Shown: in pieces, positions 1-64,000 of the stretch
Layout: every line of letters begins with the position of its first letter
How positions within the stretch are numbered: the first letter of the stretch is position 1
DNA from: Methylorubrum salsuginis
Lineage (GTDB): Bacteria > Pseudomonadota > Alphaproteobacteria > Rhizobiales > Beijerinckiaceae
Length of the DNA stretch: 64,000 bases
Assembly (NCBI RefSeq): GCF_900114375.1
Contig: NZ_FOSV01000007.1
Coordinates: 1-64,000 of the forward strand
Direction: 5' to 3'
The notes under the pieces: generated by a model
Database searches by the model: none
What the model was told of the DNA's origin: nothing
The model's input: the letters and a program-made list of their open reading frames with translations, nothing else
Program-made: the position numbers and the translations under genes

Positions 1-311
1 AAGTCGGGCATCAGCCGGCCGGTCAGCCAGATCAGTTCGATGTTGCGCTGGCTCTCGCGTTCGAGGCGGCGGCTCGACGGAACGCGGTTGAGGTATCCAT
101 ACACGTAAATCTTCAGCAGAGTCGCTGGATGGTAGGCCGGACGGCCTGTGGCCTCCGGTACCGCGCCCGCGAAGCCGAGCCGGTCCAGATCGAGCTCATC
201 GACGAACACTTCGACAAGGCGAACCGGATTGTCGGCGGTGATGTAGTCGTCCAGGCAGTCGGGCAGGAGCGTGATCTGCTGACGATCCTCGCCTGCGATG
301 AAGCGTTTCAT
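1..311 (-). CDS. IS1182/IS5-type transposase, N-terminal part only
   Basis: The reverse strand encodes about 103 residues from an ATG at 311 and stays open to the window edge, so the C-terminal catalytic part is outside the window. The protein starts MKRFIAGEDRQQ and contains PVRLVEVFVDELDL, GRPAYHP and LLKIYVYGYLN, which match the N-terminal (DUF772-type) domain of IS1182-like transposases. The DDE residues cannot be checked here. It marks the left side of the window as mobile-element territory next to the metabolic genes. Confidence 0.85.
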   Translation of the reverse strand, partial: MKRFIAGEDRQQITLLPDCLDDYITADNPVRLVEVFVDELDLDRLGFAGAVPEATGRPAYHPATLLKIYVYGYLNRVPSSRRLERESQRNIELIWLTGRLMPD

Positions 312-333
312 CCCGACCTCCCCAGATCGGGAT
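310..333. promoter_or_regulatory. Inverted repeat over the transposase start codon
   Basis: ATCCCGA (310-316) and TCGGGAT (327-333) are perfect 7-bp arms around a 10-base spacer. The left arm overlaps the transposase ATG on the reverse strand. It could form an RNA hairpin limiting transposase translation or be part of the IS terminal region. Only the repeat is seen; the role is inferred. Confidence 0.35.
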
Positions 334-367
334 TTATTCTACCAGATCAGCACGTTTTCACACAGCC

Positions 368-384
368 TGGGTCAGGAGTTCGCA
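368..384. repeat. Dispersed 17-bp repeat, copy 1
   Basis: TGGGTCAGGAGTTCGCA occurs here and exactly again at 13922-13938 and 46092-46108. The sequence after it (TGCCGACTTGTCAGCT) is a degenerate version of what follows the other copies. All three copies lie in gene-poor stretches, which suggests remnants of one mobile or intergenic repeat family. Confidence 0.6.
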
Positions 385-536
385 TGCCGACTTGTCAGCT
401 ACGCGCCATGAGCGGACTTCGGCGCACTACCCTGAAGCGGACGTCACCTGCAGGTAAGCTACCTTCCGGTGTCGAACCTACTTGGGCCTTCAGAACATCA
501 CACGTGAACGTCGGAGCGAGCTTGGGAGCAAGCAAT

Positions 537-680
537 CTATCGCTTCGCGAACCCCACGTCGGCAGCAATGCTATTTAACCGTTCCGGCGCGCGCTCCTTC
601 CGCTCGCGGGTCAGGAGCGTGAACTTCATCAGCTCCTCGCACACGTCCACGACGCGTTCGTAGAGCGGCCCCGGCTTCAC
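537..680 (-). CDS. Possible 47-aa hypothetical protein or remnant
   Basis: From a GTG at 680 the reverse strand encodes a 47-residue charged peptide that includes YERVVDVCEELMKF and ends VGFAKR. No family is recognised. Together with the repeat copy at 368-384 it occupies the otherwise empty stretch between the transposase and the DUF190 gene. It may be the tail of a gene broken by insertion. The only support is amino-acid composition. Confidence 0.2.
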   Translation of the reverse strand: MKPGPLYERVVDVCEELMKFTLLTRERKERAPERLNSIAADVGFAKR

Positions 681-685
681 ACACC

Positions 686-1063
686 GTGATTCCGGCCGAG
701 GTCGGCATGCTGCGCGTTTATGTCAGACGGGCGGACAGAGCCGCATCGCGCGAGCGGCGCTCGTTCTGGCAGCCCGGAACGGGAGCAAAGCCCCTTTACC
801 GGGAACCGATCCTGCGGGCCAAGACCGCAGGCCTGATGAACGCGGTCGCCCACCCGGCTCAGTACGGATTCAGCGACCACGGGCCTATCCGAGAAGACGG
901 TTCGGAGCTTTCCGATCCTCAGCTCACCATCTGCGTCGAGTTGATCGGCCGGCGCGCCCAACTCGAACAATTCTGCCGTCAACAGGGCGATCTGTTGACC
1001 GACAAGATCGTCGTCTACAAGCCTCTGGAACAATGGTGCGTCGGGCCTGCCGGGATCACGTAG
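686..1063 (+). CDS. DUF190 family protein
   Basis: This 125-residue product begins at GTG 686. It shows the DUF190 pattern: an N-terminal strand (MLRVYVRRADR), KPLYREPILRAKTAGLMNA, then a second half with LTICVELIGRRAQLEQF and a C-terminal basic stretch. DUF190 proteins are small cytosolic PII-like ferredoxin-fold proteins often found beside CrcB fluoride channels, but no crcB is visible here. The glycine-rich segment of typical members is poorly conserved, so the gene may be divergent. An EamA permease follows after 35 bases on the same strand. Confidence 0.55.
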   Translation: MIPAEVGMLRVYVRRADRAASRERRSFWQPGTGAKPLYREPILRAKTAGLMNAVAHPAQYGFSDHGPIREDGSELSDPQLTICVELIGRRAQLEQFCRQQGDLLTDKIVVYKPLEQWCVGPAGIT

Positions 1064-1098
1064 GCCGATGTCCCTCAGGACGTGGCGGGGTTCGAGCC

Positions 1099-1536
1099 AT
1101 GAAGACCCTTCTGGCATCCTGGCAGATCTGGGCACTGCTCTCCGCCGCATTTGCGGCCTTGACGGCGATCTTCGCCAAGATCGGGATCGAGGCGGTCAAT
1201 TCCGACTTCGCCACGCTGATCCGCACGGTCGTGATCGTTTGCGTCCTCAGCCTGATTCTGCTCGCCACCGGGCAATGGCAGCCGCTCGGGTCGATTTCGC
1301 GGAAGACCTACCTGTTCCTCGTCCTCTCGGGACTCGCCACCGGCGGCTCGTGGCTCTGCTACTTCCGCGCCCTGAAGCTCGGCGATGCGGCTCGCGTTGC
1401 ACCTCTGGACAAGCTCAGCGTCGTGCTGGTCGCGGTGTTCGGCGTCGTGTTCCTGGGCGAGCGATTGGCTGTCCCGAACTGGTTGGGCATCGCCTTGATC
1501 GCTGTCGGCGCCGTGCTGGTCGCCTACAGGGCGTGA
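1099..1536 (+). CDS. EamA/DMT family small permease
   Basis: A 145-residue membrane protein with about five hydrophobic segments, starting MKTLLASWQIWALLSAAFAA. It has the half-size drug/metabolite transporter layout: an early AxFAKIGI segment, a central glycine-rich helix (LSGLATGGSWLCYF) and the terminal pattern DKLSVVLVAVFGVVFLGERL. Such half-size EamA proteins probably act as dimers in the inner membrane; the substrate cannot be read from sequence. The ATG at 1099 is preferred over further-upstream starts because the membrane helix begins directly after it. Confidence 0.85.
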   Translation: MKTLLASWQIWALLSAAFAALTAIFAKIGIEAVNSDFATLIRTVVIVCVLSLILLATGQWQPLGSISRKTYLFLVLSGLATGGSWLCYFRALKLGDAARVAPLDKLSVVLVAVFGVVFLGERLAVPNWLGIALIAVGAVLVAYRA

Positions 1537-1594
1537 GGACAAGCCGTCGGGATAGGATGCGTGGGGGCGGTCCGGCGACCGCCCCCTTGTCTCG

Positions 1595-2142
1595 TCAGCG
1601 CGGCGCCTGCGTCTGGACCGGCGCGCCGGTCTCGCCGGGCTTGCCCTCGACGATGACGAGGCTGCGTCGCGCAGCCGCATTTGCGTTCTGCGTCACCTGC
1701 CGGATCGGGCCGACGGCGTTGACGATGGCCGCGCCCGCCGGGTTCGTCATGAAGGCGGCCAGCGGCTCCAGCGGCCCGGCGCCCTTCGGATCGGCCGAGA
1801 GGGCCAGCACGTAGGGCTTCTTCGGTGTGAGGCCCGTCACCGCCGCCTGCAGGGTCTGCAGCACGCCCTGGTCGAACAGCGTGACCTGCGTGGCCGCCTT
1901 GCCGTCCGGCCCGTCCAGCGTCAGCGTGCTCGACTGGCCCGCCGCGCCCAGCGGCTGGAGGTTCGGCGCGCCCCCCTCCGGCACCGCCTCCGGGACGTAG
2001 GCCACGCCCTCCGGACCCTGGCCGATCGGGATCGTGGCGATCACCGCGTTGCTGCCGGTGTCGATCTTGCGGTCGGGCGAGAAGCCCATGCCGTGGACGA
2101 GGAGCTGGCCGCGATAGAGCAGGCCCAGGTTCGCGGACGTCA
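1595..2142 (-). pseudogene. 5'-truncated propeller-type secreted protein
   Basis: The reverse frame reads SANLGLLYRGQLLVHGMG then FSPDRKIDTGSN, VIATIPIGQGPEGVAYVPE, a glycine/threonine-rich domain and a C-terminal tail. This resembles the last blade and C-terminal domain of a YVTN/YncE-like beta-propeller. The frame is open upstream of the first good ATG (2089) for about 25 codons that look like protein, then meets a stop. No signal peptide or earlier blades exist, so the gene appears to have lost its 5' part. A short translated form from 2089 (164 aa) remains possible. The neighbouring 2143-2494 stretch shows no clear gene. Confidence 0.5.
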
Positions 2143-2494
2143 GGCATGTCGGCGTGCATCTGCGCCATCGACTACCCCATCATCGCGACGAAGGACGCCG
2201 ACGGGGCTTCTACGCTCGGTAGCGGCCATGGTTGGGCGCATCATCACCCTGCCGCCGACGAGACAGTTCGCCATCAACGCCGCCGTCACGGAAAATCCCA
2301 GTGCTCCGCACATGCGGATTCTTCTCGATCCGGTGTCGCTGGGAGGGATGCCGGAGTACCGACTTTATTCAGCGGCGGGAGCGGAATGTCGTTCACGCCG
2401 ATGGGATCACCTTTTTTCGTGTGTCCACGGAATAGAGGCGCCCGTTCGGCATCCCTCCCGATGCGGTCATGCTCGACCGCGGGAGACCTCACCC

Positions 2495-2878
2495 ATGCGC
2501 AATCTGTTGATCCGCGCCGCCTTCGCGGCTGTCGCCTTCTCCGCCGTGGCCGCCCAGGCCGCTGCGCCCGCCATGACGGGCGAGACCGCCAAGGGGCCGG
2601 CGCTCGTCGATGCCCAAGGCATGACCCTCTACACGTTCGACAAGGACATGGGCGGCAAGTCGATGTGCAACGGCCCCTGCGCCGCCAACTGGCCAGCCCT
2701 GACGGCCGCTTCCGGCTCGACGGCCAGCGGCGATTGGACGACGGTAACGCGGGACGACGGCACGATGCAGTGGGCCTACAAGGGCAAGCCGCTCTACACC
2801 TTCGCCAAGGACGCCAAGCCCGGCGACACCACCGGCGACGGCTTCCTCAATGGAGCGTGGCACATCGCCAAGCCTTGA
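2495..2878 (+). CDS. Secreted YxFxxD-repeat protein (COG4315-like)
   Basis: This 127-residue protein has a cleavable signal peptide (MRNLLIRAAFAAVAFSAVAAQA). It then carries two short repeats of the COG4315 type: GMTLYTFDKDMGGKSMC and GKPLYTFAKDAKPGDTTGDG, each with the Y-x-F-x-x-D core. Two cysteines in SMCNGPC and the NWPAL element are also typical. The family is periplasmic and of unknown function, often next to ECF sigma/anti-sigma pairs, as here: the sigma gene begins 8 bases downstream. The ATG at 2495 is chosen because the signal peptide starts there. Confidence 0.8.
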   Translation: MRNLLIRAAFAAVAFSAVAAQAAAPAMTGETAKGPALVDAQGMTLYTFDKDMGGKSMCNGPCAANWPALTAASGSTASGDWTTVTRDDGTMQWAYKGKPLYTFAKDAKPGDTTGDGFLNGAWHIAKP

Positions 2879-2885
2879 TCGGTGA

Positions 2886-3431
2886 ATGCCTGGATTGGCC
2901 CCCTCTGACCAGGAAAAGTCGTTGGACGAGATCGGTGCCCTGATCGAACCGCAGATCCCGGCCCTGCGGCGCTACGCCGTCGCGCTGCTGCGAGACCGCG
3001 AGGCGGCGGACGACCTCGTCCAAGACACCCTGGAGCGAGCGTTGTCCGCATGGTCCGGGCGCCGCCGCGACGGCGACCTCCGGGCATGGCTGTTTACGAT
3101 TGAGCGCAACCTGTTCCTCGGCGCCGTCCGGCGCCGGGGCCGGCGCGGCGTCAATCTCGGCGCCGATGCCTTGGAGCAGGTGCCCGATCCGGGCGCAGAC
3201 CCGGAGGCCGCTTTGGGGGCCCGCGACGTGCTCGTCGGGCTCGACGCACTACCCGAGGAACAACGCTCGGTGCTGCTTCTCGTGGCGGTGGAGGATCTGT
3301 CCTATGCCGAGGCCGCGCAGGTGCTCGGCGTGCCGCTCGGCACGGTGATGTCGCGATTGAGCCGGGCGCGGACGCGGATGCGAAATTTTCTGGAAACCGG
3401 CCGGACAGGCCTCCTGAGGAGGGTGAAATGA
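2886..3431 (+). CDS. ECF-type RNA polymerase sigma factor
   Basis: The 181-residue protein has sigma region 2 at about residues 28-95 (RRYAVALLRDREAADDLVQDTLERAL, here abbreviated to its recognisable core DREAADDLVQDT, then WLFTIERNLF) and region 4 at about 118-165 (LPEEQRSVLLLVAVEDLSY then the helix-turn-helix EAAQVLGVPLGTVMSRLSRA). There is no region 3, which is the extracytoplasmic-function layout. Its stop codon overlaps the start of the next gene, an anti-sigma factor, so both are translated together. It probably controls its own operon and perhaps the secreted protein just upstream. Confidence 0.92.
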   Translation: MPGLAPSDQEKSLDEIGALIEPQIPALRRYAVALLRDREAADDLVQDTLERALSAWSGRRRDGDLRAWLFTIERNLFLGAVRRRGRRGVNLGADALEQVPDPGADPEAALGARDVLVGLDALPEEQRSVLLLVAVEDLSYAEAAQVLGVPLGTVMSRLSRARTRMRNFLETGRTGLLRRVK

Positions 3432-4231
3432 GCGGGGACCCACGCCCGGTCGGCGAGGACGACCTGCACAGTCTGATCGACGGTCGTCTCGAACCGGAGC
3501 GGCAGGCGCTGGTCGAGGCATGGCTCGCAGAAAACCCGGCGCGCGCGGCCGAGGTCTCGGCAGATAGAGTCATGCGTGAGCGCCTGCGCGCCCGCCTCGC
3601 GCCGATCGCCGAGGAGGCTATCCCGGCACGGCTCCGGGTGGCCAACATCCGCTCGCGATATCGGTACGCTGGCGCACGATGGTTTCCCATGGCGGCTGCA
3701 GCCGTGCTCTGCCTCGCGGTCGGCGGTGCCGGCGGTTGGGTCGGCCATTCCTTGCGCGGTGTGCCCACGACAGCGATGGCAGCGGAGGCACCGGCGACAC
3801 AGGATGCGGTCGCGGCTTTCCGCACCTTCGTCGTCGAGGCTGTGCATCCGGTGGAGGTGCGTGCCGACGATAAGTCCCATCTCGTGGCCTGGCTCTCGAA
3901 GCGTCTCGGTCACAGGGTTGCCGCCCCCGACCTCGCGGCGCAGGGGTTCCGCCTGATGGGCGGGCGCTTGTTGCCGGCGGGCGCTGAGCCCGCGGCGATG
4001 CTGATGTACGACGACGACCGCGGAACCCGGCTGACGCTCTACAGCCGCGTCGGTGACGGCGACGGGCGCACGCTCTTCCGCTTCGCCCGCGAGGGCGACG
4101 TCGCCGCCTTCTCGTGGGTCGATGGCGGCATGTCCTACGTCGTCACCGGCCGCACCGACGAGGCGCGGCTATTGACGGTCGCTCAGGCCATCGATGCGCA
4201 GGTGCGTGGCCTCGCGCCGGAACGGCGCTAG
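3428..4231 (+). CDS. Transmembrane anti-sigma factor
   Basis: This 267-residue protein has a cytosolic N-terminal domain starting MSGDPRPVGEDDLHSLIDGRLEPER, the usual opening of anti-sigma factors of the RskA/ChrR-like type (the D-x-L-H-x-L-I-D-G-R-L pattern). One membrane helix follows at about residues 84-106 (PMAAAAVLCLAVGGAGGWVG), then a periplasmic domain of about 150 residues containing WLSKRLGHRVAAPDL and FRLMGGRLLP. The start overlaps the sigma gene by four bases (ATGA). The periplasmic domain presumably senses an envelope signal and releases the sigma factor. No zinc-binding HxxxCxxC motif is seen. Confidence 0.88.
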   Translation: MSGDPRPVGEDDLHSLIDGRLEPERQALVEAWLAENPARAAEVSADRVMRERLRARLAPIAEEAIPARLRVANIRSRYRYAGARWFPMAAAAVLCLAVGGAGGWVGHSLRGVPTTAMAAEAPATQDAVAAFRTFVVEAVHPVEVRADDKSHLVAWLSKRLGHRVAAPDLAAQGFRLMGGRLLPAGAEPAAMLMYDDDRGTRLTLYSRVGDGDGRTLFRFAREGDVAAFSWVDGGMSYVVTGRTDEARLLTVAQAIDAQVRGLAPERR

Positions 4232-4256
4232 GATCGGAACGAAGCGGGGAGACAGG

Positions 4257-5138
4257 ATGACGACCGCCGTTCGACCAAACCTAGCCCGGAGTTTGGCCAT
4301 TGTGCTCTTCAGCGTTCTCGCGGGGCTCGGGGTACCGAAATCGGTCATCGCCGAGCCGGCCCCGACCTACCTTGCGCTCGGGGACTCGCTCGCCTACGGC
4401 CTCCAGATCGGCAAGCTGAAGGGGCAGATCGCCGAAGGCGCAGTGAGGCCCGAGAGCTTCGATACGGGCTACGTCGACGTCCTTGCCGCCGATCTCAAGC
4501 GATCCGCGCCGGGCCTGACGGTGGTCAACCTCGGCTGCCCCGGCGAATCGACGACCTCCTTCATTGCCGGACCCTGCGGCTTCGCCACCACCGGGAAGCC
4601 CTTCGGCACCGCGCCGCTGCCCCTGCATGTGCCCTACCAGGGCGCGCAGCTTGCCGCGGCGACCGCGTATCTTGCCGCCCATCCCGGAACCGTCGGCACG
4701 ATCACTCTCGACATCGGCATCAACGACCTACGCGCCGTCCAAACGGCCTGCGCCGATCAGGGCGCCGACTGCATCGCGACCCGCTGGCCGACGGCGCTCA
4801 AGGGAGCCGAGGCCAACCTCAAGCTGATCCTCGGGCAGTTGCGGGAGGCGGCACCCAGAGCGCACATCCTCGTCGGCACCTATTACAACTGGCTCGCCGC
4901 AGTAGATCAAGGCGGCGACCGCTTCGTCGAGGATCTCAATCGGGTGATCGTGGCCGCTGCAGCCGATGCTGGCGCCCGCACGATCTTGGTGTTTCCCGCG
5001 TTCAATCGCACCGGCGATCCCGTCGCCCGGCTCTGCGCGCTGACGCTGTTCTGCACGCCGGGCCGCGACCTGCACCCCTCGGATGCCGGCTATCGCACCA
5101 TCGGCGAGCTGTTCGCTGCGGCCGCCCGGCAACCATGA
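4257..5138 (+). CDS. Secreted SGNH/GDSL hydrolase
   Basis: The 293-residue product begins at ATG 4257 with a signal peptide (LARSLAIVLFSVLAGLGVP). It contains the SGNH blocks: block I LALGDSLAYG with the catalytic serine, a glycine in NLGCPGEST, the asparagine of GINDL, and block V DLHPSDAGY with the Asp-x-x-His dyad. It is probably a periplasmic esterase or lipase; the substrate is unknown. It lies 25 bases after the anti-sigma gene and overlaps the following LysR gene by four bases, suggesting a single operon. An earlier in-frame ATG at 4194 lies inside the anti-sigma gene and would bury the signal peptide. Confidence 0.87.
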   Translation: MTTAVRPNLARSLAIVLFSVLAGLGVPKSVIAEPAPTYLALGDSLAYGLQIGKLKGQIAEGAVRPESFDTGYVDVLAADLKRSAPGLTVVNLGCPGESTTSFIAGPCGFATTGKPFGTAPLPLHVPYQGAQLAAATAYLAAHPGTVGTITLDIGINDLRAVQTACADQGADCIATRWPTALKGAEANLKLILGQLREAAPRAHILVGTYYNWLAAVDQGGDRFVEDLNRVIVAAAADAGARTILVFPAFNRTGDPVARLCALTLFCTPGRDLHPSDAGYRTIGELFAAAARQP

Positions 5139-6025
5139 CCCTCGACCAGCTTCGCATCTTCGTGGCGGTGGCCGAGCGGCAGCACGTGACCCGGGCCGCC
5201 GAGGCACTGAACCTCGTGCAGTCGGCGGTCAGCGCGGCGATCGCCAATATCGAGGGGCGGCACGCCACCAAGCTGTTCCATCGGGTCGGCCGCGGGATTG
5301 AGTTGACCGAGGCGGGGCGCGTATTCCTCACCGAGGCCCGCGCCGTGCTGGCCCGGGCTGAGGTCGCCGAACTGGTGCTCGCCGACCTCAGCGGCCTGCG
5401 GCGCGGGACGCTGGCGCTCTACGCCAGCCAGACCATCGCCAGCGACTGGCTGCCGCGCCACCTCGTCGCCTTCCGCCGCGCCTACCCTGAGATCGCCATC
5501 CGTCTGGCGGTGGGCAACACCACCGACGCCGCCGACGCGGTGCGGGCTGGAACGGCCGAACTTGGCTTCGTCGAGGGGGCGCTCGACGACCCGACGCTCG
5601 CGAGCACCACCATCGCGCGGGATCAGCTTGTCCTCGTGGTCGCCCCCGGCCATCCCTTCGCCGGAGCGACCGACCTCGAACCCGAAGACCTTGTCAGCGC
5701 CGATTGGGTGCTGCGCGAGGCGGGATCGGGAACCCGCTCGGCCTTCGAGGCTGCGCTCACGGAGGCCGGCCTCGCCCCGGCCCAACTCCAGATCTTGCTC
5801 GAACTACCCTCGAACGAGGCGGTCCGCGCCGCCGTCGAGGCCGGGGGCGGGGCCGCCGTTTTGTCCGAGACCGTGGTGGCCGCAGCACTCCGGGCCGGGA
5901 CCCTGGTGCGGGCAGCGTTCGACTTGCCAAGCCGGCCGTTCCGGGTGCTGCGCCACAAGGAGCGCTACCGCAGCCGGGCCGCCGACGTGTTGCTCGACCT
6001 GACCACGAAGGCGGATGTCGGATGA
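5135..6025 (+). CDS. LysR-family transcriptional regulator
   Basis: This 296-residue regulator has the N-terminal winged helix-turn-helix (LDQLRIFVAVAERQHVTRAAEALNLVQSAVS, of which the core HVTRAAEALNLVQSAVS is diagnostic). A periplasmic-binding-like effector domain follows from about residue 92 (GTLALYASQTIASDWLP). The effector domain resembles CysB/CysL/CbbR-type LysR proteins, several of which respond to sulfur or carbon metabolites. The gene overlaps the GDSL hydrolase upstream and the DUF202 gene downstream, each by four bases. The sulfite genes that follow on the other strand are plausible targets, but this is inference. Confidence 0.9.
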   Translation: MTLDQLRIFVAVAERQHVTRAAEALNLVQSAVSAAIANIEGRHATKLFHRVGRGIELTEAGRVFLTEARAVLARAEVAELVLADLSGLRRGTLALYASQTIASDWLPRHLVAFRRAYPEIAIRLAVGNTTDAADAVRAGTAELGFVEGALDDPTLASTTIARDQLVLVVAPGHPFAGATDLEPEDLVSADWVLREAGSGTRSAFEAALTEAGLAPAQLQILLELPSNEAVRAAVEAGGGAAVLSETVVAAALRAGTLVRAAFDLPSRPFRVLRHKERYRSRAADVLLDLTTKADVG

Positions 6026-6393
6026 GCGAGCCCGCGAAACCGGTGCCCCCCGACGATCCCCGGGTGAGGCTCGCCGAGGACCGCACGGTGCTCGCGGCCG
6101 AGCGCACCTTCGTGGCGTGGCTTCGCACCGGCCTCGCGTTCCTCGGCGTCGGCCTCGCCGCGCAGCGCTTTCTGCGGGAGGTGCTCGCGGTCTGGCCGTT
6201 GAAGGTGCTGTCGCTGACGCTGATCGCCTGTGCGCTCGCCTCGTTCGCGGGCGCGGCTTGGCGGGACCGGGCGATCCGGACGCGTCTCGCCCATGCCGAG
6301 ATCCCGATGATGCCGCGCCTCCTCACAGTCGGGATTGCAGCCCTATTGATTGCAATCTCAAGCCTCGCGGCCACCGCGCTGCTCTGGGTGTGA
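6022..6393 (+). CDS. DUF202 (YidH-like) membrane protein
   Basis: A 123-residue protein with the DUF202 signature LAEDRTVLAAERTFVAWLRTGLAF followed by three hydrophobic helices (about residues 33-50, 60-80 and 98-121). The motif core is ERTFVAWLRTGLA. DUF202 proteins are small inner-membrane proteins of unknown role. It overlaps the LysR stop codon by four bases and ends just short of the convergent sulfite-oxidase-like gene at 6397. Confidence 0.88.
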   Translation: MSEPAKPVPPDDPRVRLAEDRTVLAAERTFVAWLRTGLAFLGVGLAAQRFLREVLAVWPLKVLSLTLIACALASFAGAAWRDRAIRTRLAHAEIPMMPRLLTVGIAALLIAISSLAATALLWV

Positions 6394-6396
6394 GGC

Positions 6397-7482
6397 TTAG
6401 GCCACCGTCACACGCACCCGGTGCCATGCGGCGCTGAGGTAGCCCTTGTAGTTCCAGGTGTCGTCGGGCGCGGCCGGCTGGGTCTGGCCGGCGGAATCCC
6501 AGGCCCGCACCGCGAGTTCATGCTCGCCGGTCGTCAACTCGCGCTCGATTTCCCAGAACGTCCAGGCGTAGGGCGCGTCGGTGTCGCGCTCGATCCGGGC
6601 CTGCGCCCAGTTGTGGCCGCCATCCGTCGAGACGTCGACGCGCGCGACCGCGCGGTCGCTGGCGATGGCGTAGCCGCGGATCGCGTGCCGGCCGGCCTTC
6701 AACGTCGCGCCGCGGGCGGGCTCGCAGATCGCGCTGTTGAGCGGCATCGCCTCGATGGTGAGGCCGTGGGTGGGGTCCGCGGTTTCGGCCGTCACGTCGG
6801 GCGGAAACAGCTTGTAGTCGTCGGTCTGCATCGGGTTGTCAGAGGGCCGGTCCTGCACCGTGATCCGGGCGAGCCATTTCGGACTGCGGATGCCGGCAAA
6901 TCCCGGCACCACCACGCGCAACGGATGGCCGTGCTCGGGGGCGAGAGGCTCGCCGTTCATCGCGAAGGCAAGCAGCGTCTCGGGGGCCAGCGCCTTGGCC
7001 AGCGGGATCGAGGCGCCGAAGCGCGTATCCGTGTCCGCGATTCGGTCGTGGCTCTCGAAGGCGACGTGGCGCTCATCATCCGCATCGATGCCGGCTGCGT
7101 GCAGCACGTCGGCGAGCCGCACGCCGGTCCATTCCGCATTACCGATGGCGCCGGGCGCCCACGGGTCGCCGGAGACCGGGGCCACGGCCAGCATGTCGGC
7201 CCGGCGGTTGCCGGCGCATTGCATCACCGCCGTGACGGTCACGTGGGCGAAGCGCGTCTTGAGGTCAGCGAGGGAGAGATCGAGCGGCACGGCGACCATC
7301 CCGTCGACGGTCAAGCGGTAGCTGTCGGCGTCGAGGTCCGGGATGTCGCCGTGGCTGCGGACGTAGAAGTCGGCCTGATCGGTGAGGAAGGCCGCGCGCA
7401 GACGATCGAGCGGTGGCTCGGCGTTGTAGGGCGCCTTGCCGTGGACGATGAGGCGGTCCTTGCCCTGGAACAGGCCGAGCAT
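6397..7482 (-). CDS. Cytosolic sulfite oxidase family molybdenum enzyme
   Basis: This 361-residue protein belongs to the sulfite oxidase fold. The molybdopterin-binding domain includes DSYRLTVDGMVAVPLDLSL, the cofactor-ligating cysteine near residue 89 in VMQCAGNRR, EWTGVRLADVL, AMNGEPLAPEHGHPLRVVVPG and KWLARI. A C-terminal dimerisation domain follows, with CEPARGATLKAG and VDVSTDGGHNWAQA. There is no signal peptide or Tat motif and no haem domain, so it resembles plant-type sulfite oxidase and should act in the cytosol, possibly using oxygen or another acceptor. It faces the DUF202 operon tail to tail and is followed upstream by the sor block. Confidence 0.88.
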   Translation of the reverse strand: MLGLFQGKDRLIVHGKAPYNAEPPLDRLRAAFLTDQADFYVRSHGDIPDLDADSYRLTVDGMVAVPLDLSLADLKTRFAHVTVTAVMQCAGNRRADMLAVAPVSGDPWAPGAIGNAEWTGVRLADVLHAAGIDADDERHVAFESHDRIADTDTRFGASIPLAKALAPETLLAFAMNGEPLAPEHGHPLRVVVPGFAGIRSPKWLARITVQDRPSDNPMQTDDYKLFPPDVTAETADPTHGLTIEAMPLNSAICEPARGATLKAGRHAIRGYAIASDRAVARVDVSTDGGHNWAQARIERDTDAPYAWTFWEIERELTTGEHELAVRAWDSAGQTQPAAPDDTWNYKGYLSAAWHRVRVTVA

Positions 7483-7561
7483 GGGGTCTTTGTCCTGCGT
7501 TCGTGACGTGTCGTCGATGAGAACGCGCCGGGAGCCGGTAAGGCACCCGACGCGCGATCGG

Positions 7562-8545
7562 TCACGGCTTCATCGTCGAGACCACCGCGTTCTTGGCGCG
7601 ATCCACCACGGCGACGCTGAGGTCGCGGTTGAGGACGTAGGCGTGGGCGTTGTCGGCGGAGAACGCGATCGCTTGGCGCGGCTCGTTCAGGCCGGTCACA
7701 GTGCCGACGACCTTGAGCGTGCCGGTATCGATCACCGAAAGCGAATTGTCCTTGAGGTTGCCCGAATAGACGAAGCGCCCGTCCGGGGTCAGCGCGGCCC
7801 CGTAGGGGTCCTTGCCCACCGCCACCTCGGAGGTGACCTTGCGGGCGGCGACATCGACCACGCCGATGGTATTGCGGCCGCTGTTGGCGGCAAACAGCGT
7901 CCTGCCGTCCTTGGTGATCGAGATGGCGCGCAGCTTGTCGAACCCGGCGATCTCGCCGGTGATCTTGTTCGTGGCGGTATCGACCAACGTGATCTTGTCG
8001 CCGAGGAAGTTCGTCACGAACACGGTCTTGCCGTCCGGAGACAGCTTCACGCCCTGGCGCGGCTGCGAAAAGCCGGGGATCACGGCATCTGCCAGCAGGG
8101 TCTTGGTGTCGAACACGGTCAGCGTGCTCGCGGCTTCGTTGTTGACGTAGAGCTTGGTGCCGTCGGCCGAGAGCACCGTGCCGAAGGCCCCGGGGCCGGC
8201 GGCGAGAACGCCGGCCTCCTTGCCGGTGGCGGTCTCGTAGATCGTGATCCGGCCGGTGCCGCTGTCGGAGACGTAGAAGCGGGCGCCGTCCGGTGCGAAC
8301 ACGATGTTGCGCGGCGTCACGAAGCCGTCGAGGCGGCGCAGCACCGTGCCCTTGGCGACGTCGTAGACGATGACGGCGCTCTCCTCGCTGTTCGACACCG
8401 CGGCGACCGTGCCGGCAGCGTTCAGGGCCAGCGCGTTGTTCTTGATCGCGCCGTCGAAGCCGGCGGCGAATCCAGGTTGGTGCTGGGCGAGGAGCAAGGC
8501 GGCTCCCGCAAGGAGGGCACGCAGGCTGGTGCGGATTTGGGTCAT
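7562..8545 (-). CDS. Periplasmic YVTN/YncE-type beta-propeller protein
   Basis: The 327-residue protein has a signal peptide (LRALLAGAALLLAQHQPGFAA) and about seven propeller blades with repeats such as SPDGKTVFVTNFLGDKITL, TPDGRFVYSGNLKDNSLSV and SADGTKLYVNNEAASTLTV. Such proteins are periplasmic scaffolds or binding proteins. Its position between a sulfite-oxidase homologue and sorAB, all on one strand, suggests a link to sulfite oxidation, but no enzymatic residues can be named. The ATG at 8545 is chosen because the signal peptide follows it; a longer frame upstream lacks one. Confidence 0.85.
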   Translation of the reverse strand: MTQIRTSLRALLAGAALLLAQHQPGFAAGFDGAIKNNALALNAAGTVAAVSNSEESAVIVYDVAKGTVLRRLDGFVTPRNIVFAPDGARFYVSDSGTGRITIYETATGKEAGVLAAGPGAFGTVLSADGTKLYVNNEAASTLTVFDTKTLLADAVIPGFSQPRQGVKLSPDGKTVFVTNFLGDKITLVDTATNKITGEIAGFDKLRAISITKDGRTLFAANSGRNTIGVVDVAARKVTSEVAVGKDPYGAALTPDGRFVYSGNLKDNSLSVIDTGTLKVVGTVTGLNEPRQAIAFSADNAHAYVLNRDLSVAVVDRAKNAVVSTMKP

Positions 8546-8731
8546 GAAGCGTGTCTTTCGAGCATGCGCGCTCGTTCGGCAGCCAGGGGCCGGCCGTGAG
8601 GGCGGGTTCGTAGTCGGTTTGCGTAGTGCGGGACTGGTCCGGCGGTACATCGCCTCAAGGAGATGCCAGCGAGGGTGGTCTATTCCCCGAGGCCGGCGAA
8701 AAAAGTACGACGGCCTCGGGGTTCAGGGGAC

Positions 8732-9070
8732 TCAGGGTGTGGGCTTCAGCGCCGTGAGGTAATCGACGATGGTCTGCACGTCGGCCTGATCGACCGGCGC
8801 CTTGTAGACATGGACCATCTTGTTCACGGTCTCGGTCCACTGGGCCTTCGTGAGCTTGGGCTGGGTCAGCACCATCCCGGCCGAATGGCAGGCGAGGCAG
8901 TTGTTGTTGACCGCCTCCGCCCCCGGCCCGTCCGGGAAGATTCGGTCGGAAGTCGGCATCTCGATCGACTGCGAGGTGAATCGCATCGGCTCGGGAGCCG
9001 GGGCGGCGAGCGCCACCAGGGGCGACAGTATGAGCGCGGCGATCAAGGCCGCAGGGCGGATGTCAATCAT
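8732..9070 (-). CDS. sorB: SorB, cytochrome c subunit of sulfite dehydrogenase
   Basis: A 112-residue protein with a signal peptide (LIAALILSPLVALAAPA) and a single haem c motif, CLACH at residues 58-62, preceded by the NNN turn typical of SorB. A later methionine (about residue 84, NKMVHVY) could be the sixth ligand. It starts 12 bases after the stop of the molybdenum subunit gene SorA, so the two form one transcript, as in the Starkeya SorAB heterodimer. It takes the electrons from sulfite oxidation and passes them to a soluble cytochrome c. Confidence 0.88.
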   Translation of the reverse strand: MIDIRPAALIAALILSPLVALAAPAPEPMRFTSQSIEMPTSDRIFPDGPGAEAVNNNCLACHSAGMVLTQPKLTKAQWTETVNKMVHVYKAPVDQADVQTIVDYLTALKPTP

Positions 9071-9081
9071 GGCTGTTCTCC

Positions 9082-10305
9082 TCAAGCGGCCTGGAGAGAT
9101 ACGGTCTCGATGCCGTTCTGCATGAAGCCGGCCCCGTTCCAGACGCGGTCCATCGGTTGCGCGACGCCGTTGGCGTTGGTGCAGCGGACCCTCACCGTGT
9201 GGATCCCGGCGGCCAGCGCCGGCAGGCTGCCGTCGAAGCGGCGGAAGCTGTAGGGGCCCTCGTCCGCGCCGAGCTGCGCCGGAATCCACGTCGCTCCGCC
9301 GTCTCCGGAGAACTCGACCGTCTTCACCCCGCAATCGCCGCCGAAGGCGATGCCGCGGATGGCCACCGGCGTTCCAGCCGCCACCTTGGCGCCGTCCTGC
9401 AGGTTGGTGACGAACGAGCGCGGCACCATCTTGTTGATCGGCACCGTCTTGAAGCCGGTCTGGCCGGGCTTGATGTTGGCGCCCGGCACGTCCGGGATGC
9501 GGTAGGCGGTCTTCATCCAGTATTGCTCGTCGGGCTTGTCCAGGACCTCGATGTCGGACAGCATCTTGACCCAGTAGGTCGAGTACCAGCCCGGCACCAC
9601 GAGGCGGAGCGGGAAGCCGTTGAGAAGCGGCAATTGCTCGCCATTCATCGCGTAGGCGATCATCACCTCACCATTGTTGGCGTGGTCGAGATCGAGCGAC
9701 TTCTTGAAGTCCGGCGCGTCGTCGACCACCGGCGCGTCGAGGCCGTTGAAGCGCACCTGCACGGCACCGGCCTTCACCCCGGCCTTTGCGAGCACGTCCT
9801 TGAGCCGCACGCCGGTCCAGCAGGCATTGCCCATCGAGCCGTTGGCCCATTGCGCGCCGGGCACCCGCGGCTCGAACAGCCCACGCGAATTGCCCGAGCA
9901 CTGGTTCACCGCGGCGATCTCGAAGCGCGGCAGACCGGCGATGGCGTCGAGGGAGAGGGAGAGCTCCTTCTCGACATGGCCGTGGACCTTCAGCCGAAAG
10001 GTACCGGCATCGACTTCGGTCGGGATCGAGGCCCAGTGCCAGCGCACGTAGAAGCGGTCGTTGGGGGTGAACACGCCCTCGTCGAACACCGAGAACGGCG
10101 TCTCCAGCAGCGGCGGATGGGTGCGCTGGATGATCATCTCGCCCTTGCCCGGAAAGGCCGTGGTCAGCGCCCGCTCGTCCGGGCCGCCGGGCAGCGGAAG
10201 CTTCACCGAGCCCGCGGCCCAAGCCGGCATCGCGGCGGCGAGGCTACCGAGGCCGAGGCCACCCAGGACGAGGCGGCGATTAAACGGTTCGTGCAGATGG
10301 CGCAT
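9082..10305 (-). CDS. sorA: SorA, periplasmic sulfite:cytochrome c oxidoreductase, Mo subunit
   Basis: This 407-residue enzyme starts with a Tat-type leader (NRRLVLGGLGLGSLAAA). It carries the sulfite oxidase fold: the molybdenum-ligating cysteine near residue 136 in VNQCSGNSRGLF, SMGNACWTGVRLKDVL, AYAMNGEQLPLLNGFPLRL and WVKMLSDIEVLDKPDEQYWM, then the C-terminal domain with VEFSGDGGATW. These match SorA, which oxidises sulfite to sulfate in the periplasm. The ATG at 10305 is used because the twin-arginine leader begins there; a longer upstream frame adds 66 residues with no homology. sorB follows directly. Confidence 0.92.
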   Translation of the reverse strand: MRHLHEPFNRRLVLGGLGLGSLAAAMPAWAAGSVKLPLPGGPDERALTTAFPGKGEMIIQRTHPPLLETPFSVFDEGVFTPNDRFYVRWHWASIPTEVDAGTFRLKVHGHVEKELSLSLDAIAGLPRFEIAAVNQCSGNSRGLFEPRVPGAQWANGSMGNACWTGVRLKDVLAKAGVKAGAVQVRFNGLDAPVVDDAPDFKKSLDLDHANNGEVMIAYAMNGEQLPLLNGFPLRLVVPGWYSTYWVKMLSDIEVLDKPDEQYWMKTAYRIPDVPGANIKPGQTGFKTVPINKMVPRSFVTNLQDGAKVAAGTPVAIRGIAFGGDCGVKTVEFSGDGGATWIPAQLGADEGPYSFRRFDGSLPALAAGIHTVRVRCTNANGVAQPMDRVWNGAGFMQNGIETVSLQAA

Positions 10306-10504
10306 GATGTCTCCCTGGAATCGTTTGTTGAGCCGCGTTGGCCAGTCGCCGAATCTCGGTGTCGACGTCGGTCGACGGCCTTGGCGTCGGTCGGAACGGT
10401 CCGGTCTCGCCGCCGGAAACCCGTGTCGTCGATTCGGGGCTTCCCGGCGGAAAGGTGTTCCCCCGTGCAGGAGATGCTGCGACGAGACGATTATTCCATC
10501 CAAT

Positions 10505-10527
10505 GATCGTTTGAGATTTCAACGATC
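10505..10527. promoter_or_regulatory. Palindromic operator candidate upstream of sorA
   Basis: GATCGTT (10505-10511) and AACGATC (10521-10527) are perfect arms around a 9-base spacer, about 200 bases before the sorA start. Further GATCG/CGATCT half-copies lie nearby. The spacing fits a LysR or similar dimer site. It lies just downstream of the small gene at 10583-10717 and could serve the sorAB operon. Confidence 0.45.
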
Positions 10528-10582
10528 TCCCATTGCGATCGTCCGAAGATTTCCGATCTCCGGTCAATGGCGGGCGGCCGGA

Positions 10583-10717
10583 TCAGATTAACGTCAGCCA
10601 GGCGGTTCCGACGGCGACGACGGTCAGAGCGACCGTCCAGAACAGAACCCAGCGCATGTGACTGCTGGTTTCACCCTGCCGGGCCTCGTCGGTGGTCTCG
10701 ATAGTGGGTCGGGTCAT
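10583..10717 (-). CDS. Very small single-helix membrane protein
   Basis: The reverse strand encodes 44 residues from ATG 10717: a polar N-terminus (MTRPTIETTDEARQGETSS) and one hydrophobic helix (WVLFWTVALTVVAVGTAWL). A purine-rich stretch lies just before the ATG. The T-D-E-A-R-Q-G opening is reminiscent of small proteins found with respiratory complexes in this group, but that is from memory only. It has no known domain. It sits between the sorAB operon and a small secreted protein on the same strand. Confidence 0.55.
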   Translation of the reverse strand: MTRPTIETTDEARQGETSSHMRWVLFWTVALTVVAVGTAWLTLI

Positions 10718-10798
10718 GATGGATCTCCCTGCCATTTGGATGGTCGAAGCCTTCACGCACCGCCGGGCGGATGCCCGGCGGCCAAAGGGGGGGCGCTC

Positions 10799-11032
10799 TC
10801 AGCGGCCGATCAGTTCCCGCGCCGGGCCGCCGGTCTCCTGGCCGCGGCCACGGGCGTAGGTCGGGAGCGCCGGGTTCTTGGCGTTGGCACCATCGGTGTC
10901 GCCGTAGACCAGAGCAGATGGGTTGGTGAAGGAGCGGGTCTGCGGTGCGCGGAGGCCCTGGGCCTGCGAAAGGCCCGTCATGCCGACAAGAGTGGAGGCG
11001 GCAAGGACGACGGCGGCGATCGTACGGGTCAT
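10799..11032 (-). CDS. Small secreted hypothetical protein
   Basis: A 77-residue protein with a clear signal peptide (MTRTIAAVVLAASTLVG, cleavage after SQA near residue 24) and a mature part of about 53 polar residues with no cysteine and no recognised domain. It follows a purine-rich ribosome site and lies upstream of the 44-residue membrane protein gene on the same strand. The function is unknown. Confidence 0.6.
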   Translation of the reverse strand: MTRTIAAVVLAASTLVGMTGLSQAQGLRAPQTRSFTNPSALVYGDTDGANAKNPALPTYARGRGQETGGPARELIGR

Positions 11033-11246
11033 GGTCGATATCCTTCTGGTGGGGTCGTCACGTCTGTTCGTGATGACGAGAAGTTAGCGGCCAAGAGTCG
11101 TTCTTAATAACAGTTTGATCAGCTGATTCTAATCGATGTTATCGATGTGACAGCGCCGCGTGCGAGCCGCTTTCTATCGCGGGGGCGCGTGATGCGGGGT
11201 CGTGCTAGAGCCGGTGCGTCGACCCTCCGAAGCCCGAGAGCGCCCC

Positions 11247-12398
11247 GTGTCCGAATCCAGTCTGCTGGCGATCAGCACAGGCTTGAAGCCGCTCTCGCGC
11301 CTCCAGCATCCCCGGGACGTGATCCGGCAATTCACGCCCAACTGGTTCACTGTGGTGATGGGCACAGGTGTGGTCGCCTTGGCCCTTGACCGTTTGCCGG
11401 CGACGCATGACCTGCTGGCCCCGGTCCCGCTCGGTCTCTGGCTCGCCTCCGTCCTGCTCTTCGTCACCTTCTGCCTGGTCTACGGCGCGCGCTGGATCTT
11501 CTTCTTCGACGGGGCCCGGCGGATTTTCGGCCACTCGACGGTGTCGATGTTTTTCGGGGCGATCCCGATGGCGCTGGCGACGCTGCTGAACGGGCTGCTG
11601 ATCTTCGGTCCACCGTATCTCGGCAGCGAGACCGTCCGCATCGCCCTGCCGCTGTGGTGGATCGACGTGGTGCTCGCCATGATCTGCGCCGTGGCGATTC
11701 CCTATCTCATGTTCACCCGCCAGGAGCACCGCATCGACCAGATGACGGCCGTCTGGCTGCTGCCGGTGGTGACCGCCGAGGTCGTCGCCGTTTCCGGCGG
11801 CCTGCTCGCCCCGGCTCTGGTCGGCGAGAGCCAGCAGCTTGCCGTCATCGTCACGAGCTTCGTACTCTGGGGCGTCTCGGTCCCGCTGGCGCTGAGTATC
11901 CTGGCGATCCTGGTGCTACGCATGGCGCTCCACAACCTGCCGCCGCGGGAGATGGCCGCATCGAGCTGGCTCTCCCTCGGACCGCTCGGAACCGGGGCGC
12001 TCGGCCTGCTCGTGCTGGGGCAGGCCGGTGGCCCGATCCTCGCGGCGGGCGGCTTTCCCGCCGCGCCCGAGATCCTCCGGATCACGGGCCTGATCGGCGC
12101 GCTGATCCTCTGGGGCTACGGTGCCTGGTGGTTCCTGCTCTCGCTCGCCGTCACAGTGCGCTATCTGCGCGCCGGCGTTCCGTTCAACCTCGGCTGGTGG
12201 GGCTACATCTTCCCCCTCGGCGTCTATGCCCTGGCGACCCTCCGGATTGGCGAAGTGACGGAGCTGAGCGGGTTCGCCTGGCTCGGAGCAGGCCTCGTCG
12301 GCTTGCTGACGCTGCTCTGGCTGGTCGTGTCCGTGCGCACCCTACGCGGGGCCTATCGCGGCGAGCTCTTCGTCTCGCCCTGCCTCGCCGGGGCCTGA
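11247..12398 (+). CDS. TDT family exporter (TehA/SSU1/SLAC1-like)
   Basis: This protein of about 383 residues has ten predicted hydrophobic helices. Its opening, QFTPNWFTVVMGTGVVALAL, is the signature of tellurite-resistance/dicarboxylate transporter (TDT) proteins, including the sulfite pump SSU1. Other matching parts are FFGAIPMALATLLNGL and the late NLGWWGYIFPLGVYALAT. Being next to sorAB, the likely role is sulfite or other anion efflux through the inner membrane; tellurite or malate cannot be excluded. The GTG at 11247 (VSESSLLAIS) is chosen, though a GTG at 11202 is also in frame. It is divergent from the small secreted gene. Confidence 0.85.
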   Translation: MSESSLLAISTGLKPLSRLQHPRDVIRQFTPNWFTVVMGTGVVALALDRLPATHDLLAPVPLGLWLASVLLFVTFCLVYGARWIFFFDGARRIFGHSTVSMFFGAIPMALATLLNGLLIFGPPYLGSETVRIALPLWWIDVVLAMICAVAIPYLMFTRQEHRIDQMTAVWLLPVVTAEVVAVSGGLLAPALVGESQQLAVIVTSFVLWGVSVPLALSILAILVLRMALHNLPPREMAASSWLSLGPLGTGALGLLVLGQAGGPILAAGGFPAAPEILRITGLIGALILWGYGAWWFLLSLAVTVRYLRAGVPFNLGWWGYIFPLGVYALATLRIGEVTELSGFAWLGAGLVGLLTLLWLVVSVRTLRGAYRGELFVSPCLAGA

Positions 12399-12423
12399 GT
12401 TGCCCTCGGCGTATCCGACCGAT

Positions 12424-13569
12424 TCAGGCTAGGCCGAGCACGCGGATCAGGCCGAGGCTGACGGCGCCGAGCGCGAGGAGCGAGGCGACCACCGCCAGGG
12501 TCACCCGCGCGCCGGCCTTGGCGACGCTGCGCACGTCGACGCCGAGGCCGAGCGCCGCCATCGAGACCACGGTCAGCACGTTCGCAGTCTCCGCCATCGG
12601 CGCGAGCGCAAGCTGCGGGATCATCCCGGCCGAGCGGAGACCTGCGAGCGCCAGGAAGGCGAGGATGAACCACGGCACCAGGCGGTGGATTGCGAGGCTG
12701 CCGCGAGTCGGGCGGTCGCCGGCGGTGACGGCGGGGGCAGCCTCGTCGGTCTCCTCGCGCAACCGGCTCGCACCGAGCGAGAGCGCCAGAACAACCGGAC
12801 CGAGCATCAGCACCCGGACAAGCTTCACCAGGGTTCCGACCTGAACGCTGAGCATCGCGACCGGCCCGGTCGCCGCGAGAACCTGCGGCACGGCGTAGAC
12901 GGTGAGGCCGGCGAGCACCCCGTACTGCATCGGCGATAGGCCGAGCAGCGGCACCAACAGCGGCAGGCCGAGCACCACCAGCACGCCGAGCACTGCGGTG
13001 AAGGCGATGGAGGCGGCGACGTCCTCGCCGTCGGCACCGATCACCGGGGCCGTAGCGGCGATCGCCGAGTTGCCGCAGATCGAGTTGCCGCAGGCGACGA
13101 GGATCGCCATGCGCGGATGCAGGCCGAGCGCCCGGCCGATGCCGTAGCTCGACAGGATCGCGACCACGACGACGCCCGCGATGCCGAAGAGCAGGCCTGG
13201 ACCGGCGGCGAGGATCGTCGCAAGGCTGAGCGACGCGCCGAGCAGCACGACCGCGATCTCCAGAACGGTTTTCGCCCCGAAGGCGATGCCCGGGAAGAAT
13301 CGCTGCGATGGGGTCCAGGCAGTGCGGATCGCGCTCCCGAGCAGGATCGCCAGCACCAGAGCTTCGAGCCAGGCGCGACCAAACAGACGTGCCTCGGCGG
13401 CCTCGAAGCCAACCGCCGCGGCGGTAACCGCCACGCAGAGGCCCAGCCCCGGAAGAATGGCTCGCATGCCGGCCAGGACGCCAAATGAGCGAGGGTAGGG
13501 CGATTGGTTTGGCAACGACATGGGAAGCTCCGAGGTGATGCCCGAGAGTTCCACGTCGCTTCCGTTCAA
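12424..13569 (-). CDS. YeiH/UPF0324 family putative sulfate exporter
   Basis: The 381-residue protein has about ten membrane helices and the hallmark motif CGNSICGNSAIAA around residue 160, with VLEIAVVLLGASLSL before it and GLGVDVRSVAKAG near the end. This is the YeiH family, annotated as putative sulfate exporters, sometimes regulated with sulfonate or sulfite use. It converges with the TDT exporter at 12398, so two different anion exporters face each other beside the sulfite dehydrogenase. The first 35 residues are polar and an internal start (MSLPNQS) is possible. Confidence 0.85.
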   Translation of the reverse strand: MNGSDVELSGITSELPMSLPNQSPYPRSFGVLAGMRAILPGLGLCVAVTAAAVGFEAAEARLFGRAWLEALVLAILLGSAIRTAWTPSQRFFPGIAFGAKTVLEIAVVLLGASLSLATILAAGPGLLFGIAGVVVVAILSSYGIGRALGLHPRMAILVACGNSICGNSAIAATAPVIGADGEDVAASIAFTAVLGVLVVLGLPLLVPLLGLSPMQYGVLAGLTVYAVPQVLAATGPVAMLSVQVGTLVKLVRVLMLGPVVLALSLGASRLREETDEAAPAVTAGDRPTRGSLAIHRLVPWFILAFLALAGLRSAGMIPQLALAPMAETANVLTVVSMAALGLGVDVRSVAKAGARVTLAVVASLLALGAVSLGLIRVLGLA

Positions 13570-14584
13570 TCCAATAGAACGGTAAGATGTGTTTGATCGT
13601 TAAATACGATGCGACACGGGAGCGTGCTGAACCGATCTCGACCGAACGTGAGCCATTCATCGATTCGGCCTCAGCACCTCGATGGCAATGCGAAGCGGCA
13701 TGGCGGTCTTGCGACGCTGCATGGAGCACCTCCGGCTTCACCTTCACACCTAAACCAGGTGTCCGTGAAACCGGCAGCAGGCCAAACAGGCTGAATTTTA
13801 CGACGTGCTTAAGTCCGCTACCGTGACTTTCTTTACGATTGCGGACAGGCAGAAACCCACCCAACCGGGCCGCCGGCGTCTGCCTCAACAGCCTGGAAGC
13901 GGACCTTCCAAGAGTCTGCAATGGGTCAGGAGTTCGCATGCCGTTTGTTCGGCTGTGCTCCACTTCCGGACCTTCTGCGACAACCGCTGGAATGGCCGCT
14001 CTTCGCTTGCAAGCGGTCGCTGCGCGGAGTGGTCGAGCCGGGAGGCTACATGATCCTGAGACCGAAGCCGCCCGCGTCCAGGCTCGCCTCCGGAAGGTCG
14101 AGAACCAGCTCCACCGCTTCCGGGCTGAGGAGTTTTTGGGACCGCGTCATGCAGGAGATAGCCGAGCTCATCGCCGAGCGCGGCCCCTTCATGCCCGACG
14201 AGATCCTGCCGGAGCTCAGAGCCGTGACGCTCCGCGGCGCCACCTTGAACAAGGAGCCGCTTTCCCCCGGCGACCCTCAAGAAGAAGATGGACGTGCGGG
14301 TGTCGTTCGAACGCTACTTCGAGCCTCGCGACGTGGGACGCTACGCCCGTCGGGCCGGATGAGGCGCGCGGATGCCCAGCCAGGGAGCCAAGCGCCTCGT
14401 GTCGGTCGCCGCTGGACGTTGGGTACCAAGCCGTACTGGCAGTAAGTGGCGAAGCATGCGGCGGTACCGTGATGCTCCTACAATTCGTCGCAGCAAGCGT
14501 TGCCGCCCCTCAGGAGTGACGGTCTCGTCGACGGGCTCCGTTCCGCCGTTCCCTGATGGTGCTCGGAGAACCGGACCCCGTCGA
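13570..14584. other. Gene-poor 1-kb stretch with repeat and decayed sequence
   Basis: No convincing gene is seen over about 1 kb. The stretch holds the second 17-bp dispersed repeat at 13922-13938. It also has a fragment at about 14100-14260 that reads RVMQEIAELIAERGPFMPDE with no complete frame around it. The composition is mixed and frames are short on both strands. It looks like accumulated remnants of mobile elements between the sulfite block and the sox block. Confidence 0.5.
13922..13938. repeat. Dispersed 17-bp repeat, copy 2
   Basis: TGGGTCAGGAGTTCGCA, identical to the copies at 368-384 and 46092-46108. It is followed by TGCCGTTTGTTCGGCTG, which differs from the continuation of copy 3 (CACCGATTGTTCGGCTG) at only three bases, so copies 2 and 3 share about 34 bases. 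Confidence 0.65.
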
Positions 14585-15259
14585 CTAATGGAGGCGGTTG
14601 GAGGCCAGGGCCGCGCGGTCGGCGATCTCGACCTGACCGCGCCGCAGGATCACGAGACCGGCCTCGGCCCATTGTGCCAGGATGCGGCTGACGACCTCGC
14701 GGACGCTGCCCACGTCGGCGGCGAGTTGCTGGTGGGTCTTGTGGACGACGCCGTCGGGGCCGGCCTCCGTGAGGAGCCGGCGCGCAAGCCTTTGCTCCAG
14801 CGGCGCGAAAGCCACCTCCTCGATCAGCGTGAACATGCTCGCCATGAGCCTGGAATAGTCGTCGAGGACGAAGCTTCGAAACTCCGGGCTCTCCGCCATC
14901 AACTGCTGGAACGTCGAGGCCGGGATCGCCGCAAGTTCGGTGCGCTCCTCCGCGATACTCTCGGCAGGGAAGCCCCCGCCGGCCAACAGGCACTGGGTGG
15001 TGAGCACGCATGTCCCGCCCGCGCCGACCTTGTAGATCAGCACCTCGCGCCCGCCCTCCGACATCCGGAAGACGCGGGTCCGACCGTCGATGCACATGAG
15101 GTAGTTCGCGCAGGCGCCATCGAGTTCGTATGCGACGGCCCCGGCTTCGAGGACGGGGAAGTGCACCGTACCGCGCGCGATCTGCAGATGGGCGGCGGAG
15201 AAGCCCTTGATGAGGGGGAAGCGCTCGATCCAGCGCTCGACCTGATGGTTGTCCGGCAT
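14585..15259 (-). CDS. Crp/Fnr family regulator
   Basis: This 224-residue protein has an N-terminal cyclic-nucleotide-binding-like barrel (residues about 10-125) and a C-terminal winged helix with THQQLAADVGSVREVVSRIL, the recognition helix pattern of the Crp/Fnr family. It lacks the N-terminal four-cysteine cluster of FNR. Instead it has cysteines at GACANYLMC and in GGTCVLTTQCLL, which could serve as redox or thiol sensors (inference). It is divergent from the SoxYZ-like operon at 15661, with two similar palindromes between them. The ATG at 15259 gives a normal N-terminus. Confidence 0.9.
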   Translation of the reverse strand: MPDNHQVERWIERFPLIKGFSAAHLQIARGTVHFPVLEAGAVAYELDGACANYLMCIDGRTRVFRMSEGGREVLIYKVGAGGTCVLTTQCLLAGGGFPAESIAEERTELAAIPASTFQQLMAESPEFRSFVLDDYSRLMASMFTLIEEVAFAPLEQRLARRLLTEAGPDGVVHKTHQQLAADVGSVREVVSRILAQWAEAGLVILRRGQVEIADRAALASNRLH

Positions 15260-15339
15260 ATGTGACGTCCGCCTGCCGCCGGCGCGATGCATGACCGCCC
15301 CGTCGTTCTTGGAAGTTTCTCCCGCCGTTCCAGGCCGGT

Positions 15340-15354
15340 GTTACCCGAGGTCAC
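15340..15354. promoter_or_regulatory. Palindromic site upstream of the Crp/Fnr gene
   Basis: GTTACC (15340-15345) and GGTCAC (15349-15354) form an imperfect palindrome followed by CGG, about 81 bases before the Crp/Fnr start codon. A near copy with better symmetry lies at 15564-15577. The pair may be the regulator's own binding sites. Confidence 0.5.
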
Positions 15355-15563
15355 CGGCTCGTTCGGCCTCGCCGACATAACATTTCCCGCGAGATCCCAT
15401 AAGCCGATCACCGGGACGCAAAACCAAGCCGTCCCAGGGCACCTCGACGCACGAAGACCTACGCCGTCGGCGTCCGAACCCCGTCTGCCCTGCGAGGCGA
15501 CCTCCCCCCTGAACCCGCCGCCGCCCCCGTTCCTGAGAGAATCGTGAGCGGCTGCCGACTTGC

Positions 15564-15577
15564 GTGACCCAGGTCAC
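15564..15577. promoter_or_regulatory. Perfect GTGACC-N2-GGTCAC palindrome
   Basis: GTGACC and GGTCAC are exact complements separated by CA, located about 85 bases before the SoxYZ-like carrier gene. It shares the right half GGTCACCG with the site at 15340-15354 next to the divergent Crp/Fnr gene. The position suits an activator site for the 15661-18220 operon. Confidence 0.55.
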
Positions 15578-15660
15578 CGACGCCCGGCCGGATAAGGGCT
15601 ACGGTCTTCTCAATCGGACCTGCGAACGGCAGGCATGACGACAACGGAGGAGCAAACGCC

Positions 15661-16482
15661 ATGGCATCATCGCGCCGGACGACCGCCCTGCTGGCGGGCC
15701 TAACCCTGCCCATCCTGATCGCCGCCGGATCGGCGCATGCCGCGGCGGGCGACTCCGACAACCAACGCGCTGAGCGCTGGGGCGAGATCAAGCAACAGAT
15801 CTTTGGCGACGCCAAGATCCAGTCCGGGGGTAAGGCGGTGAAGATCGACGCCCCTAAGCGGGCGGATGACGCCTCCCTCGTGCCGATCACCCTGACCGTG
15901 CCCGACAAGGACAACGTTGCGGAGCTGTCGCTCATCATCGACGACAACCCGACGCCGTACGCCGCCCACGTCGTCTTCGGCCCGGCGGCGGACCCCAGCG
16001 AGCTGAAGCTCCGCGTGCGCGTCAACAACTACACCGACGTCCACGCCGTCGCGAAGATGAAGGACGGCACGTTCCAGGAGGCCACGGAGTACGTGAAGGC
16101 GTCCGGCGGCTGCTCGGCACCGATGGGCATGAGCGACGAGGAGGCGATGCAGGGCATGGGCGACATGCGCATGAAGTTCGGCGAGAGGCAGCCGGGCAAG
16201 CCCGTCCAGGCGACCCTGATGATCCGCCACCCGAACTTCTCGGGCATGCAGATGAACCAGGTGACGCGCGACTACACCCCGGCCCGCTACATCCAGAAGA
16301 TCACCGTCAGCTACGGCGAAAAGAGCGTCTTCACGATGGACGGAGACATCTCGATCTCGGCGAACCCCGTCATCAACTTCGGCTACCTGCCCGACGGCGC
16401 CGGCCCGATGAAGGTCACCGCAACGGACAACCAGGGTGGCCACTGGGAGAAGAGCTTCCCGGTCCGTTCGGCAAGCAACTGA
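15661..16482 (+). CDS. Fused SoxYZ-like sulfur carrier (quinoprotein-associated type)
   Basis: The 273-residue protein has a signal peptide (residues 1-27, ending SAHA). A SoxY-like half follows (about 40-150) that ends in the carrier cysteine at residue 151 within KASGGCSAP, then a SoxZ-like half (about 165-270) with GKPVQATLMIRHPNFSGM and WEKSFPV. This single-chain layout matches the SoxYZ-like carrier described beside PQQ-dependent alcohol dehydrogenases, rather than the separate SoxY and SoxZ also present at 24.6-25.4 kb. The cysteine arm is internal and lacks the usual GGCGG end. It leads an operon with a rhodanese, thioredoxin and CcdA. Confidence 0.88.
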   Translation: MASSRRTTALLAGLTLPILIAAGSAHAAAGDSDNQRAERWGEIKQQIFGDAKIQSGGKAVKIDAPKRADDASLVPITLTVPDKDNVAELSLIIDDNPTPYAAHVVFGPAADPSELKLRVRVNNYTDVHAVAKMKDGTFQEATEYVKASGGCSAPMGMSDEEAMQGMGDMRMKFGERQPGKPVQATLMIRHPNFSGMQMNQVTRDYTPARYIQKITVSYGEKSVFTMDGDISISANPVINFGYLPDGAGPMKVTATDNQGGHWEKSFPVRSASN

Positions 16483-17069
16483 TGCGACCCGTGCTCCGCC
16501 TTCCCATCGTGACCGCGGCCGCCGTGTTCCTGACCGCCGCAGCGCCCGCCGACTCGCCCGTCGGCGTGCGGGAGCCCGACGGCTACTGGCAGGGGGCGCT
16601 GCACGGCTACACGCCGCAGACCCTCGCAGGGGCCACCGTCGTCGATGCCGGCGAAGTCGCCAAGCTGATCCAGGAGCATAAGCCGGTGCTTCTCGACGTC
16701 TCAGAGATCGACCGGAAGCCCGCCGGCCTGCCTCCGGGCGGCCTGTGGTTCCCTATCCACCGCAACATCCCAGGAAGCACGTGGCTGCCGGCCTCGGGTG
16801 AAGGGGAACTCGACGCGGCCGCCCAGGACGCCCTCAAGGCACGGGTCGCCGATCTCACCGGGGGCGACCTCGAAAGGCCCATCGTCACCTACTGCCACCC
16901 CGACTGCTGGGGCAGTTGGAACCTCGGCAAGCGCCTCGTCGCCCTGGGCTACCGGAACGTCCACTGGTTCCCGCAGGGCATAGAGGGCTGGCAGGACGGC
17001 CATGACACAGCCGTGTCACGCCCCGACGCGCGATGGGCCGCACGCCCGAAGTCGACCGTCGGCCAATGA
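16482..17069 (+). CDS. Periplasmic rhodanese-like CxxxCW protein
   Basis: This 195-residue protein has a signal peptide (residues about 1-22) and a rhodanese fold with VLLDVSE and the active loop TYCHPDCWGSWNLGKR, giving cysteines 138 and 142 followed by Trp143. This is the motif of the PQQ-dependent catabolism-associated CXXCW family. It probably transfers sulfane sulfur or handles the thiol of the SoxYZ-like carrier; its start overlaps the carrier stop by one base. The loop departs from the classical single-cysteine CRxGxR rhodanese, so classical thiosulfate sulfurtransfer is not certain. Confidence 0.85.
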   Translation: MRPVLRLPIVTAAAVFLTAAAPADSPVGVREPDGYWQGALHGYTPQTLAGATVVDAGEVAKLIQEHKPVLLDVSEIDRKPAGLPPGGLWFPIHRNIPGSTWLPASGEGELDAAAQDALKARVADLTGGDLERPIVTYCHPDCWGSWNLGKRLVALGYRNVHWFPQGIEGWQDGHDTAVSRPDARWAARPKSTVGQ

Positions 17070-17103
17070 CGACCATCATCCTCCATCTCGAAGGCTCGCC
17101 TCG

Positions 17104-17490
17104 ATGATCCGCCGTACCCTCCTCGCCCTCCTCGCGGCGGCGCCGTTCGGGCTCGCCCCGGCCCAGGCTGCCGACTTCCTCCCGTACACGCCGGAGGCCC
17201 TGGCCGCCGCGCAGAAGGCCGGCAAGCCCATCCTGGTCGAGATCAGCGCGCCCTGGTGCCCGATCTGCAAGACGCAGAAGCCCATCCTGGCGAAGCTCGG
17301 GGCCGACCCGCGGTTCAAGGATCTGCAGGTGTTCGACGTCGACTTCGACAGCCAGAAGCCGGCTCTCAAGGCGCTCAACGCCCGCATGCAAAGCACGTTG
17401 ATCGCGTTCAAGGGCGAGAAGGAGGTCGGGCGCTCCATCGGCGAGACCCAGCCCGAGTGGATCGAGGGCCTCGTGGAAAAGGCGCTCTGA
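17104..17490 (+). CDS. Secreted thioredoxin-fold protein
   Basis: A 128-residue protein with a signal peptide (MIRRTLLALLAAAPFGLAPAQA) and a thioredoxin fold with the active site WCPIC (cysteines 52 and 55). The cis-proline loop is replaced by MQSTLIAF. The C-P-I-C pair differs from the CGPC of cytosolic thioredoxins and suits a periplasmic reductant. The CcdA gene starts 10 bases downstream, so the pair can bring electrons across the membrane to keep the SoxYZ-like carrier cysteine reduced (inference from family and operon). Confidence 0.85.
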   Translation: MIRRTLLALLAAAPFGLAPAQAADFLPYTPEALAAAQKAGKPILVEISAPWCPICKTQKPILAKLGADPRFKDLQVFDVDFDSQKPALKALNARMQSTLIAFKGEKEVGRSIGETQPEWIEGLVEKAL

Positions 17491-17500
17491 GGCGAAACCC

Positions 17501-18220
17501 ATGGTCGCCACCCTCGGCCTCGCCTTCCTCGCCGGCATCCTCTCCGTCCTGTCGCCGTGCGTGCTGCCGCTCCTGCCCTTGGTGCTCGGAGCGGCCGCTT
17601 CCGAGCACCGCCTGGGCCCCGCGGCGCTGGCCGCCGGTCTCGCGCTGTCGTTCGTCGTGATCGGCCTGTTCGTCGCCACGGTCGGCTTCGCCATCGGGCT
17701 CGACACCGACGTCTTCCGCACTGTCGCCGCGATCCTGCTGGTGCTGGTCGGCCTCGTCCTGATGGTCCCGGCGGTGCAGACGCGGCTGGCGGTGGCCGCC
17801 GGCCCGGTGAGCGACTGGACCGAGACCCGGTTCGGCGGCTTCTCGACCGCCGGCCTCCTCGGCCAGTTCGGCGTCGGCCTCCTGCTCGGCGCCGTCTGGA
17901 GCCCCTGCGTCGGCCCGACGCTGGGCGCCGCCTCGCTCCTGGCTTCCCAGGGTCGTGATCTCGGCACCGTCGCCTTGACCATGTTCCTTTTCGGCGTCGG
18001 CGCGGCGCTTCCGCTCCTGCTTCTCGGCACCCTGTCGCGGGAGGTCCTCATGCGCTGGCGCAACCGCATGATGAGCGCCGGCAAGGGTCTGAAGGCCGCG
18101 CTGGGCCTGATCCTGGTGGTGAGCGGAGCCGTGATCCTCTCGGGCTACGACAAGGCCATCGAAACCGCGCTGGTGAACGCTTCGCCGTCCTGGCTCACCG
18201 ACCTCACCACGCGCCTCTGA
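17501..18220 (+). CDS. ccdA: CcdA-type transmembrane thiol reductase
   Basis: The 239-residue protein has six membrane helices and the two buried cysteines of CcdA: Cys20 in VLSPCVLPLLPL and Cys136 in VWSPCVGPT, each followed by proline-rich turns. CcdA moves reducing equivalents from cytosolic thioredoxin to periplasmic partners. The gene closes the SoxYZ-like / rhodanese / thioredoxin operon, so it probably plays the part SoxV plays in standard sox clusters. No separate soxV is seen in the soxXYZABCD operon opposite. Confidence 0.88.
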   Translation: MVATLGLAFLAGILSVLSPCVLPLLPLVLGAAASEHRLGPAALAAGLALSFVVIGLFVATVGFAIGLDTDVFRTVAAILLVLVGLVLMVPAVQTRLAVAAGPVSDWTETRFGGFSTAGLLGQFGVGLLLGAVWSPCVGPTLGAASLLASQGRDLGTVALTMFLFGVGAALPLLLLGTLSREVLMRWRNRMMSAGKGLKAALGLILVVSGAVILSGYDKAIETALVNASPSWLTDLTTRL

Positions 18221-18388
18221 GGGCCCGATCACCGATGCGTCTCGTCCAATCCTGTCTCCCTGCCTCGTCCCGATGCCTTGCGGTGCCCAGGCCCGGGACG
18301 TGGGAGGTCCCGAACGGATCGCGCTGCGCACCCGCGACGGCGATGCGACAATCAGGGAAGCTTCGATCGTCTTTGCCACGAACGCCGA

Positions 18389-18847
18389 TCAGACCCGCAG
18401 ATAACTCCAGCCCGCCTCCTGCAGCGTCACCAGCCGGACGGCACCGGCGCGCACCACGCCGACATTGGGCAACAGTTCCAACCGGTGCCCTTCCGCGCGC
18501 TCCATGGCAGTGATGGTGTTGCCGCAGGCCGAGAGGACGATGCCCGGGACACTGTCCGTAACGGAGTGAATGCGGGCCTTGGCCGGTGAGGTATCGGCCC
18601 GGACCATGTGCAGCCCTGGACCGTAGGCGACGATCTCGATCTCGACCTCTTCGGCGGCCTCGCCGTATTCACGCGCGAGGTTGACGGCGTTGTTGAGGGC
18701 GAGATCGAACACGCCGGCATCGTTCGTGCTCACCTGCATCGCGACCCGGTGCGTCTTCACGCCGGTCTCGGCGGCCCTGGCCCGCGTGGCTACCAGCGTG
18801 GCCATCAGCGTCGCGATGCCCGACACGCCCCTGCGTGACATCATCAT
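18389..18847 (-). CDS. Secreted DsrE family protein
   Basis: This 152-residue DsrE-fold protein has a short signal-like N-terminus (about residues 1-26) and the family core VDFALNNAVNLAREYG-like helix (here FDLALNNAVNLAREYG), VEIEIVAYGPGLHM and a conserved cysteine at 108 in IVLSACGNTI. DsrE proteins bind or transfer sulfane sulfur through that cysteine. It is the last gene of the long sox transcript, 98 bases after the MBL hydrolase, and its product is predicted in the periplasm. A related secreted protein lies at 39507-39968. Confidence 0.83.
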   Translation of the reverse strand: MMMSRRGVSGIATLMATLVATRARAAETGVKTHRVAMQVSTNDAGVFDLALNNAVNLAREYGEAAEEVEIEIVAYGPGLHMVRADTSPAKARIHSVTDSVPGIVLSACGNTITAMERAEGHRLELLPNVGVVRAGAVRLVTLQEAGWSYLRV

Positions 18848-18945
18848 GTTCGATCCTCCCGCCCTCGCGATATCGTTGGCCCCCGACGCCGCGTGAGGGA
18901 TTATGCTCGAACGGACCTGACGGCGTCATTCCGCGGAGGCTCGGC

Positions 18946-19923
18946 TCAGGCCGGCACGAATCGGAAGGCGTCGCCGGATCGCTCGACGCGGCCGACACCC
19001 GAGCCCGGCAAGTGGAATCCGACGAGCGTCATCCGCTCGTTGGCCAAGCGGTCGAGCAGAGCAAGGCGGGTGCGAATCGCCAGATCGCGGTCGAGGTCGC
19101 TTCCGAACGCCCAGCCGGGCCGGCGGAAGGAGATGAGCGCATGGCTGAGGGCGTCGCCACCGATCAGGATCTGCTCACGCCCCGCCTCGACGAGGACCGA
19201 GGCGTGCCCCGGCGTGTGCCCAGGCGTCGCCACGTAGGTGAGGCCCGGCGCGACGGTCTCGCCGGGCTTGCGCCGCTCCATCTTGGCTTCCAGGCGCTTG
19301 AGCGTGCGCCGGGAGCCGACCGCCAATCCTTTCAGCCAGTCCGGCACCGTCGTCTCGACGTCGTCGCGGGTCCAGAAGTCCCATTCCGCGGCCGGCACGA
19401 CGTAGCGGGCATTGGGAAACCGCTCGCTGTCGTCGAAATCGTCGATGGCGCCCCAAAGGTGGTCGGGGTGGGCGTGCGTGAACACGACTCGGGTGACCGC
19501 CTCGCGCGCGACGCCGGCCGCCTCCAGCGTGTCCACAAGTTTGCCCGCCGTCGGTTGAAAGGAATTGCCGGAACCCGCATCGATCAGGATGACCTCGTCT
19601 CCGACGCGCACCACGGACACGTTCGTCGGGATCGGGCTGGCTTCGACGGATTCTCCCGCGGTCTCGAACAGCGCATCGACCTCGGCACGCGGGGCCGCGG
19701 GAAGCATGAAGCCGAGGGACGACGACAGCGTGCCATCGCTGACCGTCTCCACCGTGCCCTTGCTAGTGTCCTTGCCGGCCTCGACGGCTTCCGCCGGAGC
19801 GGCGGCTGTCCGCCCAGTCGGCCAAGCGGTTGCCAGCAGCGCCGTCATGCCGGCGACGACCGCCCGCCTGTCGCACGTCGAAGCATGCGATCCGGGCCTC
19901 ACCGCGTTCTGAACCTCGGGCAT
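18946..19923 (-). CDS. Secreted MBL-fold metallo-hydrolase
   Basis: The 325-residue protein has a Tat-like or Sec leader (CDRRAVVAGMTALLATAWPT) and a metallo-beta-lactamase fold: the zinc motif THAHPDH at residues 149-155, a downstream histidine in ATPGHTPGH, and the aspartate of LIGGDALSHALI. It follows soxD by 26 bases in the same direction. MBL proteins called SoxH occur in sox clusters, so a role in sulfur chemistry is plausible. The substrate is unknown and the sequence is not clearly a persulfide dioxygenase. Confidence 0.82.
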   Translation of the reverse strand: MPEVQNAVRPGSHASTCDRRAVVAGMTALLATAWPTGRTAAAPAEAVEAGKDTSKGTVETVSDGTLSSSLGFMLPAAPRAEVDALFETAGESVEASPIPTNVSVVRVGDEVILIDAGSGNSFQPTAGKLVDTLEAAGVAREAVTRVVFTHAHPDHLWGAIDDFDDSERFPNARYVVPAAEWDFWTRDDVETTVPDWLKGLAVGSRRTLKRLEAKMERRKPGETVAPGLTYVATPGHTPGHASVLVEAGREQILIGGDALSHALISFRRPGWAFGSDLDRDLAIRTRLALLDRLANERMTLVGFHLPGSGVGRVERSGDAFRFVPA

Positions 19924-19949
19924 CGTCGGACCTCCCGGATTGCCGCAGC

Positions 19950-20627
19950 CTACTGGACCGGCGCCGACGGCTTGGCCGCCTCGGATGCCTTCTCGGGGGT
20001 CACGTCGAGAGCGCGGGCGCGACTGGTGATGGCCGCCTCCTTCGGCAGGCAGTCCTTCATGCAGGGCTTGGCGTTCCAGAATTCCTTCTCCGCGGTCTCG
20101 CGGTCGTCCATGAAGAAGTTCTTCTCGTTCGGCAGGCGGATGGTGGCTAGGTTCTTCTCGTTCACCTCGAAGTCCTGATCCTTCAGGATGTCGTTGAGAT
20201 AGAGAAGGTAGGCGGTGACCGAATACGTCTCGTCGGGCGTCAGAGTCTGCGCCGCACCGAAGGGCATCGCCCGATGGATGAAGTCGAACACGGTCGAGAC
20301 GTAGGGCCAGTACGAGCCGACGGTCTTGACCGGGCTGTCCGACTTGATCGTGCCGGCGCCGCCCGCGAGTTCGGGCCAGCGGCCGGCGCCCTCGCCGAAC
20401 TCGCCGTGGCAACTGGCGCACCGCTCCTGGAAGATCGTCTCGCCGAGCGCCGCCGTGCCCTTGCCGACGGGCAGGCCCTGGCCGTCGGGGCGCACGTCGA
20501 TGTCCCAGCCCCTGATCTCGTCGGGCGTCGCGGCGCGCCCGATGTTCAGCCGCTCCGCCGCAGCCGGGGCGACCGCGAGGAAGAGGCCGGCGAGGGCGAT
20601 GAGGGTGCGGTTAGGCGACCTCGACAT
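19950..20627 (-). CDS. soxD: SoxD-like cytochrome c subunit of sulfane dehydrogenase
   Basis: This 225-residue protein has a signal peptide (residues 1-24) and one haem c site, CASCH at residues 70-74, with later PFGAAQTLTPDETYSVTAYLLYLND, whose core PFGAAQTL and YSVTAYLLYLND are typical of SoxD. A C-terminal pair KPCMKDC may form a disulfide. Paracoccus SoxD carries two haems in a longer chain, whereas this form has one. Its start overlaps the end of soxC by 17 bases. SoxCD oxidises the cysteine-bound sulfane to the sulfone level on SoxY, giving six electrons. Confidence 0.88.
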   Translation of the reverse strand: MSRSPNRTLIALAGLFLAVAPAAAERLNIGRAATPDEIRGWDIDVRPDGQGLPVGKGTAALGETIFQERCASCHGEFGEGAGRWPELAGGAGTIKSDSPVKTVGSYWPYVSTVFDFIHRAMPFGAAQTLTPDETYSVTAYLLYLNDILKDQDFEVNEKNLATIRLPNEKNFFMDDRETAEKEFWNAKPCMKDCLPKEAAITSRARALDVTPEKASEAAKPSAPVQ

Positions 20628-21906
20628 TCTCGATCTCCCCGTTGGGCAGCACGTGCCAGGTCTGGATGCCGTTGTTGTGGTAGATCGAGTTGAGACCGCG
20701 GTGCTGGCGCAAAGCCGCCTTGGTGGGCTGGACGTAGCCGGTCTCGTCGATGGCGCGCGATTGCAGCAGCAGCGGATCGCCGTTCCAGTCGAACTCGTAG
20801 TAGAAGCGCGTCAGCGCCTTATCGAGCACGGGCCCGTCGAGGCGGGCGGCGCGCCAGTTGCGCCCGCCGTCGAGCGAGACGTCCACGCTCCGGATCGCAC
20901 CGCGGCCGGACCACGCCAGCCCCGAAAGCACCGTGAAGCCCTTGCGGTGCAACGGCGCCTGCGGGCTCGGATCGGTGATGACGGACTTCGCGTCCATGGC
21001 CCAGGTGAAGCGGCGGGCCTGCCCGTCCGGCAGGAGGGCGGTGTATTTCGAGGTCTCCTCGCGGGTGTGCCAAGGCTCGTCGCCGACCTTGATCCGGCGC
21101 AACCACTTCACCCACATGTTGCCCTGCCAGCCGGGCAGGACGAGGCGCAAGGGATAGCCGTGCTCGGGGTAGAGCGCCTCGCCGTTCATGGCGTAGGCGA
21201 CGATGGCGTCGTCGAGCGCCTTCTCGATCGGCACCGAGCGGGTCATCGCCGAGGCGTCGGCGCCTTCCGGCAGCAGCCACTTGGCATTGGTCTTGAGGCC
21301 CGCCTCCTCCAGCAGGCGCTTGAGCGGCACACCGGTGTACATCACGCAGTGGATCATGCCGTGGGTGAACTGGCAGCCGTTGAGCTGGGCGCCCTTCCAC
21401 TCCATGCCGGAATTGGCCGCGCATTCGAGGAAGGCGATGCGGTTGACGCGGGGGAAGCGCTTCACGTCCTCCAAGGTCAGCACCAGCGGCTTCTCGACGA
21501 GGCCGTGGATCATCAGCCGATGCTCGGCCGGGTCGATCTCGGCGATGCCGCCGTGATGGCGCTCGAAGCCGAGGCCGTTCGGGGTGATGATGCCCTCAAG
21601 CCGGTGCAGCGGCGTGAAGCTGACCGAACTCTGCCGCGAGGCGGTCAGCCACTCGACATCGCGGCGGACCACGTCCGCCTCGAACTTCGAGGGGCGGCCG
21701 TAGGGGCGGCTGACGACGCCGTCGCCGAGGGATTGCGACCACTCCGGCACGTTCGGCGGAAGGTTCTTGGCATCCGGCGTCTCGGCGGCGGCCCGGCCGG
21801 TGAAGGCGCCGGCTCCGACCGCGCCGCCCAGCGCCAGCCCGCTGCGCAGGAAAGATCTCCGGGAGGTCGGCCTCGACGCATCGGGGCGTTGCTTCGGTTC
21901 AGACAT
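20611..21906 (-). CDS. soxC: SoxC, molybdenum subunit of sulfane dehydrogenase
   Basis: The 431-residue protein starts with a twin-arginine leader (SRRSFLRSGLALGGA). It has the sulfite-oxidase fold with the molybdenum cysteine near residue 162 in FLECAANSGMEW, HCVMYTGVPLKRLL, AYAMNGEALYPEHGYPLRL and the C-terminal domain VDVSLDGGRNW. The E-C-A-A-N-S-G pattern separates SoxC from SorA (QCSGNSRG). It is translationally coupled with soxD and works on SoxYZ-bound sulfane sulfur. A palindromic ATTC-N8-GAAT site lies just before its start. Confidence 0.93.
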   Translation of the reverse strand: MSEPKQRPDASRPTSRRSFLRSGLALGGAVGAGAFTGRAAAETPDAKNLPPNVPEWSQSLGDGVVSRPYGRPSKFEADVVRRDVEWLTASRQSSVSFTPLHRLEGIITPNGLGFERHHGGIAEIDPAEHRLMIHGLVEKPLVLTLEDVKRFPRVNRIAFLECAANSGMEWKGAQLNGCQFTHGMIHCVMYTGVPLKRLLEEAGLKTNAKWLLPEGADASAMTRSVPIEKALDDAIVAYAMNGEALYPEHGYPLRLVLPGWQGNMWVKWLRRIKVGDEPWHTREETSKYTALLPDGQARRFTWAMDAKSVITDPSPQAPLHRKGFTVLSGLAWSGRGAIRSVDVSLDGGRNWRAARLDGPVLDKALTRFYYEFDWNGDPLLLQSRAIDETGYVQPTKAALRQHRGLNSIYHNNGIQTWHVLPNGEIENVEVA

Positions 21907-21930
21907 GGGTCTCTCCGAACTGTTTCATGT

Positions 21931-21946
21931 ATTCTGATGCGTGAAT
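21931..21946. promoter_or_regulatory. ATTC-N8-GAAT palindrome before soxC
   Basis: ATTC and GAAT flank eight bases (TGATGCGT) in the 53-base gap between soxB and soxC. The spacing and half-sites match what I recall as the operator of SqrR/BigR persulfide sensors; a SqrR-type gene lies at 27224. It could allow soxCD to be controlled apart from soxXYZAB. Confidence 0.5.
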
Positions 21947-21959
21947 GTTTTGGGCGCGA

Positions 21960-23639
21960 TCAGGCGCCGCGGACGGTGACTTGCGCCGGCGTCGGGCTCA
22001 CCGTTCCCTTCCGCCGGACATGCGCGGCCACGACGTCCCAGATCGGCGGCCCCTCGGTGCCCTCGTTGACGCTCGCCCAGCCGGCCACGGTGTAGGACGC
22101 CCCCGCCTCGATCGGCTTGCCGGTGCGCAGGAGCGTCAGATCGGAGATGCGTTGGCCGGCCGGGCGGGCGATGTCGATGGCGTAGGAGACGCCGCCGACT
22201 CGCACCATATCGCCGCCCTGCTGGTAATAGGGGTCCTCGTTGAAGAGGTTGTCGGCCACGTCCTCCAGCACCTCCTTGAGCCGGGCGCCGGTCATGGTCG
22301 TGCGGTAGGCCGCCGGGTAGGTGATGGCGGTGGCGTTGAAGACATCCTCGCGGGTGATCGGCTGACCGGGCAGCAGGGTCGTGCCCCAGCGGAAGCCCGG
22401 CGAGAGCGCGATCTCGGCCTCCCGCTCGGCGAGCAGCGCGTCGCAGATCATGTCGTCGAGGGTGCCGTTGAAGTTGCCGCGCCGGTAGAGCAGGGTCTCG
22501 GTCCGGCCGAGCTCCTCCCCCAGCATGGCTTCGTGGGGCGCCCGGATCGCCTGGATCTTGGCCGCCATCGCCGCCTGCGGGGCGATCACGTCGGAGAAGA
22601 TCGGGATCAGCTTCGACCGAAAGCCTTTCACCGCGCCGTCGCGCACGTCGAGGTCGACACGGGTGAGGAACTTGCCGTGGCTGCCCGAAGCGATGAGGAG
22701 GGTGTTGCCGACCTTCACCGCCTGCGGCAGCGCATCGTGCGTGTGGCCGGTGAGGACGACGTCGATTCCCTTCACCCGCGAGGCGAGTTTGCGGTCGACG
22801 TCGAAGCCGTTGTGCGAGAGCAGCACGACAAGGTCGGCGCCCTCTTTCCGGGCCTTGTCGACGCTCGCCTGGACATCCTCCTCACGAATGCCGAAGGACC
22901 AGTTTGCAATCATCCAACGCGGATTGGCGATGGGCGTGTAGGGGAAGGCCTGCCCGATCACCGCGACCTTCGCGCCGCCGCGCTCGAACATCTTCGTGGA
23001 TTCGAAAGCCGGCTCGTTCCACTCCGCATCGCGCACGTTCTGGCCGAGGAACGGGCAGCCGAGCCCGTCCACGATTTCCTTCACGCGGTCGGTGCCGAGG
23101 GTGAACTCCCAGTGGCCCGTCATGGCGTCGGGTTTGAGCAGCGCCATGCAATCGACCATGTCCTGGCCCTTGCTGAGCATCGACGTGTAGCTGTTCTGCC
23201 AAGTGTCGCCGCCGTCGAGGAACAACACCTTGTCGCCCCGTTCGGCGCGGATCGCGTCGAGCACCGTGGCGATGCGGTCGAGGCCGCCCATGCGGCCGTA
23301 GCTGCGGGCGAGCGCGACGTAGTCCTCCGGCGTCAGGGCGTGAGCGAGCGGCGAGCCGCCGGGGATGCCGTAGAGGTCGAGCGTGGCGCGCCCCGTGATG
23401 TGGGGCACCTGCCCCCGCGCCTCGCCGACGCCGAGATTGGTCGAGGGTTCGCGGAACAGCACCGGCCGGAGCTGCGCGTGGATGTCGGTCAGATGGACCA
23501 GGGTGACGTTGCCCATCGGCTCGAAGGCCAGGAGGTCGTCGTGAGTGAGGCGCTGCTGGGCGAAGGCGCGGGTCCAGCCCGACGGCACGAGGGCGGCGGT
23601 GGCAGCGGCGATCTGCAGGAAGTCGCGGCGTGAGGTCAT
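21960..23639 (-). CDS. soxB: SoxB, SoxYZ sulfate thiohydrolase
   Basis: This 559-residue enzyme has a Tat leader (MTSRRDFLQIAAATAAL) and a 5'-nucleotidase/metallophosphoesterase-type fold. Metal-binding motifs are seen in order: HLTDIHAQLRP, FLDGGDTWQ, GHWEFTLG, LLSHNGFD and LTGHTHD. A C-terminal domain has TLDDMICDALLAE and GGDMVRVGGVSY. SoxB uses a di-manganese centre to hydrolyse the terminal sulfonate from the SoxY cysteine, releasing sulfate. It lies 17 bases after soxA. Length and motifs are normal for the family. Confidence 0.95.
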   Translation of the reverse strand: MTSRRDFLQIAAATAALVPSGWTRAFAQQRLTHDDLLAFEPMGNVTLVHLTDIHAQLRPVLFREPSTNLGVGEARGQVPHITGRATLDLYGIPGGSPLAHALTPEDYVALARSYGRMGGLDRIATVLDAIRAERGDKVLFLDGGDTWQNSYTSMLSKGQDMVDCMALLKPDAMTGHWEFTLGTDRVKEIVDGLGCPFLGQNVRDAEWNEPAFESTKMFERGGAKVAVIGQAFPYTPIANPRWMIANWSFGIREEDVQASVDKARKEGADLVVLLSHNGFDVDRKLASRVKGIDVVLTGHTHDALPQAVKVGNTLLIASGSHGKFLTRVDLDVRDGAVKGFRSKLIPIFSDVIAPQAAMAAKIQAIRAPHEAMLGEELGRTETLLYRRGNFNGTLDDMICDALLAEREAEIALSPGFRWGTTLLPGQPITREDVFNATAITYPAAYRTTMTGARLKEVLEDVADNLFNEDPYYQQGGDMVRVGGVSYAIDIARPAGQRISDLTLLRTGKPIEAGASYTVAGWASVNEGTEGPPIWDVVAAHVRRKGTVSPTPAQVTVRGA

Positions 23640-23656
23640 GGTTCGCGTCCCCGCGC

Positions 23657-24499
23657 TCAGTTGCGGACGGCAGGCGTCTCGACCGGAAGGCCGAGGCCGC
23701 GCCAGGCGACGTAGGTTTCGAGGGCGATGAACTCGTCGGAGAGCGGCTTGAACGGCGTGGCCCGCACGTCCTGCATGCAGCCTTCCATGCGCTCGTGCAG
23801 GGGCACGAGACGCTGGTCGCGCAGGCGGTAGACGGGAAAGCCGTTGCTCTGGCCCTGGCTGAGGAAGTCCGCGCGCAGATACTTGCCGTGGTTCGACTGG
23901 TGGCAACTCGCGCAGGCGAGGTCGAGTTGGCCGTTGCGCTGGTAGTAGAGCGCCTTGCCGCGCTCGAACCAGGGCGTCATCGGCCCGTCCACCTTCACGG
24001 CGACCGGCATCCCCCGGGACTGGTTGCGGAGGTAGGTCGTCATGGCGGTGAGTTCGGGCGAACCGAAGGCCCAGGGCTCGGCCTTCATCGCCCCCTTGCG
24101 GCAGAGGTCGATTCGCTGTTCGAGATTGACCGGCTTGCCGAGCTTCTCGTTCCACTTCGGATAGGCGGCCGCGACGCCCTTCATGGAGGCCGCCGCCTCG
24201 TTGTGGCAGCTCGCGCAGGACTTGCCCGCCGCCCCGTCAAGCTTCGACCAGAGTTCCTCGCCCTGCTCCACGGCGAGGAAGCCCGGATTGTTGAAGTCGT
24301 CGGCCTGCATGGCCTGCGTCTCCTTCGAGCGGAAATACAGTCCCGAGACGACCTGATCGAACGGAGAATCGGGGCTTTGCGGCTTGATGCCGTGTCCCTG
24401 CCAAGCCGGCCGCTCCGCGCCGTCCTGCGCCTGCGGCGCCACGGCGGAAGCCAGGATCACGGCGGCGGCCAGGGCCACGCGAAGGGGAACGGACGGCAT
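23657..24499 (-). CDS. soxA: SoxA, dihaem cytochrome c of the SoxAX complex
   Basis: The 280-residue protein has a signal peptide (residues 1-25, ending PQAQ). It has two CASCH haem motifs at residues 95-99 and 196-200, so it is the dihaem form. The active-site haem ligand is the cysteine near residue 241 in RMEGCMQDVRA, which carries a persulfide in known SoxAX. With SoxX it joins thiosulfate to the SoxY cysteine oxidatively. The start at 24499 fits the signal peptide. It sits between soxZ and soxB, with short gaps. Confidence 0.95.
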   Translation of the reverse strand: MPSVPLRVALAAAVILASAVAPQAQDGAERPAWQGHGIKPQSPDSPFDQVVSGLYFRSKETQAMQADDFNNPGFLAVEQGEELWSKLDGAAGKSCASCHNEAAASMKGVAAAYPKWNEKLGKPVNLEQRIDLCRKGAMKAEPWAFGSPELTAMTTYLRNQSRGMPVAVKVDGPMTPWFERGKALYYQRNGQLDLACASCHQSNHGKYLRADFLSQGQSNGFPVYRLRDQRLVPLHERMEGCMQDVRATPFKPLSDEFIALETYVAWRGLGLPVETPAVRN

Positions 24500-24557
24500 G
24501 GGGGGCTCCGACTCGGGCGTTGGCGGGCGCTGCGGGGCGGGAGGCCCCGGGCAAGCG

Positions 24558-24887
24558 TCACGAGACCTTGATCTGCTCCGTGGCCTGGATCTTGGAGCCA
24601 TCATCGTCGGTCCAAGTGAAGGTCAAAGTTCCCGACTCGGCGGGCTTGATCTTGAACTGGAAGTACGGGTTGGCCGATACGGCGCCTTCCATGTTGGCGC
24701 TGAAGATCATCTTTCCATTAAGGTCGCAGGTGAAGGTGTTCAGGATCTTGCGCGGGATGGTCTTGCCATCCTTGTCCTTGCGCTGACCCGATTCCATCGT
24801 GTGCGAGACGAGCGTCTTCACCTCGATGACGCCGCCTTTGGCGACGTCCTTCTTGTCCAGCTTGATCCGCGGTTTCACGTCGGCCAT
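24558..24887 (-). CDS. soxZ: SoxZ, subunit of the SoxYZ carrier
   Basis: A 109-residue cytosol-like sequence without its own signal peptide, containing RIKLDKKDVAKGGVIEVKTLVSH (core KGGVIEVKTLVSHTMESG), GKTIPRKILNTFTCDLNGK and ENPYFQFKIK-like SANPYFQFKIKPAESGTLTFTW. These are SoxZ hallmarks. SoxZ pairs with SoxY and presents the carrier arm to the other Sox proteins; it is exported together with SoxY, whose Tat signal serves both. It lies 42 bases downstream of soxY. Confidence 0.94.
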   Translation of the reverse strand: MADVKPRIKLDKKDVAKGGVIEVKTLVSHTMESGQRKDKDGKTIPRKILNTFTCDLNGKMIFSANMEGAVSANPYFQFKIKPAESGTLTFTWTDDDGSKIQATEQIKVS

Positions 24888-24929
24888 GTCGTCCTCCCGA
24901 TCTCGTGCTGTCTTTTATTCGTCCAGAGG

Positions 24930-25376
24930 TCAGCCGCCGCAGCCGCCGATGGTGACCTTCACCTGGCGGACGTCGCTGAAGACCGAGCCGTCGTTCATGC
25001 GGGCGATCGCGACGACGTTCTGGGTCTCGGCGAGGCGGATGCGCGTGTTGGCTTCGGCGACGCTCGACGGCGTGAAATGAAAGCTGATGACGCCGGGGTT
25101 CGGGTTGCCTTCGGCGACGATCATCACCTCCTCGACGAAGCTCTCCTCCGTCATCGGCACATCGACGCTCACCGTCATCGGCACGGTGTTGCCGTTCTCG
25201 GCGATCTCGGGGAGTTCGAGCCTGACCTTCCCCCTGACCGGCTCCTTGCCGCGGGTGAACGCCTTGATGGCCTCTTCGCTGTTGTTCTTGGCCGCGCGCG
25301 CCGGCCCGGCGCGCAGGGACAGCGTCGCGGCCACGACGGCGCCGGTGCCGAGGGCCAGGGCTTGGCGGCGGTTCAT
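24930..25376 (-). CDS. soxY: SoxY, sulfur carrier with GGCGG swinging arm
   Basis: The product of about 148 residues starts MNRRQALALGTGAVVAATLSL, a Tat leader whose core is NRRQALALG. The mature part has EEAIKAFTRGK, VDVPMTEESFVEEVMIVAEG and the exact C-terminal end VTIGGCGG, in which the cysteine carries all sulfur intermediates. An in-frame ATG at 25388 is also possible; 25376 is preferred because a GAGAG ribosome site sits before it. It follows soxX by 45 bases and is paired with soxZ. Confidence 0.95.
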   Translation of the reverse strand: MNRRQALALGTGAVVAATLSLRAGPARAAKNNSEEAIKAFTRGKEPVRGKVRLELPEIAENGNTVPMTVSVDVPMTEESFVEEVMIVAEGNPNPGVISFHFTPSSVAEANTRIRLAETQNVVAIARMNDGSVFSDVRQVKVTIGGCGG

Positions 25377-25421
25377 TGCGTCTCTCATCGGAAGCGGCTC
25401 CCGGGTCACGTCAGGGTTGGA

Positions 25422-25898
25422 TCACTTGAGGGTGGTGAGGTAGGCGACCACGTCCTCGACCTGCTGGGCGGTGAGGATCGGCTTGCCCTGGAATTCGGCA
25501 CGGACGCGGCTCAATCCGTCGATCCGGTAGAAGGCCGGCATCACCGTCGCCTCGCCGAAGACGTGCTTCGGATTGACCACGATCATGCGCAGGTGAGCCG
25601 CGCTCCAGCGGCCGGCGACGCCGTCGAGGGAGGGGCCGACCTCGCCGTGGAACGATTCCGTCTTCAGTGACGAGACCTGATGGCAGCCGAGACAATTGCC
25701 CTGACGGCGGTTCACCACGACCTTGGCGCCGGCGAGGGCATCGCCGGCCTTGTCGGTGAGGGGATCGGGAACGGCATCCGTCCCGTCGGCGGCGACGATC
25801 CGGAACGGCGCGAGACCGCCCGAACCCGTTTCCGCTCCGGCGGTCGTCGCCAGAGCGCAAGCTCCCGCGACCGCCAAGGCATGGATCTGCCTGCGCAT
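25422..25898 (-). CDS. soxX: SoxX, monohaem cytochrome c of SoxAX
   Basis: This 158-residue protein has a signal peptide (residues 1-22), a haem c motif CLGCH at residues 69-73, the SoxX stretch VGPSLDGVAGRW, and the likely methionine ligand in ATVMPAFYR. The C-terminus has LTAQQVEDVVAYLTTL. It is the first gene of the soxXYZABCD transcript. The 169-base gap upstream, before soxW, contains an AT-rich promoter-like stretch with a possible ArsR half-palindrome. Confidence 0.93.
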   Translation of the reverse strand: MRRQIHALAVAGACALATTAGAETGSGGLAPFRIVAADGTDAVPDPLTDKAGDALAGAKVVVNRRQGNCLGCHQVSSLKTESFHGEVGPSLDGVAGRWSAAHLRMIVVNPKHVFGEATVMPAFYRIDGLSRVRAEFQGKPILTAQQVEDVVAYLTTLK

Positions 25899-25978
25899 CT
25901 GGCGTTTCCTCGGTGTACCGTCTGGAGCGGCTTGCGCGGTCGGTCCCGACCGCTCGCTGCGTCGCCGGGCCTCAACCC

Positions 25979-25994
25979 ATCGACATATGCGAAT
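25979..25994. promoter_or_regulatory. ATTC-N8-CGAT half-palindrome before soxX
   Basis: On the reverse strand ATTC, eight bases and CGAT lie about 80-95 bases before the soxX start, in an AT-rich patch. ATTCGCAT within it recurs at 26758-26765 in front of soxS. Sites with the same ATTC-N8-xxAT spacing occur at 26687-26702 and 26758-26773 and, fully palindromic, at 21931-21946. They may be operators for the SqrR-type regulator at 27224. Confidence 0.4.
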
Positions 25995-26067
25995 TATTGC
26001 AAGTTTGACCGGGACGCCGTCCGAGTCAAGAAAAAAACTTCTACGTCGCGATCCGCCGACGATAAAG

Positions 26068-26664
26068 CTATTCGCCGCCTCGGGGTGCCGGACGGTCGAG
26101 ATAGGTTTCGAGATCGGTGCCGGCATAGGCGCGCTCGGCCACGAAGGCGAAGGTGCGCCGGAACTCCTCGGGCGGTACATAGCCCTTCATGCGCAGGACC
26201 TCCCGCTCCGCCGGAGGCTTGCCGGCGAGGGTCTCTGCCGTCTCTCCGAAGAACTGCACCATCGGGGTCGAGTAGACGCCGTACTTTGCGGCGAAGCTCT
26301 TCTCGGACAGGCGCTCGCCATCGAAATCCGTGACCTCGCGGGCTCCGATGATGTTGAGCTGGAGGATATCGAAGTTTTTTCGGATGTATTGGCTGACGGC
26401 GGCGTCAGCGAAGTTCACTTGGTGCAGCCGCTTGCAGAACGGGCAGCCGCGCAGCTCCCACAGGATTGCGAGGCGCCGGCCGTGCGCGCCGGCAGCGCGC
26501 AGGTCGTCGGCGAGGTCGAGGAAGCTCTCGAGGAACCAGGGCTGATGATAGAGGCCGTCGTCACCGAGGACGGCCTGGGCCCGAGCCGGGCGGGCAAGGG
26601 GGCCTGACACCAGTCCCGCGACGCCGCCACTCAGCAACCGGCGTCGCGTCAGCATGATCGCCAT
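26068..26664 (-). CDS. soxW: SoxW-like secreted thioredoxin
   Basis: The 198-residue protein has a twin-arginine-type leader (LTRRRLLSGGVAGLVSG) and a thioredoxin fold with the active site ELRGCPFCKRLH (cysteines 74 and 77). FDILQLNIIGAREVTDFDG and YGVYSTPMVQFFG, containing the cis-proline, are typical of SoxW. SoxW is a periplasmic thiol reductant of sox clusters, fed by SoxV/CcdA. It lies upstream of soxX on the same strand but 169 bases away, so it may have its own transcript start. It is divergent from soxS. Confidence 0.85.
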   Translation of the reverse strand: MAIMLTRRRLLSGGVAGLVSGPLARPARAQAVLGDDGLYHQPWFLESFLDLADDLRAAGAHGRRLAILWELRGCPFCKRLHQVNFADAAVSQYIRKNFDILQLNIIGAREVTDFDGERLSEKSFAAKYGVYSTPMVQFFGETAETLAGKPPAEREVLRMKGYVPPEEFRRTFAFVAERAYAGTDLETYLDRPAPRGGE

Positions 26665-26686
26665 CGTGGCAGCCCTCCCGGCCGAT

Positions 26687-26702
26687 ATTCGATTTTATGC
26701 AT
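26687..26702. promoter_or_regulatory. ATTC-N8-GCAT half-palindrome before soxW
   Basis: ATTC, eight AT-rich bases and GCAT lie 23-38 bases upstream of the soxW start codon in the soxW-soxS divergent gap. The arrangement copies the ATTC-N8-xxAT pattern of three other sites in the sox region. Confidence 0.35.
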
Positions 26703-26757
26703 GTGTAGGAGAAGCCGACGAGGCGGGCAACGGCGATAGGAGAGCCACTCGAAACAC

Positions 26758-26773
26758 ATTCGCATTTTGCTAT
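26758..26773. promoter_or_regulatory. ATTC-N8-CTAT half-palindrome before soxS
   Basis: ATTCGCAT followed by an AT-rich run ending CTATATAG lies about 40-55 bases before soxS and overlaps a plausible -10 element (TATATAG). It shares the 8-mer ATTCGCAT with the soxX upstream region. Repression by an ArsR protein bound here would block the promoter (inference). Confidence 0.4.
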
Positions 26774-26811
26774 ATAGTGGACGGCCGACAGCGCTTGAGC
26801 GAGGACGCGTG

Positions 26812-27177
26812 ATGCGGGCGACGCGCCGATCGGTGATGGTCTTGACAGGCGGCTTCCTTTTCATTGCCTCGAACGCGATGGCGGCCGAACTCGTGCTCTT
26901 CGAACTGGCGAGTTGCCCGTGGTGCACGATCTGGAACCGCACGATCGGGCCGATCTATCCGAAGTCGGAGGTAGGGCGGCGCGCGCCGTTGCGGCGCGTC
27001 GCGCTCGGCGACGGCATTCCCGCCGGACTCACGCTGAAGGGCCCGATCCGCTACACACCGACCTTCGTCCTCGTCGAGGAGGGCCGCGAAGTCGACCGGA
27101 TCGAGGGCTATTCGGGAGAGGATTTCTTCTGGGCCCGGATCGAAGCTCTGGTCGGCCGGCGGCCGCCTTCGCCTTGA
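26812..27177 (+). CDS. soxS: SoxS-like secreted thiol-disulfide protein
   Basis: This 121-residue protein has a signal peptide (residues 1-24, ending AMAA) and the active site ELASCPWCTIWNR with cysteines 35 and 38, followed by IGPIYPKSEVG and the cis-proline element RYTPTFVLVEEG. This is the SoxS pattern. SoxS reactivates the SoxYZ carrier by reducing its cysteine. The ATG at 26812 is chosen over an upstream start because it begins the signal peptide. It is followed by the ArsR sensor gene after 46 bases. Confidence 0.85.
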   Translation: MRATRRSVMVLTGGFLFIASNAMAAELVLFELASCPWCTIWNRTIGPIYPKSEVGRRAPLRRVALGDGIPAGLTLKGPIRYTPTFVLVEEGREVDRIEGYSGEDFFWARIEALVGRRPPSP

Positions 27178-27223
27178 CCGGGCATGAGAGTTGCCCGAGG
27201 CCCATGTTTGAGAGGATGCGAAA

Positions 27224-27577
27224 ATGCCGCTTCAGGCGGAAACGGTGACGACCGGCCCGGAGCCGGGCACGCTCGACCTCGATCTGCTGCTCGCCAATGC
27301 CCGCGACGCGAGCGAGCTGCTGAAGGCGCTCGCCCACGAAGCCCGGCTCGTGATCCTCTGCCTGTTGGTCGAGGGCGAGCGGTCCGTTTCGGAGTTGGAG
27401 CAGTTGCTGAACCTGCGCCAGCCGGCGGTTTCGCAGCAGCTCGCCCGCCTGCGCGCCGACGATCTCGTGGAGGCGCGCCGGGATGGGAAGAACATCTACT
27501 ACGCCCTCGCCCGGCCCGAGGTCCGCGAGATCATCGCGGCCCTGCACCGCGCCTTCTGCGACGCGCGGAGTCGTTGA
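27224..27577 (+). CDS. ArsR-family persulfide sensor (SqrR/BigR/SoxR-like)
   Basis: The 117-residue winged-helix repressor contains ELLKALAHEARLVILCLL and LNLRQPAVSQQLARLRADDLV. It has exactly two cysteines, Cys46 in LVILCLLVEGERS and Cys112 in HRAFCDAR. This pair sits where SqrR and BigR have their dithiol, which forms a tetrasulfide bridge with persulfides. It should therefore derepress sulfur genes when sulfide or thiosulfate is present. It follows soxS, in the position of soxR in Paracoccus-type clusters. Candidate operators lie around soxS, soxW, soxX and soxC. Confidence 0.9.
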   Translation: MPLQAETVTTGPEPGTLDLDLLLANARDASELLKALAHEARLVILCLLVEGERSVSELEQLLNLRQPAVSQQLARLRADDLVEARRDGKNIYYALARPEVREIIAALHRAFCDARSR

Positions 27578-27590
27578 GCGGCGCGTCCGT

Positions 27591-28649
27591 TCAGGCGTGC
27601 CGGTCGACGAGGTAGTACAGGCCTGCGCGCGCGCCAACGAGGATCGAGGCGAGGGCGAGCATCGAGCCGACCGACAGCGTCGAGAGTCCGCTCAGGCCCT
27701 GGCCGATGGTGCAGCCCAGGGCCGTCACACCCCCGGTCCCCATGAGGAACGCTCCGAGGACGTGGCGCCCGACCTCGCGCGCATCATCGGGGGCTTCCCA
27801 GCGGAACTCGCCCGAGCCGCGCGCCGCGGCGAAGGCCCCCAGGATCACCCCAAGGACGGACCCGACTCCGAAATCGACCTTCGTTCCGCTGGCGAGCATC
27901 GCGTAGAGGAGCGTGTCCCCGACGGGACGGGCGAAGCTGAAGGACACGAGCGTGCGCGGCTCGAACGCATCGTCGCCGACGATGCCGTTGACCCACCAGC
28001 CGCCGACGATGACGCTCCCGACGACGAGTGCGCCGAAGAGGAGCCGGCGGGTCGCACGGAAGTCGCGTCCGGCGAGGGCCACGCAGGCGAGAGCCAGGGA
28101 CGCCACCACCGCAAGACCCAGCAAGCCATGCCGCGTCCGGTCGAGCCCGAGGAGGACGCCGAGCCGCTGCGCCCCGGCTCCGTCGAGGTCGAGACTCAAC
28201 GGCTCGGTCGCCGGTACGCGCAGGAGACCCGTCAGGCCTCCGATGGCCATGGAGGCGGACAGGCCCAGCACCAGCAGCACGAGGAAAGCGCGCAGATCCC
28301 CGCCGCCGAGACGCAGCAGCGCCCCAAAACCGCAGGTTCCGACGAGCGCCATCCCGAACCCGAACATGACGCCGCCGACGATCAAGCCCCCCCATTCGAG
28401 GCGGGAGCCGGCATAAAGCGAACGGGCGAGATCGAGTTCGGCGAACGCCTCCAACAGATGCGCGCCCAGGATCGCCACGCCCGTGGCGAGCATCCAAGCG
28501 CGCGCCCGGCGCATGTCGCGGGCGTAGACGGCATCCTCGACGGCGCCGAGGGTGCAGAACCGCCCGCGTCGAGCGACGAGACCGAGCAAGGCTCCCAGAA
28601 CGAGGCCGAAAGCCGCGCGGAGGAGATGCGCCGGCAGAAACTCCAACAT
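27591..28649 (-). CDS. SoxT-like YeeE/YedE family sulfur transporter
   Basis: This 352-residue membrane protein is a full-length YeeE/YedE protein with two related halves: RGRFCTLGAVEDAVYARD and VGTCGFGALLRLGGGDLR in the first, and FLMGTGGVTALGCTIGQGLSGLS-like elements (core ALGCTIGQGLSG) in the second. These cysteine-containing loops carry the thiosulfate relay in TsuA-type transporters. The product is probably SoxT, importing a sulfur species or signalling it to the ArsR regulator, whose gene ends 14 bases away on the opposite strand. The start at 28649 removes a polar upstream extension. Confidence 0.85.
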   Translation of the reverse strand: MLEFLPAHLLRAAFGLVLGALLGLVARRGRFCTLGAVEDAVYARDMRRARAWMLATGVAILGAHLLEAFAELDLARSLYAGSRLEWGGLIVGGVMFGFGMALVGTCGFGALLRLGGGDLRAFLVLLVLGLSASMAIGGLTGLLRVPATEPLSLDLDGAGAQRLGVLLGLDRTRHGLLGLAVVASLALACVALAGRDFRATRRLLFGALVVGSVIVGGWWVNGIVGDDAFEPRTLVSFSFARPVGDTLLYAMLASGTKVDFGVGSVLGVILGAFAAARGSGEFRWEAPDDAREVGRHVLGAFLMGTGGVTALGCTIGQGLSGLSTLSVGSMLALASILVGARAGLYYLVDRHA

Positions 28650-28683
28650 CACGCCCGGTTCGTCCCCTATCCGCGATCCGGGG

Positions 28684-29568
28684 TCAAACGGCGGCCTCGG
28701 CGCCACCGTTGAGTTTCACCGGGATCGTCAGGTACCGTACGCCGTTGGCCTCCGCCGGTGGAAATTTGCCGGCGCGGATGTTCACCTGGATCGAGGGCAG
28801 GAGCAGGCGCGGGGCGGCAAGCGTGGCGTCGCGGGCCGTGCGCATCGCCGCGAACGCATCCTCGCTCACCCCTTCCTTCACATGGACGTTGCTTCGGCGC
28901 TGCTCGGCGACCGTCGTCTCCCAGGCATAGGTATCCCGCCCCGGCGCCTTGTAGTCGTGGCACAGGTACAGCCGCGTCTCGGGCGGCAAGGCCAGAAGAC
29001 GGCGGATCGAGCGGTAGAGCGCGTGCACGTCCCCGCCTGGGAAATCGGCCCGGGCCGTGCCGAAATCGGGCATGAACAGCGTGTCGCCGACGAAGACGTG
29101 ATTGCCGATGCGGTAGCAGATGTCGGCCGGCGTATGGCCGGGTGTGTAGAGAACGGAGACGGTGAGGTCGCCGATCCCGAACGTCTCGCCATCCGTGAAC
29201 AGATGGTCGAAATCGCTGCCATCGGTCCTCAGGTCGGTGGCATTGAAGACTGGCCGGAAGATCTTCTGGACCTCGCGGATATGCTCGCCGATGCCGATTC
29301 GCGCGCCGGTCTTCGCCTTGACGTAGGGCGAGCCGGACAGGTGGTCGGCATGGGCGTGGGTCTCCAGCGTCCAGATCACGCGATAGCCTTCCTCGGTCGC
29401 GACCTTCAGCATCGCCTCGACCGAGCGTGTGTCGACGCTGCCGCCGTTGTGGTCGTAGTCGAGGACCGGATCGATGAAGGCCGCCGCCTTCGTCACGGGA
29501 TCGGCCACGATGTAGCTCACGGTGTTGGTGGGCTCGTCGAAGAAGGCGCGGATGATCAGTTCGGACAT
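28684..29568 (-). CDS. Persulfide dioxygenase-like MBL protein (ETHE1/Blh type)
   Basis: The 294-residue cytosolic MBL protein has DPVLDYDHNGGSVDT, the metal motif THAHADHLSG (histidines 71, 73 and 76 with Asp75), YTPGHTPADICYRIG, FVGDTLFMPDFGTARADFPGG (core GDTLFMPDFGTA) and LCHDY. These are signatures of iron-dependent persulfide dioxygenases that oxidise glutathione persulfide to sulfite. It lies in one operon with a DUF2892 protein and a TauE exporter, close to a sulfide:quinone reductase, forming a complete sulfide-to-sulfite route. A second such protein is at 36915. Confidence 0.9.
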   Translation of the reverse strand: MSELIIRAFFDEPTNTVSYIVADPVTKAAAFIDPVLDYDHNGGSVDTRSVEAMLKVATEEGYRVIWTLETHAHADHLSGSPYVKAKTGARIGIGEHIREVQKIFRPVFNATDLRTDGSDFDHLFTDGETFGIGDLTVSVLYTPGHTPADICYRIGNHVFVGDTLFMPDFGTARADFPGGDVHALYRSIRRLLALPPETRLYLCHDYKAPGRDTYAWETTVAEQRRSNVHVKEGVSEDAFAAMRTARDATLAAPRLLLPSIQVNIRAGKFPPAEANGVRYLTIPVKLNGGAEAAV

Positions 29569-29603
29569 GGATTGTCTCCTGTCGGTGAAAGGCTTGCCGT
29601 GGT

Positions 29604-29816
29604 TCAGGCGCCGGAAATCCTGCGGCGGCAGGTGTTGAGGCCGAGGATCGTGTATGCGGGGCAGGAGCCGACCAACGCGGTCAGCGCGAGCACCACGCCG
29701 ATGCCGACGGCGACGTAAGCCCAGATATCGGTGAGCATCGTCAGGCCCAGCCCGGCGACGATGAAGCCGCCGACGAGGCGCAGCATGCGGTCGGCCCTCC
29801 CCACGTTGGTGGTCAT
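29604..29816 (-). CDS. DUF2892 small membrane protein (YgaP C-terminal type)
   Basis: This 70-residue protein has the DUF2892 pattern: NVGRADRMLRLVGGFIVAGLGL, a second helix and the closing LVGSCPAYTILGLNT with one cysteine. In YgaP the same domain anchors a rhodanese in the membrane and is thought to help move thiocyanate or sulfur species. Here it stands alone, 73 bases upstream of the TauE exporter stop-to-start interval and 35 bases before the dioxygenase, all on one strand. Confidence 0.85.
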   Translation of the reverse strand: MTTNVGRADRMLRLVGGFIVAGLGLTMLTDIWAYVAVGIGVVLALTALVGSCPAYTILGLNTCRRRISGA

Positions 29817-29889
29817 GATCGCACTCCGAAACGGTGCCGGAGATGATTGACGAAGCGGGCGAGGCACCGAGCGCCCGCCTCGGTGAAGG

Positions 29890-30675
29890 TCAGGACGTCG
29901 CGGCGAACGCACCGGCGTTGCGGTAGAGCATGTAGCCGGCGACCACGAAGATCACGGCGGCGAACACCGTGTTGAGCACGCCCTTGTAGCCGGCGAGGCG
30001 GTTTGCGAGCCGCATGCCGAGGAAGCCGCCGAGGATACCGCCGGCGATGAACTCCCCCGCCACCACCCAATCGACCATGCCGGAAAGGGCATAGTTCAAC
30101 GCAGTGGCGAGACCGAAGGCGCCGACCGCAAGCAGCGAGGTGCCAACGGCCGTGATCAGCGGCATGCCGGTCGCGAAGACGAGACCGGGCACGATCAGGA
30201 AGCCGCCGCCGATCCCGAAAAAGCCGGACAGCACTCCGACCGAAAAGGCCACGGCAACGACCCTTCCGCTCGGCACCGGGCCGCAACCGACCGGTTCAGC
30301 CGGGCCGGGGTGGTTCCGTCGCCCGCGCAGCATGTGGACCCCAACGACGATCATCAGAAGGGCGAACAAGAACAGCAGGCGCTGTCCATCCACCGCCTTG
30401 CCAAGACTGGAGCCGGCCAAGGCACCGATGATCCCCACGAGGGCGAAGACGGCGGCACAGCGCCAGCGCACGTTACCGGCCCGCGCGTGACCGGCCAGCG
30501 TCATGAAGGCGTTGGCGGCCACGGCGAGCGCTCCCGTCCCGATGGCGAGATGCGGCTGGGCGAGGCCGACCGCGTAGAGCAGCAGCGGGGTCGCCAGGAT
30601 CGAGCCGCCGCCCCCGATCAGGCCGAGGGTAAAGCCGACACCGGTGCCCGACAGAACGGCCGGAAGTGCGCTCAT
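29890..30675 (-). CDS. TauE/SafE family sulfite/sulfoacetate exporter
   Basis: The 261-residue membrane protein has about eight helices and the TauE/SafE glycine-rich repeats GLIGGGGSILATPLLLY near the start and GFFGIGGGFLIVPGLVF in the middle, plus LAIGTGALAVAANA. The family exports sulfite, sulfoacetate or related anions. Placed beside the persulfide dioxygenase, which yields sulfite in the cytosol, export of sulfite to periplasmic SorAB is a reasonable role. The ATG at 30675 (MSALPAV) is one of two adjacent starts. An inverted repeat lies about 70-100 bases upstream. Confidence 0.88.
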   Translation of the reverse strand: MSALPAVLSGTGVGFTLGLIGGGGSILATPLLLYAVGLAQPHLAIGTGALAVAANAFMTLAGHARAGNVRWRCAAVFALVGIIGALAGSSLGKAVDGQRLLFLFALLMIVVGVHMLRGRRNHPGPAEPVGCGPVPSGRVVAVAFSVGVLSGFFGIGGGFLIVPGLVFATGMPLITAVGTSLLAVGAFGLATALNYALSGMVDWVVAGEFIAGGILGGFLGMRLANRLAGYKGVLNTVFAAVIFVVAGYMLYRNAGAFAATS

Positions 30676-30746
30676 CGGCAATGGTTCTCCAAGCGCCGCG
30701 GTGGAAGCGTCTCCGAGCCTCGGCCGTCACGATGCGGACGGCGATC

Positions 30747-30774
30747 TTTCGATTCATAAACCAGTGAATTGAAA
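30747..30774. promoter_or_regulatory. 28-bp imperfect palindrome in the TauE/SQR divergent promoter
   Basis: TTTCGATTCA (30747-30756) and TGAATTGAAA (30765-30774) are complementary with one mismatch, around an 8-base spacer. It lies in the 204-base gap between the TauE/SafE gene and the sulfide:quinone reductase. Its ATTCA/TGAAT core recurs in the site at 30842-30866, so two copies of one operator are likely. Confidence 0.6.
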
Positions 30775-30841
30775 GCGGCGCCGATGGTCTTACTGTGCGG
30801 TGACTTGCGTGGCGTGTCAATCTGTGTTTTCATATTTTCGT

Positions 30842-30866
30842 AATTCACATCATGTAAACGTGAATT
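30842..30866. promoter_or_regulatory. Palindrome directly before the SQR gene
   Basis: AATTCAC (30842-30848) and GTGAATT (30860-30866) are perfect 7-bp arms with an 11-base spacer, ending 13 bases before the SQR ATG. Repressor bound here would block translation-proximal transcription. The ATTCA half-site is shared with the palindrome at 30747-30774. Confidence 0.6.
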
Positions 30867-30879
30867 GAGGATCCTTCCT

Positions 30880-32562
30880 ATGGACGCCAGGCGCCTCGCC
30901 TCTCACCTGTCGGTTTCCGGCCAGATCGTCCCAGATGCACTCGCGGCAGCGGCCCGGGCGGGCTTTCGCTCCGTGATTTGCAATAGGCCCGACGGCGAGG
31001 GTGGCGATCAGCCGAGCTTTGCCGAGATCGATGCCGCCGCCCGAGCACAGGGACTCGAGGCGCGGTATCTGCCCGTCGTCTCGGGAGCGATATCGGACGC
31101 GGAGGTCGATGCCTTCGCCGAGGCGCTGGCGACCCTGCCCAGGCCGGTGCTCGCTTATTGCCGCACGGGCACCCGCTCCGCGACGCTGTGGGCGCTCAGC
31201 GAGGGAAAAGCCGGCGGCGCGAAGACCGAAATCGCCGCTGCCGCCACTGCTGCAGGCTACGACGTGAGCGGCGCGCTCCGGCGCATTGACGCGAATGGAT
31301 CACCGCCGAGGGAAACGGAGGATCTTTTCCACAGCGTCGTCATCGTCGGAGGCGGGGCGGGCGGCATCGCCGTCGCCGCGAGCCTGAAGGCACGCAAACC
31401 CGATCTCGACATTGCCGTGATCGACCCGGCCGACATCCATTACTACCAGCCCGGGTGGACCATGGTCGGCGGCGGCGTATTCGCCCCCGCAGGCACGGCT
31501 CGGACCATGGCTTCGCTGATCCCCAAGGGCGTGCGCTGGATCAAGGCGGCGGTTGCGGCCTTTGAGCCGGAGCGCAAGGCGGTGATCTTGGAGGGATGTC
31601 GGACGGTTCGCTACGACCGTCTGGTGGTCGCGCCCGGATTGAAGCTCGACTGGGCCGGCATCGAAGGGCTGACCGAGACGCTCGGGCGGAACGGCGTGAC
31701 CTCGAACTACCGCTACGATCTCGCGCCCTATACCTGGGACCTCGTCCGCAACCTTCGCTCCGGCCGGGCCGTGTTCACGCAGCCGCCAATGCCGATCAAA
31801 TGCGCAGGCGCGCCGCAGAAGGCGATGTACCTCTCCGCCGACCATTGGCTGCGCCAGGGACGGCTCAAGGACATCGCGGTCGAACTCTACAATGCCGGCC
31901 CGGTCCTGTTCGGCGTGAAGGAGTACGTCCCGGCGCTGATGGAATACGTCAGACGCTACGAGGCAGGGCTCCACTTCCAGCACACCCTGGTGCGGATCGA
32001 CGGTCCGGCCAAGCGCGCGTGGTTCTCGCGCAAGAGCGAGGACGGCGGCAGCGAGACGGTCGAGCGAGCGTTCGACATGATCCACGTGGTGCCGCCGCAG
32101 CGGGCGCCCGACTTCATCCGCGCCTCGCCACTCGCCGATGGCGCCGGCTGGGTCGAGGTCGATCCGGCGAGCCTGCGCCATGTGCGCCTGCCCGGAATCT
32201 ATGCGCTCGGCGATGCCTGCAACACGCCCAACGCCAAGACCGCCGCCGCCGCGCGCAAGCAGGCACCGGTTGTGGCGCACAACCTGCTCGTCGACATGGG
32301 CCATCTGCGCGGGCCAGAGGTCGCCTACGACGGCTACGGCTCGTGCCCGCTGACGGTGGAGCGGGGCAAAATCCTGCTCGCCGAATTCGGCTACGGCGGC
32401 AAGCTGATGCCGAGCTTCCCTGCATGGTTGATCGACGGCACCAAGCCGAGCCACATGGCGTGGCTCCTGAAGGAGCGGATGCTGCCACCGATCTACTGGA
32501 AGGCGATGCTCAAGGGCCGGGAATGGCTGGCCAAGCCGCAGGCGGTCGATAAGGCCGCCTGA
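30880..32562 (+). CDS. sqr: Type II sulfide:quinone oxidoreductase fused to DUF442 domain
   Basis: The 560-residue protein joins two parts. Residues 1-135 form a beta-lactamase-hydrolase/DUF442 phosphatase-like domain with the loop YCRTGTRS (Cys94). Residues 150-560 are a flavoprotein with the FAD motif VIVGGGAGG (157-162), MPIKCAGAPQK (Cys308), GDACNTPNAKTAAA and GSCPLT (Cys489). Cys308 and Cys489 sit where human SQOR has its redox pair, so this is a type II SQR that oxidises sulfide at the membrane and passes electrons to quinone. It starts at ATG 30880, just after a palindromic operator. Confidence 0.9.
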   Translation: MDARRLASHLSVSGQIVPDALAAAARAGFRSVICNRPDGEGGDQPSFAEIDAAARAQGLEARYLPVVSGAISDAEVDAFAEALATLPRPVLAYCRTGTRSATLWALSEGKAGGAKTEIAAAATAAGYDVSGALRRIDANGSPPRETEDLFHSVVIVGGGAGGIAVAASLKARKPDLDIAVIDPADIHYYQPGWTMVGGGVFAPAGTARTMASLIPKGVRWIKAAVAAFEPERKAVILEGCRTVRYDRLVVAPGLKLDWAGIEGLTETLGRNGVTSNYRYDLAPYTWDLVRNLRSGRAVFTQPPMPIKCAGAPQKAMYLSADHWLRQGRLKDIAVELYNAGPVLFGVKEYVPALMEYVRRYEAGLHFQHTLVRIDGPAKRAWFSRKSEDGGSETVERAFDMIHVVPPQRAPDFIRASPLADGAGWVEVDPASLRHVRLPGIYALGDACNTPNAKTAAAARKQAPVVAHNLLVDMGHLRGPEVAYDGYGSCPLTVERGKILLAEFGYGGKLMPSFPAWLIDGTKPSHMAWLLKERMLPPIYWKAMLKGREWLAKPQAVDKAA

Positions 32563-32565
32563 GCC

Positions 32566-32955
32566 TCATGGCTCGTCTCCGATCTGTCCGAACTGCGCAG
32601 CCTGACCGAATGCCCCCGTCCGGGCGTCGGTAAGGCGTGCCGGGCCGGGCCGGTGGGTGCGACCGGCCACGAGAATATCCTCGACCGCCTCCAACAACGC
32701 GCGCATCCGCGGGTCGCTCAGGCTGTAAAACACGACCTTGTGCTCTCTCCGCGTTGCAACGACCGCCGCGTTGCGCAGCTCACCCAGTTGCTGCGACAGT
32801 GTCGGCTGCCGGATACTTAGGTTTTGCTCAATCTCCGAGACGGAGCACTCGCCTTGCTTCAAAAGTGAGAGGATACGCAGGCGGTTGGGGTTGGCGATCA
32901 GCTTGAGCAGATCGGCGACCCGGTCCGCGGTCGCCTCGTCAGTTGCGGACACCAT
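32566..32955 (-). CDS. ArsR-family repressor
   Basis: This 129-residue winged-helix protein contains LLKLIANPNRLRILSLLKQGE and NLSIRQPTLSQQLGELRNAAVV, typical of ArsR repressors close to BigR. It has one cysteine, Cys37 in GECSVSEIE, and no second cysteine near the C-terminus, so the two-cysteine persulfide switch is incomplete. It overlaps the stop codon of the peroxiredoxin gene (TGATG), so both are expressed together, and converges with the SQR gene. It may bind the ATTCA palindromes near SQR. Confidence 0.85.
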   Translation of the reverse strand: MVSATDEATADRVADLLKLIANPNRLRILSLLKQGECSVSEIEQNLSIRQPTLSQQLGELRNAAVVATRREHKVVFYSLSDPRMRALLEAVEDILVAGRTHRPGPARLTDARTGAFGQAAQFGQIGDEP

Positions 32956-33608
32956 CACAGACTGCCCAAGCGATAGTACCAGTCGGTCCCACAGGCTCCG
33001 ACCTCCTCGCTGGTGGTCGGCGGATTTGCCAATACCGGCTCGTCCGGCTGCCAGCCCTCCGGTGTCGAGACATCGGCCGCGTCGCTCACTTGGAGGGCCT
33101 GGAGCAGCCGCAGGATCTCGGCGACGCTGCGCCCCACAGTCAGTGGATAGGCGATCAGCGCGCGCACGATGCCGGCGGGGTCTATCACGAAGGTGGTCCG
33201 AACCGTGGCGCTCGATAGAGCCCCGGCGGGCAGCATGCCGTAGGCGCGCGCGATTCCCATGGCCGGATCCTCGATGATCGGGAACGGGACTTGGACGCCG
33301 AAGCGCTGCGCGATGCTCTGGGTCCAAGCCAGGTGCGAGGACAGGCTGTCGACGGATAGGGCGAGCAAATCGCAATTCAGTGCTTGGAACTGTGCATGGT
33401 ACTGCGCGAAGGCGACGAATTCGCTGGTGCAGACGGGAGTGAAATCGGCCGGATGCGAAAACAGCAGCAGCCAGCGCCCGCGATAGGATGCGAGTGTGCG
33501 TGGTCCCATCGTGGTTCGAGCGCGGAAATTTGGCGCAGCGTCGCCGATGATCGGCGGGGCGGCGGGTTGAGGCCGGGCGACTTCGGAATCGACTTCGATG
33601 CTCATCAA
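32955..33608 (-). CDS. Prx6-type peroxiredoxin
   Basis: The 217-residue protein has the peroxiredoxin core FSHPADFTPVCTSE with the peroxidatic Cys60, LALSVDSLSSHLAW, PFPIIEDP and the long C-terminal arm of the Prx6 group (GWQPDEPVLANPP, GACGTDWYY). A second cysteine near 208 in the arm could be resolving. It should reduce peroxides or persulfides in the cytosol. The gene is coupled to the ArsR repressor and divergent from the bd oxidase, suggesting coordinated control under sulfide or peroxide stress. Confidence 0.9.
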   Translation of the reverse strand: MMSIEVDSEVARPQPAAPPIIGDAAPNFRARTTMGPRTLASYRGRWLLLFSHPADFTPVCTSEFVAFAQYHAQFQALNCDLLALSVDSLSSHLAWTQSIAQRFGVQVPFPIIEDPAMGIARAYGMLPAGALSSATVRTTFVIDPAGIVRALIAYPLTVGRSVAEILRLLQALQVSDAADVSTPEGWQPDEPVLANPPTTSEEVGACGTDWYYRLGSL

Positions 33609-33664
33609 TGGGTGCTCGTCGCGTGATGCGGGAGAAGCTACGCAAAGGGTCCGAACATTTCAAT

Positions 33665-33681
33665 ATATGTTTTTGCCATAT
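33665..33681. promoter_or_regulatory. ATATG-N7-CATAT palindrome in the peroxiredoxin/cydA divergent gap
   Basis: ATATG (33665-33669) and CATAT (33677-33681) are perfect arms around TTTTTGC in a strongly AT-rich patch that stands out from its GC-rich surroundings. The outer bases TTC and GAA extend the symmetry. A TATAAA element and TTGACA lie just downstream toward cydA. It is likely a shared operator for both directions. Confidence 0.5.
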
Positions 33682-33794
33682 GAAGCATGTTTTTTATAAA
33701 ATGAATTGACAGCGCGGGGGCGCAGGACGAGAACGTGTCCGCTCGGTCTGGGCCAACTGGCTACAGACGTCATGCTAGGCAGAAGGCAGAAGCG

Positions 33795-35219
33795 ATGTCG
33801 GCCGATCTTCTCCCGAGCGCATTGGATCTCGCCCGCGCGCAGTTCGCATTCACGGTCGTGTGGCACTTCCTGTTCCCGGCCTTCACCATCGGACTGGCGA
33901 GCTACCTCGCCGTGCTGGAAGCCTTCTGGCTCGCGACCGACCGGGACGTCTATCTCGACACCTATCGATACTGGCTGAAGATCTTCGCCGTCGCCTTCGC
34001 CATGGGCGTCGTTTCCGGGCTGGTGATGAGCTACCAGTTCGGCACCAACTGGTCGGTCTTCTCCGACCGGACCGCGCCTGTGCTCGGGCCGCTGCTCGGC
34101 TACGAGGTGCTCACTGCCTTCTTCCTCGAAGCGGGCTTCCTCGGCGTGATGCTGTTCGGCCTGGAGCGGGTCGGGCGCCGGCTGCACTTCCTGGCGACCG
34201 GCTTGGTGGCGGGCGGCACGCTGCTCTCGGCCTTCTGGATTCTCTCGGCCAATTCGTGGATGCAGACGCCCGCCGGGCATGTCCTCGATGCGGACGGCCG
34301 CTTCGTGCCCGAGGATTGGTGGGCCGTCATCTTCAACCCGTCCTTCCCCTACCGCTTCGCCCACACCGTCACCGCCGCCTACCTCACCACCGCGATGATC
34401 GTCGGCGCGGTGGGCGCGTGGCATCTCCTGCAGGACCGCGCCAATCCCCGCGCCCGGCTGATGTTCTCCATGGCGATGTGGATGGCGGCGCTCGTCGCCC
34501 CGGTGCAACTCGTGCTCGGCGACCTGCACGGCGGCAACACCTACCATCACCAGCCGGCCAAAGTGGCCGCGATGGAAGGCCATTTCGAGAGCGTGGCCCG
34601 CGCCCCCTCGATCCTGTTCGGCTGGCCGGACGCCCAGGCGCGGGAGACCAAGTACGAGATCGGCATCCCCGGCCTCGCCAGCCTCTACCTCGCCCACGAC
34701 CTCGACGCGAAGGTGACCGGCCTGAACGATCTGCCGCGCGACACGTGGCCGACGAACCTGCCGCTGGTGTTCTGGGCCTTCCGAGTGATGGTCGGCCTCG
34801 GCCTCCTGATGATCGCGCTGGGCGGGCTGTCGCTCTACCTGCGCCGGAAGGGCCGGCTCTACGACGAGCCGTGGCTGCACCGCTTCGCCGTGGCGATGGG
34901 GCCGTCCGGCCTGATCGCCGTGACCGCCGGCTGGGTCGTGACGGAGGCCGGACGACAGCCCTTCACGGTCTACGGCCTGCTGCGCACCGCCGACAGCGTC
35001 TCACCCATCGCCGCGCCGGCCGTCGCGGCCTCGCTCGCGGCCTTCGCGGTGGTCTACTTCGCCGTGTTCGGGGCGGGAATCTGGTACCTGTTCCACCTGT
35101 TCAACCAGGCACCGCGCCCGCACGAGCCCGGCCCATCGGCCGACCAACCGGTTCGCACCGCCGGCATCACCGCCGCGCCGGCTGTCGGGGCCGAACCCCG
35201 CCTGCATCCAGCCGAGTGA
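33795..35219 (+). CDS. cydA: CydA/CioA, cytochrome bd-type quinol oxidase subunit I
   Basis: This 474-residue membrane protein begins ARAQFAFTVVWHFLFPAFTIG and contains GVVSGLVMSYQFGTNW, the haem-ligand regions HRWP-like NSWMQTPAG and MWMAALVAP, and GWVVTEAGRQPFTVYGLLRT. The quinol loop is short, as in cyanide-insensitive oxidases (CIO). It reduces oxygen to water using quinol. Such oxidases resist sulfide, which fits the nearby SQR and peroxiredoxin genes. The ATG at 33795 follows a purine-rich site; an earlier ATG gives a polar extension not found in the family. Confidence 0.93.
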   Translation: MSADLLPSALDLARAQFAFTVVWHFLFPAFTIGLASYLAVLEAFWLATDRDVYLDTYRYWLKIFAVAFAMGVVSGLVMSYQFGTNWSVFSDRTAPVLGPLLGYEVLTAFFLEAGFLGVMLFGLERVGRRLHFLATGLVAGGTLLSAFWILSANSWMQTPAGHVLDADGRFVPEDWWAVIFNPSFPYRFAHTVTAAYLTTAMIVGAVGAWHLLQDRANPRARLMFSMAMWMAALVAPVQLVLGDLHGGNTYHHQPAKVAAMEGHFESVARAPSILFGWPDAQARETKYEIGIPGLASLYLAHDLDAKVTGLNDLPRDTWPTNLPLVFWAFRVMVGLGLLMIALGGLSLYLRRKGRLYDEPWLHRFAVAMGPSGLIAVTAGWVVTEAGRQPFTVYGLLRTADSVSPIAAPAVAASLAAFAVVYFAVFGAGIWYLFHLFNQAPRPHEPGPSADQPVRTAGITAAPAVGAEPRLHPAE

Positions 35220-35232
35220 GGAGAGGCTTGCG

Positions 35233-36243
35233 ATGGAACTCGATCTCACCCTGATCTGGGCGGTCCTGATCGCCACGGCGGTGTTCCTTTACGTCGCCAT
35301 GGACGGGTTCGATCTCGGCCTCGGCATCCTGTTCCCGGCCATCCGGAGCAAGTCCGACCGTGATGTGATGGTCAACTCCGTGGCCCCCGTCTGGGACGGC
35401 AACGAGACCTGGCTCGTGCTCGGCGGCGGTGGATTGTTCGCAGCCTTTCCGCTGGCCTACGCCACCATCCTGCCGGCGCTCTACATGCCGCTCATCCTGA
35501 TGCTGCTCGCTCTGGTGTTCCGCGGCGTCGCCTTCGAGATGCGCTTTCGCGCCGCCACGCCCCGCGGCCAGCTCTGGTGGGACCGCGCGTTTTCCTGGGG
35601 CAGCTTCGTGGCGGCCTTCTGCCAGGGCATCGCGCTCGGCGCTTTCGTCCAGGGCATCCGGGTCGAGGGGCGGGCCTATGCCGGCGGCTGGTGGGACTGG
35701 CTGACGCCGTTCTCCCTGCTCACCGGCATCGCCCTCGTCGTCGGCTACGGGCTGCTCGGTGCTTGCTGGCTGATCTGGAAGACCGGGGGCGAGTTGCAGA
35801 TCCGCGCCTACCGCCTCGCCAAGCCCCTGGGCTTGGCCACCCTCGTCGGCATCGCGGTCGTGTCGGCGACGATGCTCGCCATCAGCGGGCCATTCCGGGA
35901 CCGCTGGCTCAACCTGCCCGGCATGCTGATCGGGGCGCCAGTTCCGATCCTCGTCGGTCTGCTCGCCTGGCGCTTCGCCCATGCACTCGCGCGCCGGGAG
36001 GAACTCTCGCCGTTCCTATGTGCTCTCGGCTTCTTCCTGCTCTCCTATCTCGGTTTCGGCATCAGCATGTGGCCCCACATCGTCCCACCGAGCATTACGA
36101 TCTGGCAAGCCGCGACCCATCCGAAGTCCCAAGCCTTCCTACTCTACGGCGCTGCGATCCTTATCCCCCTGGTGCTGACGTACACGGCCTACGTCTACTG
36201 GCTGTTCCGCGGCAAGGTCACGGCGGGAGCGGGGTATCACTGA
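35233..36243 (+). CDS. cydB: CydB/CioB, cytochrome bd-type quinol oxidase subunit II
   Basis: The 336-residue protein starts MELDLTLIWAVLIATAVFLYVAMDGFDLG, with the conserved core YVAMDGFDLGLG, then SVAPVWDGNETWLVLGGGGLFAAFP (core WDGNETWLVLGG) and FRGVAFEMRFR. These identify subunit II of the bd oxidases. It is 13 bases after cydA and overlaps the next small gene by one base. No CydDC assembly transporter is in the window. Confidence 0.94.
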   Translation: MELDLTLIWAVLIATAVFLYVAMDGFDLGLGILFPAIRSKSDRDVMVNSVAPVWDGNETWLVLGGGGLFAAFPLAYATILPALYMPLILMLLALVFRGVAFEMRFRAATPRGQLWWDRAFSWGSFVAAFCQGIALGAFVQGIRVEGRAYAGGWWDWLTPFSLLTGIALVVGYGLLGACWLIWKTGGELQIRAYRLAKPLGLATLVGIAVVSATMLAISGPFRDRWLNLPGMLIGAPVPILVGLLAWRFAHALARREELSPFLCALGFFLLSYLGFGISMWPHIVPPSITIWQAATHPKSQAFLLYGAAILIPLVLTYTAYVYWLFRGKVTAGAGYH

Positions 36244-36347
36244 TGCGTCGGTTCGGATGGTTTGTCCTGTTCTGGGTGATGAGCGTCGCGAGTTTGACGG
36301 CCGTGGCTCTGCCGCTGCGATGGATGCTCAAATCGATGGGGCGCTAG
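36243..36347 (+). CDS. DUF2474 (CydX-like) small oxidase subunit
   Basis: A 34-residue single-helix protein (MRRFGWFVLFWVMSVASL, then LPLRWMLKSMGR) whose ATG overlaps the cydB stop codon. Its M-R-R-x-G-W-F opening and position match DUF2474, a small subunit of cyanide-insensitive bd oxidases comparable with CydX. It is likely needed for oxidase stability. A further short hydrophobic reading (TRTILAVALGGLLALG) follows at about 36390-36464, but it lacks a good start codon. Confidence 0.8.
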   Translation: MRRFGWFVLFWVMSVASLTAVALPLRWMLKSMGR

Positions 36348-36516
36348 ACCACCGCCCCGGATACGATATCCACGACGATGGTCTTTTCTGACTCGCACGA
36401 TCCTGGCGGTCGCGCTCGGTGGCCTGCTCGCCCTCGGCACGGCCCTCCGCGTCCTCGACCGGTGACGGACGCCAAATCCGCGGCTTGGCCGCCCCGCCTG
36501 ATCGGCGAGCGGGTGT

Positions 36517-36903
36517 TCAGGCAGGATCGACCGATGCCCCCGCCTTGGCCAGGGCGGGGAAACCACCGGCGACATGGGCAACCGGGCCCAGGCTCATGTC
36601 GTTGAGCGTCTTCGCGGCCAGGGCCGAGCGATTTCCGGAGGCACAATAGAGAACCAGGCGCCTGCCGCCGCCGAGCTCGGCCTTGTGGGTCGGGCTTTCC
36701 GGGTCGGCCTGAAACTCCAGAAAGCCACGGGGCACATGGACCGCGCCGGCGATCCTACCGGTCTTGGCCAACTCCTCGCCTTCGCGGACATCGACGAGCA
36801 TCGTGTCGGGCTGGCCGAGGCGGGCGAGCGCTTCCTCGACCGACAAGGTCTCCACCTCGCGGTTGGCTTGCGCCACCAGATCCTTCGCGCCTCTCATGGT
36901 CAT
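36517..36903 (-). CDS. Cytosolic rhodanese-domain protein
   Basis: This 128-residue rhodanese has TMLVDVREGEELAKTGRIAGAVHVPRG and the active loop LYCASGNRSALAA with Cys87, a six-residue loop typical of sulfurtransferases. There is no signal peptide. It starts 11 bases downstream of the MBL gene at 36915, so the pair can move sulfane sulfur from low-molecular persulfides, in the way fused rhodanese-PDO proteins do. A conserved VAHVAGGFPALAKAG closes the domain. Confidence 0.9.
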   Translation of the reverse strand: MTMRGAKDLVAQANREVETLSVEEALARLGQPDTMLVDVREGEELAKTGRIAGAVHVPRGFLEFQADPESPTHKAELGGGRRLVLYCASGNRSALAAKTLNDMSLGPVAHVAGGFPALAKAGASVDPA

Positions 36904-36914
36904 AGCTTCCTCCG

Positions 36915-37784
36915 TCACTCGCCCCAGGCCGTGCCGTCGAGGGCGTCCAGCGGGATCTTCAGGTAACGCCTGCCGTCCGCCTCGGGCTCGGGCAGGCGGC
37001 CGCCTCGGATGTTCACCTGCAGGGAATGCAGGATGAGCTTGGGCATCGGCAGTTCGCGGTCGCGTGCGTCGCGCATGCGGACGAACGCCTCCTCGGTCGG
37101 GGTCTCGACGAGGTGCGGTTTCTCGGCCCGCTGCCGGGCCACCGTGCTCTCCCAGGCCGCCTCGCGCCCGTCCGGGCGGTAATCGTGCCCGGTGAAGAGC
37201 CGGGTCTCGTCCGGCAGGGCCATGATGCGCTGGATGCTGCGCCAGAGCGCATACGCGCTGCCGCCCGGGAAGTCGGCCCGCGCCGAGCCGCTGTCGGGCA
37301 TAAACAGCGTGTCGTGGATGAAGGCGGCGTCGCCGATCCGGTAGGCGATGGAGGCCAGGGTGTGGCCCGGCGTGAACATCACCTCGACGTCGAGGTCGCC
37401 GATCCGGAAGCGCTCGCCGTCGGCGAAGAGCCGGTCCCACTGCGAGCCGTCCGTCCGGAACGTGTCGGGCAGGTCGTAGAGCCCCTTCCAGAGCCGCTGC
37501 ACGTCGACGACCTTCTCGCCGATGGCGGTCGGGACGCCGGTCTTGTCGTGCAGGTAGCCAGCCGCCGAGAAGTGGTCGGCGTGCGGGTGGGTATCGAGGA
37601 TCCACTCCAGTTCGTAGCGCTCGCGCTCGATGTGGGCGAGCAGGGCATCGGCGGAGCGGGTCGCGGTCGCGCCGGACTTCGGGTCGAAGTCGAGCACCGG
37701 ATCGATGATGGCGCAGCTTTTCGTCTCGGGGTCCGTGACGACGTACTGGATGCTGCCGGTCGGCTCGTCATCGAAGCTGGTCAC
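36915..37784 (-). CDS. Second persulfide dioxygenase-like MBL protein
   Basis: The 289-residue protein has IIDPVLDFDPKSGATATRSAD, the metal motif THPHADHFS (histidines 66, 68 and 71 with Asp70), FTPGHTLASIAYRIG, IHDTLFMPDSGSARADFPGG (core DTLFMPDSGSA) and GHDYRPDG. It is related to the protein at 28684 but closer to the Blh/ETHE1 subgroup that keeps FDPKSG. The GTG at 37784 is the first usable start. Upstream the frame continues as ISDQTIEALRGHPIV, which looks like protein but begins with ATT, so a rare ATT start is possible. Confidence 0.85.
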   Translation of the reverse strand: MTSFDDEPTGSIQYVVTDPETKSCAIIDPVLDFDPKSGATATRSADALLAHIERERYELEWILDTHPHADHFSAAGYLHDKTGVPTAIGEKVVDVQRLWKGLYDLPDTFRTDGSQWDRLFADGERFRIGDLDVEVMFTPGHTLASIAYRIGDAAFIHDTLFMPDSGSARADFPGGSAYALWRSIQRIMALPDETRLFTGHDYRPDGREAAWESTVARQRAEKPHLVETPTEEAFVRMRDARDRELPMPKLILHSLQVNIRGGRLPEPEADGRRYLKIPLDALDGTAWGE

Positions 37785-37847
37785 GATGGGATGCCCGCGC
37801 AGGGCTTCGATGGTCTGGTCCGAAATGAAACGCCTCCTCTTTCGGGT

Positions 37848-38381
37848 TCAGGTGATGGAGCCGAGGAGTGGCAGGGCCCCGCGGGCGACGACGTAGAGGC
37901 CGACCAGGATGACGAGGCCGGCGAAGGTAACGGTCAGGGCGCGCTTGCGCAGGGCAGGAGCACCGGGGCGCTCGCCTTGGTCAGGCGCATCTCGGGGTTG
38001 CCGTCACCGCGCCCCTTGCGCAGCATCAGGCCCCCGACCACCAGCATCACGACGCCGAACAGGGCCAGGAGGCTCTAGCCGTCGACCGCCTGCGCGGCGA
38101 CCGAGCCGGCCAGCGCGCCGAGGACGCCGGCGACCGAGAACGCCGCCGCGAATCGCCACTTCACGTTACCGGCCCGCCATTGCGGGACGAGGTTGCCGGC
38201 CGCGCTGACCGACACCGCCAGGGCGCTGGTGCCGATCGCCACATGTGGCGAGGACACGCCGACGACGTAGGTCAGGAGCGGAACCGCGAGGATCGAGCCC
38301 CCCGCCGACGAGACCGAGGATCACGCCGACGGCCCCGCCCGAGCCGGCGGCAAGGCCGGATGTCAGCAGGCCGGGCGTCAT
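37848..38381 (-). pseudogene. Decayed TauE/SafE-family exporter
   Basis: Pieces of one TauE/SafE protein are spread over two frames. LTSGLAAGSGGAVGVILGLVGGG comes from the ATG at 38381, then SSPHVAIGTSALAVSVSAAG and WRAGNVKWRFAAAFSVAG in another frame, an in-frame TAG at about 38078, LLALFGVVMLVVGGLMLRKG, and last KRALTVTFAGLVILVGLYVV after a further shift. The total, about 178 codons, is shorter than the normal 250-260, so an internal part is also lost. The G-run near 38300 is the first frameshift. An intact relative lies at 29890. Sequencing error cannot be excluded for the shifts. Confidence 0.8.
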
Positions 38382-38824
38382 GCGTCGGCTCCCTGGACCG
38401 CCGGCTTCGGGGCTGCCGCCGGGAGAAGGCGAAACGCCAGGATCCCGGCGACCATGGCGGCGACGAAGGTCACCGCTTGCGCCGGTGCCACCGTCAGCAG
38501 GGTGAGCGCCGGCCCGGGGCAAAGGCCGGCAAGGCCCCAGCCGAGACCGAACACCGCGGCGCCGGCGATCAGGCGCGGGTCGAGGTCGCGCCGGGTCGGG
38601 ATCTCAAGCCGGGAGGCGAGCAACGGCCGCCCACGGCGCCGCGCCACGAAATAGCCCGTCGCCGAGACCGCGACGGCGCCTGCCATGACGAAGGAGAGGC
38701 TCGGGTCCCAGCGCCCGGTCACGTTGAGGAAGGCGAGGACCTTGGCCGGATCGGCCATTCCGGAGACGAGGAGGCCAAGGCCGAACAGGAGGCCGACGGC
38801 GAAGGCGGAGACGATCTTGGCCAT
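38378..38824 (-). CDS. YeeE/YedE half-transporter (PmpB-like)
   Basis: This 148-residue membrane protein has four helices and the YeeE half-signature: FAVGLLFGLGLLVSGMADPAKVLAFLN (core LLVSGMADPAKVLAFL) and GWGLAGLCPGPALTLL with its cysteine. It is the second half of a split YeeE transporter, with the first half 3 bases upstream. Such pairs (PmpAB) move a sulfur compound across the inner membrane. Its stop overlaps the start of the decayed TauE gene by four bases. Confidence 0.88.
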   Translation of the reverse strand: MAKIVSAFAVGLLFGLGLLVSGMADPAKVLAFLNVTGRWDPSLSFVMAGAVAVSATGYFVARRRGRPLLASRLEIPTRRDLDPRLIAGAAVFGLGWGLAGLCPGPALTLLTVAPAQAVTFVAAMVAGILAFRLLPAAAPKPAVQGADA

Positions 38825-38827
38825 GGC

Positions 38828-39253
38828 TCAGGCTCCGACGAGATGACGCACGACGAGGACGGTCAGGATGGCGACGGCCATGAAGGTGCCGGTGGCGACC
38901 ACGGAGCGGAGCGAGCCACGGCCGATGCCGCAGACCCCGTGGCCGCTCGTGCAGCCGGCACCGAGGCGCGATCCGAACCCGACCAGCAGGCCGGCGACGA
39001 CGAGCAGCGGGAACGAGGCATCCACCGTCATCGGCGGCAGGCTGCCACCCAGGCCGGCGTAGGCGAACGGCGCCAGGACGAGTCCTGCCACGAAGGCGGC
39101 GCGCCAGCCCGTCTCGCGAGACGGCGGGGTTAGGAGGCCGCCGAGAATGCCGCTGATGCCGGCGATCCGTCCGTTGAGGAGCAGGAACAGGGCGGCGGAG
39201 GTGCCGATCAAGGCACCGCCGGCGAGGGCGCTGACAGGCGTGAAGCCATCCAT
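38828..39253 (-). CDS. YeeE/YedE half-transporter (PmpA-like)
   Basis: The 141-residue membrane protein contains [28 protein letters not shown] (core [13 protein letters not shown]) and [26 protein letters not shown], whose [12 protein letters not shown] loop is the sulfur-handling signature of the first YeeE half. It pairs with the gene at 38378. The 250-base region upstream has an AT-rich patch (about 39320-39360) with CATTA/TAATG and ATGC/GCAT symmetry and is the likely promoter of the whole minus-strand module down to the rhodanese. Confidence 0.9.
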
Positions 39254-39323
39254 GGTGGTCGCTCCCAGGCGGTGGTCCGGGGGATGCCCGGCTGACTGCA
39301 AGGGACGTCCTCCCCTGCCAAGT

Positions 39324-39358
39324 CATTACATTAGATGCCCCTTATTTAGCATTCACTA
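39324..39358. promoter_or_regulatory. AT-rich promoter/operator upstream of the split YeeE pair
   Basis: A locally AT-rich stretch has nested inverted elements: CATTA with TAATG on the outside and ATGC with GCAT inside, around CCCTTATTTA. It lies about 70-105 bases before the 39253 start. The layout suggests an ArsR-type operator over a promoter, but the arms are offset and the site is approximate. Confidence 0.35.
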
Positions 39359-39506
39359 ATGGAACGGCAAGCGTGAAATCGACGGCCTAATTTGGGAAGC
39401 GGTGAGGGGGTGCGGTAACGCACGGGCGCCTTCGCCTTTGGGCAGACGCCATCGATGGCGTGGCGTCGATGCCGACGGGAGGATCGTCTTTCCCCGTTCG
39501 ACCAGC

Positions 39507-39968
39507 TCAGGGATGGATGTAGGCGAAACCCATGCCCTGCAGCCGCGCCAGTTCGGCGACACCGCTCGGCACGACGTCGTCCTCTGTGACGCCGTAGAGC
39601 GTGCCACGGTCGATCTTCCGTTCGCGCAAAGTGTTGGCGCAGATGAGGAACCGAACGCCCATCCCCTTGAGGGCATCGATGCGGGCGGCGACCTCCTTGT
39701 CGTTCGCGGCCGCCTGGAAGAGCGCGACTCCGTCGCTGTGGCTCACCACGCGGATCTCGACATGGGCCTTGCCCACGGCCTCGACGTGGTTGCGCAGGTT
39801 GCCGAGCAGGCGCTTGAAGTAGGTGGCTCCGTCGGGGCCGCCGTCGTTGTGGTAGACCACCTTCTGGTCGGCATAGTACCCGACCGGCGCCTCCGAGCCG
39901 GCATGGGCCGCCCCTAAGCCCAGGGTCGCAAGAACGACCGCGATCATCAGGCTCCTAAAGATCGTCAT
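39507..39968 (-). CDS. Secreted DsrE/DsrF-like protein
   Basis: This 153-residue protein has a signal peptide (MTIFRSLMIAVVLATLGLGAAHA, core SLMIAVVLATLGLGAAHA) and a DsrE fold: KVVYHNDGGPDGATYFKRLLGNLRNH, VVSHSDGVALF, GVRFLICANTLRE with a conserved cysteine, and the end ARLQGMGFAYIHP. It resembles the periplasmic DsrE-like proteins found in sulfur oxidisers. It starts inside the end of the L,D-transpeptidase gene (14 bases overlap) and is the last gene of a periplasmic thiol operon. Confidence 0.87.
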   Translation of the reverse strand: MTIFRSLMIAVVLATLGLGAAHAGSEAPVGYYADQKVVYHNDGGPDGATYFKRLLGNLRNHVEAVGKAHVEIRVVSHSDGVALFQAAANDKEVAARIDALKGMGVRFLICANTLRERKIDRGTLYGVTEDDVVPSGVAELARLQGMGFAYIHP

Positions 39969-40803
39969 CGTCCGCCTCCCTGTCGTAGGCCGGAGGCTCG
40001 GGTGCTTCCGACGCGTTGCGCGATAGGTTGTCGAGCCCCGCATGATCGAGGCCGTCGTCCGGCGTCAGTCCGGCGGATGCGCCGTTCCCGAGGCTGCCCG
40101 TCGTCTCCGGCGCTTTTGGCCGTGCAGCGTGCACGGTGCCCCGGGACCCGAGCACCACCACCTTCGTGCCGGTGGGGACGCGCCGGTGCAGGTCGATCAC
40201 GTCCTGGTTCAGCATGCGGATGCAACCTGAGGACACCGCCTCGCCGATGCTCCAGGGCTCCGTCGTGCCGTGGATGCGGTAGAGCGTGTCCTTCCCGTCC
40301 TTGAAAAGGTACAGCGCCCTGGCGCCGAGCGGGTTCCTGTCGCCGCCCGGCATGCCGCCGGCCCAGCGCCCGTTCCGCTCCGGATCACGCCGGAGCATGT
40401 CGGGCGTCGGCGTCCAGCGTGGCCAGGACGCCTTGCGGGCGACGGTCGCCTCGCCGGTGAACTCGAAGCCGGCCTTGCCCACCCCGACCGCGTAGCGCAT
40501 CGCCTTGCCACCCTCCATGACGAGGTAGAGGAAGCGCCTGTAGGGATCGACGACGAGGGTGCCGGGCGGCTCCTTCGACGGGTAGTTGACCAACTGGCGG
40601 ACGTTGCGCGCCTTGAGGTCGCGCGGATCGACCGCCTCGACCGGGAAGGGTTCGTCCGTGACGGCGGCGTACCGGCGCAAGACCTCCGGGGCGATCTGCG
40701 GCCGGGCTTCCGCGACGGGGGCCGGAGCCCCCTGTGAGGTCGAGCAGGCGCCGAGCGCCGAGGCGAGCCCGATCAACGTGGTGAGGCGGAGTGGCCGCGG
40801 CAT
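39955..40803 (-). CDS. L,D-transpeptidase (YkuD) lipoprotein
   Basis: The 282-residue protein has a lipoprotein-type signal (LIGLASALGACS, lipid cysteine about residue 21) and the YkuD domain: LVVDPYRRFLYLVMEGGKAMRYAVGVGK, YRIHGTTEPWSIGEAVSSGCIRM, with catalytic His and Cys in HGTTEP and SSGCIRMLNQDVIDL. It cross-links peptidoglycan or attaches lipoproteins. It overlaps the DsbA gene by three to four bases at its start. Why a cell-wall enzyme is coupled to disulfide proteins is unclear; its catalytic cysteine may need periplasmic reduction (inference). Confidence 0.9.
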   Translation of the reverse strand: MPRPLRLTTLIGLASALGACSTSQGAPAPVAEARPQIAPEVLRRYAAVTDEPFPVEAVDPRDLKARNVRQLVNYPSKEPPGTLVVDPYRRFLYLVMEGGKAMRYAVGVGKAGFEFTGEATVARKASWPRWTPTPDMLRRDPERNGRWAGGMPGGDRNPLGARALYLFKDGKDTLYRIHGTTEPWSIGEAVSSGCIRMLNQDVIDLHRRVPTGTKVVVLGSRGTVHAARPKAPETTGSLGNGASAGLTPDDGLDHAGLDNLSRNASEAPEPPAYDREADDDDL

Positions 40804-41438
40804 CACGAGCGACCCCGCGCCCGGGCCTGGGCGACCGCCTGCCTGAAGCCGTCGTAATCGAGGGCCGCCGCGACCTTGAGCTGGCCGATCAGGAAGACCG
40901 GCGTTCCCTGGAGCCCCAGGGCGTCCGCTTGGTCGAGGTTGCGCTGAAGCAGGGCGGAGATCTCGCCCTGGTGCGCCTTCCGGTCCTCTTCCAGGCGGGC
41001 GACGTCGACGCCCGAGGCGGCCACCGCCTCCAGCATCCGCTCCTTGGGAATCTTGCGACCCGGGATCGCCATGAGCGCGCGGTGCACTTCGTCGTAGCGG
41101 CCCTGGTACTTCGCCGCGAGGGCGAGCTGGGCGCCGTAGACGGAGGCGTCCCCGAGGATCGGCCAGTCCTTATGGACAAGACGGATTCGCCCATCCGCTT
41201 TCACCAAGCGGTTGAGGTCGGGCTCGGCCTTCTTGCAGAAGGGACAGTTGTAATCGAGGAAGGCGACGATGGTCAGGTCACCCTTCGGGTTGCCCGAGAC
41301 CGGCGCCTCGGGGTCGTTGAGGATCGCGTTCGGGTCAACGCCCTGCGCGAAAGCCTCCTCGATGGGGGGCGCCAGCGAAAGCAGGGCGGGCGCGAGCGCG
41401 ACGGCGGGCAGAAGGGCGAGCAGGGTCCTGCGGTCCAT
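40803..41438 (-). CDS. Secreted DsbA-family thiol oxidoreductase
   Basis: This 211-residue protein has a signal peptide (LLALLPAVALAPALLSL) and the DsbA/DSBA-like thioredoxin fold with FLDYNCPFCKKAEPDL (CPFC active site about residues 65-68) and the cis-proline in GLQGTPVFLIG. It resembles the DsbA/DsbG-like group, with a helical insert. It probably works with DsbD, whose gene lies 40 bases upstream in the same direction, as a periplasmic disulfide isomerase or reductant. Confidence 0.88.
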   Translation of the reverse strand: MDRRTLLALLPAVALAPALLSLAPPIEEAFAQGVDPNAILNDPEAPVSGNPKGDLTIVAFLDYNCPFCKKAEPDLNRLVKADGRIRLVHKDWPILGDASVYGAQLALAAKYQGRYDEVHRALMAIPGRKIPKERMLEAVAASGVDVARLEEDRKAHQGEISALLQRNLDQADALGLQGTPVFLIGQLKVAAALDYDGFRQAVAQARARGRS

Positions 41439-41478
41439 GGTGTTCTCCGTGAAAGTCGGTTTTCCGAAAGGGAGCGAC

Positions 41479-43215
41479 TCAGGCGCCGACGAGGGCGAGG
41501 CGGCGCTTCAGGTCATCGACCGTGAGCTCGCCCTCGGTGCGGGCCTCACGGACCTCGCCGCCGTCGGGGCGCATCAGGATGAGGGTCGGCGGTCCGACGA
41601 CCTCGAAGCGCCGCATCAGGGCACGGGTGGCATCGTCGTCGCGGGTGACGTCGGCGCGGATGACCGAGACGGCCTTCAGTCTCGTCCGGATGCCGGCATC
41701 GGCCAGGACCGTCCGCTCGTTCGTCTTGCAGACGGTGCACCAATCGGCGGCGAACTCGACGAGCACCGGCTTGCCCTCGGTACGGGCCGCCGCGAGGGCA
41801 GCCTCGAACGCCGGGACGGAGGAGACCGTCCGGCTCTCCTCGACGTGGACCGCTCGCGACTGGCCGAAGCCCGCGAGCGGCCGGAGCGGGTCAGTCCCGC
41901 CGCTCGCGGCGCCGACGACGAGGGCGCAACCGTAGGTCACGGCAACGATACCGGCGACCTTGCTCAGTCGGCCCGCGGCACCCGCCCTGACGACGTCGAA
42001 CGCCCCGACGAACGCGCCGATGCCGATCGCCAGCGCGCCCCAGAGAACGAGAGTGACTTCGGACGGCACGAGGCGCGAGACCATGGTGATGGCCAATGCG
42101 ACGAAGACTACCCCGAAGGCCTGCTTGGCCGCGACCAGCCAGGGGCCTGACTTCGGCAGGATACCCGCCCCGAACGTCCCGAACGCGATCAGCGGCAGGC
42201 CCATGCCGAGGCCGAGCGCGAACAGGGCAGCGGCGCCGCGCGCCACGTCGCCGGTCTGGGCGACGTAGAGGAGGGCTGCGGCGAGCGGCGGCGTCACGCA
42301 GGGCCCGACGATCAGGGCGGAGGTGAAGCCCATGGCGGCGGCGCCGAGCGCGCCGAACCGACGCCCGCTCAGGCGTGACAGCCGGCCGGAGACGGCGGAC
42401 GGCAGCGCCAGGTCGAAGACCCCGAACATCGACAGCGCCAGGGCGACGAAGGCTGCGGCGAGGAGCCCGAGCGCAACGGGAGTCTGGAGCGTGACCTGAA
42501 GGTTGCGCCCGGACCATGCCGCCGCCACGCCGAGCGTTCCGTAGGCCAGCGCCATCGCGAGCACGTAGGTACCGGAGAGGACGAAACCTCGTCCGGCCGA
42601 GGGCCGCTCCCCGGACCGGGCCAGCATGCCCGCCAGCACCGGGACCATCGGGAGCACGCAAGGGGTGAAGGCCAGGAGCAGGCCGAGCCCAAGAAAAGTC
42701 GCCAGGACGCCCGCGAGATGGCCCGAGAGCAGGCCCCTGTCGGGCTCGGGCTGCGCGTCCGTTGCCAGCGTCGCGGCGGTCGCCTGCGGACCTGGCGCGG
42801 GCACCTCGATGACCGTGTTGATCGGCGGGTAGCAGATGCCCTTCTCGGCACAGCCCTGATAGGTGACGCGCACCTCGCGCACCCCCGAGAGGGCCGCACC
42901 CGGCACGATGGCCTCCGTCGCGCCGTGATAGACTTCCGTCGGCCCGAAATTGGGGTCGTCCTTGGTCTCGCCGGGCTGGGTGCTGACGGGAAGCTCCCTG
43001 CCGCTCGCGTCGGTGGCGGCGATCTTGTCGCGGTAGAGGTAGGTGCCGGGGGCGATGGTCCATCGCATGCGCAGCGAGAGGTCGGGGTCACGGGCCGCAT
43101 CGACGGCGAAGGGCGTCGGCCGCGCACCGGGCTCGCTGCACTGCCCGGGCGACCACAGCGAGGAGCCGGTCCAGACCAGGGCGGCGAGGATGAGGTGGGT
43201 GAACACGTTCGGCAT
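41479..43215 (-). CDS. dsbD: DsbD, transmembrane thiol:disulfide interchange protein
   Basis: The 578-residue protein has the full three-domain order: a signal peptide and N-terminal immunoglobulin-like domain with YQGCAEKGICYPP (two cysteines), a central eight-helix domain with LAFTPCVLPMVPVLAG and GPCVTPPLAAALLY, and a C-terminal thioredoxin domain with FAADWCTVCKTNE. It carries electrons from cytosolic thioredoxin to periplasmic DsbA-like and other proteins. It is the first gene of the minus-strand thiol operon and is divergent from a two-component system. Confidence 0.93.
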   Translation of the reverse strand: MPNVFTHLILAALVWTGSSLWSPGQCSEPGARPTPFAVDAARDPDLSLRMRWTIAPGTYLYRDKIAATDASGRELPVSTQPGETKDDPNFGPTEVYHGATEAIVPGAALSGVREVRVTYQGCAEKGICYPPINTVIEVPAPGPQATAATLATDAQPEPDRGLLSGHLAGVLATFLGLGLLLAFTPCVLPMVPVLAGMLARSGERPSAGRGFVLSGTYVLAMALAYGTLGVAAAWSGRNLQVTLQTPVALGLLAAAFVALALSMFGVFDLALPSAVSGRLSRLSGRRFGALGAAAMGFTSALIVGPCVTPPLAAALLYVAQTGDVARGAAALFALGLGMGLPLIAFGTFGAGILPKSGPWLVAAKQAFGVVFVALAITMVSRLVPSEVTLVLWGALAIGIGAFVGAFDVVRAGAAGRLSKVAGIVAVTYGCALVVGAASGGTDPLRPLAGFGQSRAVHVEESRTVSSVPAFEAALAAARTEGKPVLVEFAADWCTVCKTNERTVLADAGIRTRLKAVSVIRADVTRDDDATRALMRRFEVVGPPTLILMRPDGGEVREARTEGELTVDDLKRRLALVGA

Positions 43216-43316
43216 GGGCGGGGTCCGGGATCGGATCGGCCCGCCGCGGGTCGGAAACGCAGCTTAAGCCAGGCTTAAGCGGGGCCCGGAGGATGGGGCC
43301 GTGAAGGGAGACACGC

Positions 43317-43979
43317 ATGCGCATCCTCGTCGTCGAGGACGACACCATCCTGTCGGACGGGCTCCGGGCTGGCTTGGGCCTGGGCGGGGCGACGGTCGAT
43401 TGTGTCGCGACCTGCGCCGACGCCGAGGCGGCGCTGGCCACGAGCGCGTTCTCGGCCATCGTGCTCGACCTGATGCTGCCCGACGGCTCTGGCCTCGACG
43501 TGTTGCGGGGGCTTCGGCGACGGAACGACCGGACGCCGGTCGTCCTGCTGACGGCCCGGGACGCCGTGTCGGACCGGATCGCCGGGCTCGACGGTGGCGC
43601 CGACGACTACCTCGGCAAGCCCTTCGACCTCGACGAGCTCTCGGCCCGCATCCGCGCCGTCGTCCGGAGGGCCTCGGGGCGGGCCGCGGCGATCCTGGAG
43701 CACGGTGGCATCCGGCTCGACCCCGGCAGCCTCGCCGTCACCGTCGACGGTGTGCCGGTCGCCGTCTCCCGGCGCGAGGTGATGGTTCTGGCGGCCCTCA
43801 TGGAACGACCTGACGTGCTTCGGTCCAAAGCCGAGCTGGAGGAGCGGCTCTACGGCTGGCAGGAGGAGGTCGAGAGCAACGCGGTCGAGGTCCATGTGCA
43901 CAACCTGCGCGCCAAGATCGGCAAGCATGCCATCGAGACGGTCCGAGGTCTCGGATACCGGATGAGGGCACCCGCATGA
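43317..43979 (+). CDS. OmpR-family response regulator
   Basis: The 220-residue protein has a receiver domain with the acidic pair VEDDT, the phospho-acceptor aspartate in IVLDLMLPDGSG (about residue 51), LLTARD and KPFDLDEL. A C-terminal winged helix follows with VSRREVMVLAALMERPDVL and VEVHVHNLRAKIG. It overlaps the sensor kinase gene by four bases. The layout is that of the QseB/TctD type. The divergent thiol operon with dsbD is the obvious candidate target. Confidence 0.93.
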   Translation: MRILVVEDDTILSDGLRAGLGLGGATVDCVATCADAEAALATSAFSAIVLDLMLPDGSGLDVLRGLRRRNDRTPVVLLTARDAVSDRIAGLDGGADDYLGKPFDLDELSARIRAVVRRASGRAAAILEHGGIRLDPGSLAVTVDGVPVAVSRREVMVLAALMERPDVLRSKAELEERLYGWQEEVESNAVEVHVHNLRAKIGKHAIETVRGLGYRMRAPA

Positions 43980-45292
43980 GGTCGCTCCGCGTCAGGCTTT
44001 TCGCCATCCTCGTCCTCGCCACCGGCCTGATCTGGCTCAGCGCGGTCGCCTGGATCTACCTTGGCTCGAAGCGCGAGGTGGAACAGGTCCTCGACAACCG
44101 CCTGCAGGAAGCTGCCCGCATGGTCAGCTCCCTGGTGGGCGCGGTCGGCGGCCCGGACCCGAACGCGGGGGCCCGAACCTTCCCGGCCCCGACGGCCTAC
44201 GAGCGGCAGCTTTCCTGCCAGATCTGGTCCCTCGACGGACGCATGGTCGCACGGTCGACCGGGGCCCCGGAGCGGCGCCTGACCGACGCGCCGGCGGGCT
44301 TCTCGCAGCGCGAGGTCGACGGCGAGACCTGGCGGGTGTTCACCGTGGAGGATGCCGAGAGGGGCGTGCGGGTCATGGTGGGTGACCGTCTTGGCCTACG
44401 CGAGCGCCTCGTCACCGACCTCATCATGGGCCTGGTCACGCCCGCCATCCTGATGGTGCCGCTGCTCGGCATGCTGATCTGGGCGAGCCTCGGGCGGGGC
44501 TTGCGTCCCTTGCGGCTGATGGCGCGGGACCTCGCAGGTCGCGACGCGGACGACATGAGCGCCATCGACGCGAGCCGCGCGCCCGCTGAGGTGCGGCCCC
44601 TGGCCGACGCTCTCAACGGGCTATTCCTCAAGGTCGAATCCGCACGCCGGCACGAACGGGAGGTGACTGCCTTCGCCGCACACGAGTTGCGAACACCGCT
44701 CGCTGGCCTCAAGGTCCAGGCCCAGGTCGCCATGGCTGCCACCGACCCGGACGTTGCGAAGGCGGCGCTGCGCCAGATCCTGGCAGCCGTCGACCGGACC
44801 ACGCGCCTCGTCCGCCAGTTGCTCGACGCCGCCCGGCTCGACGCCGCGGGGGAAACACCCTCCCTGGCGGAAGTCGACGTCGGCGCACTGGTAACGGAGA
44901 CCGTGGAAGGTATGCGGACGCCCCCCGGAGTCCGGACTCAGATCGACCCGCGCTTGCGCGGCTATATCCTGCGGGCTGACCCGGACGGCTTGCGCCTCGC
45001 CGTCCGGAATTTGCACGAGAACGCCGTGCAGCACATGGAGACCGGCACGGTGGCTTGGGGCGCGCGGCCGGATGGCGGGGGCATCGTCGTCCGCGACGAG
45101 GGGCCGGGCATCCCGGAAGACGAGTTGCCCCACGTCACGACACGGTTCTTCCGGGGACGCCACAAGAGCGCGACAGGTAGCGGCCTCGGCCTCGCCATCG
45201 CCGAGATGGCGTCCCGCCGAAGTGGCCTCAGCCTTCGTCTGCGCAACCGGACGGATCGCCCGGGGCTTGAGGCGGAAATCCTCCCGGGCTGA
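43976..45292 (+). CDS. Sensor histidine kinase
   Basis: This 438-residue kinase has two membrane helices (about residues 7-27 and 150-172) around a periplasmic sensor domain of about 120 residues. A HAMP linker, the H-box FAAHELRTPLAGLK, the N-box NLHENAVQH, and GPGIPEDELPHV and GSGLGLAIA of the ATP lid follow. The periplasmic domain resembles the TctE/2CSK-N type, which often senses small molecules. Coupled to the response regulator just upstream, it may sense periplasmic thiol or organic anion status. Confidence 0.92.
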   Translation: MRSLRVRLFAILVLATGLIWLSAVAWIYLGSKREVEQVLDNRLQEAARMVSSLVGAVGGPDPNAGARTFPAPTAYERQLSCQIWSLDGRMVARSTGAPERRLTDAPAGFSQREVDGETWRVFTVEDAERGVRVMVGDRLGLRERLVTDLIMGLVTPAILMVPLLGMLIWASLGRGLRPLRLMARDLAGRDADDMSAIDASRAPAEVRPLADALNGLFLKVESARRHEREVTAFAAHELRTPLAGLKVQAQVAMAATDPDVAKAALRQILAAVDRTTRLVRQLLDAARLDAAGETPSLAEVDVGALVTETVEGMRTPPGVRTQIDPRLRGYILRADPDGLRLAVRNLHENAVQHMETGTVAWGARPDGGGIVVRDEGPGIPEDELPHVTTRFFRGRHKSATGSGLGLAIAEMASRRSGLSLRLRNRTDRPGLEAEILPG

Positions 45293-45298
45293 GACCGG

Positions 45299-45640
45299 TC
45301 AGCCGAACTCCGGGCAGAAGATGTCCTTGAGGGTCGCCAGCACCCGCGCGGCCCTAGGGTCCTCCAGCCGGTAGTGGATCGTCTGGCTCTCGCGCCGGAA
45401 GGCGACCAACCCGTCCTCGCGCAGCTTGGCGAGGTGCTGCGACAGGGCCGATTGGCTTAGCTCGACCTCCCCGGCGAGACTGGTCACGTCCATCTCGCCG
45501 CGGGCGACCAGCAGGCACAGGATCAGCAGCCGCTTCTCGTTGGCGAGGAGACGCAGCAGGCGGGCCGCGTCGGCCGCCTTATCCTGCAGGCGCATCAGGT
45601 CGGTCGGCGTGACGGCGTCCATCGGTCGATGTTCCGACAT
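45299..45640 (-). CDS. ArsR-family two-cysteine sensor (BigR/SqrR-like)
   Basis: The 113-residue protein contains LLRLLANEKRLLILCLLVARGEM and ELSQSALSQHLAKLREDGLVAFRRESQTIHYRL. Its cysteines are Cys42 in LLILCLLVA and Cys109 in DIFCPEF, again the dithiol pattern of persulfide sensors. It converges with the kinase gene. Its ATG lies inside a perfect 37-bp palindrome, so it very probably represses its own transcription. It may also act on other genes with similar operators, such as the YeeE module. Confidence 0.9.
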   Translation of the reverse strand: MSEHRPMDAVTPTDLMRLQDKAADAARLLRLLANEKRLLILCLLVARGEMDVTSLAGEVELSQSALSQHLAKLREDGLVAFRRESQTIHYRLEDPRAARVLATLKDIFCPEFG

Positions 45641-45674
45641 GTTAGAATTACCTTATTTAGGTAATTCTAACATG
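45638..45674. promoter_or_regulatory. Perfect 37-bp palindrome over the ArsR start codon
   Basis: CATGTTAGAATTACC (45638-45652) and GGTAATTCTAACATG (45660-45674) are exact 15-bp complements around TTATTTA. The left end contains the ArsR start codon on the reverse strand. It is the strongest palindrome noticed in the window and the ideal shape for a dimeric ArsR repressor site. An autoregulatory operator is the simplest reading. Confidence 0.85.
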
Positions 45675-45675
45675 A

Positions 45676-46230
45676 AGTCACCAGCTGCGCCCACTTCCTT
45701 GTCGCCCTTTTTCCGCTTCGCCCGGAAGGCCATCGCGGCTCCCTGGTGCCGCCTTGCTACCGTCGTTCCCGAAGTGGCCAGGCAGAGCCACCACGGGGGT
45801 GATTTGAGCCGGTAGCAACGAATAAGGACCGCCTCAGCGATGGCGGCCCCTATTTACTCTAAGTTGCCGCAGTGCGGAACTTTGATGTTCGAAGTCAGAT
45901 CACTGGCTTGGCTATCAACAGCTACGCGTCGGCACGGGCAGCAGCGACTAGGCGCTGATGTTGGTGATCTTGTTCGCAGGGTTCACGGCACGCGCTGCAT
46001 CCGCCCGACCAGCGAGGCCGTGAGTACTTCTACGAGGTCCGCTTCCCGCGTCGTAGCGGACGACGAAGGCCGCAGTGTGGAGGGGCCGCTATGGGTCAGG
46101 AGTTCGCACACCGATTGTTCGGCTGCTCAAGACGGCGGAGGACGACGAATTGCCGGAGCAGCTGCACGACTTGGTCGGCCAGCTGACCCTTCGCGACGAC
46201 TGGGACGGCCCGGACCGCGAGGACCGACCG
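45676..46230. other. Stretch of about 550 bases without a clear gene
   Basis: Only the third 17-bp repeat (46092-46108) and short frames are seen. After the repeat a frame reads VRLLKTAEDDELPEQLHDLV, which looks like part of a protein, but it begins in the repeat and overlaps the end of the exonuclease gene. The stretch is probably a remnant region like 13570-14584. Confidence 0.45.
46092..46108. repeat. Dispersed 17-bp repeat, copy 3
   Basis: TGGGTCAGGAGTTCGCA, identical to the copies at 368-384 and 13922-13938, followed by CACCGATTGTTCGGCTG. The downstream sequence does not extend the similarity further. Confidence 0.65.
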
Positions 46231-47121
46231 CTAAAACTCGGGGTTAGTGCGCGCGGAGAACCGGTCGCGAGCCGTGAACCGGTCGGCCGGCAACTCGCCA
46301 CAGGGGCGACGGTAGATTGCTTCGCTCAGGAACGAGCGCTCGATCTCGATCTGGTCCTCCTCCAGATCGATGTACCAGCAGCGCCGTGCGCCGCTCCAAC
46401 GGTAGCGGCGCGCCTTAAGCAGGTCCTTGGTCTCGATCGGCGAGCCCTGCGCCCATAGGCGTACCGTCGGCCGGCGGGCGGTTTCGAGGAGACAGGAGAG
46501 GGCCAGGCGCCCGGAGGTCTGCAGGGGGCTATCGAGCAACCGCAGCAGGGCGTGGCAGTCATCGATCGCCCGGTGACCGTTGTGAAAGAATCCATGGTCG
46601 ATCAGCAGATAGCCGAGCTTCATGCCCTCGTGACCCTCGGCGCGCCACGGGATCTGGTGGCAGGAGCAGGCCCAGTTCTTCTCGGCAAACACCGGCCAGC
46701 GGCCCTCGCACATCTGCCGGTCAAAGCTGGCGTTGTGGGCGATCACCACCGCAGCATCGGCCGCTAGGGCCTGCACGGCGGCATCGTCGATCCGTTGGCC
46801 AGCCACGGCGGCATCGGTGATCCCGGTCAGGCGAGTGATTTCCGGCGGGATCGGTTTTTGGGGTTGGTGCAGCTGGTTAAACGTCTGCAGCACACGATAA
46901 ATGCGCCCGCTGGCGCCATACTCGAATTTGAGGATGCCGAGTTCGATCACCTCGTCGGTGGCGAAGTCAGTGCCAGTGGTTTCGGTGTCGAGCACCAGGC
47001 CGATGAACGTCGGCTCGTCGGGCGCCTCGGCGCAGTCCACCAACGGCGTGAGCCGCCGCAGCACGCGGTAGTCGCCGGTGCCTTCAAGCACGGTCGCGAT
47101 GCTGTCGAGGGGCTGGTTCAC
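46231..47121 (-). CDS. DEDDh 3'-5' exonuclease (DnaQ/epsilon-like)
   Basis: This 296-residue protein has the exonuclease motifs of the DnaQ superfamily: ExoI GLVLDTETTGTD, ExoII VIAHNASFDRQM and ExoIII HRAIDDCHALLRLL, giving the D-E-D-D residues and the histidine. The core occupies residues about 40-215. A C-terminal extension holds RRYRWSGARRCWYIDLEED, a short domain seen in stand-alone exonucleases that act on DNA. It is likely a proofreading or repair nuclease. It is unrelated to the sulfur genes and borders the putative integrative element. Confidence 0.9.
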   Translation of the reverse strand: MNQPLDSIATVLEGTGDYRVLRRLTPLVDCAEAPDEPTFIGLVLDTETTGTDFATDEVIELGILKFEYGASGRIYRVLQTFNQLHQPQKPIPPEITRLTGITDAAVAGQRIDDAAVQALAADAAVVIAHNASFDRQMCEGRWPVFAEKNWACSCHQIPWRAEGHEGMKLGYLLIDHGFFHNGHRAIDDCHALLRLLDSPLQTSGRLALSCLLETARRPTVRLWAQGSPIETKDLLKARRYRWSGARRCWYIDLEEDQIEIERSFLSEAIYRRPCGELPADRFTARDRFSARTNPEF

Positions 47122-47306
47122 GGCGACACGGTCCCGGCTTGGTTCTCCCTGGCCGGCGGCACTTCTGCCGTGCGGCTGTATTGGTCAGCTTAACCGCGGC
47201 TATGACAGGCTGACCAGCGGAGAACGCCGGTCCGTCCACAGCGCAAGCCTGTGGGGCGGTCAGCACCGCGCAGCTCGCCGCCGCCCTTGATGCTGCCTCG
47301 CCCGAC

Positions 47307-47486
47307 GTGACTGCAAAGGCCGTCGAGCGGACGCCCTCTCTCGGGAGGTACCCCGCGGGCATCGCCTCCCCAAAGGTCCGGACGGCCCTGAGGTCGGGCG
47401 ACATCACATCTTGGGACCTCGACCGCCAGCTCGCCGTTGCGGCGTCCCTCGGCCTGAGGGCCCGCATCATCCTTGAGCCAGCCTGA
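47307..47486 (+). CDS. Possible 59-aa fragment of unknown protein
   Basis: From a GTG at 47307 the frame reads VTAKAVERTPSLGRYPAGIA and ends LGLRARIILEPA. The same frame is open upstream to 47214 with protein-like composition (TAQLAAALDAASPD), but no start codon exists there. It looks like the 3' part of a small gene whose beginning is missing or uses an unusual start. The SWDLDRQLAVAASLGL part is reminiscent of a small DNA-binding helix, but no family is named. It lies near the presumed left edge of the element. Confidence 0.3.
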   Translation: MTAKAVERTPSLGRYPAGIASPKVRTALRSGDITSWDLDRQLAVAASLGLRARIILEPA

Positions 47487-47620
47487 CGTCAGGCCGACGT
47501 GCGCCTCACTGCGCCCGCCGTGCGCCCGTGAAACTGAACACCCGTTCAGCTTGGCGTCACATGTAGCGTCCCTTGCATGACGCAGTGGCATCATGTGCTC
47601 CGAAGACCTCGGAGATCCCC

Positions 47621-48073
47621 ATGCGCCAGACCGACTATTACCCCGCCCACGCCTACAAAGAGACCGGCGCGGCGCGCGTCGGCAGGATCCGCCGTCAGAC
47701 CGCCGGTCGCATGAGAGAGCTGAGGCAGCGCTGGCGGGACGAGGGCCGCCCGGACCCGGCGACCCTGGACCGTGCGATCGCCGACGCCGTGCGGGATGCC
47801 CTTCTCGCAACGGTCGTCGACGGCCGGACGGCGTCGGCGATCCCCGTCCGGGAAATCCTCCTCCGGATCAGCGGGCAGCTCGTCGCGAGGTCCCGCCGCG
47901 ACGCCGAGGCCGGCCGCGACGTCGTGGTCTACGACAAGAAGGCGGTCGCGGAGGCGGTCCACAAGCGGCTCCTTCAGTCCCCGCGCGCGCGTCACGCTGT
48001 GACGGAGATCGCCGTTTCAAAGTCTAAGAGTAACGGGGAAGTCGAGGACCTCATCTTCGACGACGTCGATTGA
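47621..48073 (+). CDS. Hypothetical 150-aa protein
   Basis: The 150-residue product begins MRQTDYYPAHAYKETGAAR after a good ribosome site (CGGAG). It is basic in the first half (VGRIRRQTAGRMRELRQRW), has a middle helix region (TLDRAIADAVRDALLATVV), and ends in the acidic tail EVEDLIFDDVD. No domain is recognised. The basic and helical make-up would fit a DNA- or protein-binding element gene. It is the first convincing gene of the putative integrative element. Confidence 0.6.
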   Translation: MRQTDYYPAHAYKETGAARVGRIRRQTAGRMRELRQRWRDEGRPDPATLDRAIADAVRDALLATVVDGRTASAIPVREILLRISGQLVARSRRDAEAGRDVVVYDKKAVAEAVHKRLLQSPRARHAVTEIAVSKSKSNGEVEDLIFDDVD

Positions 48074-48179
48074 CGAGGTGACGTTAACCGGAGCCCAGGG
48101 ATAGCTCCGAAATCCGGTTGACCCGGGACTCCAGCCAGGCGCTCATAGTCGCACGAGATCCGAACGCCCGGAGAGAGCC

Positions 48180-48494
48180 GTGACCGTCACTTCCCACCTG
48201 TCGATGGACGTCGCTTCCAAGGCCGCCATGTTTGGGGTGGCGACTGCCAGGGGCATCGATCGGGCTTTCGCCCACATGGCCGAGCGCCGGGCTGTGGCTG
48301 CACACGCGAACCAGGGCCTCGCCGATCGGCTTGCCTCTGCCCGGGACGGCGAGCACGACGCCCTCGTCGCCGCCCACGAGCTCGCGCTTGAGCTCGCCCG
48401 CACCCGCGCCGAGCTCGCCGAGGCACGGGAGGCTCTCGCCGCCGAGCGCGCGCAGAGCATCCGGCTCGCCCTCGCGCTGCGTCAGGCCGCCTGA
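48180..48494 (+). CDS. Hypothetical coiled-coil protein
   Basis: This 104-residue protein begins at GTG 48180. From about residue 35 it is a long alanine- and leucine-rich helix with heptad character (ALVAAHELALELARTRAELA), which suggests a coiled coil. No transmembrane segment or known domain is seen. It ends 26 bases before a strong hairpin that also serves the gene on the other strand. Confidence 0.55.
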   Translation: MTVTSHLSMDVASKAAMFGVATARGIDRAFAHMAERRAVAAHANQGLADRLASARDGEHDALVAAHELALELARTRAELAEAREALAAERAQSIRLALALRQAA

Positions 48495-48520
48495 GCCGCG
48501 GTTCAGGATCCATAAAACTA

Positions 48521-48554
48521 AGAAGGCCCGCCGGATCGCTCCGGCGGGCCTTCT
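48521..48554. terminator. Bidirectional hairpin terminator
   Basis: AGAAGGCCCGCCGGA and TCCGGCGGGCCTTCT are perfect 15-bp arms around TCGC. On the reverse strand the hairpin is followed by TAGTTTTATG, giving a T-rich tail for the convergent gene at 48576. On the forward strand the tail is weak. It separates convergent genes. Confidence 0.85.
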
Positions 48555-48575
48555 AGGTTGGGCGGTCGGTGAGGC

Positions 48576-49466
48576 TTAGTAGGCGACGGCGGGCCTAGGG
48601 GAAGCCGCGAAGGACCGCTCGGCTTCCTCGCCGTAAAGGGGCTCAGTGGGAAGGCGCGGGCGAGGGGCCGAACCGGGCCGCTCCGCCATCCGGGCGATCT
48701 CGTGCGTGCTGTGCTTCAGATCTCGCATCGACCGCCTCACGATCTCATCGAGTTCCGCTTGCGTCGGGATGGCCCCGGCGGAGACGGTGGCGATCGGCCG
48801 GAGCCCGGGGGCGGTCTGCACGCCCGACACGTGCCGCCAGAGATCGCCGGACGGAAGGGCGGCGAGCCGGGATAGCTCGCCGTCCTCAAGAAGCAGCATC
48901 CAGTTGCCTGCCTGATGGGGCAGCCGTCCAATGACCTCGGCCGCGCCCGGGTCCTTCCGCGACATCAGGGCAGCGGCTTCCCGGACGACGGCGACGGTCT
49001 CGACCGGGGAGAGCGGAGGCGGCGCGAGGCGTGCGCGAGCCGACGTCGCCGGTGCCGCCGACGAGACCGCCGCATGGACGCTCCCGCGGATGTTGTCGTT
49101 GGCCCTTGCCTCGCGGTTGTCCTGCGCGGCCGCGGCGGCGGCGACGTCGGCGGGCCCGACGGGTGGGCGGGGAACGAGGGCGCCGAGGAGACCGCCCACG
49201 CCCTTGGCGACCCCGTGCGCTGCGCGGTAGCTGAAGTCGAGGGTCTTGCCGACGCCCTCGACGCCGTGCGCGCCGGCGATCGCCGCCCGCCCGGCGAGCC
49301 CCTTGGCTGCGGTGAAGTCCCTCGCCAGGTCGCCGCCCGTCCCGCCGAAAAGCATTCTCCACAGCTTCCGGAGCGCCCGCAGCAGGGCCCGTGCGAGCGC
49401 CCGCAAGCCGCGGGCCTCCGTCTCCCTCTCGGCCGTCCGCGTCTCGATGGTGGCCTTTGTGGTCAT
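48576..49466 (-). CDS. Hypothetical 296-aa protein
   Basis: The product has a basic helical N-terminus (LRALARALLRALRKLWRMLF), a glycine- and alanine-rich central region with AHGVAKGVGGLLGALVPRPP, and a mixed C-terminal domain containing PHQAGNWMLLLEDGELSRLA and ELDEIVRRSMRDLKHSTHEIA. It may be membrane-associated through the first 40 residues. No family is recognised. It is transcribed with the gene at 49521, 54 bases upstream. Confidence 0.55.
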   Translation of the reverse strand: MTTKATIETRTAERETEARGLRALARALLRALRKLWRMLFGGTGGDLARDFTAAKGLAGRAAIAGAHGVEGVGKTLDFSYRAAHGVAKGVGGLLGALVPRPPVGPADVAAAAAAQDNREARANDNIRGSVHAAVSSAAPATSARARLAPPPLSPVETVAVVREAAALMSRKDPGAAEVIGRLPHQAGNWMLLLEDGELSRLAALPSGDLWRHVSGVQTAPGLRPIATVSAGAIPTQAELDEIVRRSMRDLKHSTHEIARMAERPGSAPRPRLPTEPLYGEEAERSFAASPRPAVAY

Positions 49467-49520
49467 GGTGTCCTCCGTCCTGAGTGTGTGTCGTCCGATT
49501 GAAGCAGTCGTCGTTGAAAG

Positions 49521-50393
49521 TCAGAGGGCGAGCGCGGCTTGGGCGTTCTCGGTCGGCAGGGCGCCCTCGAAGATGCGGGCGCGCAGGGCTGGCGGCAGCT
49601 GTTTGCGGTGGGTGAAGAGAAGATGCAGGGCGTGGCTCGCCGCGCCCTGGTCGAGGGCGTCTCGCTCGGAGAGCACGTGGCCCGTCCACGACGTCGCTTG
49701 GCTCCAGCCGATACCGTTCCTGTCGCTCGCCCAGTCGGTGTCGAGAGCGGAGATGTATCGGCAGCCTTCGAGGACGGCCGTGCGGATGGCGGGATCCGCC
49801 GCCCTGGCGAACCAAACGGCCGGTGCCGGCCGAGATAGGCGGGTCTCCGCACGCTCGATGTTCGCCCCCGCGCCGTCGACCGCCCGCACCGCGGACTGCA
49901 TGCACCGATGCGTCCACTCGCTGTCCTCGGCGAGCCGGCGGGCGTCGGTTAGGTGCCTGCCGAAAGCCCACTGCCGCCCGGCCAGCAGGGCCGTGAGTTC
50001 CTCGCGAATCGGTCCTGAAATTTTTTGGACCTCGGCGACCTCGGCGGCGTGGGCGGTCCGGCGAGCGGCGGCGCGCTCCTCGTCCTGTCGGGCGCGCTCG
50101 GTACGCTCGGCGGCGCCTGCGACGGCGGCATCGGCGACGGCGGCCTCCAGCGCGGCGAGGTCGACGTCGATGCCGTGGTCCCACCAGCACGCCCGCAGCT
50201 TTCCATCGTCGCTCGTGAGGTCCGTCCACGAGTAACCGGCCGCCACCATGGCCGGGCGGGCATGCCGGTAGGCATCGTCAAACGCGACGGTCGTGGGGGA
50301 GGCGACGTGCAGAGGCAGCCGGTCGGCGCGCCGGCGCTGGGTGCCGGCATCCTGAAACTGCATGCCGAAGTCGAGAGGGGGGCGGCGGGTCAT
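49521..50393 (-). CDS. Hypothetical 290-aa protein
   Basis: This protein starts MTRRPPLDFGMQFQDAGTQR. Recognisable parts are FDDAYRHARPAMVAAGYSW, a central charged helix (ERTERARQDEERAAARRTAH) and a C-terminal domain rich in tryptophan and histidine (ASDRNGIGWSQATSWTGHVL). No known domain is identified. It is divergent from the small HTH gene at 50671, and the gap between them carries repeated GTAACGC motifs. The ATG at 50393 is chosen; a frame extends upstream without a good start. Confidence 0.55.
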   Translation of the reverse strand: MTRRPPLDFGMQFQDAGTQRRRADRLPLHVASPTTVAFDDAYRHARPAMVAAGYSWTDLTSDDGKLRACWWDHGIDVDLAALEAAVADAAVAGAAERTERARQDEERAAARRTAHAAEVAEVQKISGPIREELTALLAGRQWAFGRHLTDARRLAEDSEWTHRCMQSAVRAVDGAGANIERAETRLSRPAPAVWFARAADPAIRTAVLEGCRYISALDTDWASDRNGIGWSQATSWTGHVLSERDALDQGAASHALHLLFTHRKQLPPALRARIFEGALPTENAQAALAL

Positions 50394-50500
50394 GTCCTTG
50401 CTCGGGAAACCAGGGTTGCGGGCGGGGCGCCCGGTTCGCTCGTTAGCGCACAGACGAAATGTGCCACCCCGGCAGTATTCTTGCAAGTCCAATTAGGGAG

Positions 50501-50554
50501 GTAACGCGATATTGGAGAATGTAACGCTTTTCTTGAACTATGTAACGCTTTTCT
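50501..50554. promoter_or_regulatory. Three GTAACGC iterations at 20-21-base spacing
   Basis: GTAACGC occurs at 50501-50507, 50521-50527 and 50542-50548. The last two are part of an exact 14-base repeat, TGTAACGCTTTTCT (50520-50533 and 50541-50554), 21 bases apart, two helical turns. They lie in an AT-rich divergent gap before a small HTH regulator. The spacing puts all copies on one face of the helix, as in multi-copy operators or iterons. Confidence 0.65.
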
Positions 50555-50555
50555 A

Positions 50556-50573
50556 TCTCAAATAATTTTGAGA
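50556..50573. promoter_or_regulatory. Inverted repeat TCTCAAA-TAAT-TTTGAGA
   Basis: The perfect 7-bp arms around TAAT sit directly after the GTAACGC repeats in the same divergent gap, about 100 bases before the small HTH gene. It may be a separate operator for the element's own regulator. Confidence 0.5.
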
Positions 50574-50670
50574 CGAATGCGAATGAGTGCTTGACGCGAA
50601 CCTTCTGACATCTCACCTTTAGCTCATGCGCTTACCAGCCGGTCAGCGCGGGTGCTTAGAGGTGGCTGCG

Positions 50671-50922
50671 ATGTCTAGAGGAGTGGTGAGGAGGGCACCG
50701 GTCGTGCCGGTGCCGGTCGAGGGGACGGCCGACGCCCTGGCGCGCCTTGAGGCGGCGATCGCCGAGGACGGCTCCGCGAAGGCGTGGGCGGCCCGTGTGG
50801 GGGTGAGCGACGTCTACGTGAGCGACGTCCGCCGCGGGGTCAGGAAGCCGGGCCCGGCCGTCCTGAGGGCGCTCGGTTTGAAGCTCGTCGTTCGCTACGA
50901 GCGTGAGGAGGCCTTGTCGTGA
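50671..50922 (+). CDS. Small XRE/Cro-like helix-turn-helix protein
   Basis: The 83-residue protein has a helix-turn-helix in its second half: KAWAARVGVSDVYVSDVRRG followed by RKPGPAVLRALGLKLVVRYE. This is typical of Cro/CI-type regulators of mobile elements. It starts at ATG 50671 after a GAGGTGG site; the first 25 residues are basic and valine-rich. The stop codon overlaps the GcrA-like gene start by four bases. It may bind the repeats in the gap upstream. Confidence 0.75.
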   Translation: MSRGVVRRAPVVPVPVEGTADALARLEAAIAEDGSAKAWAARVGVSDVYVSDVRRGVRKPGPAVLRALGLKLVVRYEREEALS

Positions 50923-51452
50923 GAACGGTCGTACGTTGGCCCGACGCCGCGAAGGCGCGCGTCGCGCAGCTGTGGCTCGCCCGCGAGATGCCGGCCTGCC
51001 AGATCGCGGCGGTCATCTCCGCCGAGCACGGGATCGCCGCCACGAAGTCTGCGGTCATCGGGATCGCCCACCGCGCCGGCCTGTCTTACAAAGGCCGGCT
51101 CGCGACGTCGCCGATCCAGCCGCGGCGCATCGGCCCGCCCCCGAAGCGCGTCAGGAAGCCTCGCCCCCGCGCCGATGCCGCCCCGAAGCCGGCGCCCGCC
51201 CCACGCCCGAGGCCTGCGCCCGCCCTCCCGGCGCCGGTTCCCATGTCGCTGCGGATCCCCCTCGTCGAGATCAAGGACGGCTCCTGCCGCTTCATCGCGG
51301 ACGACCCGAAGGCCGCGCCGGCGACATGCTGCGGCCATCCCACCGCGTCGGGCAGCCCGTGGTGCGACGGGCACCGAGCCGTCTGCACCGTGCCGACCGG
51401 CGCGCGGGCGTCGGCGTGGATCCCCTCCTTCCGCACCAGGAGGGCCGCATGA
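50919..51452 (+). CDS. GcrA-family regulator
   Basis: This 177-residue protein has the GcrA N-terminal DNA-binding pattern: VRWPDAAKARVAQLWLAREM, then CQIAAVISAEHG and KSAVIGIAHRAGL, the usual W..L..LW...S...IA...G..T.NAVIGKAHRLGL order. A proline/arginine-rich linker and a C-terminal half with DGSCRFIADDP and cysteines (TCCGHPTA, WCDGHRAVC) follow. GcrA works with sigma-70 at methylated GANTC promoters in Alphaproteobacteria. A copy inside a mobile element could tune host cell-cycle or phage-type transcription. The start is GTG. Confidence 0.82.
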   Translation: MRTVVRWPDAAKARVAQLWLAREMPACQIAAVISAEHGIAATKSAVIGIAHRAGLSYKGRLATSPIQPRRIGPPPKRVRKPRPRADAAPKPAPAPRPRPAPALPAPVPMSLRIPLVEIKDGSCRFIADDPKAAPATCCGHPTASGSPWCDGHRAVCTVPTGARASAWIPSFRTRRAA

Positions 51453-52060
51453 CCCGCCCCGACGACTTCCACGTCAGCGTCCGCGACAGGCTGGTCTCAG
51501 CGCATGGCGTCGAGCGCTTCGATCCAAGGGCGCTCTATTTCACGATGTACGGCCCGAAGAGGATGCTGCCGACCGATTGGACCGAGCGGTCGCGCGCGTT
51601 CATGGAGATCCTCGGCAGGTACGGGTGGACGGAGCCAGCTCCGGGGCCGCGCGGTGGCCTCGGCTGGCGGATCCGGCCGGATCACCTCGCCGAGCTCAAA
51701 GCCGAGGAAGTCGCCGCCGATCGCCTGCAGGGTCCGCACCGTGCGGCCGCGGCAGCGATCTCAAGCCCCTATGCCACGACCACGCTCTGCGACGCCGACC
51801 GCACCGTAACGCTCTACTGGGGATGGCTGCCCGGCGGCTTGGACGCGGGCACCGTCGTCAAGCGAGTGCCGCTCCGCGATCTCCGGCGCCCCAGCAGCCG
51901 GACGCTCACGGCGCAGTGGCGCCACCACGCGAAGCTAACGTCGGCGGCCTCCTGGATCGATGCGCGGATAGCCCGGCTCTGCGAGCAGCGCGCCGCATCG
52001 TACGGGGAGATCGTCGACACGCTCCTGTCCTACGCGAAGAAGAAGGAGCCCGCCCTGTGA
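51449..52060 (+). CDS. Hypothetical 203-aa protein
   Basis: The product starts MTRPDDFHVSVRDRLVSAHG and overlaps the GcrA-like stop by four bases. Visible parts are RSRAFMEILGRYGWTEPAPGP, GGLGWRIRPDHLAELKAEE, TVTLYWGWLPGGLDAGTVVK and a helical end EQRAASYGEIVDTLLSYAKK. No domain is recognised. It belongs to a run of overlapping small genes (50671-52751) that must be one transcript of the element. Confidence 0.6.
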   Translation: MTRPDDFHVSVRDRLVSAHGVERFDPRALYFTMYGPKRMLPTDWTERSRAFMEILGRYGWTEPAPGPRGGLGWRIRPDHLAELKAEEVAADRLQGPHRAAAAAISSPYATTTLCDADRTVTLYWGWLPGGLDAGTVVKRVPLRDLRRPSSRTLTAQWRHHAKLTSAASWIDARIARLCEQRAASYGEIVDTLLSYAKKKEPAL

Positions 52061-52458
52061 CCGACCCCCTCAAGCCAGCCGCGGTCGCCTGCAAGGATGG
52101 CACCCGGTTCGCCGTCGAGGCTCTCGACGGCCGCCTCGTCGTCACGACGCCCTTCACCGATCCCCTCCGCGAGACGGCCGGCCTGGACCGCTTCGAGGCA
52201 GCTCGTCAGTGGCGCGCCGGCGTCCTGCGCCACGATGGCGTCCCGATCGACGTCGTGCGCGGCTACATCCGGGCGCACGGCGGCTACGAGGCGGCCGGCG
52301 CCGAGGCGCTGGAAGCCCTGAAGGCGGCGGGGCAGGGCGGTGGGGAGGCCGCCCCCGAGCGCCCTTTTCGGGAAGCACGTCCGACGCCGCGGCTACCGCC
52401 GGGGTCGAGGCCGGGGGTCACTGTGTGCACGCTCCCGGACGCCTGCGCCTGCAGCTAG
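52057..52458 (+). CDS. Hypothetical 133-aa protein
   Basis: This GTG-started product (VTDPLKPAAVACKDGTRFAV) overlaps the preceding gene by four bases. The first 90 residues contain VEALDGRLVVTTPFTDPLRE, RAGVLRHDGVPIDVVRGYIR and HGGYEAAGAEALEALKAAG and look like a compact folded domain; the tail is proline/arginine-rich and may be disordered. No family is recognised. Confidence 0.5.
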   Translation: MTDPLKPAAVACKDGTRFAVEALDGRLVVTTPFTDPLRETAGLDRFEAARQWRAGVLRHDGVPIDVVRGYIRAHGGYEAAGAEALEALKAAGQGGGEAAPERPFREARPTPRLPPGSRPGVTVCTLPDACACS

Positions 52459-52751
52459 ACACCCTCACGCCGACGGTAATCCACGCGCGGCGCGTCGCGG
52501 CAATGCTCGATGCCAGCGTGCAGCCGCCGGTGGGGTTCGATGCACAGCGCCACTGGTTCCGCCGGTCCGGGCTAGCGGGCGTCGTCGCTGAGGACCTCGC
52601 CGTGGCGCGGACGCCGGAGTTCGCCAAGCACCCTCTTGCGGCCGAGGCCATGAGGCTCCACGCCCGCTTACTCAAGATAAAGCATCACGCGTGTAGCATG
52701 TATACGCGCGACTTCGTGACAAAGGACCTCAGCCACATCCGCGAATGGTGA
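52425..52751 (+). CDS. Hypothetical 108-aa protein
   Basis: From GTG 52425 the frame encodes VHAPGRLRLQLDTLTPTVIH, FDAQRHWFRRSGLAGVVAED, FAKHPLAAEAMRLHARLLKI and the end FVTKDLSHIREW. It overlaps the previous gene by 34 bases in another frame. The protein-like second half suggests it is real, but the start is uncertain. No known domain is identified. Confidence 0.45.
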   Translation: MHAPGRLRLQLDTLTPTVIHARRVAAMLDASVQPPVGFDAQRHWFRRSGLAGVVAEDLAVARTPEFAKHPLAAEAMRLHARLLKIKHHACSMYTRDFVTKDLSHIREW

Positions 52752-52781
52752 CTATAGCTTAACCCTGAAAGCTGTCGATCA

Positions 52782-53303
52782 ATGCCCGCCTGGAAAACTC
52801 GCCCAATCACGCCCAACTTTCTGCCGTTCGGAGACAACGGGCTCACGTACGATCCGAAGCTCGTCGTCGAGACGCAGCGTGTGGCTGTCCTTACCGACCT
52901 TTTCGATGACCCCTTGCTGCAGGATGCTCCCCTTACGAAGCCCGCTCCCCTGACGAAGTTCGGTCGCGACTTGATCAAGAGCGGGACGGTAAAGGCATTC
53001 CGTGCCCGGCTTCCGGACGCAGTCGAGCACTGCGCTCTCGTAATCAAAATCGCTGTAGCGGAAACAGATGCTGGCAAAATCGTCTCCGCGTCGCCCGAGC
53101 GAGCGGCGCTCTACAGGCGGGATCGCTGGCTCATCGTGACTAGACGCGTCGTCGTCACCGCCCCTGGCTATGAAGACCGCGCTTTCAGCTCGCTCGCGGA
53201 TCTCCTCGCCGGTACGACACACCGCAACGGGGAGCCGAAACCGTACCGCGCTCCTCCCGTCCATCAGGATGACATGGACGCACTCAGGCACCTCGCGCCC
53301 TAG
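52782..53303 (+). CDS. Hypothetical 173-aa protein
   Basis: This product starts MPAWKTRPITPNFLPFGDNG, 30 bases after the previous gene. Parts such as LVVETQRVAVLTDLFDDPLL, FGRDLIKSGTVKAFRARLPD and RWLIVTRRVVVTAPGYEDRA look folded. No domain is recognised. The opposite strand also has a long open frame over this region, but its composition is arginine-rich and less protein-like. It converges with the small gene at 53300. Confidence 0.5.
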   Translation: MPAWKTRPITPNFLPFGDNGLTYDPKLVVETQRVAVLTDLFDDPLLQDAPLTKPAPLTKFGRDLIKSGTVKAFRARLPDAVEHCALVIKIAVAETDAGKIVSASPERAALYRRDRWLIVTRRVVVTAPGYEDRAFSSLADLLAGTTHRNGEPKPYRAPPVHQDDMDALRHLAP

Positions 53304-53554
53304 CCCTCGGCGAGCACCGTCCCGATCGTGGCCCCGTCCGGGATGTCGCCTCGCACGGCCGGCCGAAACCGCGGGGCGGGGCAGCAACGGAAATAGGACA
53401 GCCCGACCGGCCGCTCGCCCGGCCGCAGATCGGCATTCACGCGGTCGACGGCGGCCTGCGTCTCGGCGATCGTCATCCCGATGCTGACGCGGCCGCACGA
53501 CAGGCAGCAGACCGCGCCGGGCGGGGGATCGCTGAAGCTGTAGTCGCCCCGCAT
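53300..53554 (-). CDS. Small cysteine-containing hypothetical protein
   Basis: The 84-residue protein has cysteines arranged as VCCLSCGRVSIG near the start and YFRCCPAPRF in the middle, which could bind zinc. The central part ETQAAVDRVNADLRPGERP forms a helix. No family is named. It starts one base after the metallophosphoesterase stop, so the two are co-transcribed. Confidence 0.55.
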   Translation of the reverse strand: MRGDYSFSDPPPGAVCCLSCGRVSIGMTIAETQAAVDRVNADLRPGERPVGLSYFRCCPAPRFRPAVRGDIPDGATIGTVLAEG

Positions 53555-53555
53555 G

Positions 53556-54131
53556 TCAGGCGGCCTCGGCGAGCCGGTCGACCGCGGCGTCCCCGACCTC
53601 CCGGGCGGCGACGTCCGCGAGGAACGCCTGTATCTCTGGTACGGTCACCGGCCGGAAGCGCCAACAGTCGACGCCGACGTCACATGATCGGACGGTCGGC
53701 GGGATCGCCCCATGGGAGTGTCCATAGAGGTGAACCCGGCCGCGGTGCGCGTCCGGCCACGTGACATGGCAGTAGTGGCTCAGCCAGAGGTCGACCGGCG
53801 CCGGCATGCCGCGGTCTTGCACCGTCAGGCGCATCACGTCGTGGACGCCATCCCAGGAGAGGCGCTCGCCTCGCGCGTCGTGGTTCCCCCGGATGAGGGT
53901 CTTGCGCCCGTTGAGGCGTTCGAACACGGATCTGGCGTGGGCGAGGCTGCATCCGTACGCGAAGTCTCCGAGATGGAAGACCCGGTCGTCCCGGCACACG
54001 CGGTTGTTCCACATGCTGACGATGTGCTCGTCGTGCTCCTCAATGGTGGCGAAAGGTCGGGGCCGGGCCATCCGATCGGACAGCATCCCAGCATGTCCTA
54101 CGTGGCTGTCTGATGTGAAGAAGGTCGGCAT
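53556..54131 (-). CDS. Calcineurin-like metallophosphoesterase
   Basis: This 191-residue enzyme has the phosphoesterase motifs in order: FTSDSHVGHAGML, VFHLGDFAYGCS (a GDxxY-type core), LIRGNHDARGE, WLSHYCHVTWP and VHLYGHSHG. These bind two metal ions and support phosphoester hydrolysis. It resembles the small phosphoesterases of phages and integrative elements, whose substrates are unknown. The ATG at 54131 is preferred because PTFFTSDSH is the true N-terminal strand. Confidence 0.88.
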   Translation of the reverse strand: MPTFFTSDSHVGHAGMLSDRMARPRPFATIEEHDEHIVSMWNNRVCRDDRVFHLGDFAYGCSLAHARSVFERLNGRKTLIRGNHDARGERLSWDGVHDVMRLTVQDRGMPAPVDLWLSHYCHVTWPDAHRGRVHLYGHSHGAIPPTVRSCDVGVDCWRFRPVTVPEIQAFLADVAAREVGDAAVDRLAEAA

Positions 54132-54403
54132 CGGGGAAGCCCCCTCGAATTCGGAACGCATGCCGCGGGTGTCCCTGCGGCGGGTGGCAGGCCTTCAGGC
54201 CGGCAAGCGTTTCGAGCGAGAGCGAGCGTGCGTCATGAGGGCATCCTGCACGACGAAGATTTCCTGTTCAAGGCCATCCCTCGAACAGCATTGGGAAATC
54301 CCTGGACTTGGGGGTTGCGCCCAGGCCATTTTGGCGATGTTTCGTTTACCGTCAGGTCTGCTTCGCCCTTGCAGTAATGCGATCTGAGGGCGAGAATCCC
54401 TGC

Positions 54404-54832
54404 ATGCCAACTTTTCATCTCATAGTCGCGGAGTGGGACCCAAGCGAGGGCGCTTGGGCCGAGATCCGCGCGTCGCATGAGGACACGCTCCTCAGCCTAG
54501 AGACTGCCGTTTGGGCGCCTGAAATCGAGGGCCCCTTCGGCTTTCCCGTGTTTTCGACCTTCCAACTCCGTAGAGCGATAGACAACGGATCCCTCAAAGC
54601 CATGAAACCGGGTCACGCATATTTGACGACACGGCGAAACTTGAGGGAATGGAAGGAACAGTCATGGCACGCAAGCGTGAGGGCGCCAGCCTCCTCTACG
54701 AAGAGGATCGGAAGCAGTGGACTATCCGGGATTACGACCCAGCAACCGGCAAGCGCGTCAAGATCCGCCTCGACCGCGACAGTGTTAGAACTCGCGGAGA
54801 GGCTGAAAAGGCGTACGCGCTCCACATCGTAG
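54404..54832 (+). CDS. Possible excisionase/DNA-binding protein overlapping the integrase
   Basis: From ATG 54404 the product includes MPTFHLIVAEWDPSEGAW, FPVFSTFQLRRAIDNGSLKA and PGHAYLTTRRNLREWKEQSW. The middle part (about residues 55-88) has the helix-turn-wing look of excisionases: a helix that reads L-R-R-A-I-x-x-G-x-L, then Y-L-T-T and L-x-x-W. The last 55 residues overlap the integrase gene in another frame and are less convincing. The position just before an integrase supports an xis role. Confidence 0.5.
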   Translation: MPTFHLIVAEWDPSEGAWAEIRASHEDTLLSLETAVWAPEIEGPFGFPVFSTFQLRRAIDNGSLKAMKPGHAYLTTRRNLREWKEQSWHASVRAPASSTKRIGSSGLSGITTQQPASASRSASTATVLELAERLKRRTRSTS

Positions 54833-56034
54833 AGCGGGACCGGAAGGCCGACGCGATCGCTCGCGAGCGCGCCATCGTTGCGCCCGACACCGACGACCCG
54901 GCAAACCAGGATCCGCGCCTCGTCTCGGTCGCGGCCGCGCTCGCCTTCTACCTGTCGGTCCTCGACCGGAAGGAGCAGGCGATTGAGGACAAGATCGGCG
55001 CGGGCGGCGGCGGGGGACGGTCGGCGGGCGGGAATGCCGCCCTCGCAGCGATCCACGTCGTCACGCTCCTCCGGCACTGGGGCGACAAGAAGCTCGCGCA
55101 GGTCCGCGGGCAGACGTGCCGGGCGTACGTCGTCGCCCGGACCGCCGAGCGCCACAGGCCGCGCGGCTCGAAGGGCCCCGGCAAGCCAATCAGCGAGCAA
55201 ACCGCCCGGCGCGAGCTGCAGACGCTGAGCGCGGCGATCGGCGCCTGGCACCGGGAATTCACGCTCACGTCCCGTCCCGTCGTCTCGATGCCCGTGGCGG
55301 GGCAGGGACATCCGGACTGGCTGACCGAACGCGAGTACGCACGGCTCCTCCGCGTCGCCCAGGGCTGGCGTTGGATCTCGTCCGACCTGGCGACCGGGGA
55401 GCCCGAGTGGCAGCGGGCGCCCGACACGCCGTTCGTCGCGCAGTGGCGCGCGTCCGCCGGCGACGCCTTCATAGAGGACGACCACCTGGAGAGGTTCCTG
55501 GAGATCGGCTTCGCCACCGGCACCCGGTCCGGCGCCATCCTCGACACGCGCTGGGCGCGCCATCGTGTCGACGGCCACATGGACCTGACGGCTCGGACGT
55601 ACCACCGCTGCGGCCCGGACGCGCCTTCGTCGCGAAAGAACCAGCCGCCATGCCGCATCCCTGACCGGCTCCTGCCCCGGCTTGTCGAGTGGCGCGAGGC
55701 GGACAGGAGGAAACTCCCGGACAGCACGCACGTCGTGCACGAGCGGGGCGCTGCCCTGTCGCGGGTCGACAAGGCGTTCGGGCGCCTCGCCGCGCTCGCC
55801 GGCCTGGACCGACGTGACATCGACGGCGTGATGCGCGTCGGCAACGCCGATCCGCGCGACGATCTCGGGATGCCTTCGCCCCACATCCTGCGGCACACCC
55901 GGGCGACCCTGCTCCTACAGGCGGGCGTCTCGCCCCGCGAGGTAGGCGAGTTTTTGGGCATGTCGACGAAGATGGTCGAGCGGGTCTACGGCCACCACCA
56001 CGTCGAGTATCAGGCCCGCGCCGCGGCGGCCTGA
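54664..56034 (+). CDS. int: Tyrosine recombinase / phage-type integrase
   Basis: The 456-residue protein starts MARKREGASLLYEEDRKQW, an arm-binding domain typical of integrases. The catalytic domain in the second half has IGFATGTRSGAILDTRW with the first arginine, HILRHTRATLLLQAGVSPRE containing the His-x-x-Arg box, and GMSTKMVERVYGHH with the nucleophilic tyrosine. It ends 161 bases before a tRNA 3' fragment, the usual target of such enzymes. An ATG 15 bases upstream is an alternative start. It defines the region as an integrative element. Confidence 0.9.
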   Translation: MARKREGASLLYEEDRKQWTIRDYDPATGKRVKIRLDRDSVRTRGEAEKAYALHIVERDRKADAIARERAIVAPDTDDPANQDPRLVSVAAALAFYLSVLDRKEQAIEDKIGAGGGGGRSAGGNAALAAIHVVTLLRHWGDKKLAQVRGQTCRAYVVARTAERHRPRGSKGPGKPISEQTARRELQTLSAAIGAWHREFTLTSRPVVSMPVAGQGHPDWLTEREYARLLRVAQGWRWISSDLATGEPEWQRAPDTPFVAQWRASAGDAFIEDDHLERFLEIGFATGTRSGAILDTRWARHRVDGHMDLTARTYHRCGPDAPSSRKNQPPCRIPDRLLPRLVEWREADRRKLPDSTHVVHERGAALSRVDKAFGRLAALAGLDRRDIDGVMRVGNADPRDDLGMPSPHILRHTRATLLLQAGVSPREVGEFLGMSTKMVERVYGHHHVEYQARAAAA

Positions 56035-56194
56035 GGGTGGGGCCGGAACGGGACCGGAAACGCCGGTCCCGGGACCAGATGGGGATGCACGGGGACCAAC
56101 GGGAACGCACGGGATCGCACGGCAAGCCCCTGTCGCCGTTGCCGAAACGGGCCCTAGCCTTGGGGACCGGAATTCCCGGGGATTACGTTGACAT

Positions 56195-56232
56195 GGTAGG
56201 GGTCACAGGTTCGATCCCTGTCGCGCCCACCA
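56195..56232 (+). mobile_element. Attachment site: 3' fragment of a tRNA gene
   Basis: The sequence has a perfect T-arm (ACAGG, loop TTCGATC, CCTGT at 56205-56221), the 3' acceptor strand CGCGCCC, discriminator A and an encoded CCA (56230-56232). No D-arm or 5' acceptor strand (GGGCGCG) precedes it, so only the 3' part of the tRNA is present. This is the usual crossover sequence left at one end of an element inserted by a tyrosine recombinase. The intact tRNA was not seen in this window. Confidence 0.8.
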
Positions 56233-56258
56233 TCACCCATCGGCGGTGATGGCGACGA

Positions 56259-56287
56259 AAAACGGCTCCCCTCGCGGGAGCCGTTTT
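56259..56287 (+). terminator. Hairpin terminator after the tRNA fragment
   Basis: AAAACGGCTCCC (56259-56270) and GGGAGCCGTTTT (56276-56287) are perfect 12-bp arms around CTCGC, ending in a T-run. It lies 27 bases after the CCA end, where a tRNA gene terminator is expected. It supports that the right side of the junction is original chromosome downstream of a tRNA. Confidence 0.85.
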
Positions 56288-56378
56288 CGTTTCCGGAACG
56301 GGCATGCGGTGAGCACCGGGTCACGCGCAGTCGGGACGGGCCGGCCTCACCCGACAGGGGTCGTTTCGAACCTCCGGC

Positions 56379-56651
56379 TCAATGCAGGTGGAACTCCCCG
56401 GAGACCGTCTTCAGCTCGGCGGGCTTGATCAGGCGACCGTGCATCACCCGCACCGAATGCAGCGGCCCGTCCAGCCGCTCCTGCCAGAAATCCAGGAACC
56501 GCTTCAGCTCGGGAAAGCGCGGGAAGAGGTCGAGCTGCTGCCAGATGAAGGTCTGGAGCAGGTGCGGGTGGTCGGGCAGGTGATACAGGATCTCGGCCGT
56601 GGTCAGGCCGTAACCTTCGAGCCGACGACGAAACTCCGATGACTGGGCCAT
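56379..56651 (-). CDS. usg: Usg family protein
   Basis: This 90-residue cytosolic protein reads FRRRLEGYGLTTAEILYHLP, then DHPHLLQTFIWQQLDLFPRF, ELKRFLDFWQERLDGPLHSV and RVMHGRLIKPAE. The pattern G-Y-x-L-T-T-A-E-I-x-Y-x-x-P-D-H-x-x-L-L-Q-x-F-x-W-Q is that of the Usg protein of Alphaproteobacteria (named from a gene near tryptophan/semialdehyde genes). The function is unknown. Its ATG at 56651 is well placed. Confidence 0.85.
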   Translation of the reverse strand: MAQSSEFRRRLEGYGLTTAEILYHLPDHPHLLQTFIWQQLDLFPRFPELKRFLDFWQERLDGPLHSVRVMHGRLIKPAELKTVSGEFHLH

Positions 56652-56887
56652 GCGTCCACCTCGTCGAAGCACGGGCTCCCGACATGCTTCCGAACACGAC
56701 CGACCCGTCGGGACGGGACCCGATCCGGTGCGGATCGGGCAGAGGGTCAGTCTGAGCAAGAAAGCTGCCGCCAAGCTTGCCGGGCGAGCGGGGCCGGCAT
56801 CGGTGGCGGGCGAGGCCGCCGCAGGCCACCCGCCACCGGTGGCCTGCGCGCGCGTCATCCTTTCGGATCGATCCGCGGGCGAGCCCG

Positions 56888-59113
56888 TCAGCTCGCCTGG
56901 AGCGCCGCCTTCACCTTGGCCGGGGTGAACGGCACCGAGCGCAGGCGCACGCCGGTGGCGTCGAACAGGGCGTTGGAGATCGCCGAGGGGACGATGGCCG
57001 CCGACGGTTCGCCCGCCCCCCAGGGCTTCTCGCTCGGCCGGTCGATCAGGTCGGTCACGACCTGCGGCACGTCCGGGAAGGTGAGGATCGGGTAGCTCGC
57101 CCAGTCGAGGCTGGTGACGGCGCCCCGGTCGAAGGTCACCTCCTCCATCAGCACGCGGCTGAGCGTCTGGATGATGTTGCCGTCGATCTGGTTGCGCACC
57201 CCGTCCGGGTTGATGATCTGCCCGCAATCCTGGACGACGAAAAAGCGCGGCACCCGCACGCGGCCGGTGGCGCGCTCCACTTCGATTTCGGCGACCCCCG
57301 CGACGTAGGTGCGGTAGAGCTCGTACTTCACGTAGGAAATGCCGCGCCCGCGCAGCACGTCGCCGGAGGAATCCTTCACCGGCGAGGGCCGGGCCTGCCA
57401 TTTGGCGAGTTCGGCCACGCGTTGCAGCACCTCGACGCCGCGCGGATCCTTCAGGGCGCGCAGGCGGTAGTCAAGCGGGTCGGCGCCGGCCGCCGCCGCG
57501 CATTCGTCGAGAAAGGCCTCGTTGGCGTAGGTGTTCTGCATCCGCCCCGGCGTACGGATCCAGGACGGCCGGAACGGCGTCGAGGCCAGCCGGTGACAGA
57601 CCGTGCGGACGTTCGGGAAGGCGTAGGGGATCGCCGAGTTGTGGACGATGTTGCCCGGCGAGAGCGCCGTCTCGTGCGGCAGCCCGGCGAGGTCGGCGGC
57701 GACCAGCGGCACGTTACCGGCCCCGCCCTCGGGGATCAGGAACTGCGACGACCACGCCGCGACGTTGCCTTGCGCATCGAGCCCGGCCTTGAGATCGACC
57801 AGCGTCGGCGGGCCCTTCGGGTCCCAGCCGTGCTCGTCGGCGCGCGACCACTGCACCCGCACGGGACGACCGACCGCGCGGGACAGCAGCGCCGCATCGC
57901 CCGCCGCGTCCTCGTGGCCGTTGCGGCCGTAGCAGCCCGAGCCCTCGATATAGATGCAGCGCACGACCTCCGGCTTCAGCCCGGTCATCGCCGCGAGCTG
58001 CTTGCGCAGCGCGTGCGTCATCTGCGAGGCGGTCCAGCAGGTCAGCCGGCCGTCCTCGAACGCGGCGATGGCGCAGGAGGGCCCGATCGAGCCGTGGGTG
58101 TGGATGGCGAAGTCGTAACTCGCCTCCAGCACCTTCGCGGCCTGCCCCAGGGCCGCCTCGGCGTCGCCGGTGTTGCTGGTGACGTCGTCCTTGCTGACCT
58201 TGGTGGCGCGCACGTGCTGCCAGAGCTTGTCCTGTTCGGGCAGGCCGGCCCAGGACGACCACTTGGCCTTCAGGCGCTCGGCGGCCTTGATCGCCGCCCA
58301 TTCCTTCTCGGCGACGACGGCCAGAAAGTTGCCCTCGCGCACCACCTTGATCAGGCCGGGCACATCGGCGACCGAGGCCTCGTCCACGCTCTCCAGGCTC
58401 GCGCCGATGGCGGGCGGGCGCACCACGCGGGCATGCACCATGCCGGGTACGCGGTAGTCCTGCATGTAGGTGAAGCGGCCGGTGATCTTATCCGGGATGT
58501 CGAGGCGGGGCACCGGCTTGCCGACGAGGGTGAAGGCCGCCGAATCCTTGATCCTGGCGGCGGGGTCCACCTTCAGGTCGAGGCGACCGTCCCTCACCAG
58601 TTCGGCATAGCTGATACCCTCGCCGCCGGCTTTGGGGCGCACGACGCCGCCCTCGCTGACGAGCGTCTCGGCCGGTACGCCGAGCCGTTCGCCCGCGAGC
58701 TGCACCAGCCGGGCGCGGGCGGTGGCCGCCGCCTGCCGGATCTCGACGCCGCCCTTCTGGACCGAGAGGCTGCCATAGGTCGGCCCCTGGTCGGGGGTCA
58801 GCGCCGTGTCGCCCTGAACCACGCTGACGCGGTCGAGGGGCAGGTCGAGTTCCTCCGCGGCGATCTGGGCGATGGCGGTCTGCACGCCGGTGCCGAGATC
58901 GACTTTACCGGAGTAGATCGTGGCGCGACCGTCGGCGCCGAGCGCCAGGAAGCTGTCGACCTGATCGGGGGCGACGGGCTTCGAAAAGCCGTCGGTCGGA
59001 ACCGCCGGGAAGGTGGCTTGCGCCAGCGCGCCGCGGCCCGCCAGCGAGAAGCCGACCACGAGGGCGCCGCCCTGGAGCAACAGGTTGCGGCGGGAGAATG
59101 TGGGAGCGTTCAT
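56888..59113 (-). CDS. Molybdenum hydroxylase large subunit (IorB/aldehyde oxidase type)
   Basis: The 741-residue protein has a Tat leader (FSRRNLLLQGGALVVGFSLA) and the xanthine dehydrogenase family fold: GKVDLGTGVQTAIAQIAAEEL, VVQGDTALTPDQGPTYGS, GKPVPRLDIPDKITG, YIEGSGCYGRNGHEDAAGDA and WGAGEPSAAIVPSAISNALF near the end. It matches periplasmic single-chain molybdopterin-cytosine-dinucleotide subunits such as isoquinoline 1-oxidoreductase beta or similar aldehyde dehydrogenases. The substrate cannot be read from sequence. Its small subunit gene lies 14 bases upstream. Confidence 0.92.
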   Translation of the reverse strand: MNAPTFSRRNLLLQGGALVVGFSLAGRGALAQATFPAVPTDGFSKPVAPDQVDSFLALGADGRATIYSGKVDLGTGVQTAIAQIAAEELDLPLDRVSVVQGDTALTPDQGPTYGSLSVQKGGVEIRQAAATARARLVQLAGERLGVPAETLVSEGGVVRPKAGGEGISYAELVRDGRLDLKVDPAARIKDSAAFTLVGKPVPRLDIPDKITGRFTYMQDYRVPGMVHARVVRPPAIGASLESVDEASVADVPGLIKVVREGNFLAVVAEKEWAAIKAAERLKAKWSSWAGLPEQDKLWQHVRATKVSKDDVTSNTGDAEAALGQAAKVLEASYDFAIHTHGSIGPSCAIAAFEDGRLTCWTASQMTHALRKQLAAMTGLKPEVVRCIYIEGSGCYGRNGHEDAAGDAALLSRAVGRPVRVQWSRADEHGWDPKGPPTLVDLKAGLDAQGNVAAWSSQFLIPEGGAGNVPLVAADLAGLPHETALSPGNIVHNSAIPYAFPNVRTVCHRLASTPFRPSWIRTPGRMQNTYANEAFLDECAAAAGADPLDYRLRALKDPRGVEVLQRVAELAKWQARPSPVKDSSGDVLRGRGISYVKYELYRTYVAGVAEIEVERATGRVRVPRFFVVQDCGQIINPDGVRNQIDGNIIQTLSRVLMEEVTFDRGAVTSLDWASYPILTFPDVPQVVTDLIDRPSEKPWGAGEPSAAIVPSAISNALFDATGVRLRSVPFTPAKVKAALQAS

Positions 59114-59127
59114 GGCGGTGGCCTCCC

Positions 59128-59598
59128 TCACAGCGTGCCGGCGGCGCGCTGGACGGCGCGCACGATCCGCAAGTGTGTGCCGCAGCGGCAGAGATTCTGC
59201 GCCAGCGCCTGTCGGATCGCCGCCTCGTCGGGCTTCGGCGTCTCGTTGAGGAGGGCGGCCGACTGCATGATCATGCCGTTGATGCAGTAGCCGCACTGCG
59301 CCGCCTGTTCCTCGATGAAGGCGACCTGCACGGGGTGCAGCCTGTCCGGCCCGCCGAGGCCTTCGAGGGTCACGATCTTCGCCTCCGGCTTCAGGCTGGA
59401 GACCGGCGTGACGCAGGAGCGCACCGCCTGCCCGTCGATATGCACCGTGCAGGAGCCGCATTGGCCGAGGCCGCAGCCGAAGCGGGGTCCGTGCAGGCCG
59501 AGATCGTCGCGCAGCACGTAGAGGAGCGGCGTGTCCGGATCGTCCACGCTCACGCGCGCCGCGCGCCCGTTCACGTCCAGCGACAGGTCCTGTCCCAT
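59128..59598 (-). CDS. [2Fe-2S] small subunit of the molybdenum hydroxylase
   Basis: The 156-residue protein has both iron-sulfur clusters: a plant-type ferredoxin part with FGCGLGQCGSCTVHIDG and C in VRSCVTPV, and the helical domain with AAQCGYCINGMIM and LCRCGTHLRIVRAV. These bind two [2Fe-2S] clusters that take electrons from the molybdenum site. The ATG at 59598 is chosen; a longer frame has no homology. It is transcribed with the large subunit downstream. Confidence 0.94.
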   Translation of the reverse strand: MGQDLSLDVNGRAARVSVDDPDTPLLYVLRDDLGLHGPRFGCGLGQCGSCTVHIDGQAVRSCVTPVSSLKPEAKIVTLEGLGGPDRLHPVQVAFIEEQAAQCGYCINGMIMQSAALLNETPKPDEAAIRQALAQNLCRCGTHLRIVRAVQRAAGTL

Positions 59599-59677
59599 GG
59601 CGCGTCTCCCTGGAATCGTTCTGGTATACAAGGCCTATACCCGCCGCATGGCCGCGGCAACGCGACCGATTCTCGGG

Positions 59678-60610
59678 TCATCGCGCTTCCGCCGGGCGGT
59701 CGAGGCGGGCGGCGAGCTGGTCGGCGAACTTGGCGGCGGCGACCGGCAGCAGGCGCCCACGCAGCTGCGCCAGCACGACGCTCATCGGGTCGAGGTCGCG
59801 GGCATCGACCGGGCGGCTGCGCAGGCGCGGATCGTCGGGGATGCCGCTCGCCACCTGAAAGCTGACGAGGCCTTCCCGCAGGACCATGGCCCGCAGGAAT
59901 TCCAGCGAGCCGGATTCGACGGTGGCCCGCATCTCGACCCCGCGCCGGGCCAGGGCCTGCTCGATGTGGTGGCGGATGGCGAGGGAGCGGTCGGGCAGGG
60001 CGAGGGGATGGGCAAGGCAGTCGCGCAGGCGCACAGGGCCGCCCGACCCGGCCGAGGGTTCCACCAAGGGATGGTCCGCCCGCATCAGGGCGCAGACGGA
60101 TTGCCCGCCGGCATGGAGCACGTGCAACTCCGCCGCGGGGGGCGGCTGGAGCACGAGGGCGAGGTCCGCCTCGAACGCCGTGAGGGCGGCCACCGCCTGC
60201 GCATGGTCGCGCACCTGCACCGTGAAGGCGACCTGGGGAAACTGCGCCCGGTAGGTCTCGACCGCCTCCGGGACGATGCGGGTGATGAAGGCCTGGGCGC
60301 AGGCCAGGGCGACGTGGCCGCGCCGCACGCCGGAGAGATCGGCGATCTGCGAGCGGACCCGGTCGAGATCCGCCGCCCGGTCGCGGATGTGGCGCACCAG
60401 CAATTCGCCGGCCGCGTTGAGGCGCATGCCCTGCGCCAGCCGCTCGAAGATCGGGGTGCCGAGTTCGTACTCGATGTCCTGGATCTGCCGGGTCAGCGCC
60501 GAGGGCGTGAGGGCGAGGCGTTCCGCCGCCCGCCTGACGGAGCCGCAGCGGGCGACCTCGGCGATGGCCGTGAGGCTGCGCAGGTGCTTCATCGATAGGG
60601 CTTCCGACAC
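59678..60610 (-). CDS. LysR-family transcriptional regulator
   Basis: This 310-residue regulator has the N-terminal helix-turn-helix GSVRRAAERLALTPSALTRQ and an effector domain beginning near residue 95 (GHVALACAQAFITRIVPEAV), resembling GbpR/PcaQ-type LysR proteins. It lies upstream of the molybdenum hydroxylase genes on the same strand and divergent from the allophanate hydrolase at 60714, so either may be its target. The start can be GTG 60610 or ATG 60592 (MKHLRSLTAIAEV); the family's usual N-terminus favours the latter. Confidence 0.9.
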   Translation of the reverse strand: MSEALSMKHLRSLTAIAEVARCGSVRRAAERLALTPSALTRQIQDIEYELGTPIFERLAQGMRLNAAGELLVRHIRDRAADLDRVRSQIADLSGVRRGHVALACAQAFITRIVPEAVETYRAQFPQVAFTVQVRDHAQAVAALTAFEADLALVLQPPPAAELHVLHAGGQSVCALMRADHPLVEPSAGSGGPVRLRDCLAHPLALPDRSLAIRHHIEQALARRGVEMRATVESGSLEFLRAMVLREGLVSFQVASGIPDDPRLRSRPVDARDLDPMSVVLAQLRGRLLPVAAAKFADQLAARLDRPAEAR

Positions 60611-60713
60611 GGAAGCGCTGTTGCCCGGAATGCAACAGAGCGATCAAGGAATAGCACTCGCCGGCAACACCGTCGCCTCCTTAAGGTCGGCTCGAAGCTG
60701 CCGAGGACGGACC

Positions 60714-62519
60714 ATGCTCGCCTTCCCGACCATCGCGGCCCTGCACGCCGCCTATGCCGACGGCGTCAGCCCGCGCGACATCCTGGCCGAGACCTATCGG
60801 CGGCTCGGACAGATCGACGATCCCGGAATCTTCCTCGCTCTGGTGCCGGAGGTCGAAGCCCAAGCCGCGGCCGAAGCGCTCGGGGCCTTCGACCCGGCGA
60901 CGAAACCGCTCTGGGGCGTGCCCTTCGCGGCGAAGGACAATCTCGACGTCGCCGGCCTGCCCACCACCGCGGCCTGCCCGGATTTCACCTACTCCCCGGA
61001 CGAGACCGCGCCCGCGGTGGCGCGGCTTTTGGCGGCGGGCGCGATCCTGATCGGCAAGACCAATCTCGATCAGTTCGCCACCGGCCTGGTCGGGATGCGC
61101 ACGCCCTCTCCGGCCCCGCGCAACGCCCTGAACCCGGCCTGGGTGCCCGGCGGGTCGAGCAGCGGCTCGGCGGTCGCAGTGGCGCACGGGCTCGTCGCCT
61201 TCGCGCTCGGCACCGACACCGCCGGCTCCGGGCGGGTGCCGGCGGGGCTCAACAACGTGGTCGGCCTGAAACCCTCGCTCGGCACCGTGTCGAGCCGGGG
61301 CCTGCTGCCGGCCTGCCGGACGCTCGACACCGTCTCGGTCTTCGCCGGCACGGTGGCGGATGCCGACCGGGTCTTCCGCATCATGGCGGGCTACGACCCG
61401 GCCGACCCCTATTCCCGCGACCTGCCGCTCCCGGCCCAGCCCGCCGGCCTGCCGCCGGGCCTGCGCGTCGGCGTGCCGGAGGCGGGCAGCCGCCGGTTCG
61501 GCGGCGATCTCCTGTCGGAGGCCGCGTTCGACGCGGGACTCGCCGACCTCGCCGGATTGACTGGCCCGGCCGCGAAGGTCGATCTCGCCCCGCTCTTCGC
61601 GGCCGCGGCCCTGCTCTACGACGGCCCCTGGGTCGCCGAGCGCTATCAGGCGATCCGGTCGCTGATCGAGACGCGGCCCGAGGCGCTGCACCCGACCACC
61701 CGCGCGGTGATCGGCCGGGCCGCGGAGATCAGTGCCGCGGATGCCTTCGCCGGCCTCTACCGGCTGGCCGGGCTGCGCCGGGCCGCGGACGCCCTATGGG
61801 CCCGCATCGACGTGCTGGCGGTGCCGACCTATCCCCGGCCCGTCACCCGCGCCGAACTCGAGACCGATCCGATCGGACCCAACAGCGCGCTCGGGACCTA
61901 CACCAACTTCGTCAACCTGCTCGATCTCTGCGCCCTGGCGGTCCCCGGCCGCTTCCGGGCGGATGGCGGACCGTCGGGCCTCACCCTGATCGCGCCGCGC
62001 GGCCGAGACGGGCTCGTCGCCGCCCTCGGCGCCCGCCTGCACGCGGCGGCGCGCGTCCCGATCGGCGCGAGCCGCGCAGCCGTGCCGAGCCCGGAACCCG
62101 GTCCGGCCTCAGCGGGACCGGGCGAGATCGAACTCGCGGTGATCGGCGCGCATCTCTCCGGCCTGCCCCTCAACGGCGAGTTGACCGGCCTCGGCGCGCG
62201 CTTCCTGCGAGCCGCAGAGACGCGGGCCGATTACCGGCTCTACGCGCTTCCGGGCGGACCGCCCCGGCGGCCGGGCCTGTTGCGCGTCACGGACGGCACG
62301 GGTGCGGCCATCGTCACAGAGGTCTGGGCTCTGGAGCCCGCTGCCTTCGGCCGGTTCGTGGCCGCCATCCCGGCCCCGCTCGGCATCGGCACCATGCGGC
62401 TCGCCGACGGCACCACCCCGAAGGGATTTCTGGTCGAGGCCGAAGGGATCGGCGGGGGCGAGGACATCACGGCCTTCGGCGGCTGGCGGCGCTACCTCGC
62501 GGAAGGGACCGCGACGTAA
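60714..62519 (+). CDS. atzF: Allophanate hydrolase
   Basis: The 601-residue protein has an amidase-signature domain (residues 1-450) with PFAAKDNLDVAGLPTTAACP (catalytic lysine in AKDN), VPGGSSSGSAVAVAHGLVAF with the cis-serine, and TDTAGSGRVPAGLNNVVGLK with the nucleophile serine. The C-terminal domain (about 470-601) with AVIGAHLSGLPLNGEL and GIGTMRLADGTTPKGFLVE is specific to allophanate hydrolase. It splits allophanate into ammonia and CO2, the last step of urea amidolyase or of triazine ring degradation. No urea carboxylase is in the window. The start follows a purine-rich site. Confidence 0.92.
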   Translation: MLAFPTIAALHAAYADGVSPRDILAETYRRLGQIDDPGIFLALVPEVEAQAAAEALGAFDPATKPLWGVPFAAKDNLDVAGLPTTAACPDFTYSPDETAPAVARLLAAGAILIGKTNLDQFATGLVGMRTPSPAPRNALNPAWVPGGSSSGSAVAVAHGLVAFALGTDTAGSGRVPAGLNNVVGLKPSLGTVSSRGLLPACRTLDTVSVFAGTVADADRVFRIMAGYDPADPYSRDLPLPAQPAGLPPGLRVGVPEAGSRRFGGDLLSEAAFDAGLADLAGLTGPAAKVDLAPLFAAAALLYDGPWVAERYQAIRSLIETRPEALHPTTRAVIGRAAEISAADAFAGLYRLAGLRRAADALWARIDVLAVPTYPRPVTRAELETDPIGPNSALGTYTNFVNLLDLCALAVPGRFRADGGPSGLTLIAPRGRDGLVAALGARLHAAARVPIGASRAAVPSPEPGPASAGPGEIELAVIGAHLSGLPLNGELTGLGARFLRAAETRADYRLYALPGGPPRRPGLLRVTDGTGAAIVTEVWALEPAAFGRFVAAIPAPLGIGTMRLADGTTPKGFLVEAEGIGGGEDITAFGGWRRYLAEGTAT

Positions 62520-62806
62520 CTCCCGGATGCTCGGTCCGGTCCACGCCTCATGCGAAGCCGGAAGAAGCGGAAGCTCCCCGGACGCGTCGAGATCGCGTCA
62601 TCATGAATATCGCATCCAAGACGATCCATCGACTTGAATTGATGCATCGTCCTTCCCGAGAAGCCGGCGCCCCCGGTCGGCCCATTGCTCCGGCCATCGG
62701 GACCATGAACGCGCTTTGACGACCGATGTTGCGTACCGGCACTTGATTTATACCAAGCCGCATGCACCCCTCGACCGACAACAACCATCCTCGGGGGGAG
62801 ATGGCG

Positions 62807-62950
62807 ATGTCGGTCACGGTCTGCGGGATCGCCAGCTTCGGCATTCTGGCCCTGGCGTTCCTCATCTACGAAATCTGGACCGCCCCCTACGAGGATGGCA
62901 GCGACGCCGAGGCGCTGTTCGTGGAGGTCGACCGGCGGCTGGAGCGATGA
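62807..62950 (+). CDS. Small single-helix membrane protein
   Basis: This 47-residue product (MSVTVCGIASFGILALAFLI then YEIWTAPYEDGSDAEALFV) has one hydrophobic helix and an acidic C-terminal tail. A strong GGGGGGAG ribosome site sits six bases before this ATG; the ATG at 62801 is too close to it. No family is known. It lies convergent to the flavoprotein gene, with a 25-base gap. Confidence 0.55.
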   Translation: MSVTVCGIASFGILALAFLIYEIWTAPYEDGSDAEALFVEVDRRLER

Positions 62951-62975
62951 GGCGCCGCCGCCGACCGGGCGCGGG

Positions 62976-64000
62976 TCAGTACACGTCGGCCTGATAGCGG
63001 CCCGCCTTCTTGAGAGCGGCGAGATAGGCCACCGCCTCGTCGGGGTTCTTGCCGCCGTGGCTGGCGGCGACGTCGATGATCGCCCGCTCCACGTCCTTGG
63101 CCATGCGCTTGGCATCGCCGCAAACGTAGAAATGGGCGCCGCCCTCCAGCCACTTCCACAGCTCGGCGCCGTTCTCGCGCATCCGGTCCTGCACGTAGGT
63201 CTTCTCCGAGCCGTCGCGCGACCAGGCGAGCGACAGACGGGTCAGCACACGCGCGTCCTTCAGGCCGTTCATCTCCTCCTTGTAAAAGAAGTCCGAGGCC
63301 TGCCGCTGGTGGCCGTAGAACAGCCAGTTGCGGCCCGGCGCCTGCGTGGCGGCACGCTCGCGCAGGAAGGCGCGGAACGGGGCGATGCCGGTGCCCGGCC
63401 CGCACATGATCACGTCTTTCGAGAGATCCTCCGGCAGCGCGAAGCCGTGCGCCTTCTGCAGGTAGATTTTTACTTTCGTCTGCTCGGGCAGGCGCTCGCC
63501 GAGATGGGTCGAGGCAACGCCGAGGCGAAGGCGGGAGCGGTGGTTGTAGCGCACCGCGTCCACCGTCAGCGAGACGCGACCGACATCCATCTTCGGCGAG
63601 GACGAGATCGAGTAGAGCCGCGGCTGCAGCTCGTCGAGGGCCTCGAGGAAGACTTCCGCGTCGGGCCGTGCGCCGGGGAACTTGTGGAGCGCGCCGAGCA
63701 CGTCGAGATGGGCGGCGTCCCCGTCCGGGTCCTCGCCGGCGGCCAGAGCCTGTGCCTTCCTGCGCGCCTCGCCCGAGGTGAGGAGCGAGAGCAGCTGGTA
63801 GAGGTTGTCCGGCGCCGCGCCCAGCGCGTACTCGGTGAGCAGGCGGTCACGCAGCGTCTTACCGCCGATCTTGCGCTCGGGCCGGGCGCCGAGTTCGGCG
63901 ATCACCGCATCGACCAGGGCCGGGGCGTTGGCCGGGAACAGCCCGAGGCTGTCGCCGACCTCGTAGGTGATCGGCGTGTCCTTCAGATCGATCTCGATAT
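62976..64000 (-). CDS. CysJ-like NADPH flavoprotein (sulfite reductase alpha type), C-terminal part
   Basis: The frame enters from the right window edge and ends at 62976, giving at least 341 residues. It shows the FAD-binding part (YEVGDSLGLFPANAP, RLYSISSSPK) and the NADPH-binding part (VIMCGPGTGIAPFRAFLRER, WLFYGHQRQASDFFYKEEM, YVCGDAKRMAKDV) and ends GGKNPDEAVAYLAALKK. This is the C-terminal half of CysJ/cytochrome P450 reductase-type proteins. The product likely supplies electrons to a sulfite reductase or similar enzyme. The FMN domain is outside the window. Confidence 0.9.
   Translation of the reverse strand, partial: IEIDLKDTPITYEVGDSLGLFPANAPALVDAVIAELGARPERKIGGKTLRDRLLTEYALGAAPDNLYQLLSLLTSGEARRKAQALAAGEDPDGDAAHLDVLGALHKFPGARPDAEVFLEALDELQPRLYSISSSPKMDVGRVSLTVDAVRYNHRSRLRLGVASTHLGERLPEQTKVKIYLQKAHGFALPEDLSKDVIMCGPGTGIAPFRAFLRERAATQAPGRNWLFYGHQRQASDFFYKEEMNGLKDARVLTRLSLAWSRDGSEKTYVQDRMRENGAELWKWLEGGAHFYVCGDAKRMAKDVERAIIDVAASHGGKNPDEAVAYLAALKKAGRYQADVY

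Follow-up and report, generated by a model that had tools for sequence, protein, structure and literature searches.

Why should a perfect palindrome of 37 bp (45638-45674) lie just before a gene for an ArsR-type repressor, and is the palindrome as such the element that matters? The DNA considered here is a stretch of 64,000 nucleotides from Methylorubrum salsuginis, called the window at its full length. The initial annotation had described arms of 15 bp around TTATTTA; the position and the perfect symmetry over 37 bp were borne out, whereas the arms actually measure 16 bp and the loop five bases, since the T and A at the two ends of TTATTTA pair as well. With loops of up to 12 bases allowed, no other perfect inverted repeat of the window is as long; 40 first-order Markov windows of equal length each had a longest arm of 9-14 bp, as compared to 16 here. 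The palindrome is real and goes beyond chance. The runner-up in the window (48521-48554), also perfect, has 15-bp arms and a 4-base loop and is G+C-rich and terminator-like.

The arsR-upstream DNA of 33 Methylobacterium/Methylorubrum loci (L042-L074), out of 64 loci, was overlaid on that of the window. What is conserved reads TTAG, then CTAAATNAG, then a less well kept CTAA, with six free bases in each of the two gaps. Of the 23 distinct sequences (34 sequences including the window), 19-23 carry any given specified base of TTAG and CTAAATNAG, and the spacers are variable. As aligned here, the conserved unit is a pair of tandem TTAG-N6-CTAA dyads, with centres 15 bp apart, and not a long palindrome. 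The first dyad (TTAGAATTACCTAA) occupies 45657-45670 and the second (TAAGGTAATTCTAA) 45642-45655, both on the minus strand, and together they form the predicted arsR operator. Among the related loci compared, the full perfect symmetry over 37 bp is a property of this genome only.

The whole 37-bp palindrome might still be the functional unit, whether it serves as a single extended operator or forms a hairpin in the mRNA that hides the start codon: its perfect symmetry exceeds chance in the window, and 25-bp versions are retained in three relatives (L043-L045). However, complementarity between the spacers stays at shuffled level, with a mean of 2.04/6 versus 1.95/6 for 23 distinct arsR elements and of 2.32/6 versus 2.30/6 for 25 distinct elements of the yeeE gene described below, in a set from which elements with more than six mismatches were excluded and in which the positions assigned in L056/L057 and L058 missed the true element. 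The overall symmetry is therefore under no visible selection, and the palindrome owes its great length to the spacers of the window's element, because these also pair. Moreover, the ATG enclosed in the palindrome (45638-45640, minus strand) is missing from 35/35 related loci, i.e., L042-L074 together with L137 (AM1 megaplasmid) and L138 (Methylobacterium oryzae plasmid). With spacer pairing not conserved and the ATG missing in relatives, the palindrome or hairpin as a unit was rejected and we regard it as very unlikely; by this comparison, the perfect symmetry is incidental and particular to this genome.

The same ATG had been taken as the start codon of arsR. It is present, but it probably does not play this role. 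The Met7 codon (45620-45622) is a start codon in 34/34 sequences, window included (33 ATG and one GTG), and is preceded some bases 5' by GGAA. The palindrome ATG having no counterpart and the Met7 start being kept, Met7 was taken as the likely start, so that arsR probably begins 18 nt downstream of the ATG first proposed and extends over 45299-45622 on the minus strand. A putative promoter can be placed on the same bases, with a -10-like box TAAATA between the two dyads (45654-45659, minus strand) and, at 16-bp spacing, a -35-like box GTGACT (45676-45681, minus strand) that agrees with TTGACA at 4/6 positions. The dyads thus placed cover the promoter spacer and the -10 box, and the predicted mRNA start would fall a few bases before the palindrome ATG. 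The best -35 match to TTGACA averages 3.4/6 for arsR (22 distinct sequences) and 4.8/6 for yeeE (26 distinct sequences), versus 2.4/6 in shuffled upstream bases, and the match at arsR is modest.

An inverted repeat sited between two genes may also be taken for a transcription terminator, a repeat or the remnant of a mobile element. A scan of the 5.32-Mb genome for GAATTAC-N9-GTAATTC, suggested in the initial annotation, returned a single place, the next best having two mismatches; the palindrome is therefore no general repeat. The 19-base core of the conserved unit occurs, with at most one mismatch, at two places of the genome, before arsR and before yeeE. The 29-base double dyad, with up to three mismatches, is found at two places as well (45642-45670 and 39331-39359), as compared to 12-13 for a reversed control pattern, loose matches with three mismatches being common by chance. 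With one genomic place for the full motif and two for the core and the double dyad, a repeat family was rejected. As each double dyad sits directly before a gene, the arm pairing is not conserved and the arms are AT-rich, a terminator, repeat or mobile-element origin is hardly conceivable.

The predicted operator thus has one candidate sister site, at 39331-39359 on the minus strand, before the split YeeE module. The double dyad there likewise spans the spacer and the -10 region of a TTGACA-like promoter with 16-bp spacing (-10-like TAAATA at 39343-39348, -35-like TTGCCG at 39365-39370). Downstream, all on the minus strand, come YeeE part A with its Sulf_transp domain (38828-39253, start at 39253), YeeE part B with DUF6691 (38378-38824), a persulfide-dioxygenase-like metallo-hydrolase named by its likeness to operons in other records and probably belonging to the same operon (36915-37784), and a rhodanese-like protein, so named from its sequence, which is probably the last gene of the operon (36517-36903). 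The operon also holds a TauE-like gene (37851-38381, minus strand) that is broken in the window. Set against its intact L042 relative, it is interrupted by an in-frame stop, which L045 shares, lacks about 92 middle residues, and has its first 30 residues out of frame. Another TauE-like gene, with 55% identity to that of L042, is present at 29914-30594.

The protein encoded by arsR belongs to the ArsR/SmtB winged-helix family, with 52 bits to Pfam HTH_5 (cut-off 22) and 84.9 bits to NCBIfam HTH_metalloreg (cut-off 55). The cysteine pair announced as Cys42/Cys109 is there and becomes Cys36/Cys103 when counted from Met7; both residues are invariant in the 34/34 aligned rows formed by the window and 33 loci that we chose out of 64, and both align with the cysteines of SqrR in a sequence alignment to its solved structure. 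SqrR is also the best solved sequence relative (E 2.5e-21) and comes first in the fold comparison of a structure model with a mean pLDDT of 92. The protein was accordingly placed, as proposed initially, in the two-cysteine group of ArsR proteins that sense reactive sulfur, whose members carry one cysteine on helix 2 and another at the C-terminal end, as the window's protein does. SqrR, HlyU, YgaV and BigR are among its eight best solved sequence matches, as is the cysteine-free NolR. BigR of Xylella and Acinetobacter is a relative, yet the cut-off of the BigR equivalog (NCBIfam NF040642) is missed, with 78.6 bits versus 155, and the protein was therefore not filed as BigR itself. From sequence and structure model, ArsR is a repressor of the SqrR/BigR/SoxR type with a conserved cysteine pair, and sulfur sensing is its predicted activity. 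The window encodes two other ArsR proteins, in gene neighborhoods whose names are read from sequence. One (27224-27577, plus strand) has both sensor cysteines and lies near sox-like genes, and the other (32671-32928, minus strand) is without the helix-2 cysteine and lies near an SQR-like gene.

Which genes carry the operator was then counted over the 35 Methylobacteriaceae loci, a core with at most one mismatch within 200 bp upstream of a gene being scored, and matches that started after query residue 40 or had fewer than 100 bases upstream being excluded. Matches to the SoxR query were left out, most of them falling on the arsR gene already counted, with its start displaced. The core precedes arsR in 32/35 loci and yeeE-A in 32/34, and was found upstream of yeeE-B in 0/34, of the persulfide dioxygenase (PDO) gene in 0/24, and of the DsrE and rhodanese genes in 0/22 each. 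On the arsR side, the misses are L055 (three mismatches), L062 (six) and L058 (two); on the yeeE side, they are L052 and L062, with two mismatches each. In the 666,872 bases of the 35 loci, all 80/80 core matches fall in arsR or yeeE zones, near-symmetric sites possibly counting on both strands. Distinct sequences number 27 for arsR and 26 for yeeE; some of these loci share recent ancestry, and they are therefore not all independent. Two of the targets first suggested are favored by these counts: autoregulation, by an operator-like element on arsR's own promoter that recurs in relatives, binding itself being predicted, and putative control of the split YeeE module, by the sole other genomic copy found of the double dyad. 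Outside the family, the core precedes arsR in 20/33 loci (13/33 being without it), yeeE-A in 9/13 and PDO in 6/18, several of these sites being shared by divergent genes.

In L061, L063-L067, L071, L073, L138 and L144 the locus is more compact: yeeE follows arsR closely, no DsbD match lies between the two, and the operators before yeeE are retained. Two records of the plasmid collection contain most of the query, the best being the AM1 megaplasmid with 85.8% identity, and no closer copy was found in that collection.

Another regulator, such as the SoxR paralog (27224-27577) or the third ArsR (32671-32928), could own the element, the local ArsR being a bystander. The ability of the related sHdrR and SoxR proteins of Hyphomicrobium to bind the same sites, as stated in the portions of the literature available, is in line with this possibility, and so are the two cysteines of the SoxR paralog. 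However, the double dyad sits on arsR's own promoter and follows its ortholog: among 88 genomes of the same genus, it is present (at most one mismatch) in 24/24 with a close arsR ortholog (E below 1e-50) and in 1/64 without (Fisher p 1e-20, related genomes being treated as independent); with two mismatches allowed, some match is found in 10/64 of the latter. Furthermore, the window, sox genes included, holds no further exact TTAG-N6-CTAA. Ownership by another regulator is hence improbable, and the local ArsR is the preferred partner of the element. Genomic distance does not break the pairing: in G027, two operators lie 2.55 Mb apart, one at arsR and the other 138 bases upstream of yeeE, which has a single match in that genome, so that a shared neighborhood is no explanation. 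An operator also precedes yeeE in stretches of G026, G036, G050 and G062. G036 is an exception, as its yeeE has an exact double dyad (G036:C1:155098-155126, L143) and its best ArsR, about 14 kb away, is 52% identical; cross-use is therefore possible, and a second ArsR subgroup may read the same operator.

The DsbD operon had been proposed as a further target, and this proposal did not hold. The core was found in 0/22 loci upstream of each of dsbD, the dsbA-like gene, the L,D-transpeptidase gene and the kinase gene, and in 1/25 upstream of the response regulator, where the single case, in L053, is a remnant of 37 residues next to the yeeE operator of that locus. Instead, the interval between dsbD and the divergent response-regulator gene contains a direct repeat, CTTAAG-N5-CTTAAG (43263-43279), present in the window and in 22/22 related loci; the genome has no other exact copy of it. 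Control of DsbD by ArsR was thus rejected, and this box explains why DsbD stands outside the ArsR circuit. The PmrA boxes of S. typhimurium are given, in the part of the source available, as CTTAAG and XTTAAT with five base pairs between them (PMC3973317), i.e., CTTAAG and a second half-site after five bases, as at 43263-43279. The adjacent response regulator has PmrA as its best NCBIfam match, with 233 bits that miss the cut-off of 330, and is also matched by the QseB and QseC models. Judged by its sequence, the box looks like one of the PmrA/QseB type, and DsbD is most likely under the neighboring two-component system.

How does this element compare to the sites of known sulfur sensors? The literature on SoxR, on sHdrR of Hyphomicrobium and on YgaV, available in part, is the source of the sulfur-bridge mechanism adopted here. 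According to comparable excerpts, a yeeE/yedE/pdo2 operon is under the control of BigR in A. baumannii, and in Hyphomicrobium the YeeE-like protein SoxT1B acts in signal transduction to SoxR; that sensors of this type can be linked to YeeE was therefore already known. In Hyphomicrobium, SoxR and sox promoter DNA reportedly give two shifted bands, and YgaV of E. coli is described as binding its own promoter, with a footprint near the transcription start. Just before the start of E. coli ygaV (L136, 1175-1204), we read TTAG-AGTTTA-CTTA in tandem with TTAG-AAAATA-CTTA. These TTAG-N6-CTTA pairs have centres 16 bp apart, as compared to TTAG-N6-CTAA and 15 bp in the window, and lie in the reported footprint region as far as the source available indicates.

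The site of SqrR in Rhodobacter capsulatus is quoted in partly available text as ATTC-N8-GAAT. Compared to ATTAG-N6-CTAAT here, the half-site spacing is equal whereas the inner bases differ, and ATTC-N8-GAAT was not found at the arsR operator. Its only exact copy in the window lies between two genes of the sox region (21931-21946). As a SoxR site this copy is a weak candidate and was set aside, the pattern occurring at 12 places in the genome and, with one mismatch, six times in the window versus a shuffled mean of 9.4.

NolR of Sinorhizobium shares the ArsR fold (E 2.9e-17, fold rank 5), and its consensus is given in the accessible parts of two papers as (A/T)TTAG-N9-A(T/A) (PMC12445080; PMC8960804). 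Each dyad resembles this consensus; the yeeE copy fits it, whereas the arsR copy of the window has a G before TTAG, where 18/23 distinct relatives have an A. The residues Arg31 and Gln56 named for NolR (PMC8960804) probably correspond to the invariant Arg31 and near-invariant Gln57 of the window's ArsR, as judged from match ranges. On the contrary, NolR is without cysteine according to the portion available of the same paper (PMC8960804) and has a different regulon, whereas the window's ArsR has two invariant cysteines and is therefore not NolR. A literature search whose coverage took in few subscription papers, most being outside it, returned no paper joining Methylobacterium, persulfide dioxygenase and ArsR, none joining Methylobacterium extorquens, sulfide and YeeE, and none on a 'BigR box'.

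Taken as a whole, the palindrome very probably corresponds to the predicted operator and promoter of an ArsR repressor of the SqrR/BigR/SoxR type, with a sister site at the yeeE operon; from the sequence comparisons we infer both binding and persulfide sensing. When reactive sulfur is absent, an ArsR dimer would sit on each dyad and block RNA polymerase at the arsR and yeeE promoters. Persulfide or polysulfide would bridge Cys36 and Cys103, upon which ArsR would leave the DNA, and more regulator would be made together with the YeeE-type sulfur transporter, the persulfide-dioxygenase-like enzyme and the rhodanese. This type of switch is already known, and as read from the genomes it takes here the form of an unusually clean two-site regulon.

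What was a lone palindrome would thereby become part of a defined regulon of two promoters, whose motif is precise enough for bench testing. In methylotrophs, a split YeeE transporter and an operon for persulfide oxidation would be tied to a repressor of the persulfide-sensor type, and the ArsR/yeeE circuit would be set apart from the neighboring two-component/DsbD circuit. More tentatively, and with less than even confidence, we suggest that the tandem TTAG-N6-CTAA double dyad, with centres 15-16 bp apart around the -10, may represent a general recognition code, used from alpha- to gammaproteobacteria by ArsR repressors that sense reactive sulfur and also by the cysteine-free NolR, and that Methylobacterium may hold a minimal two-promoter persulfide switch even when the genes are megabases apart. 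If this general code were true, the regulons of the reactive-sulfur-sensing ArsR family would be readable straight from genomes.
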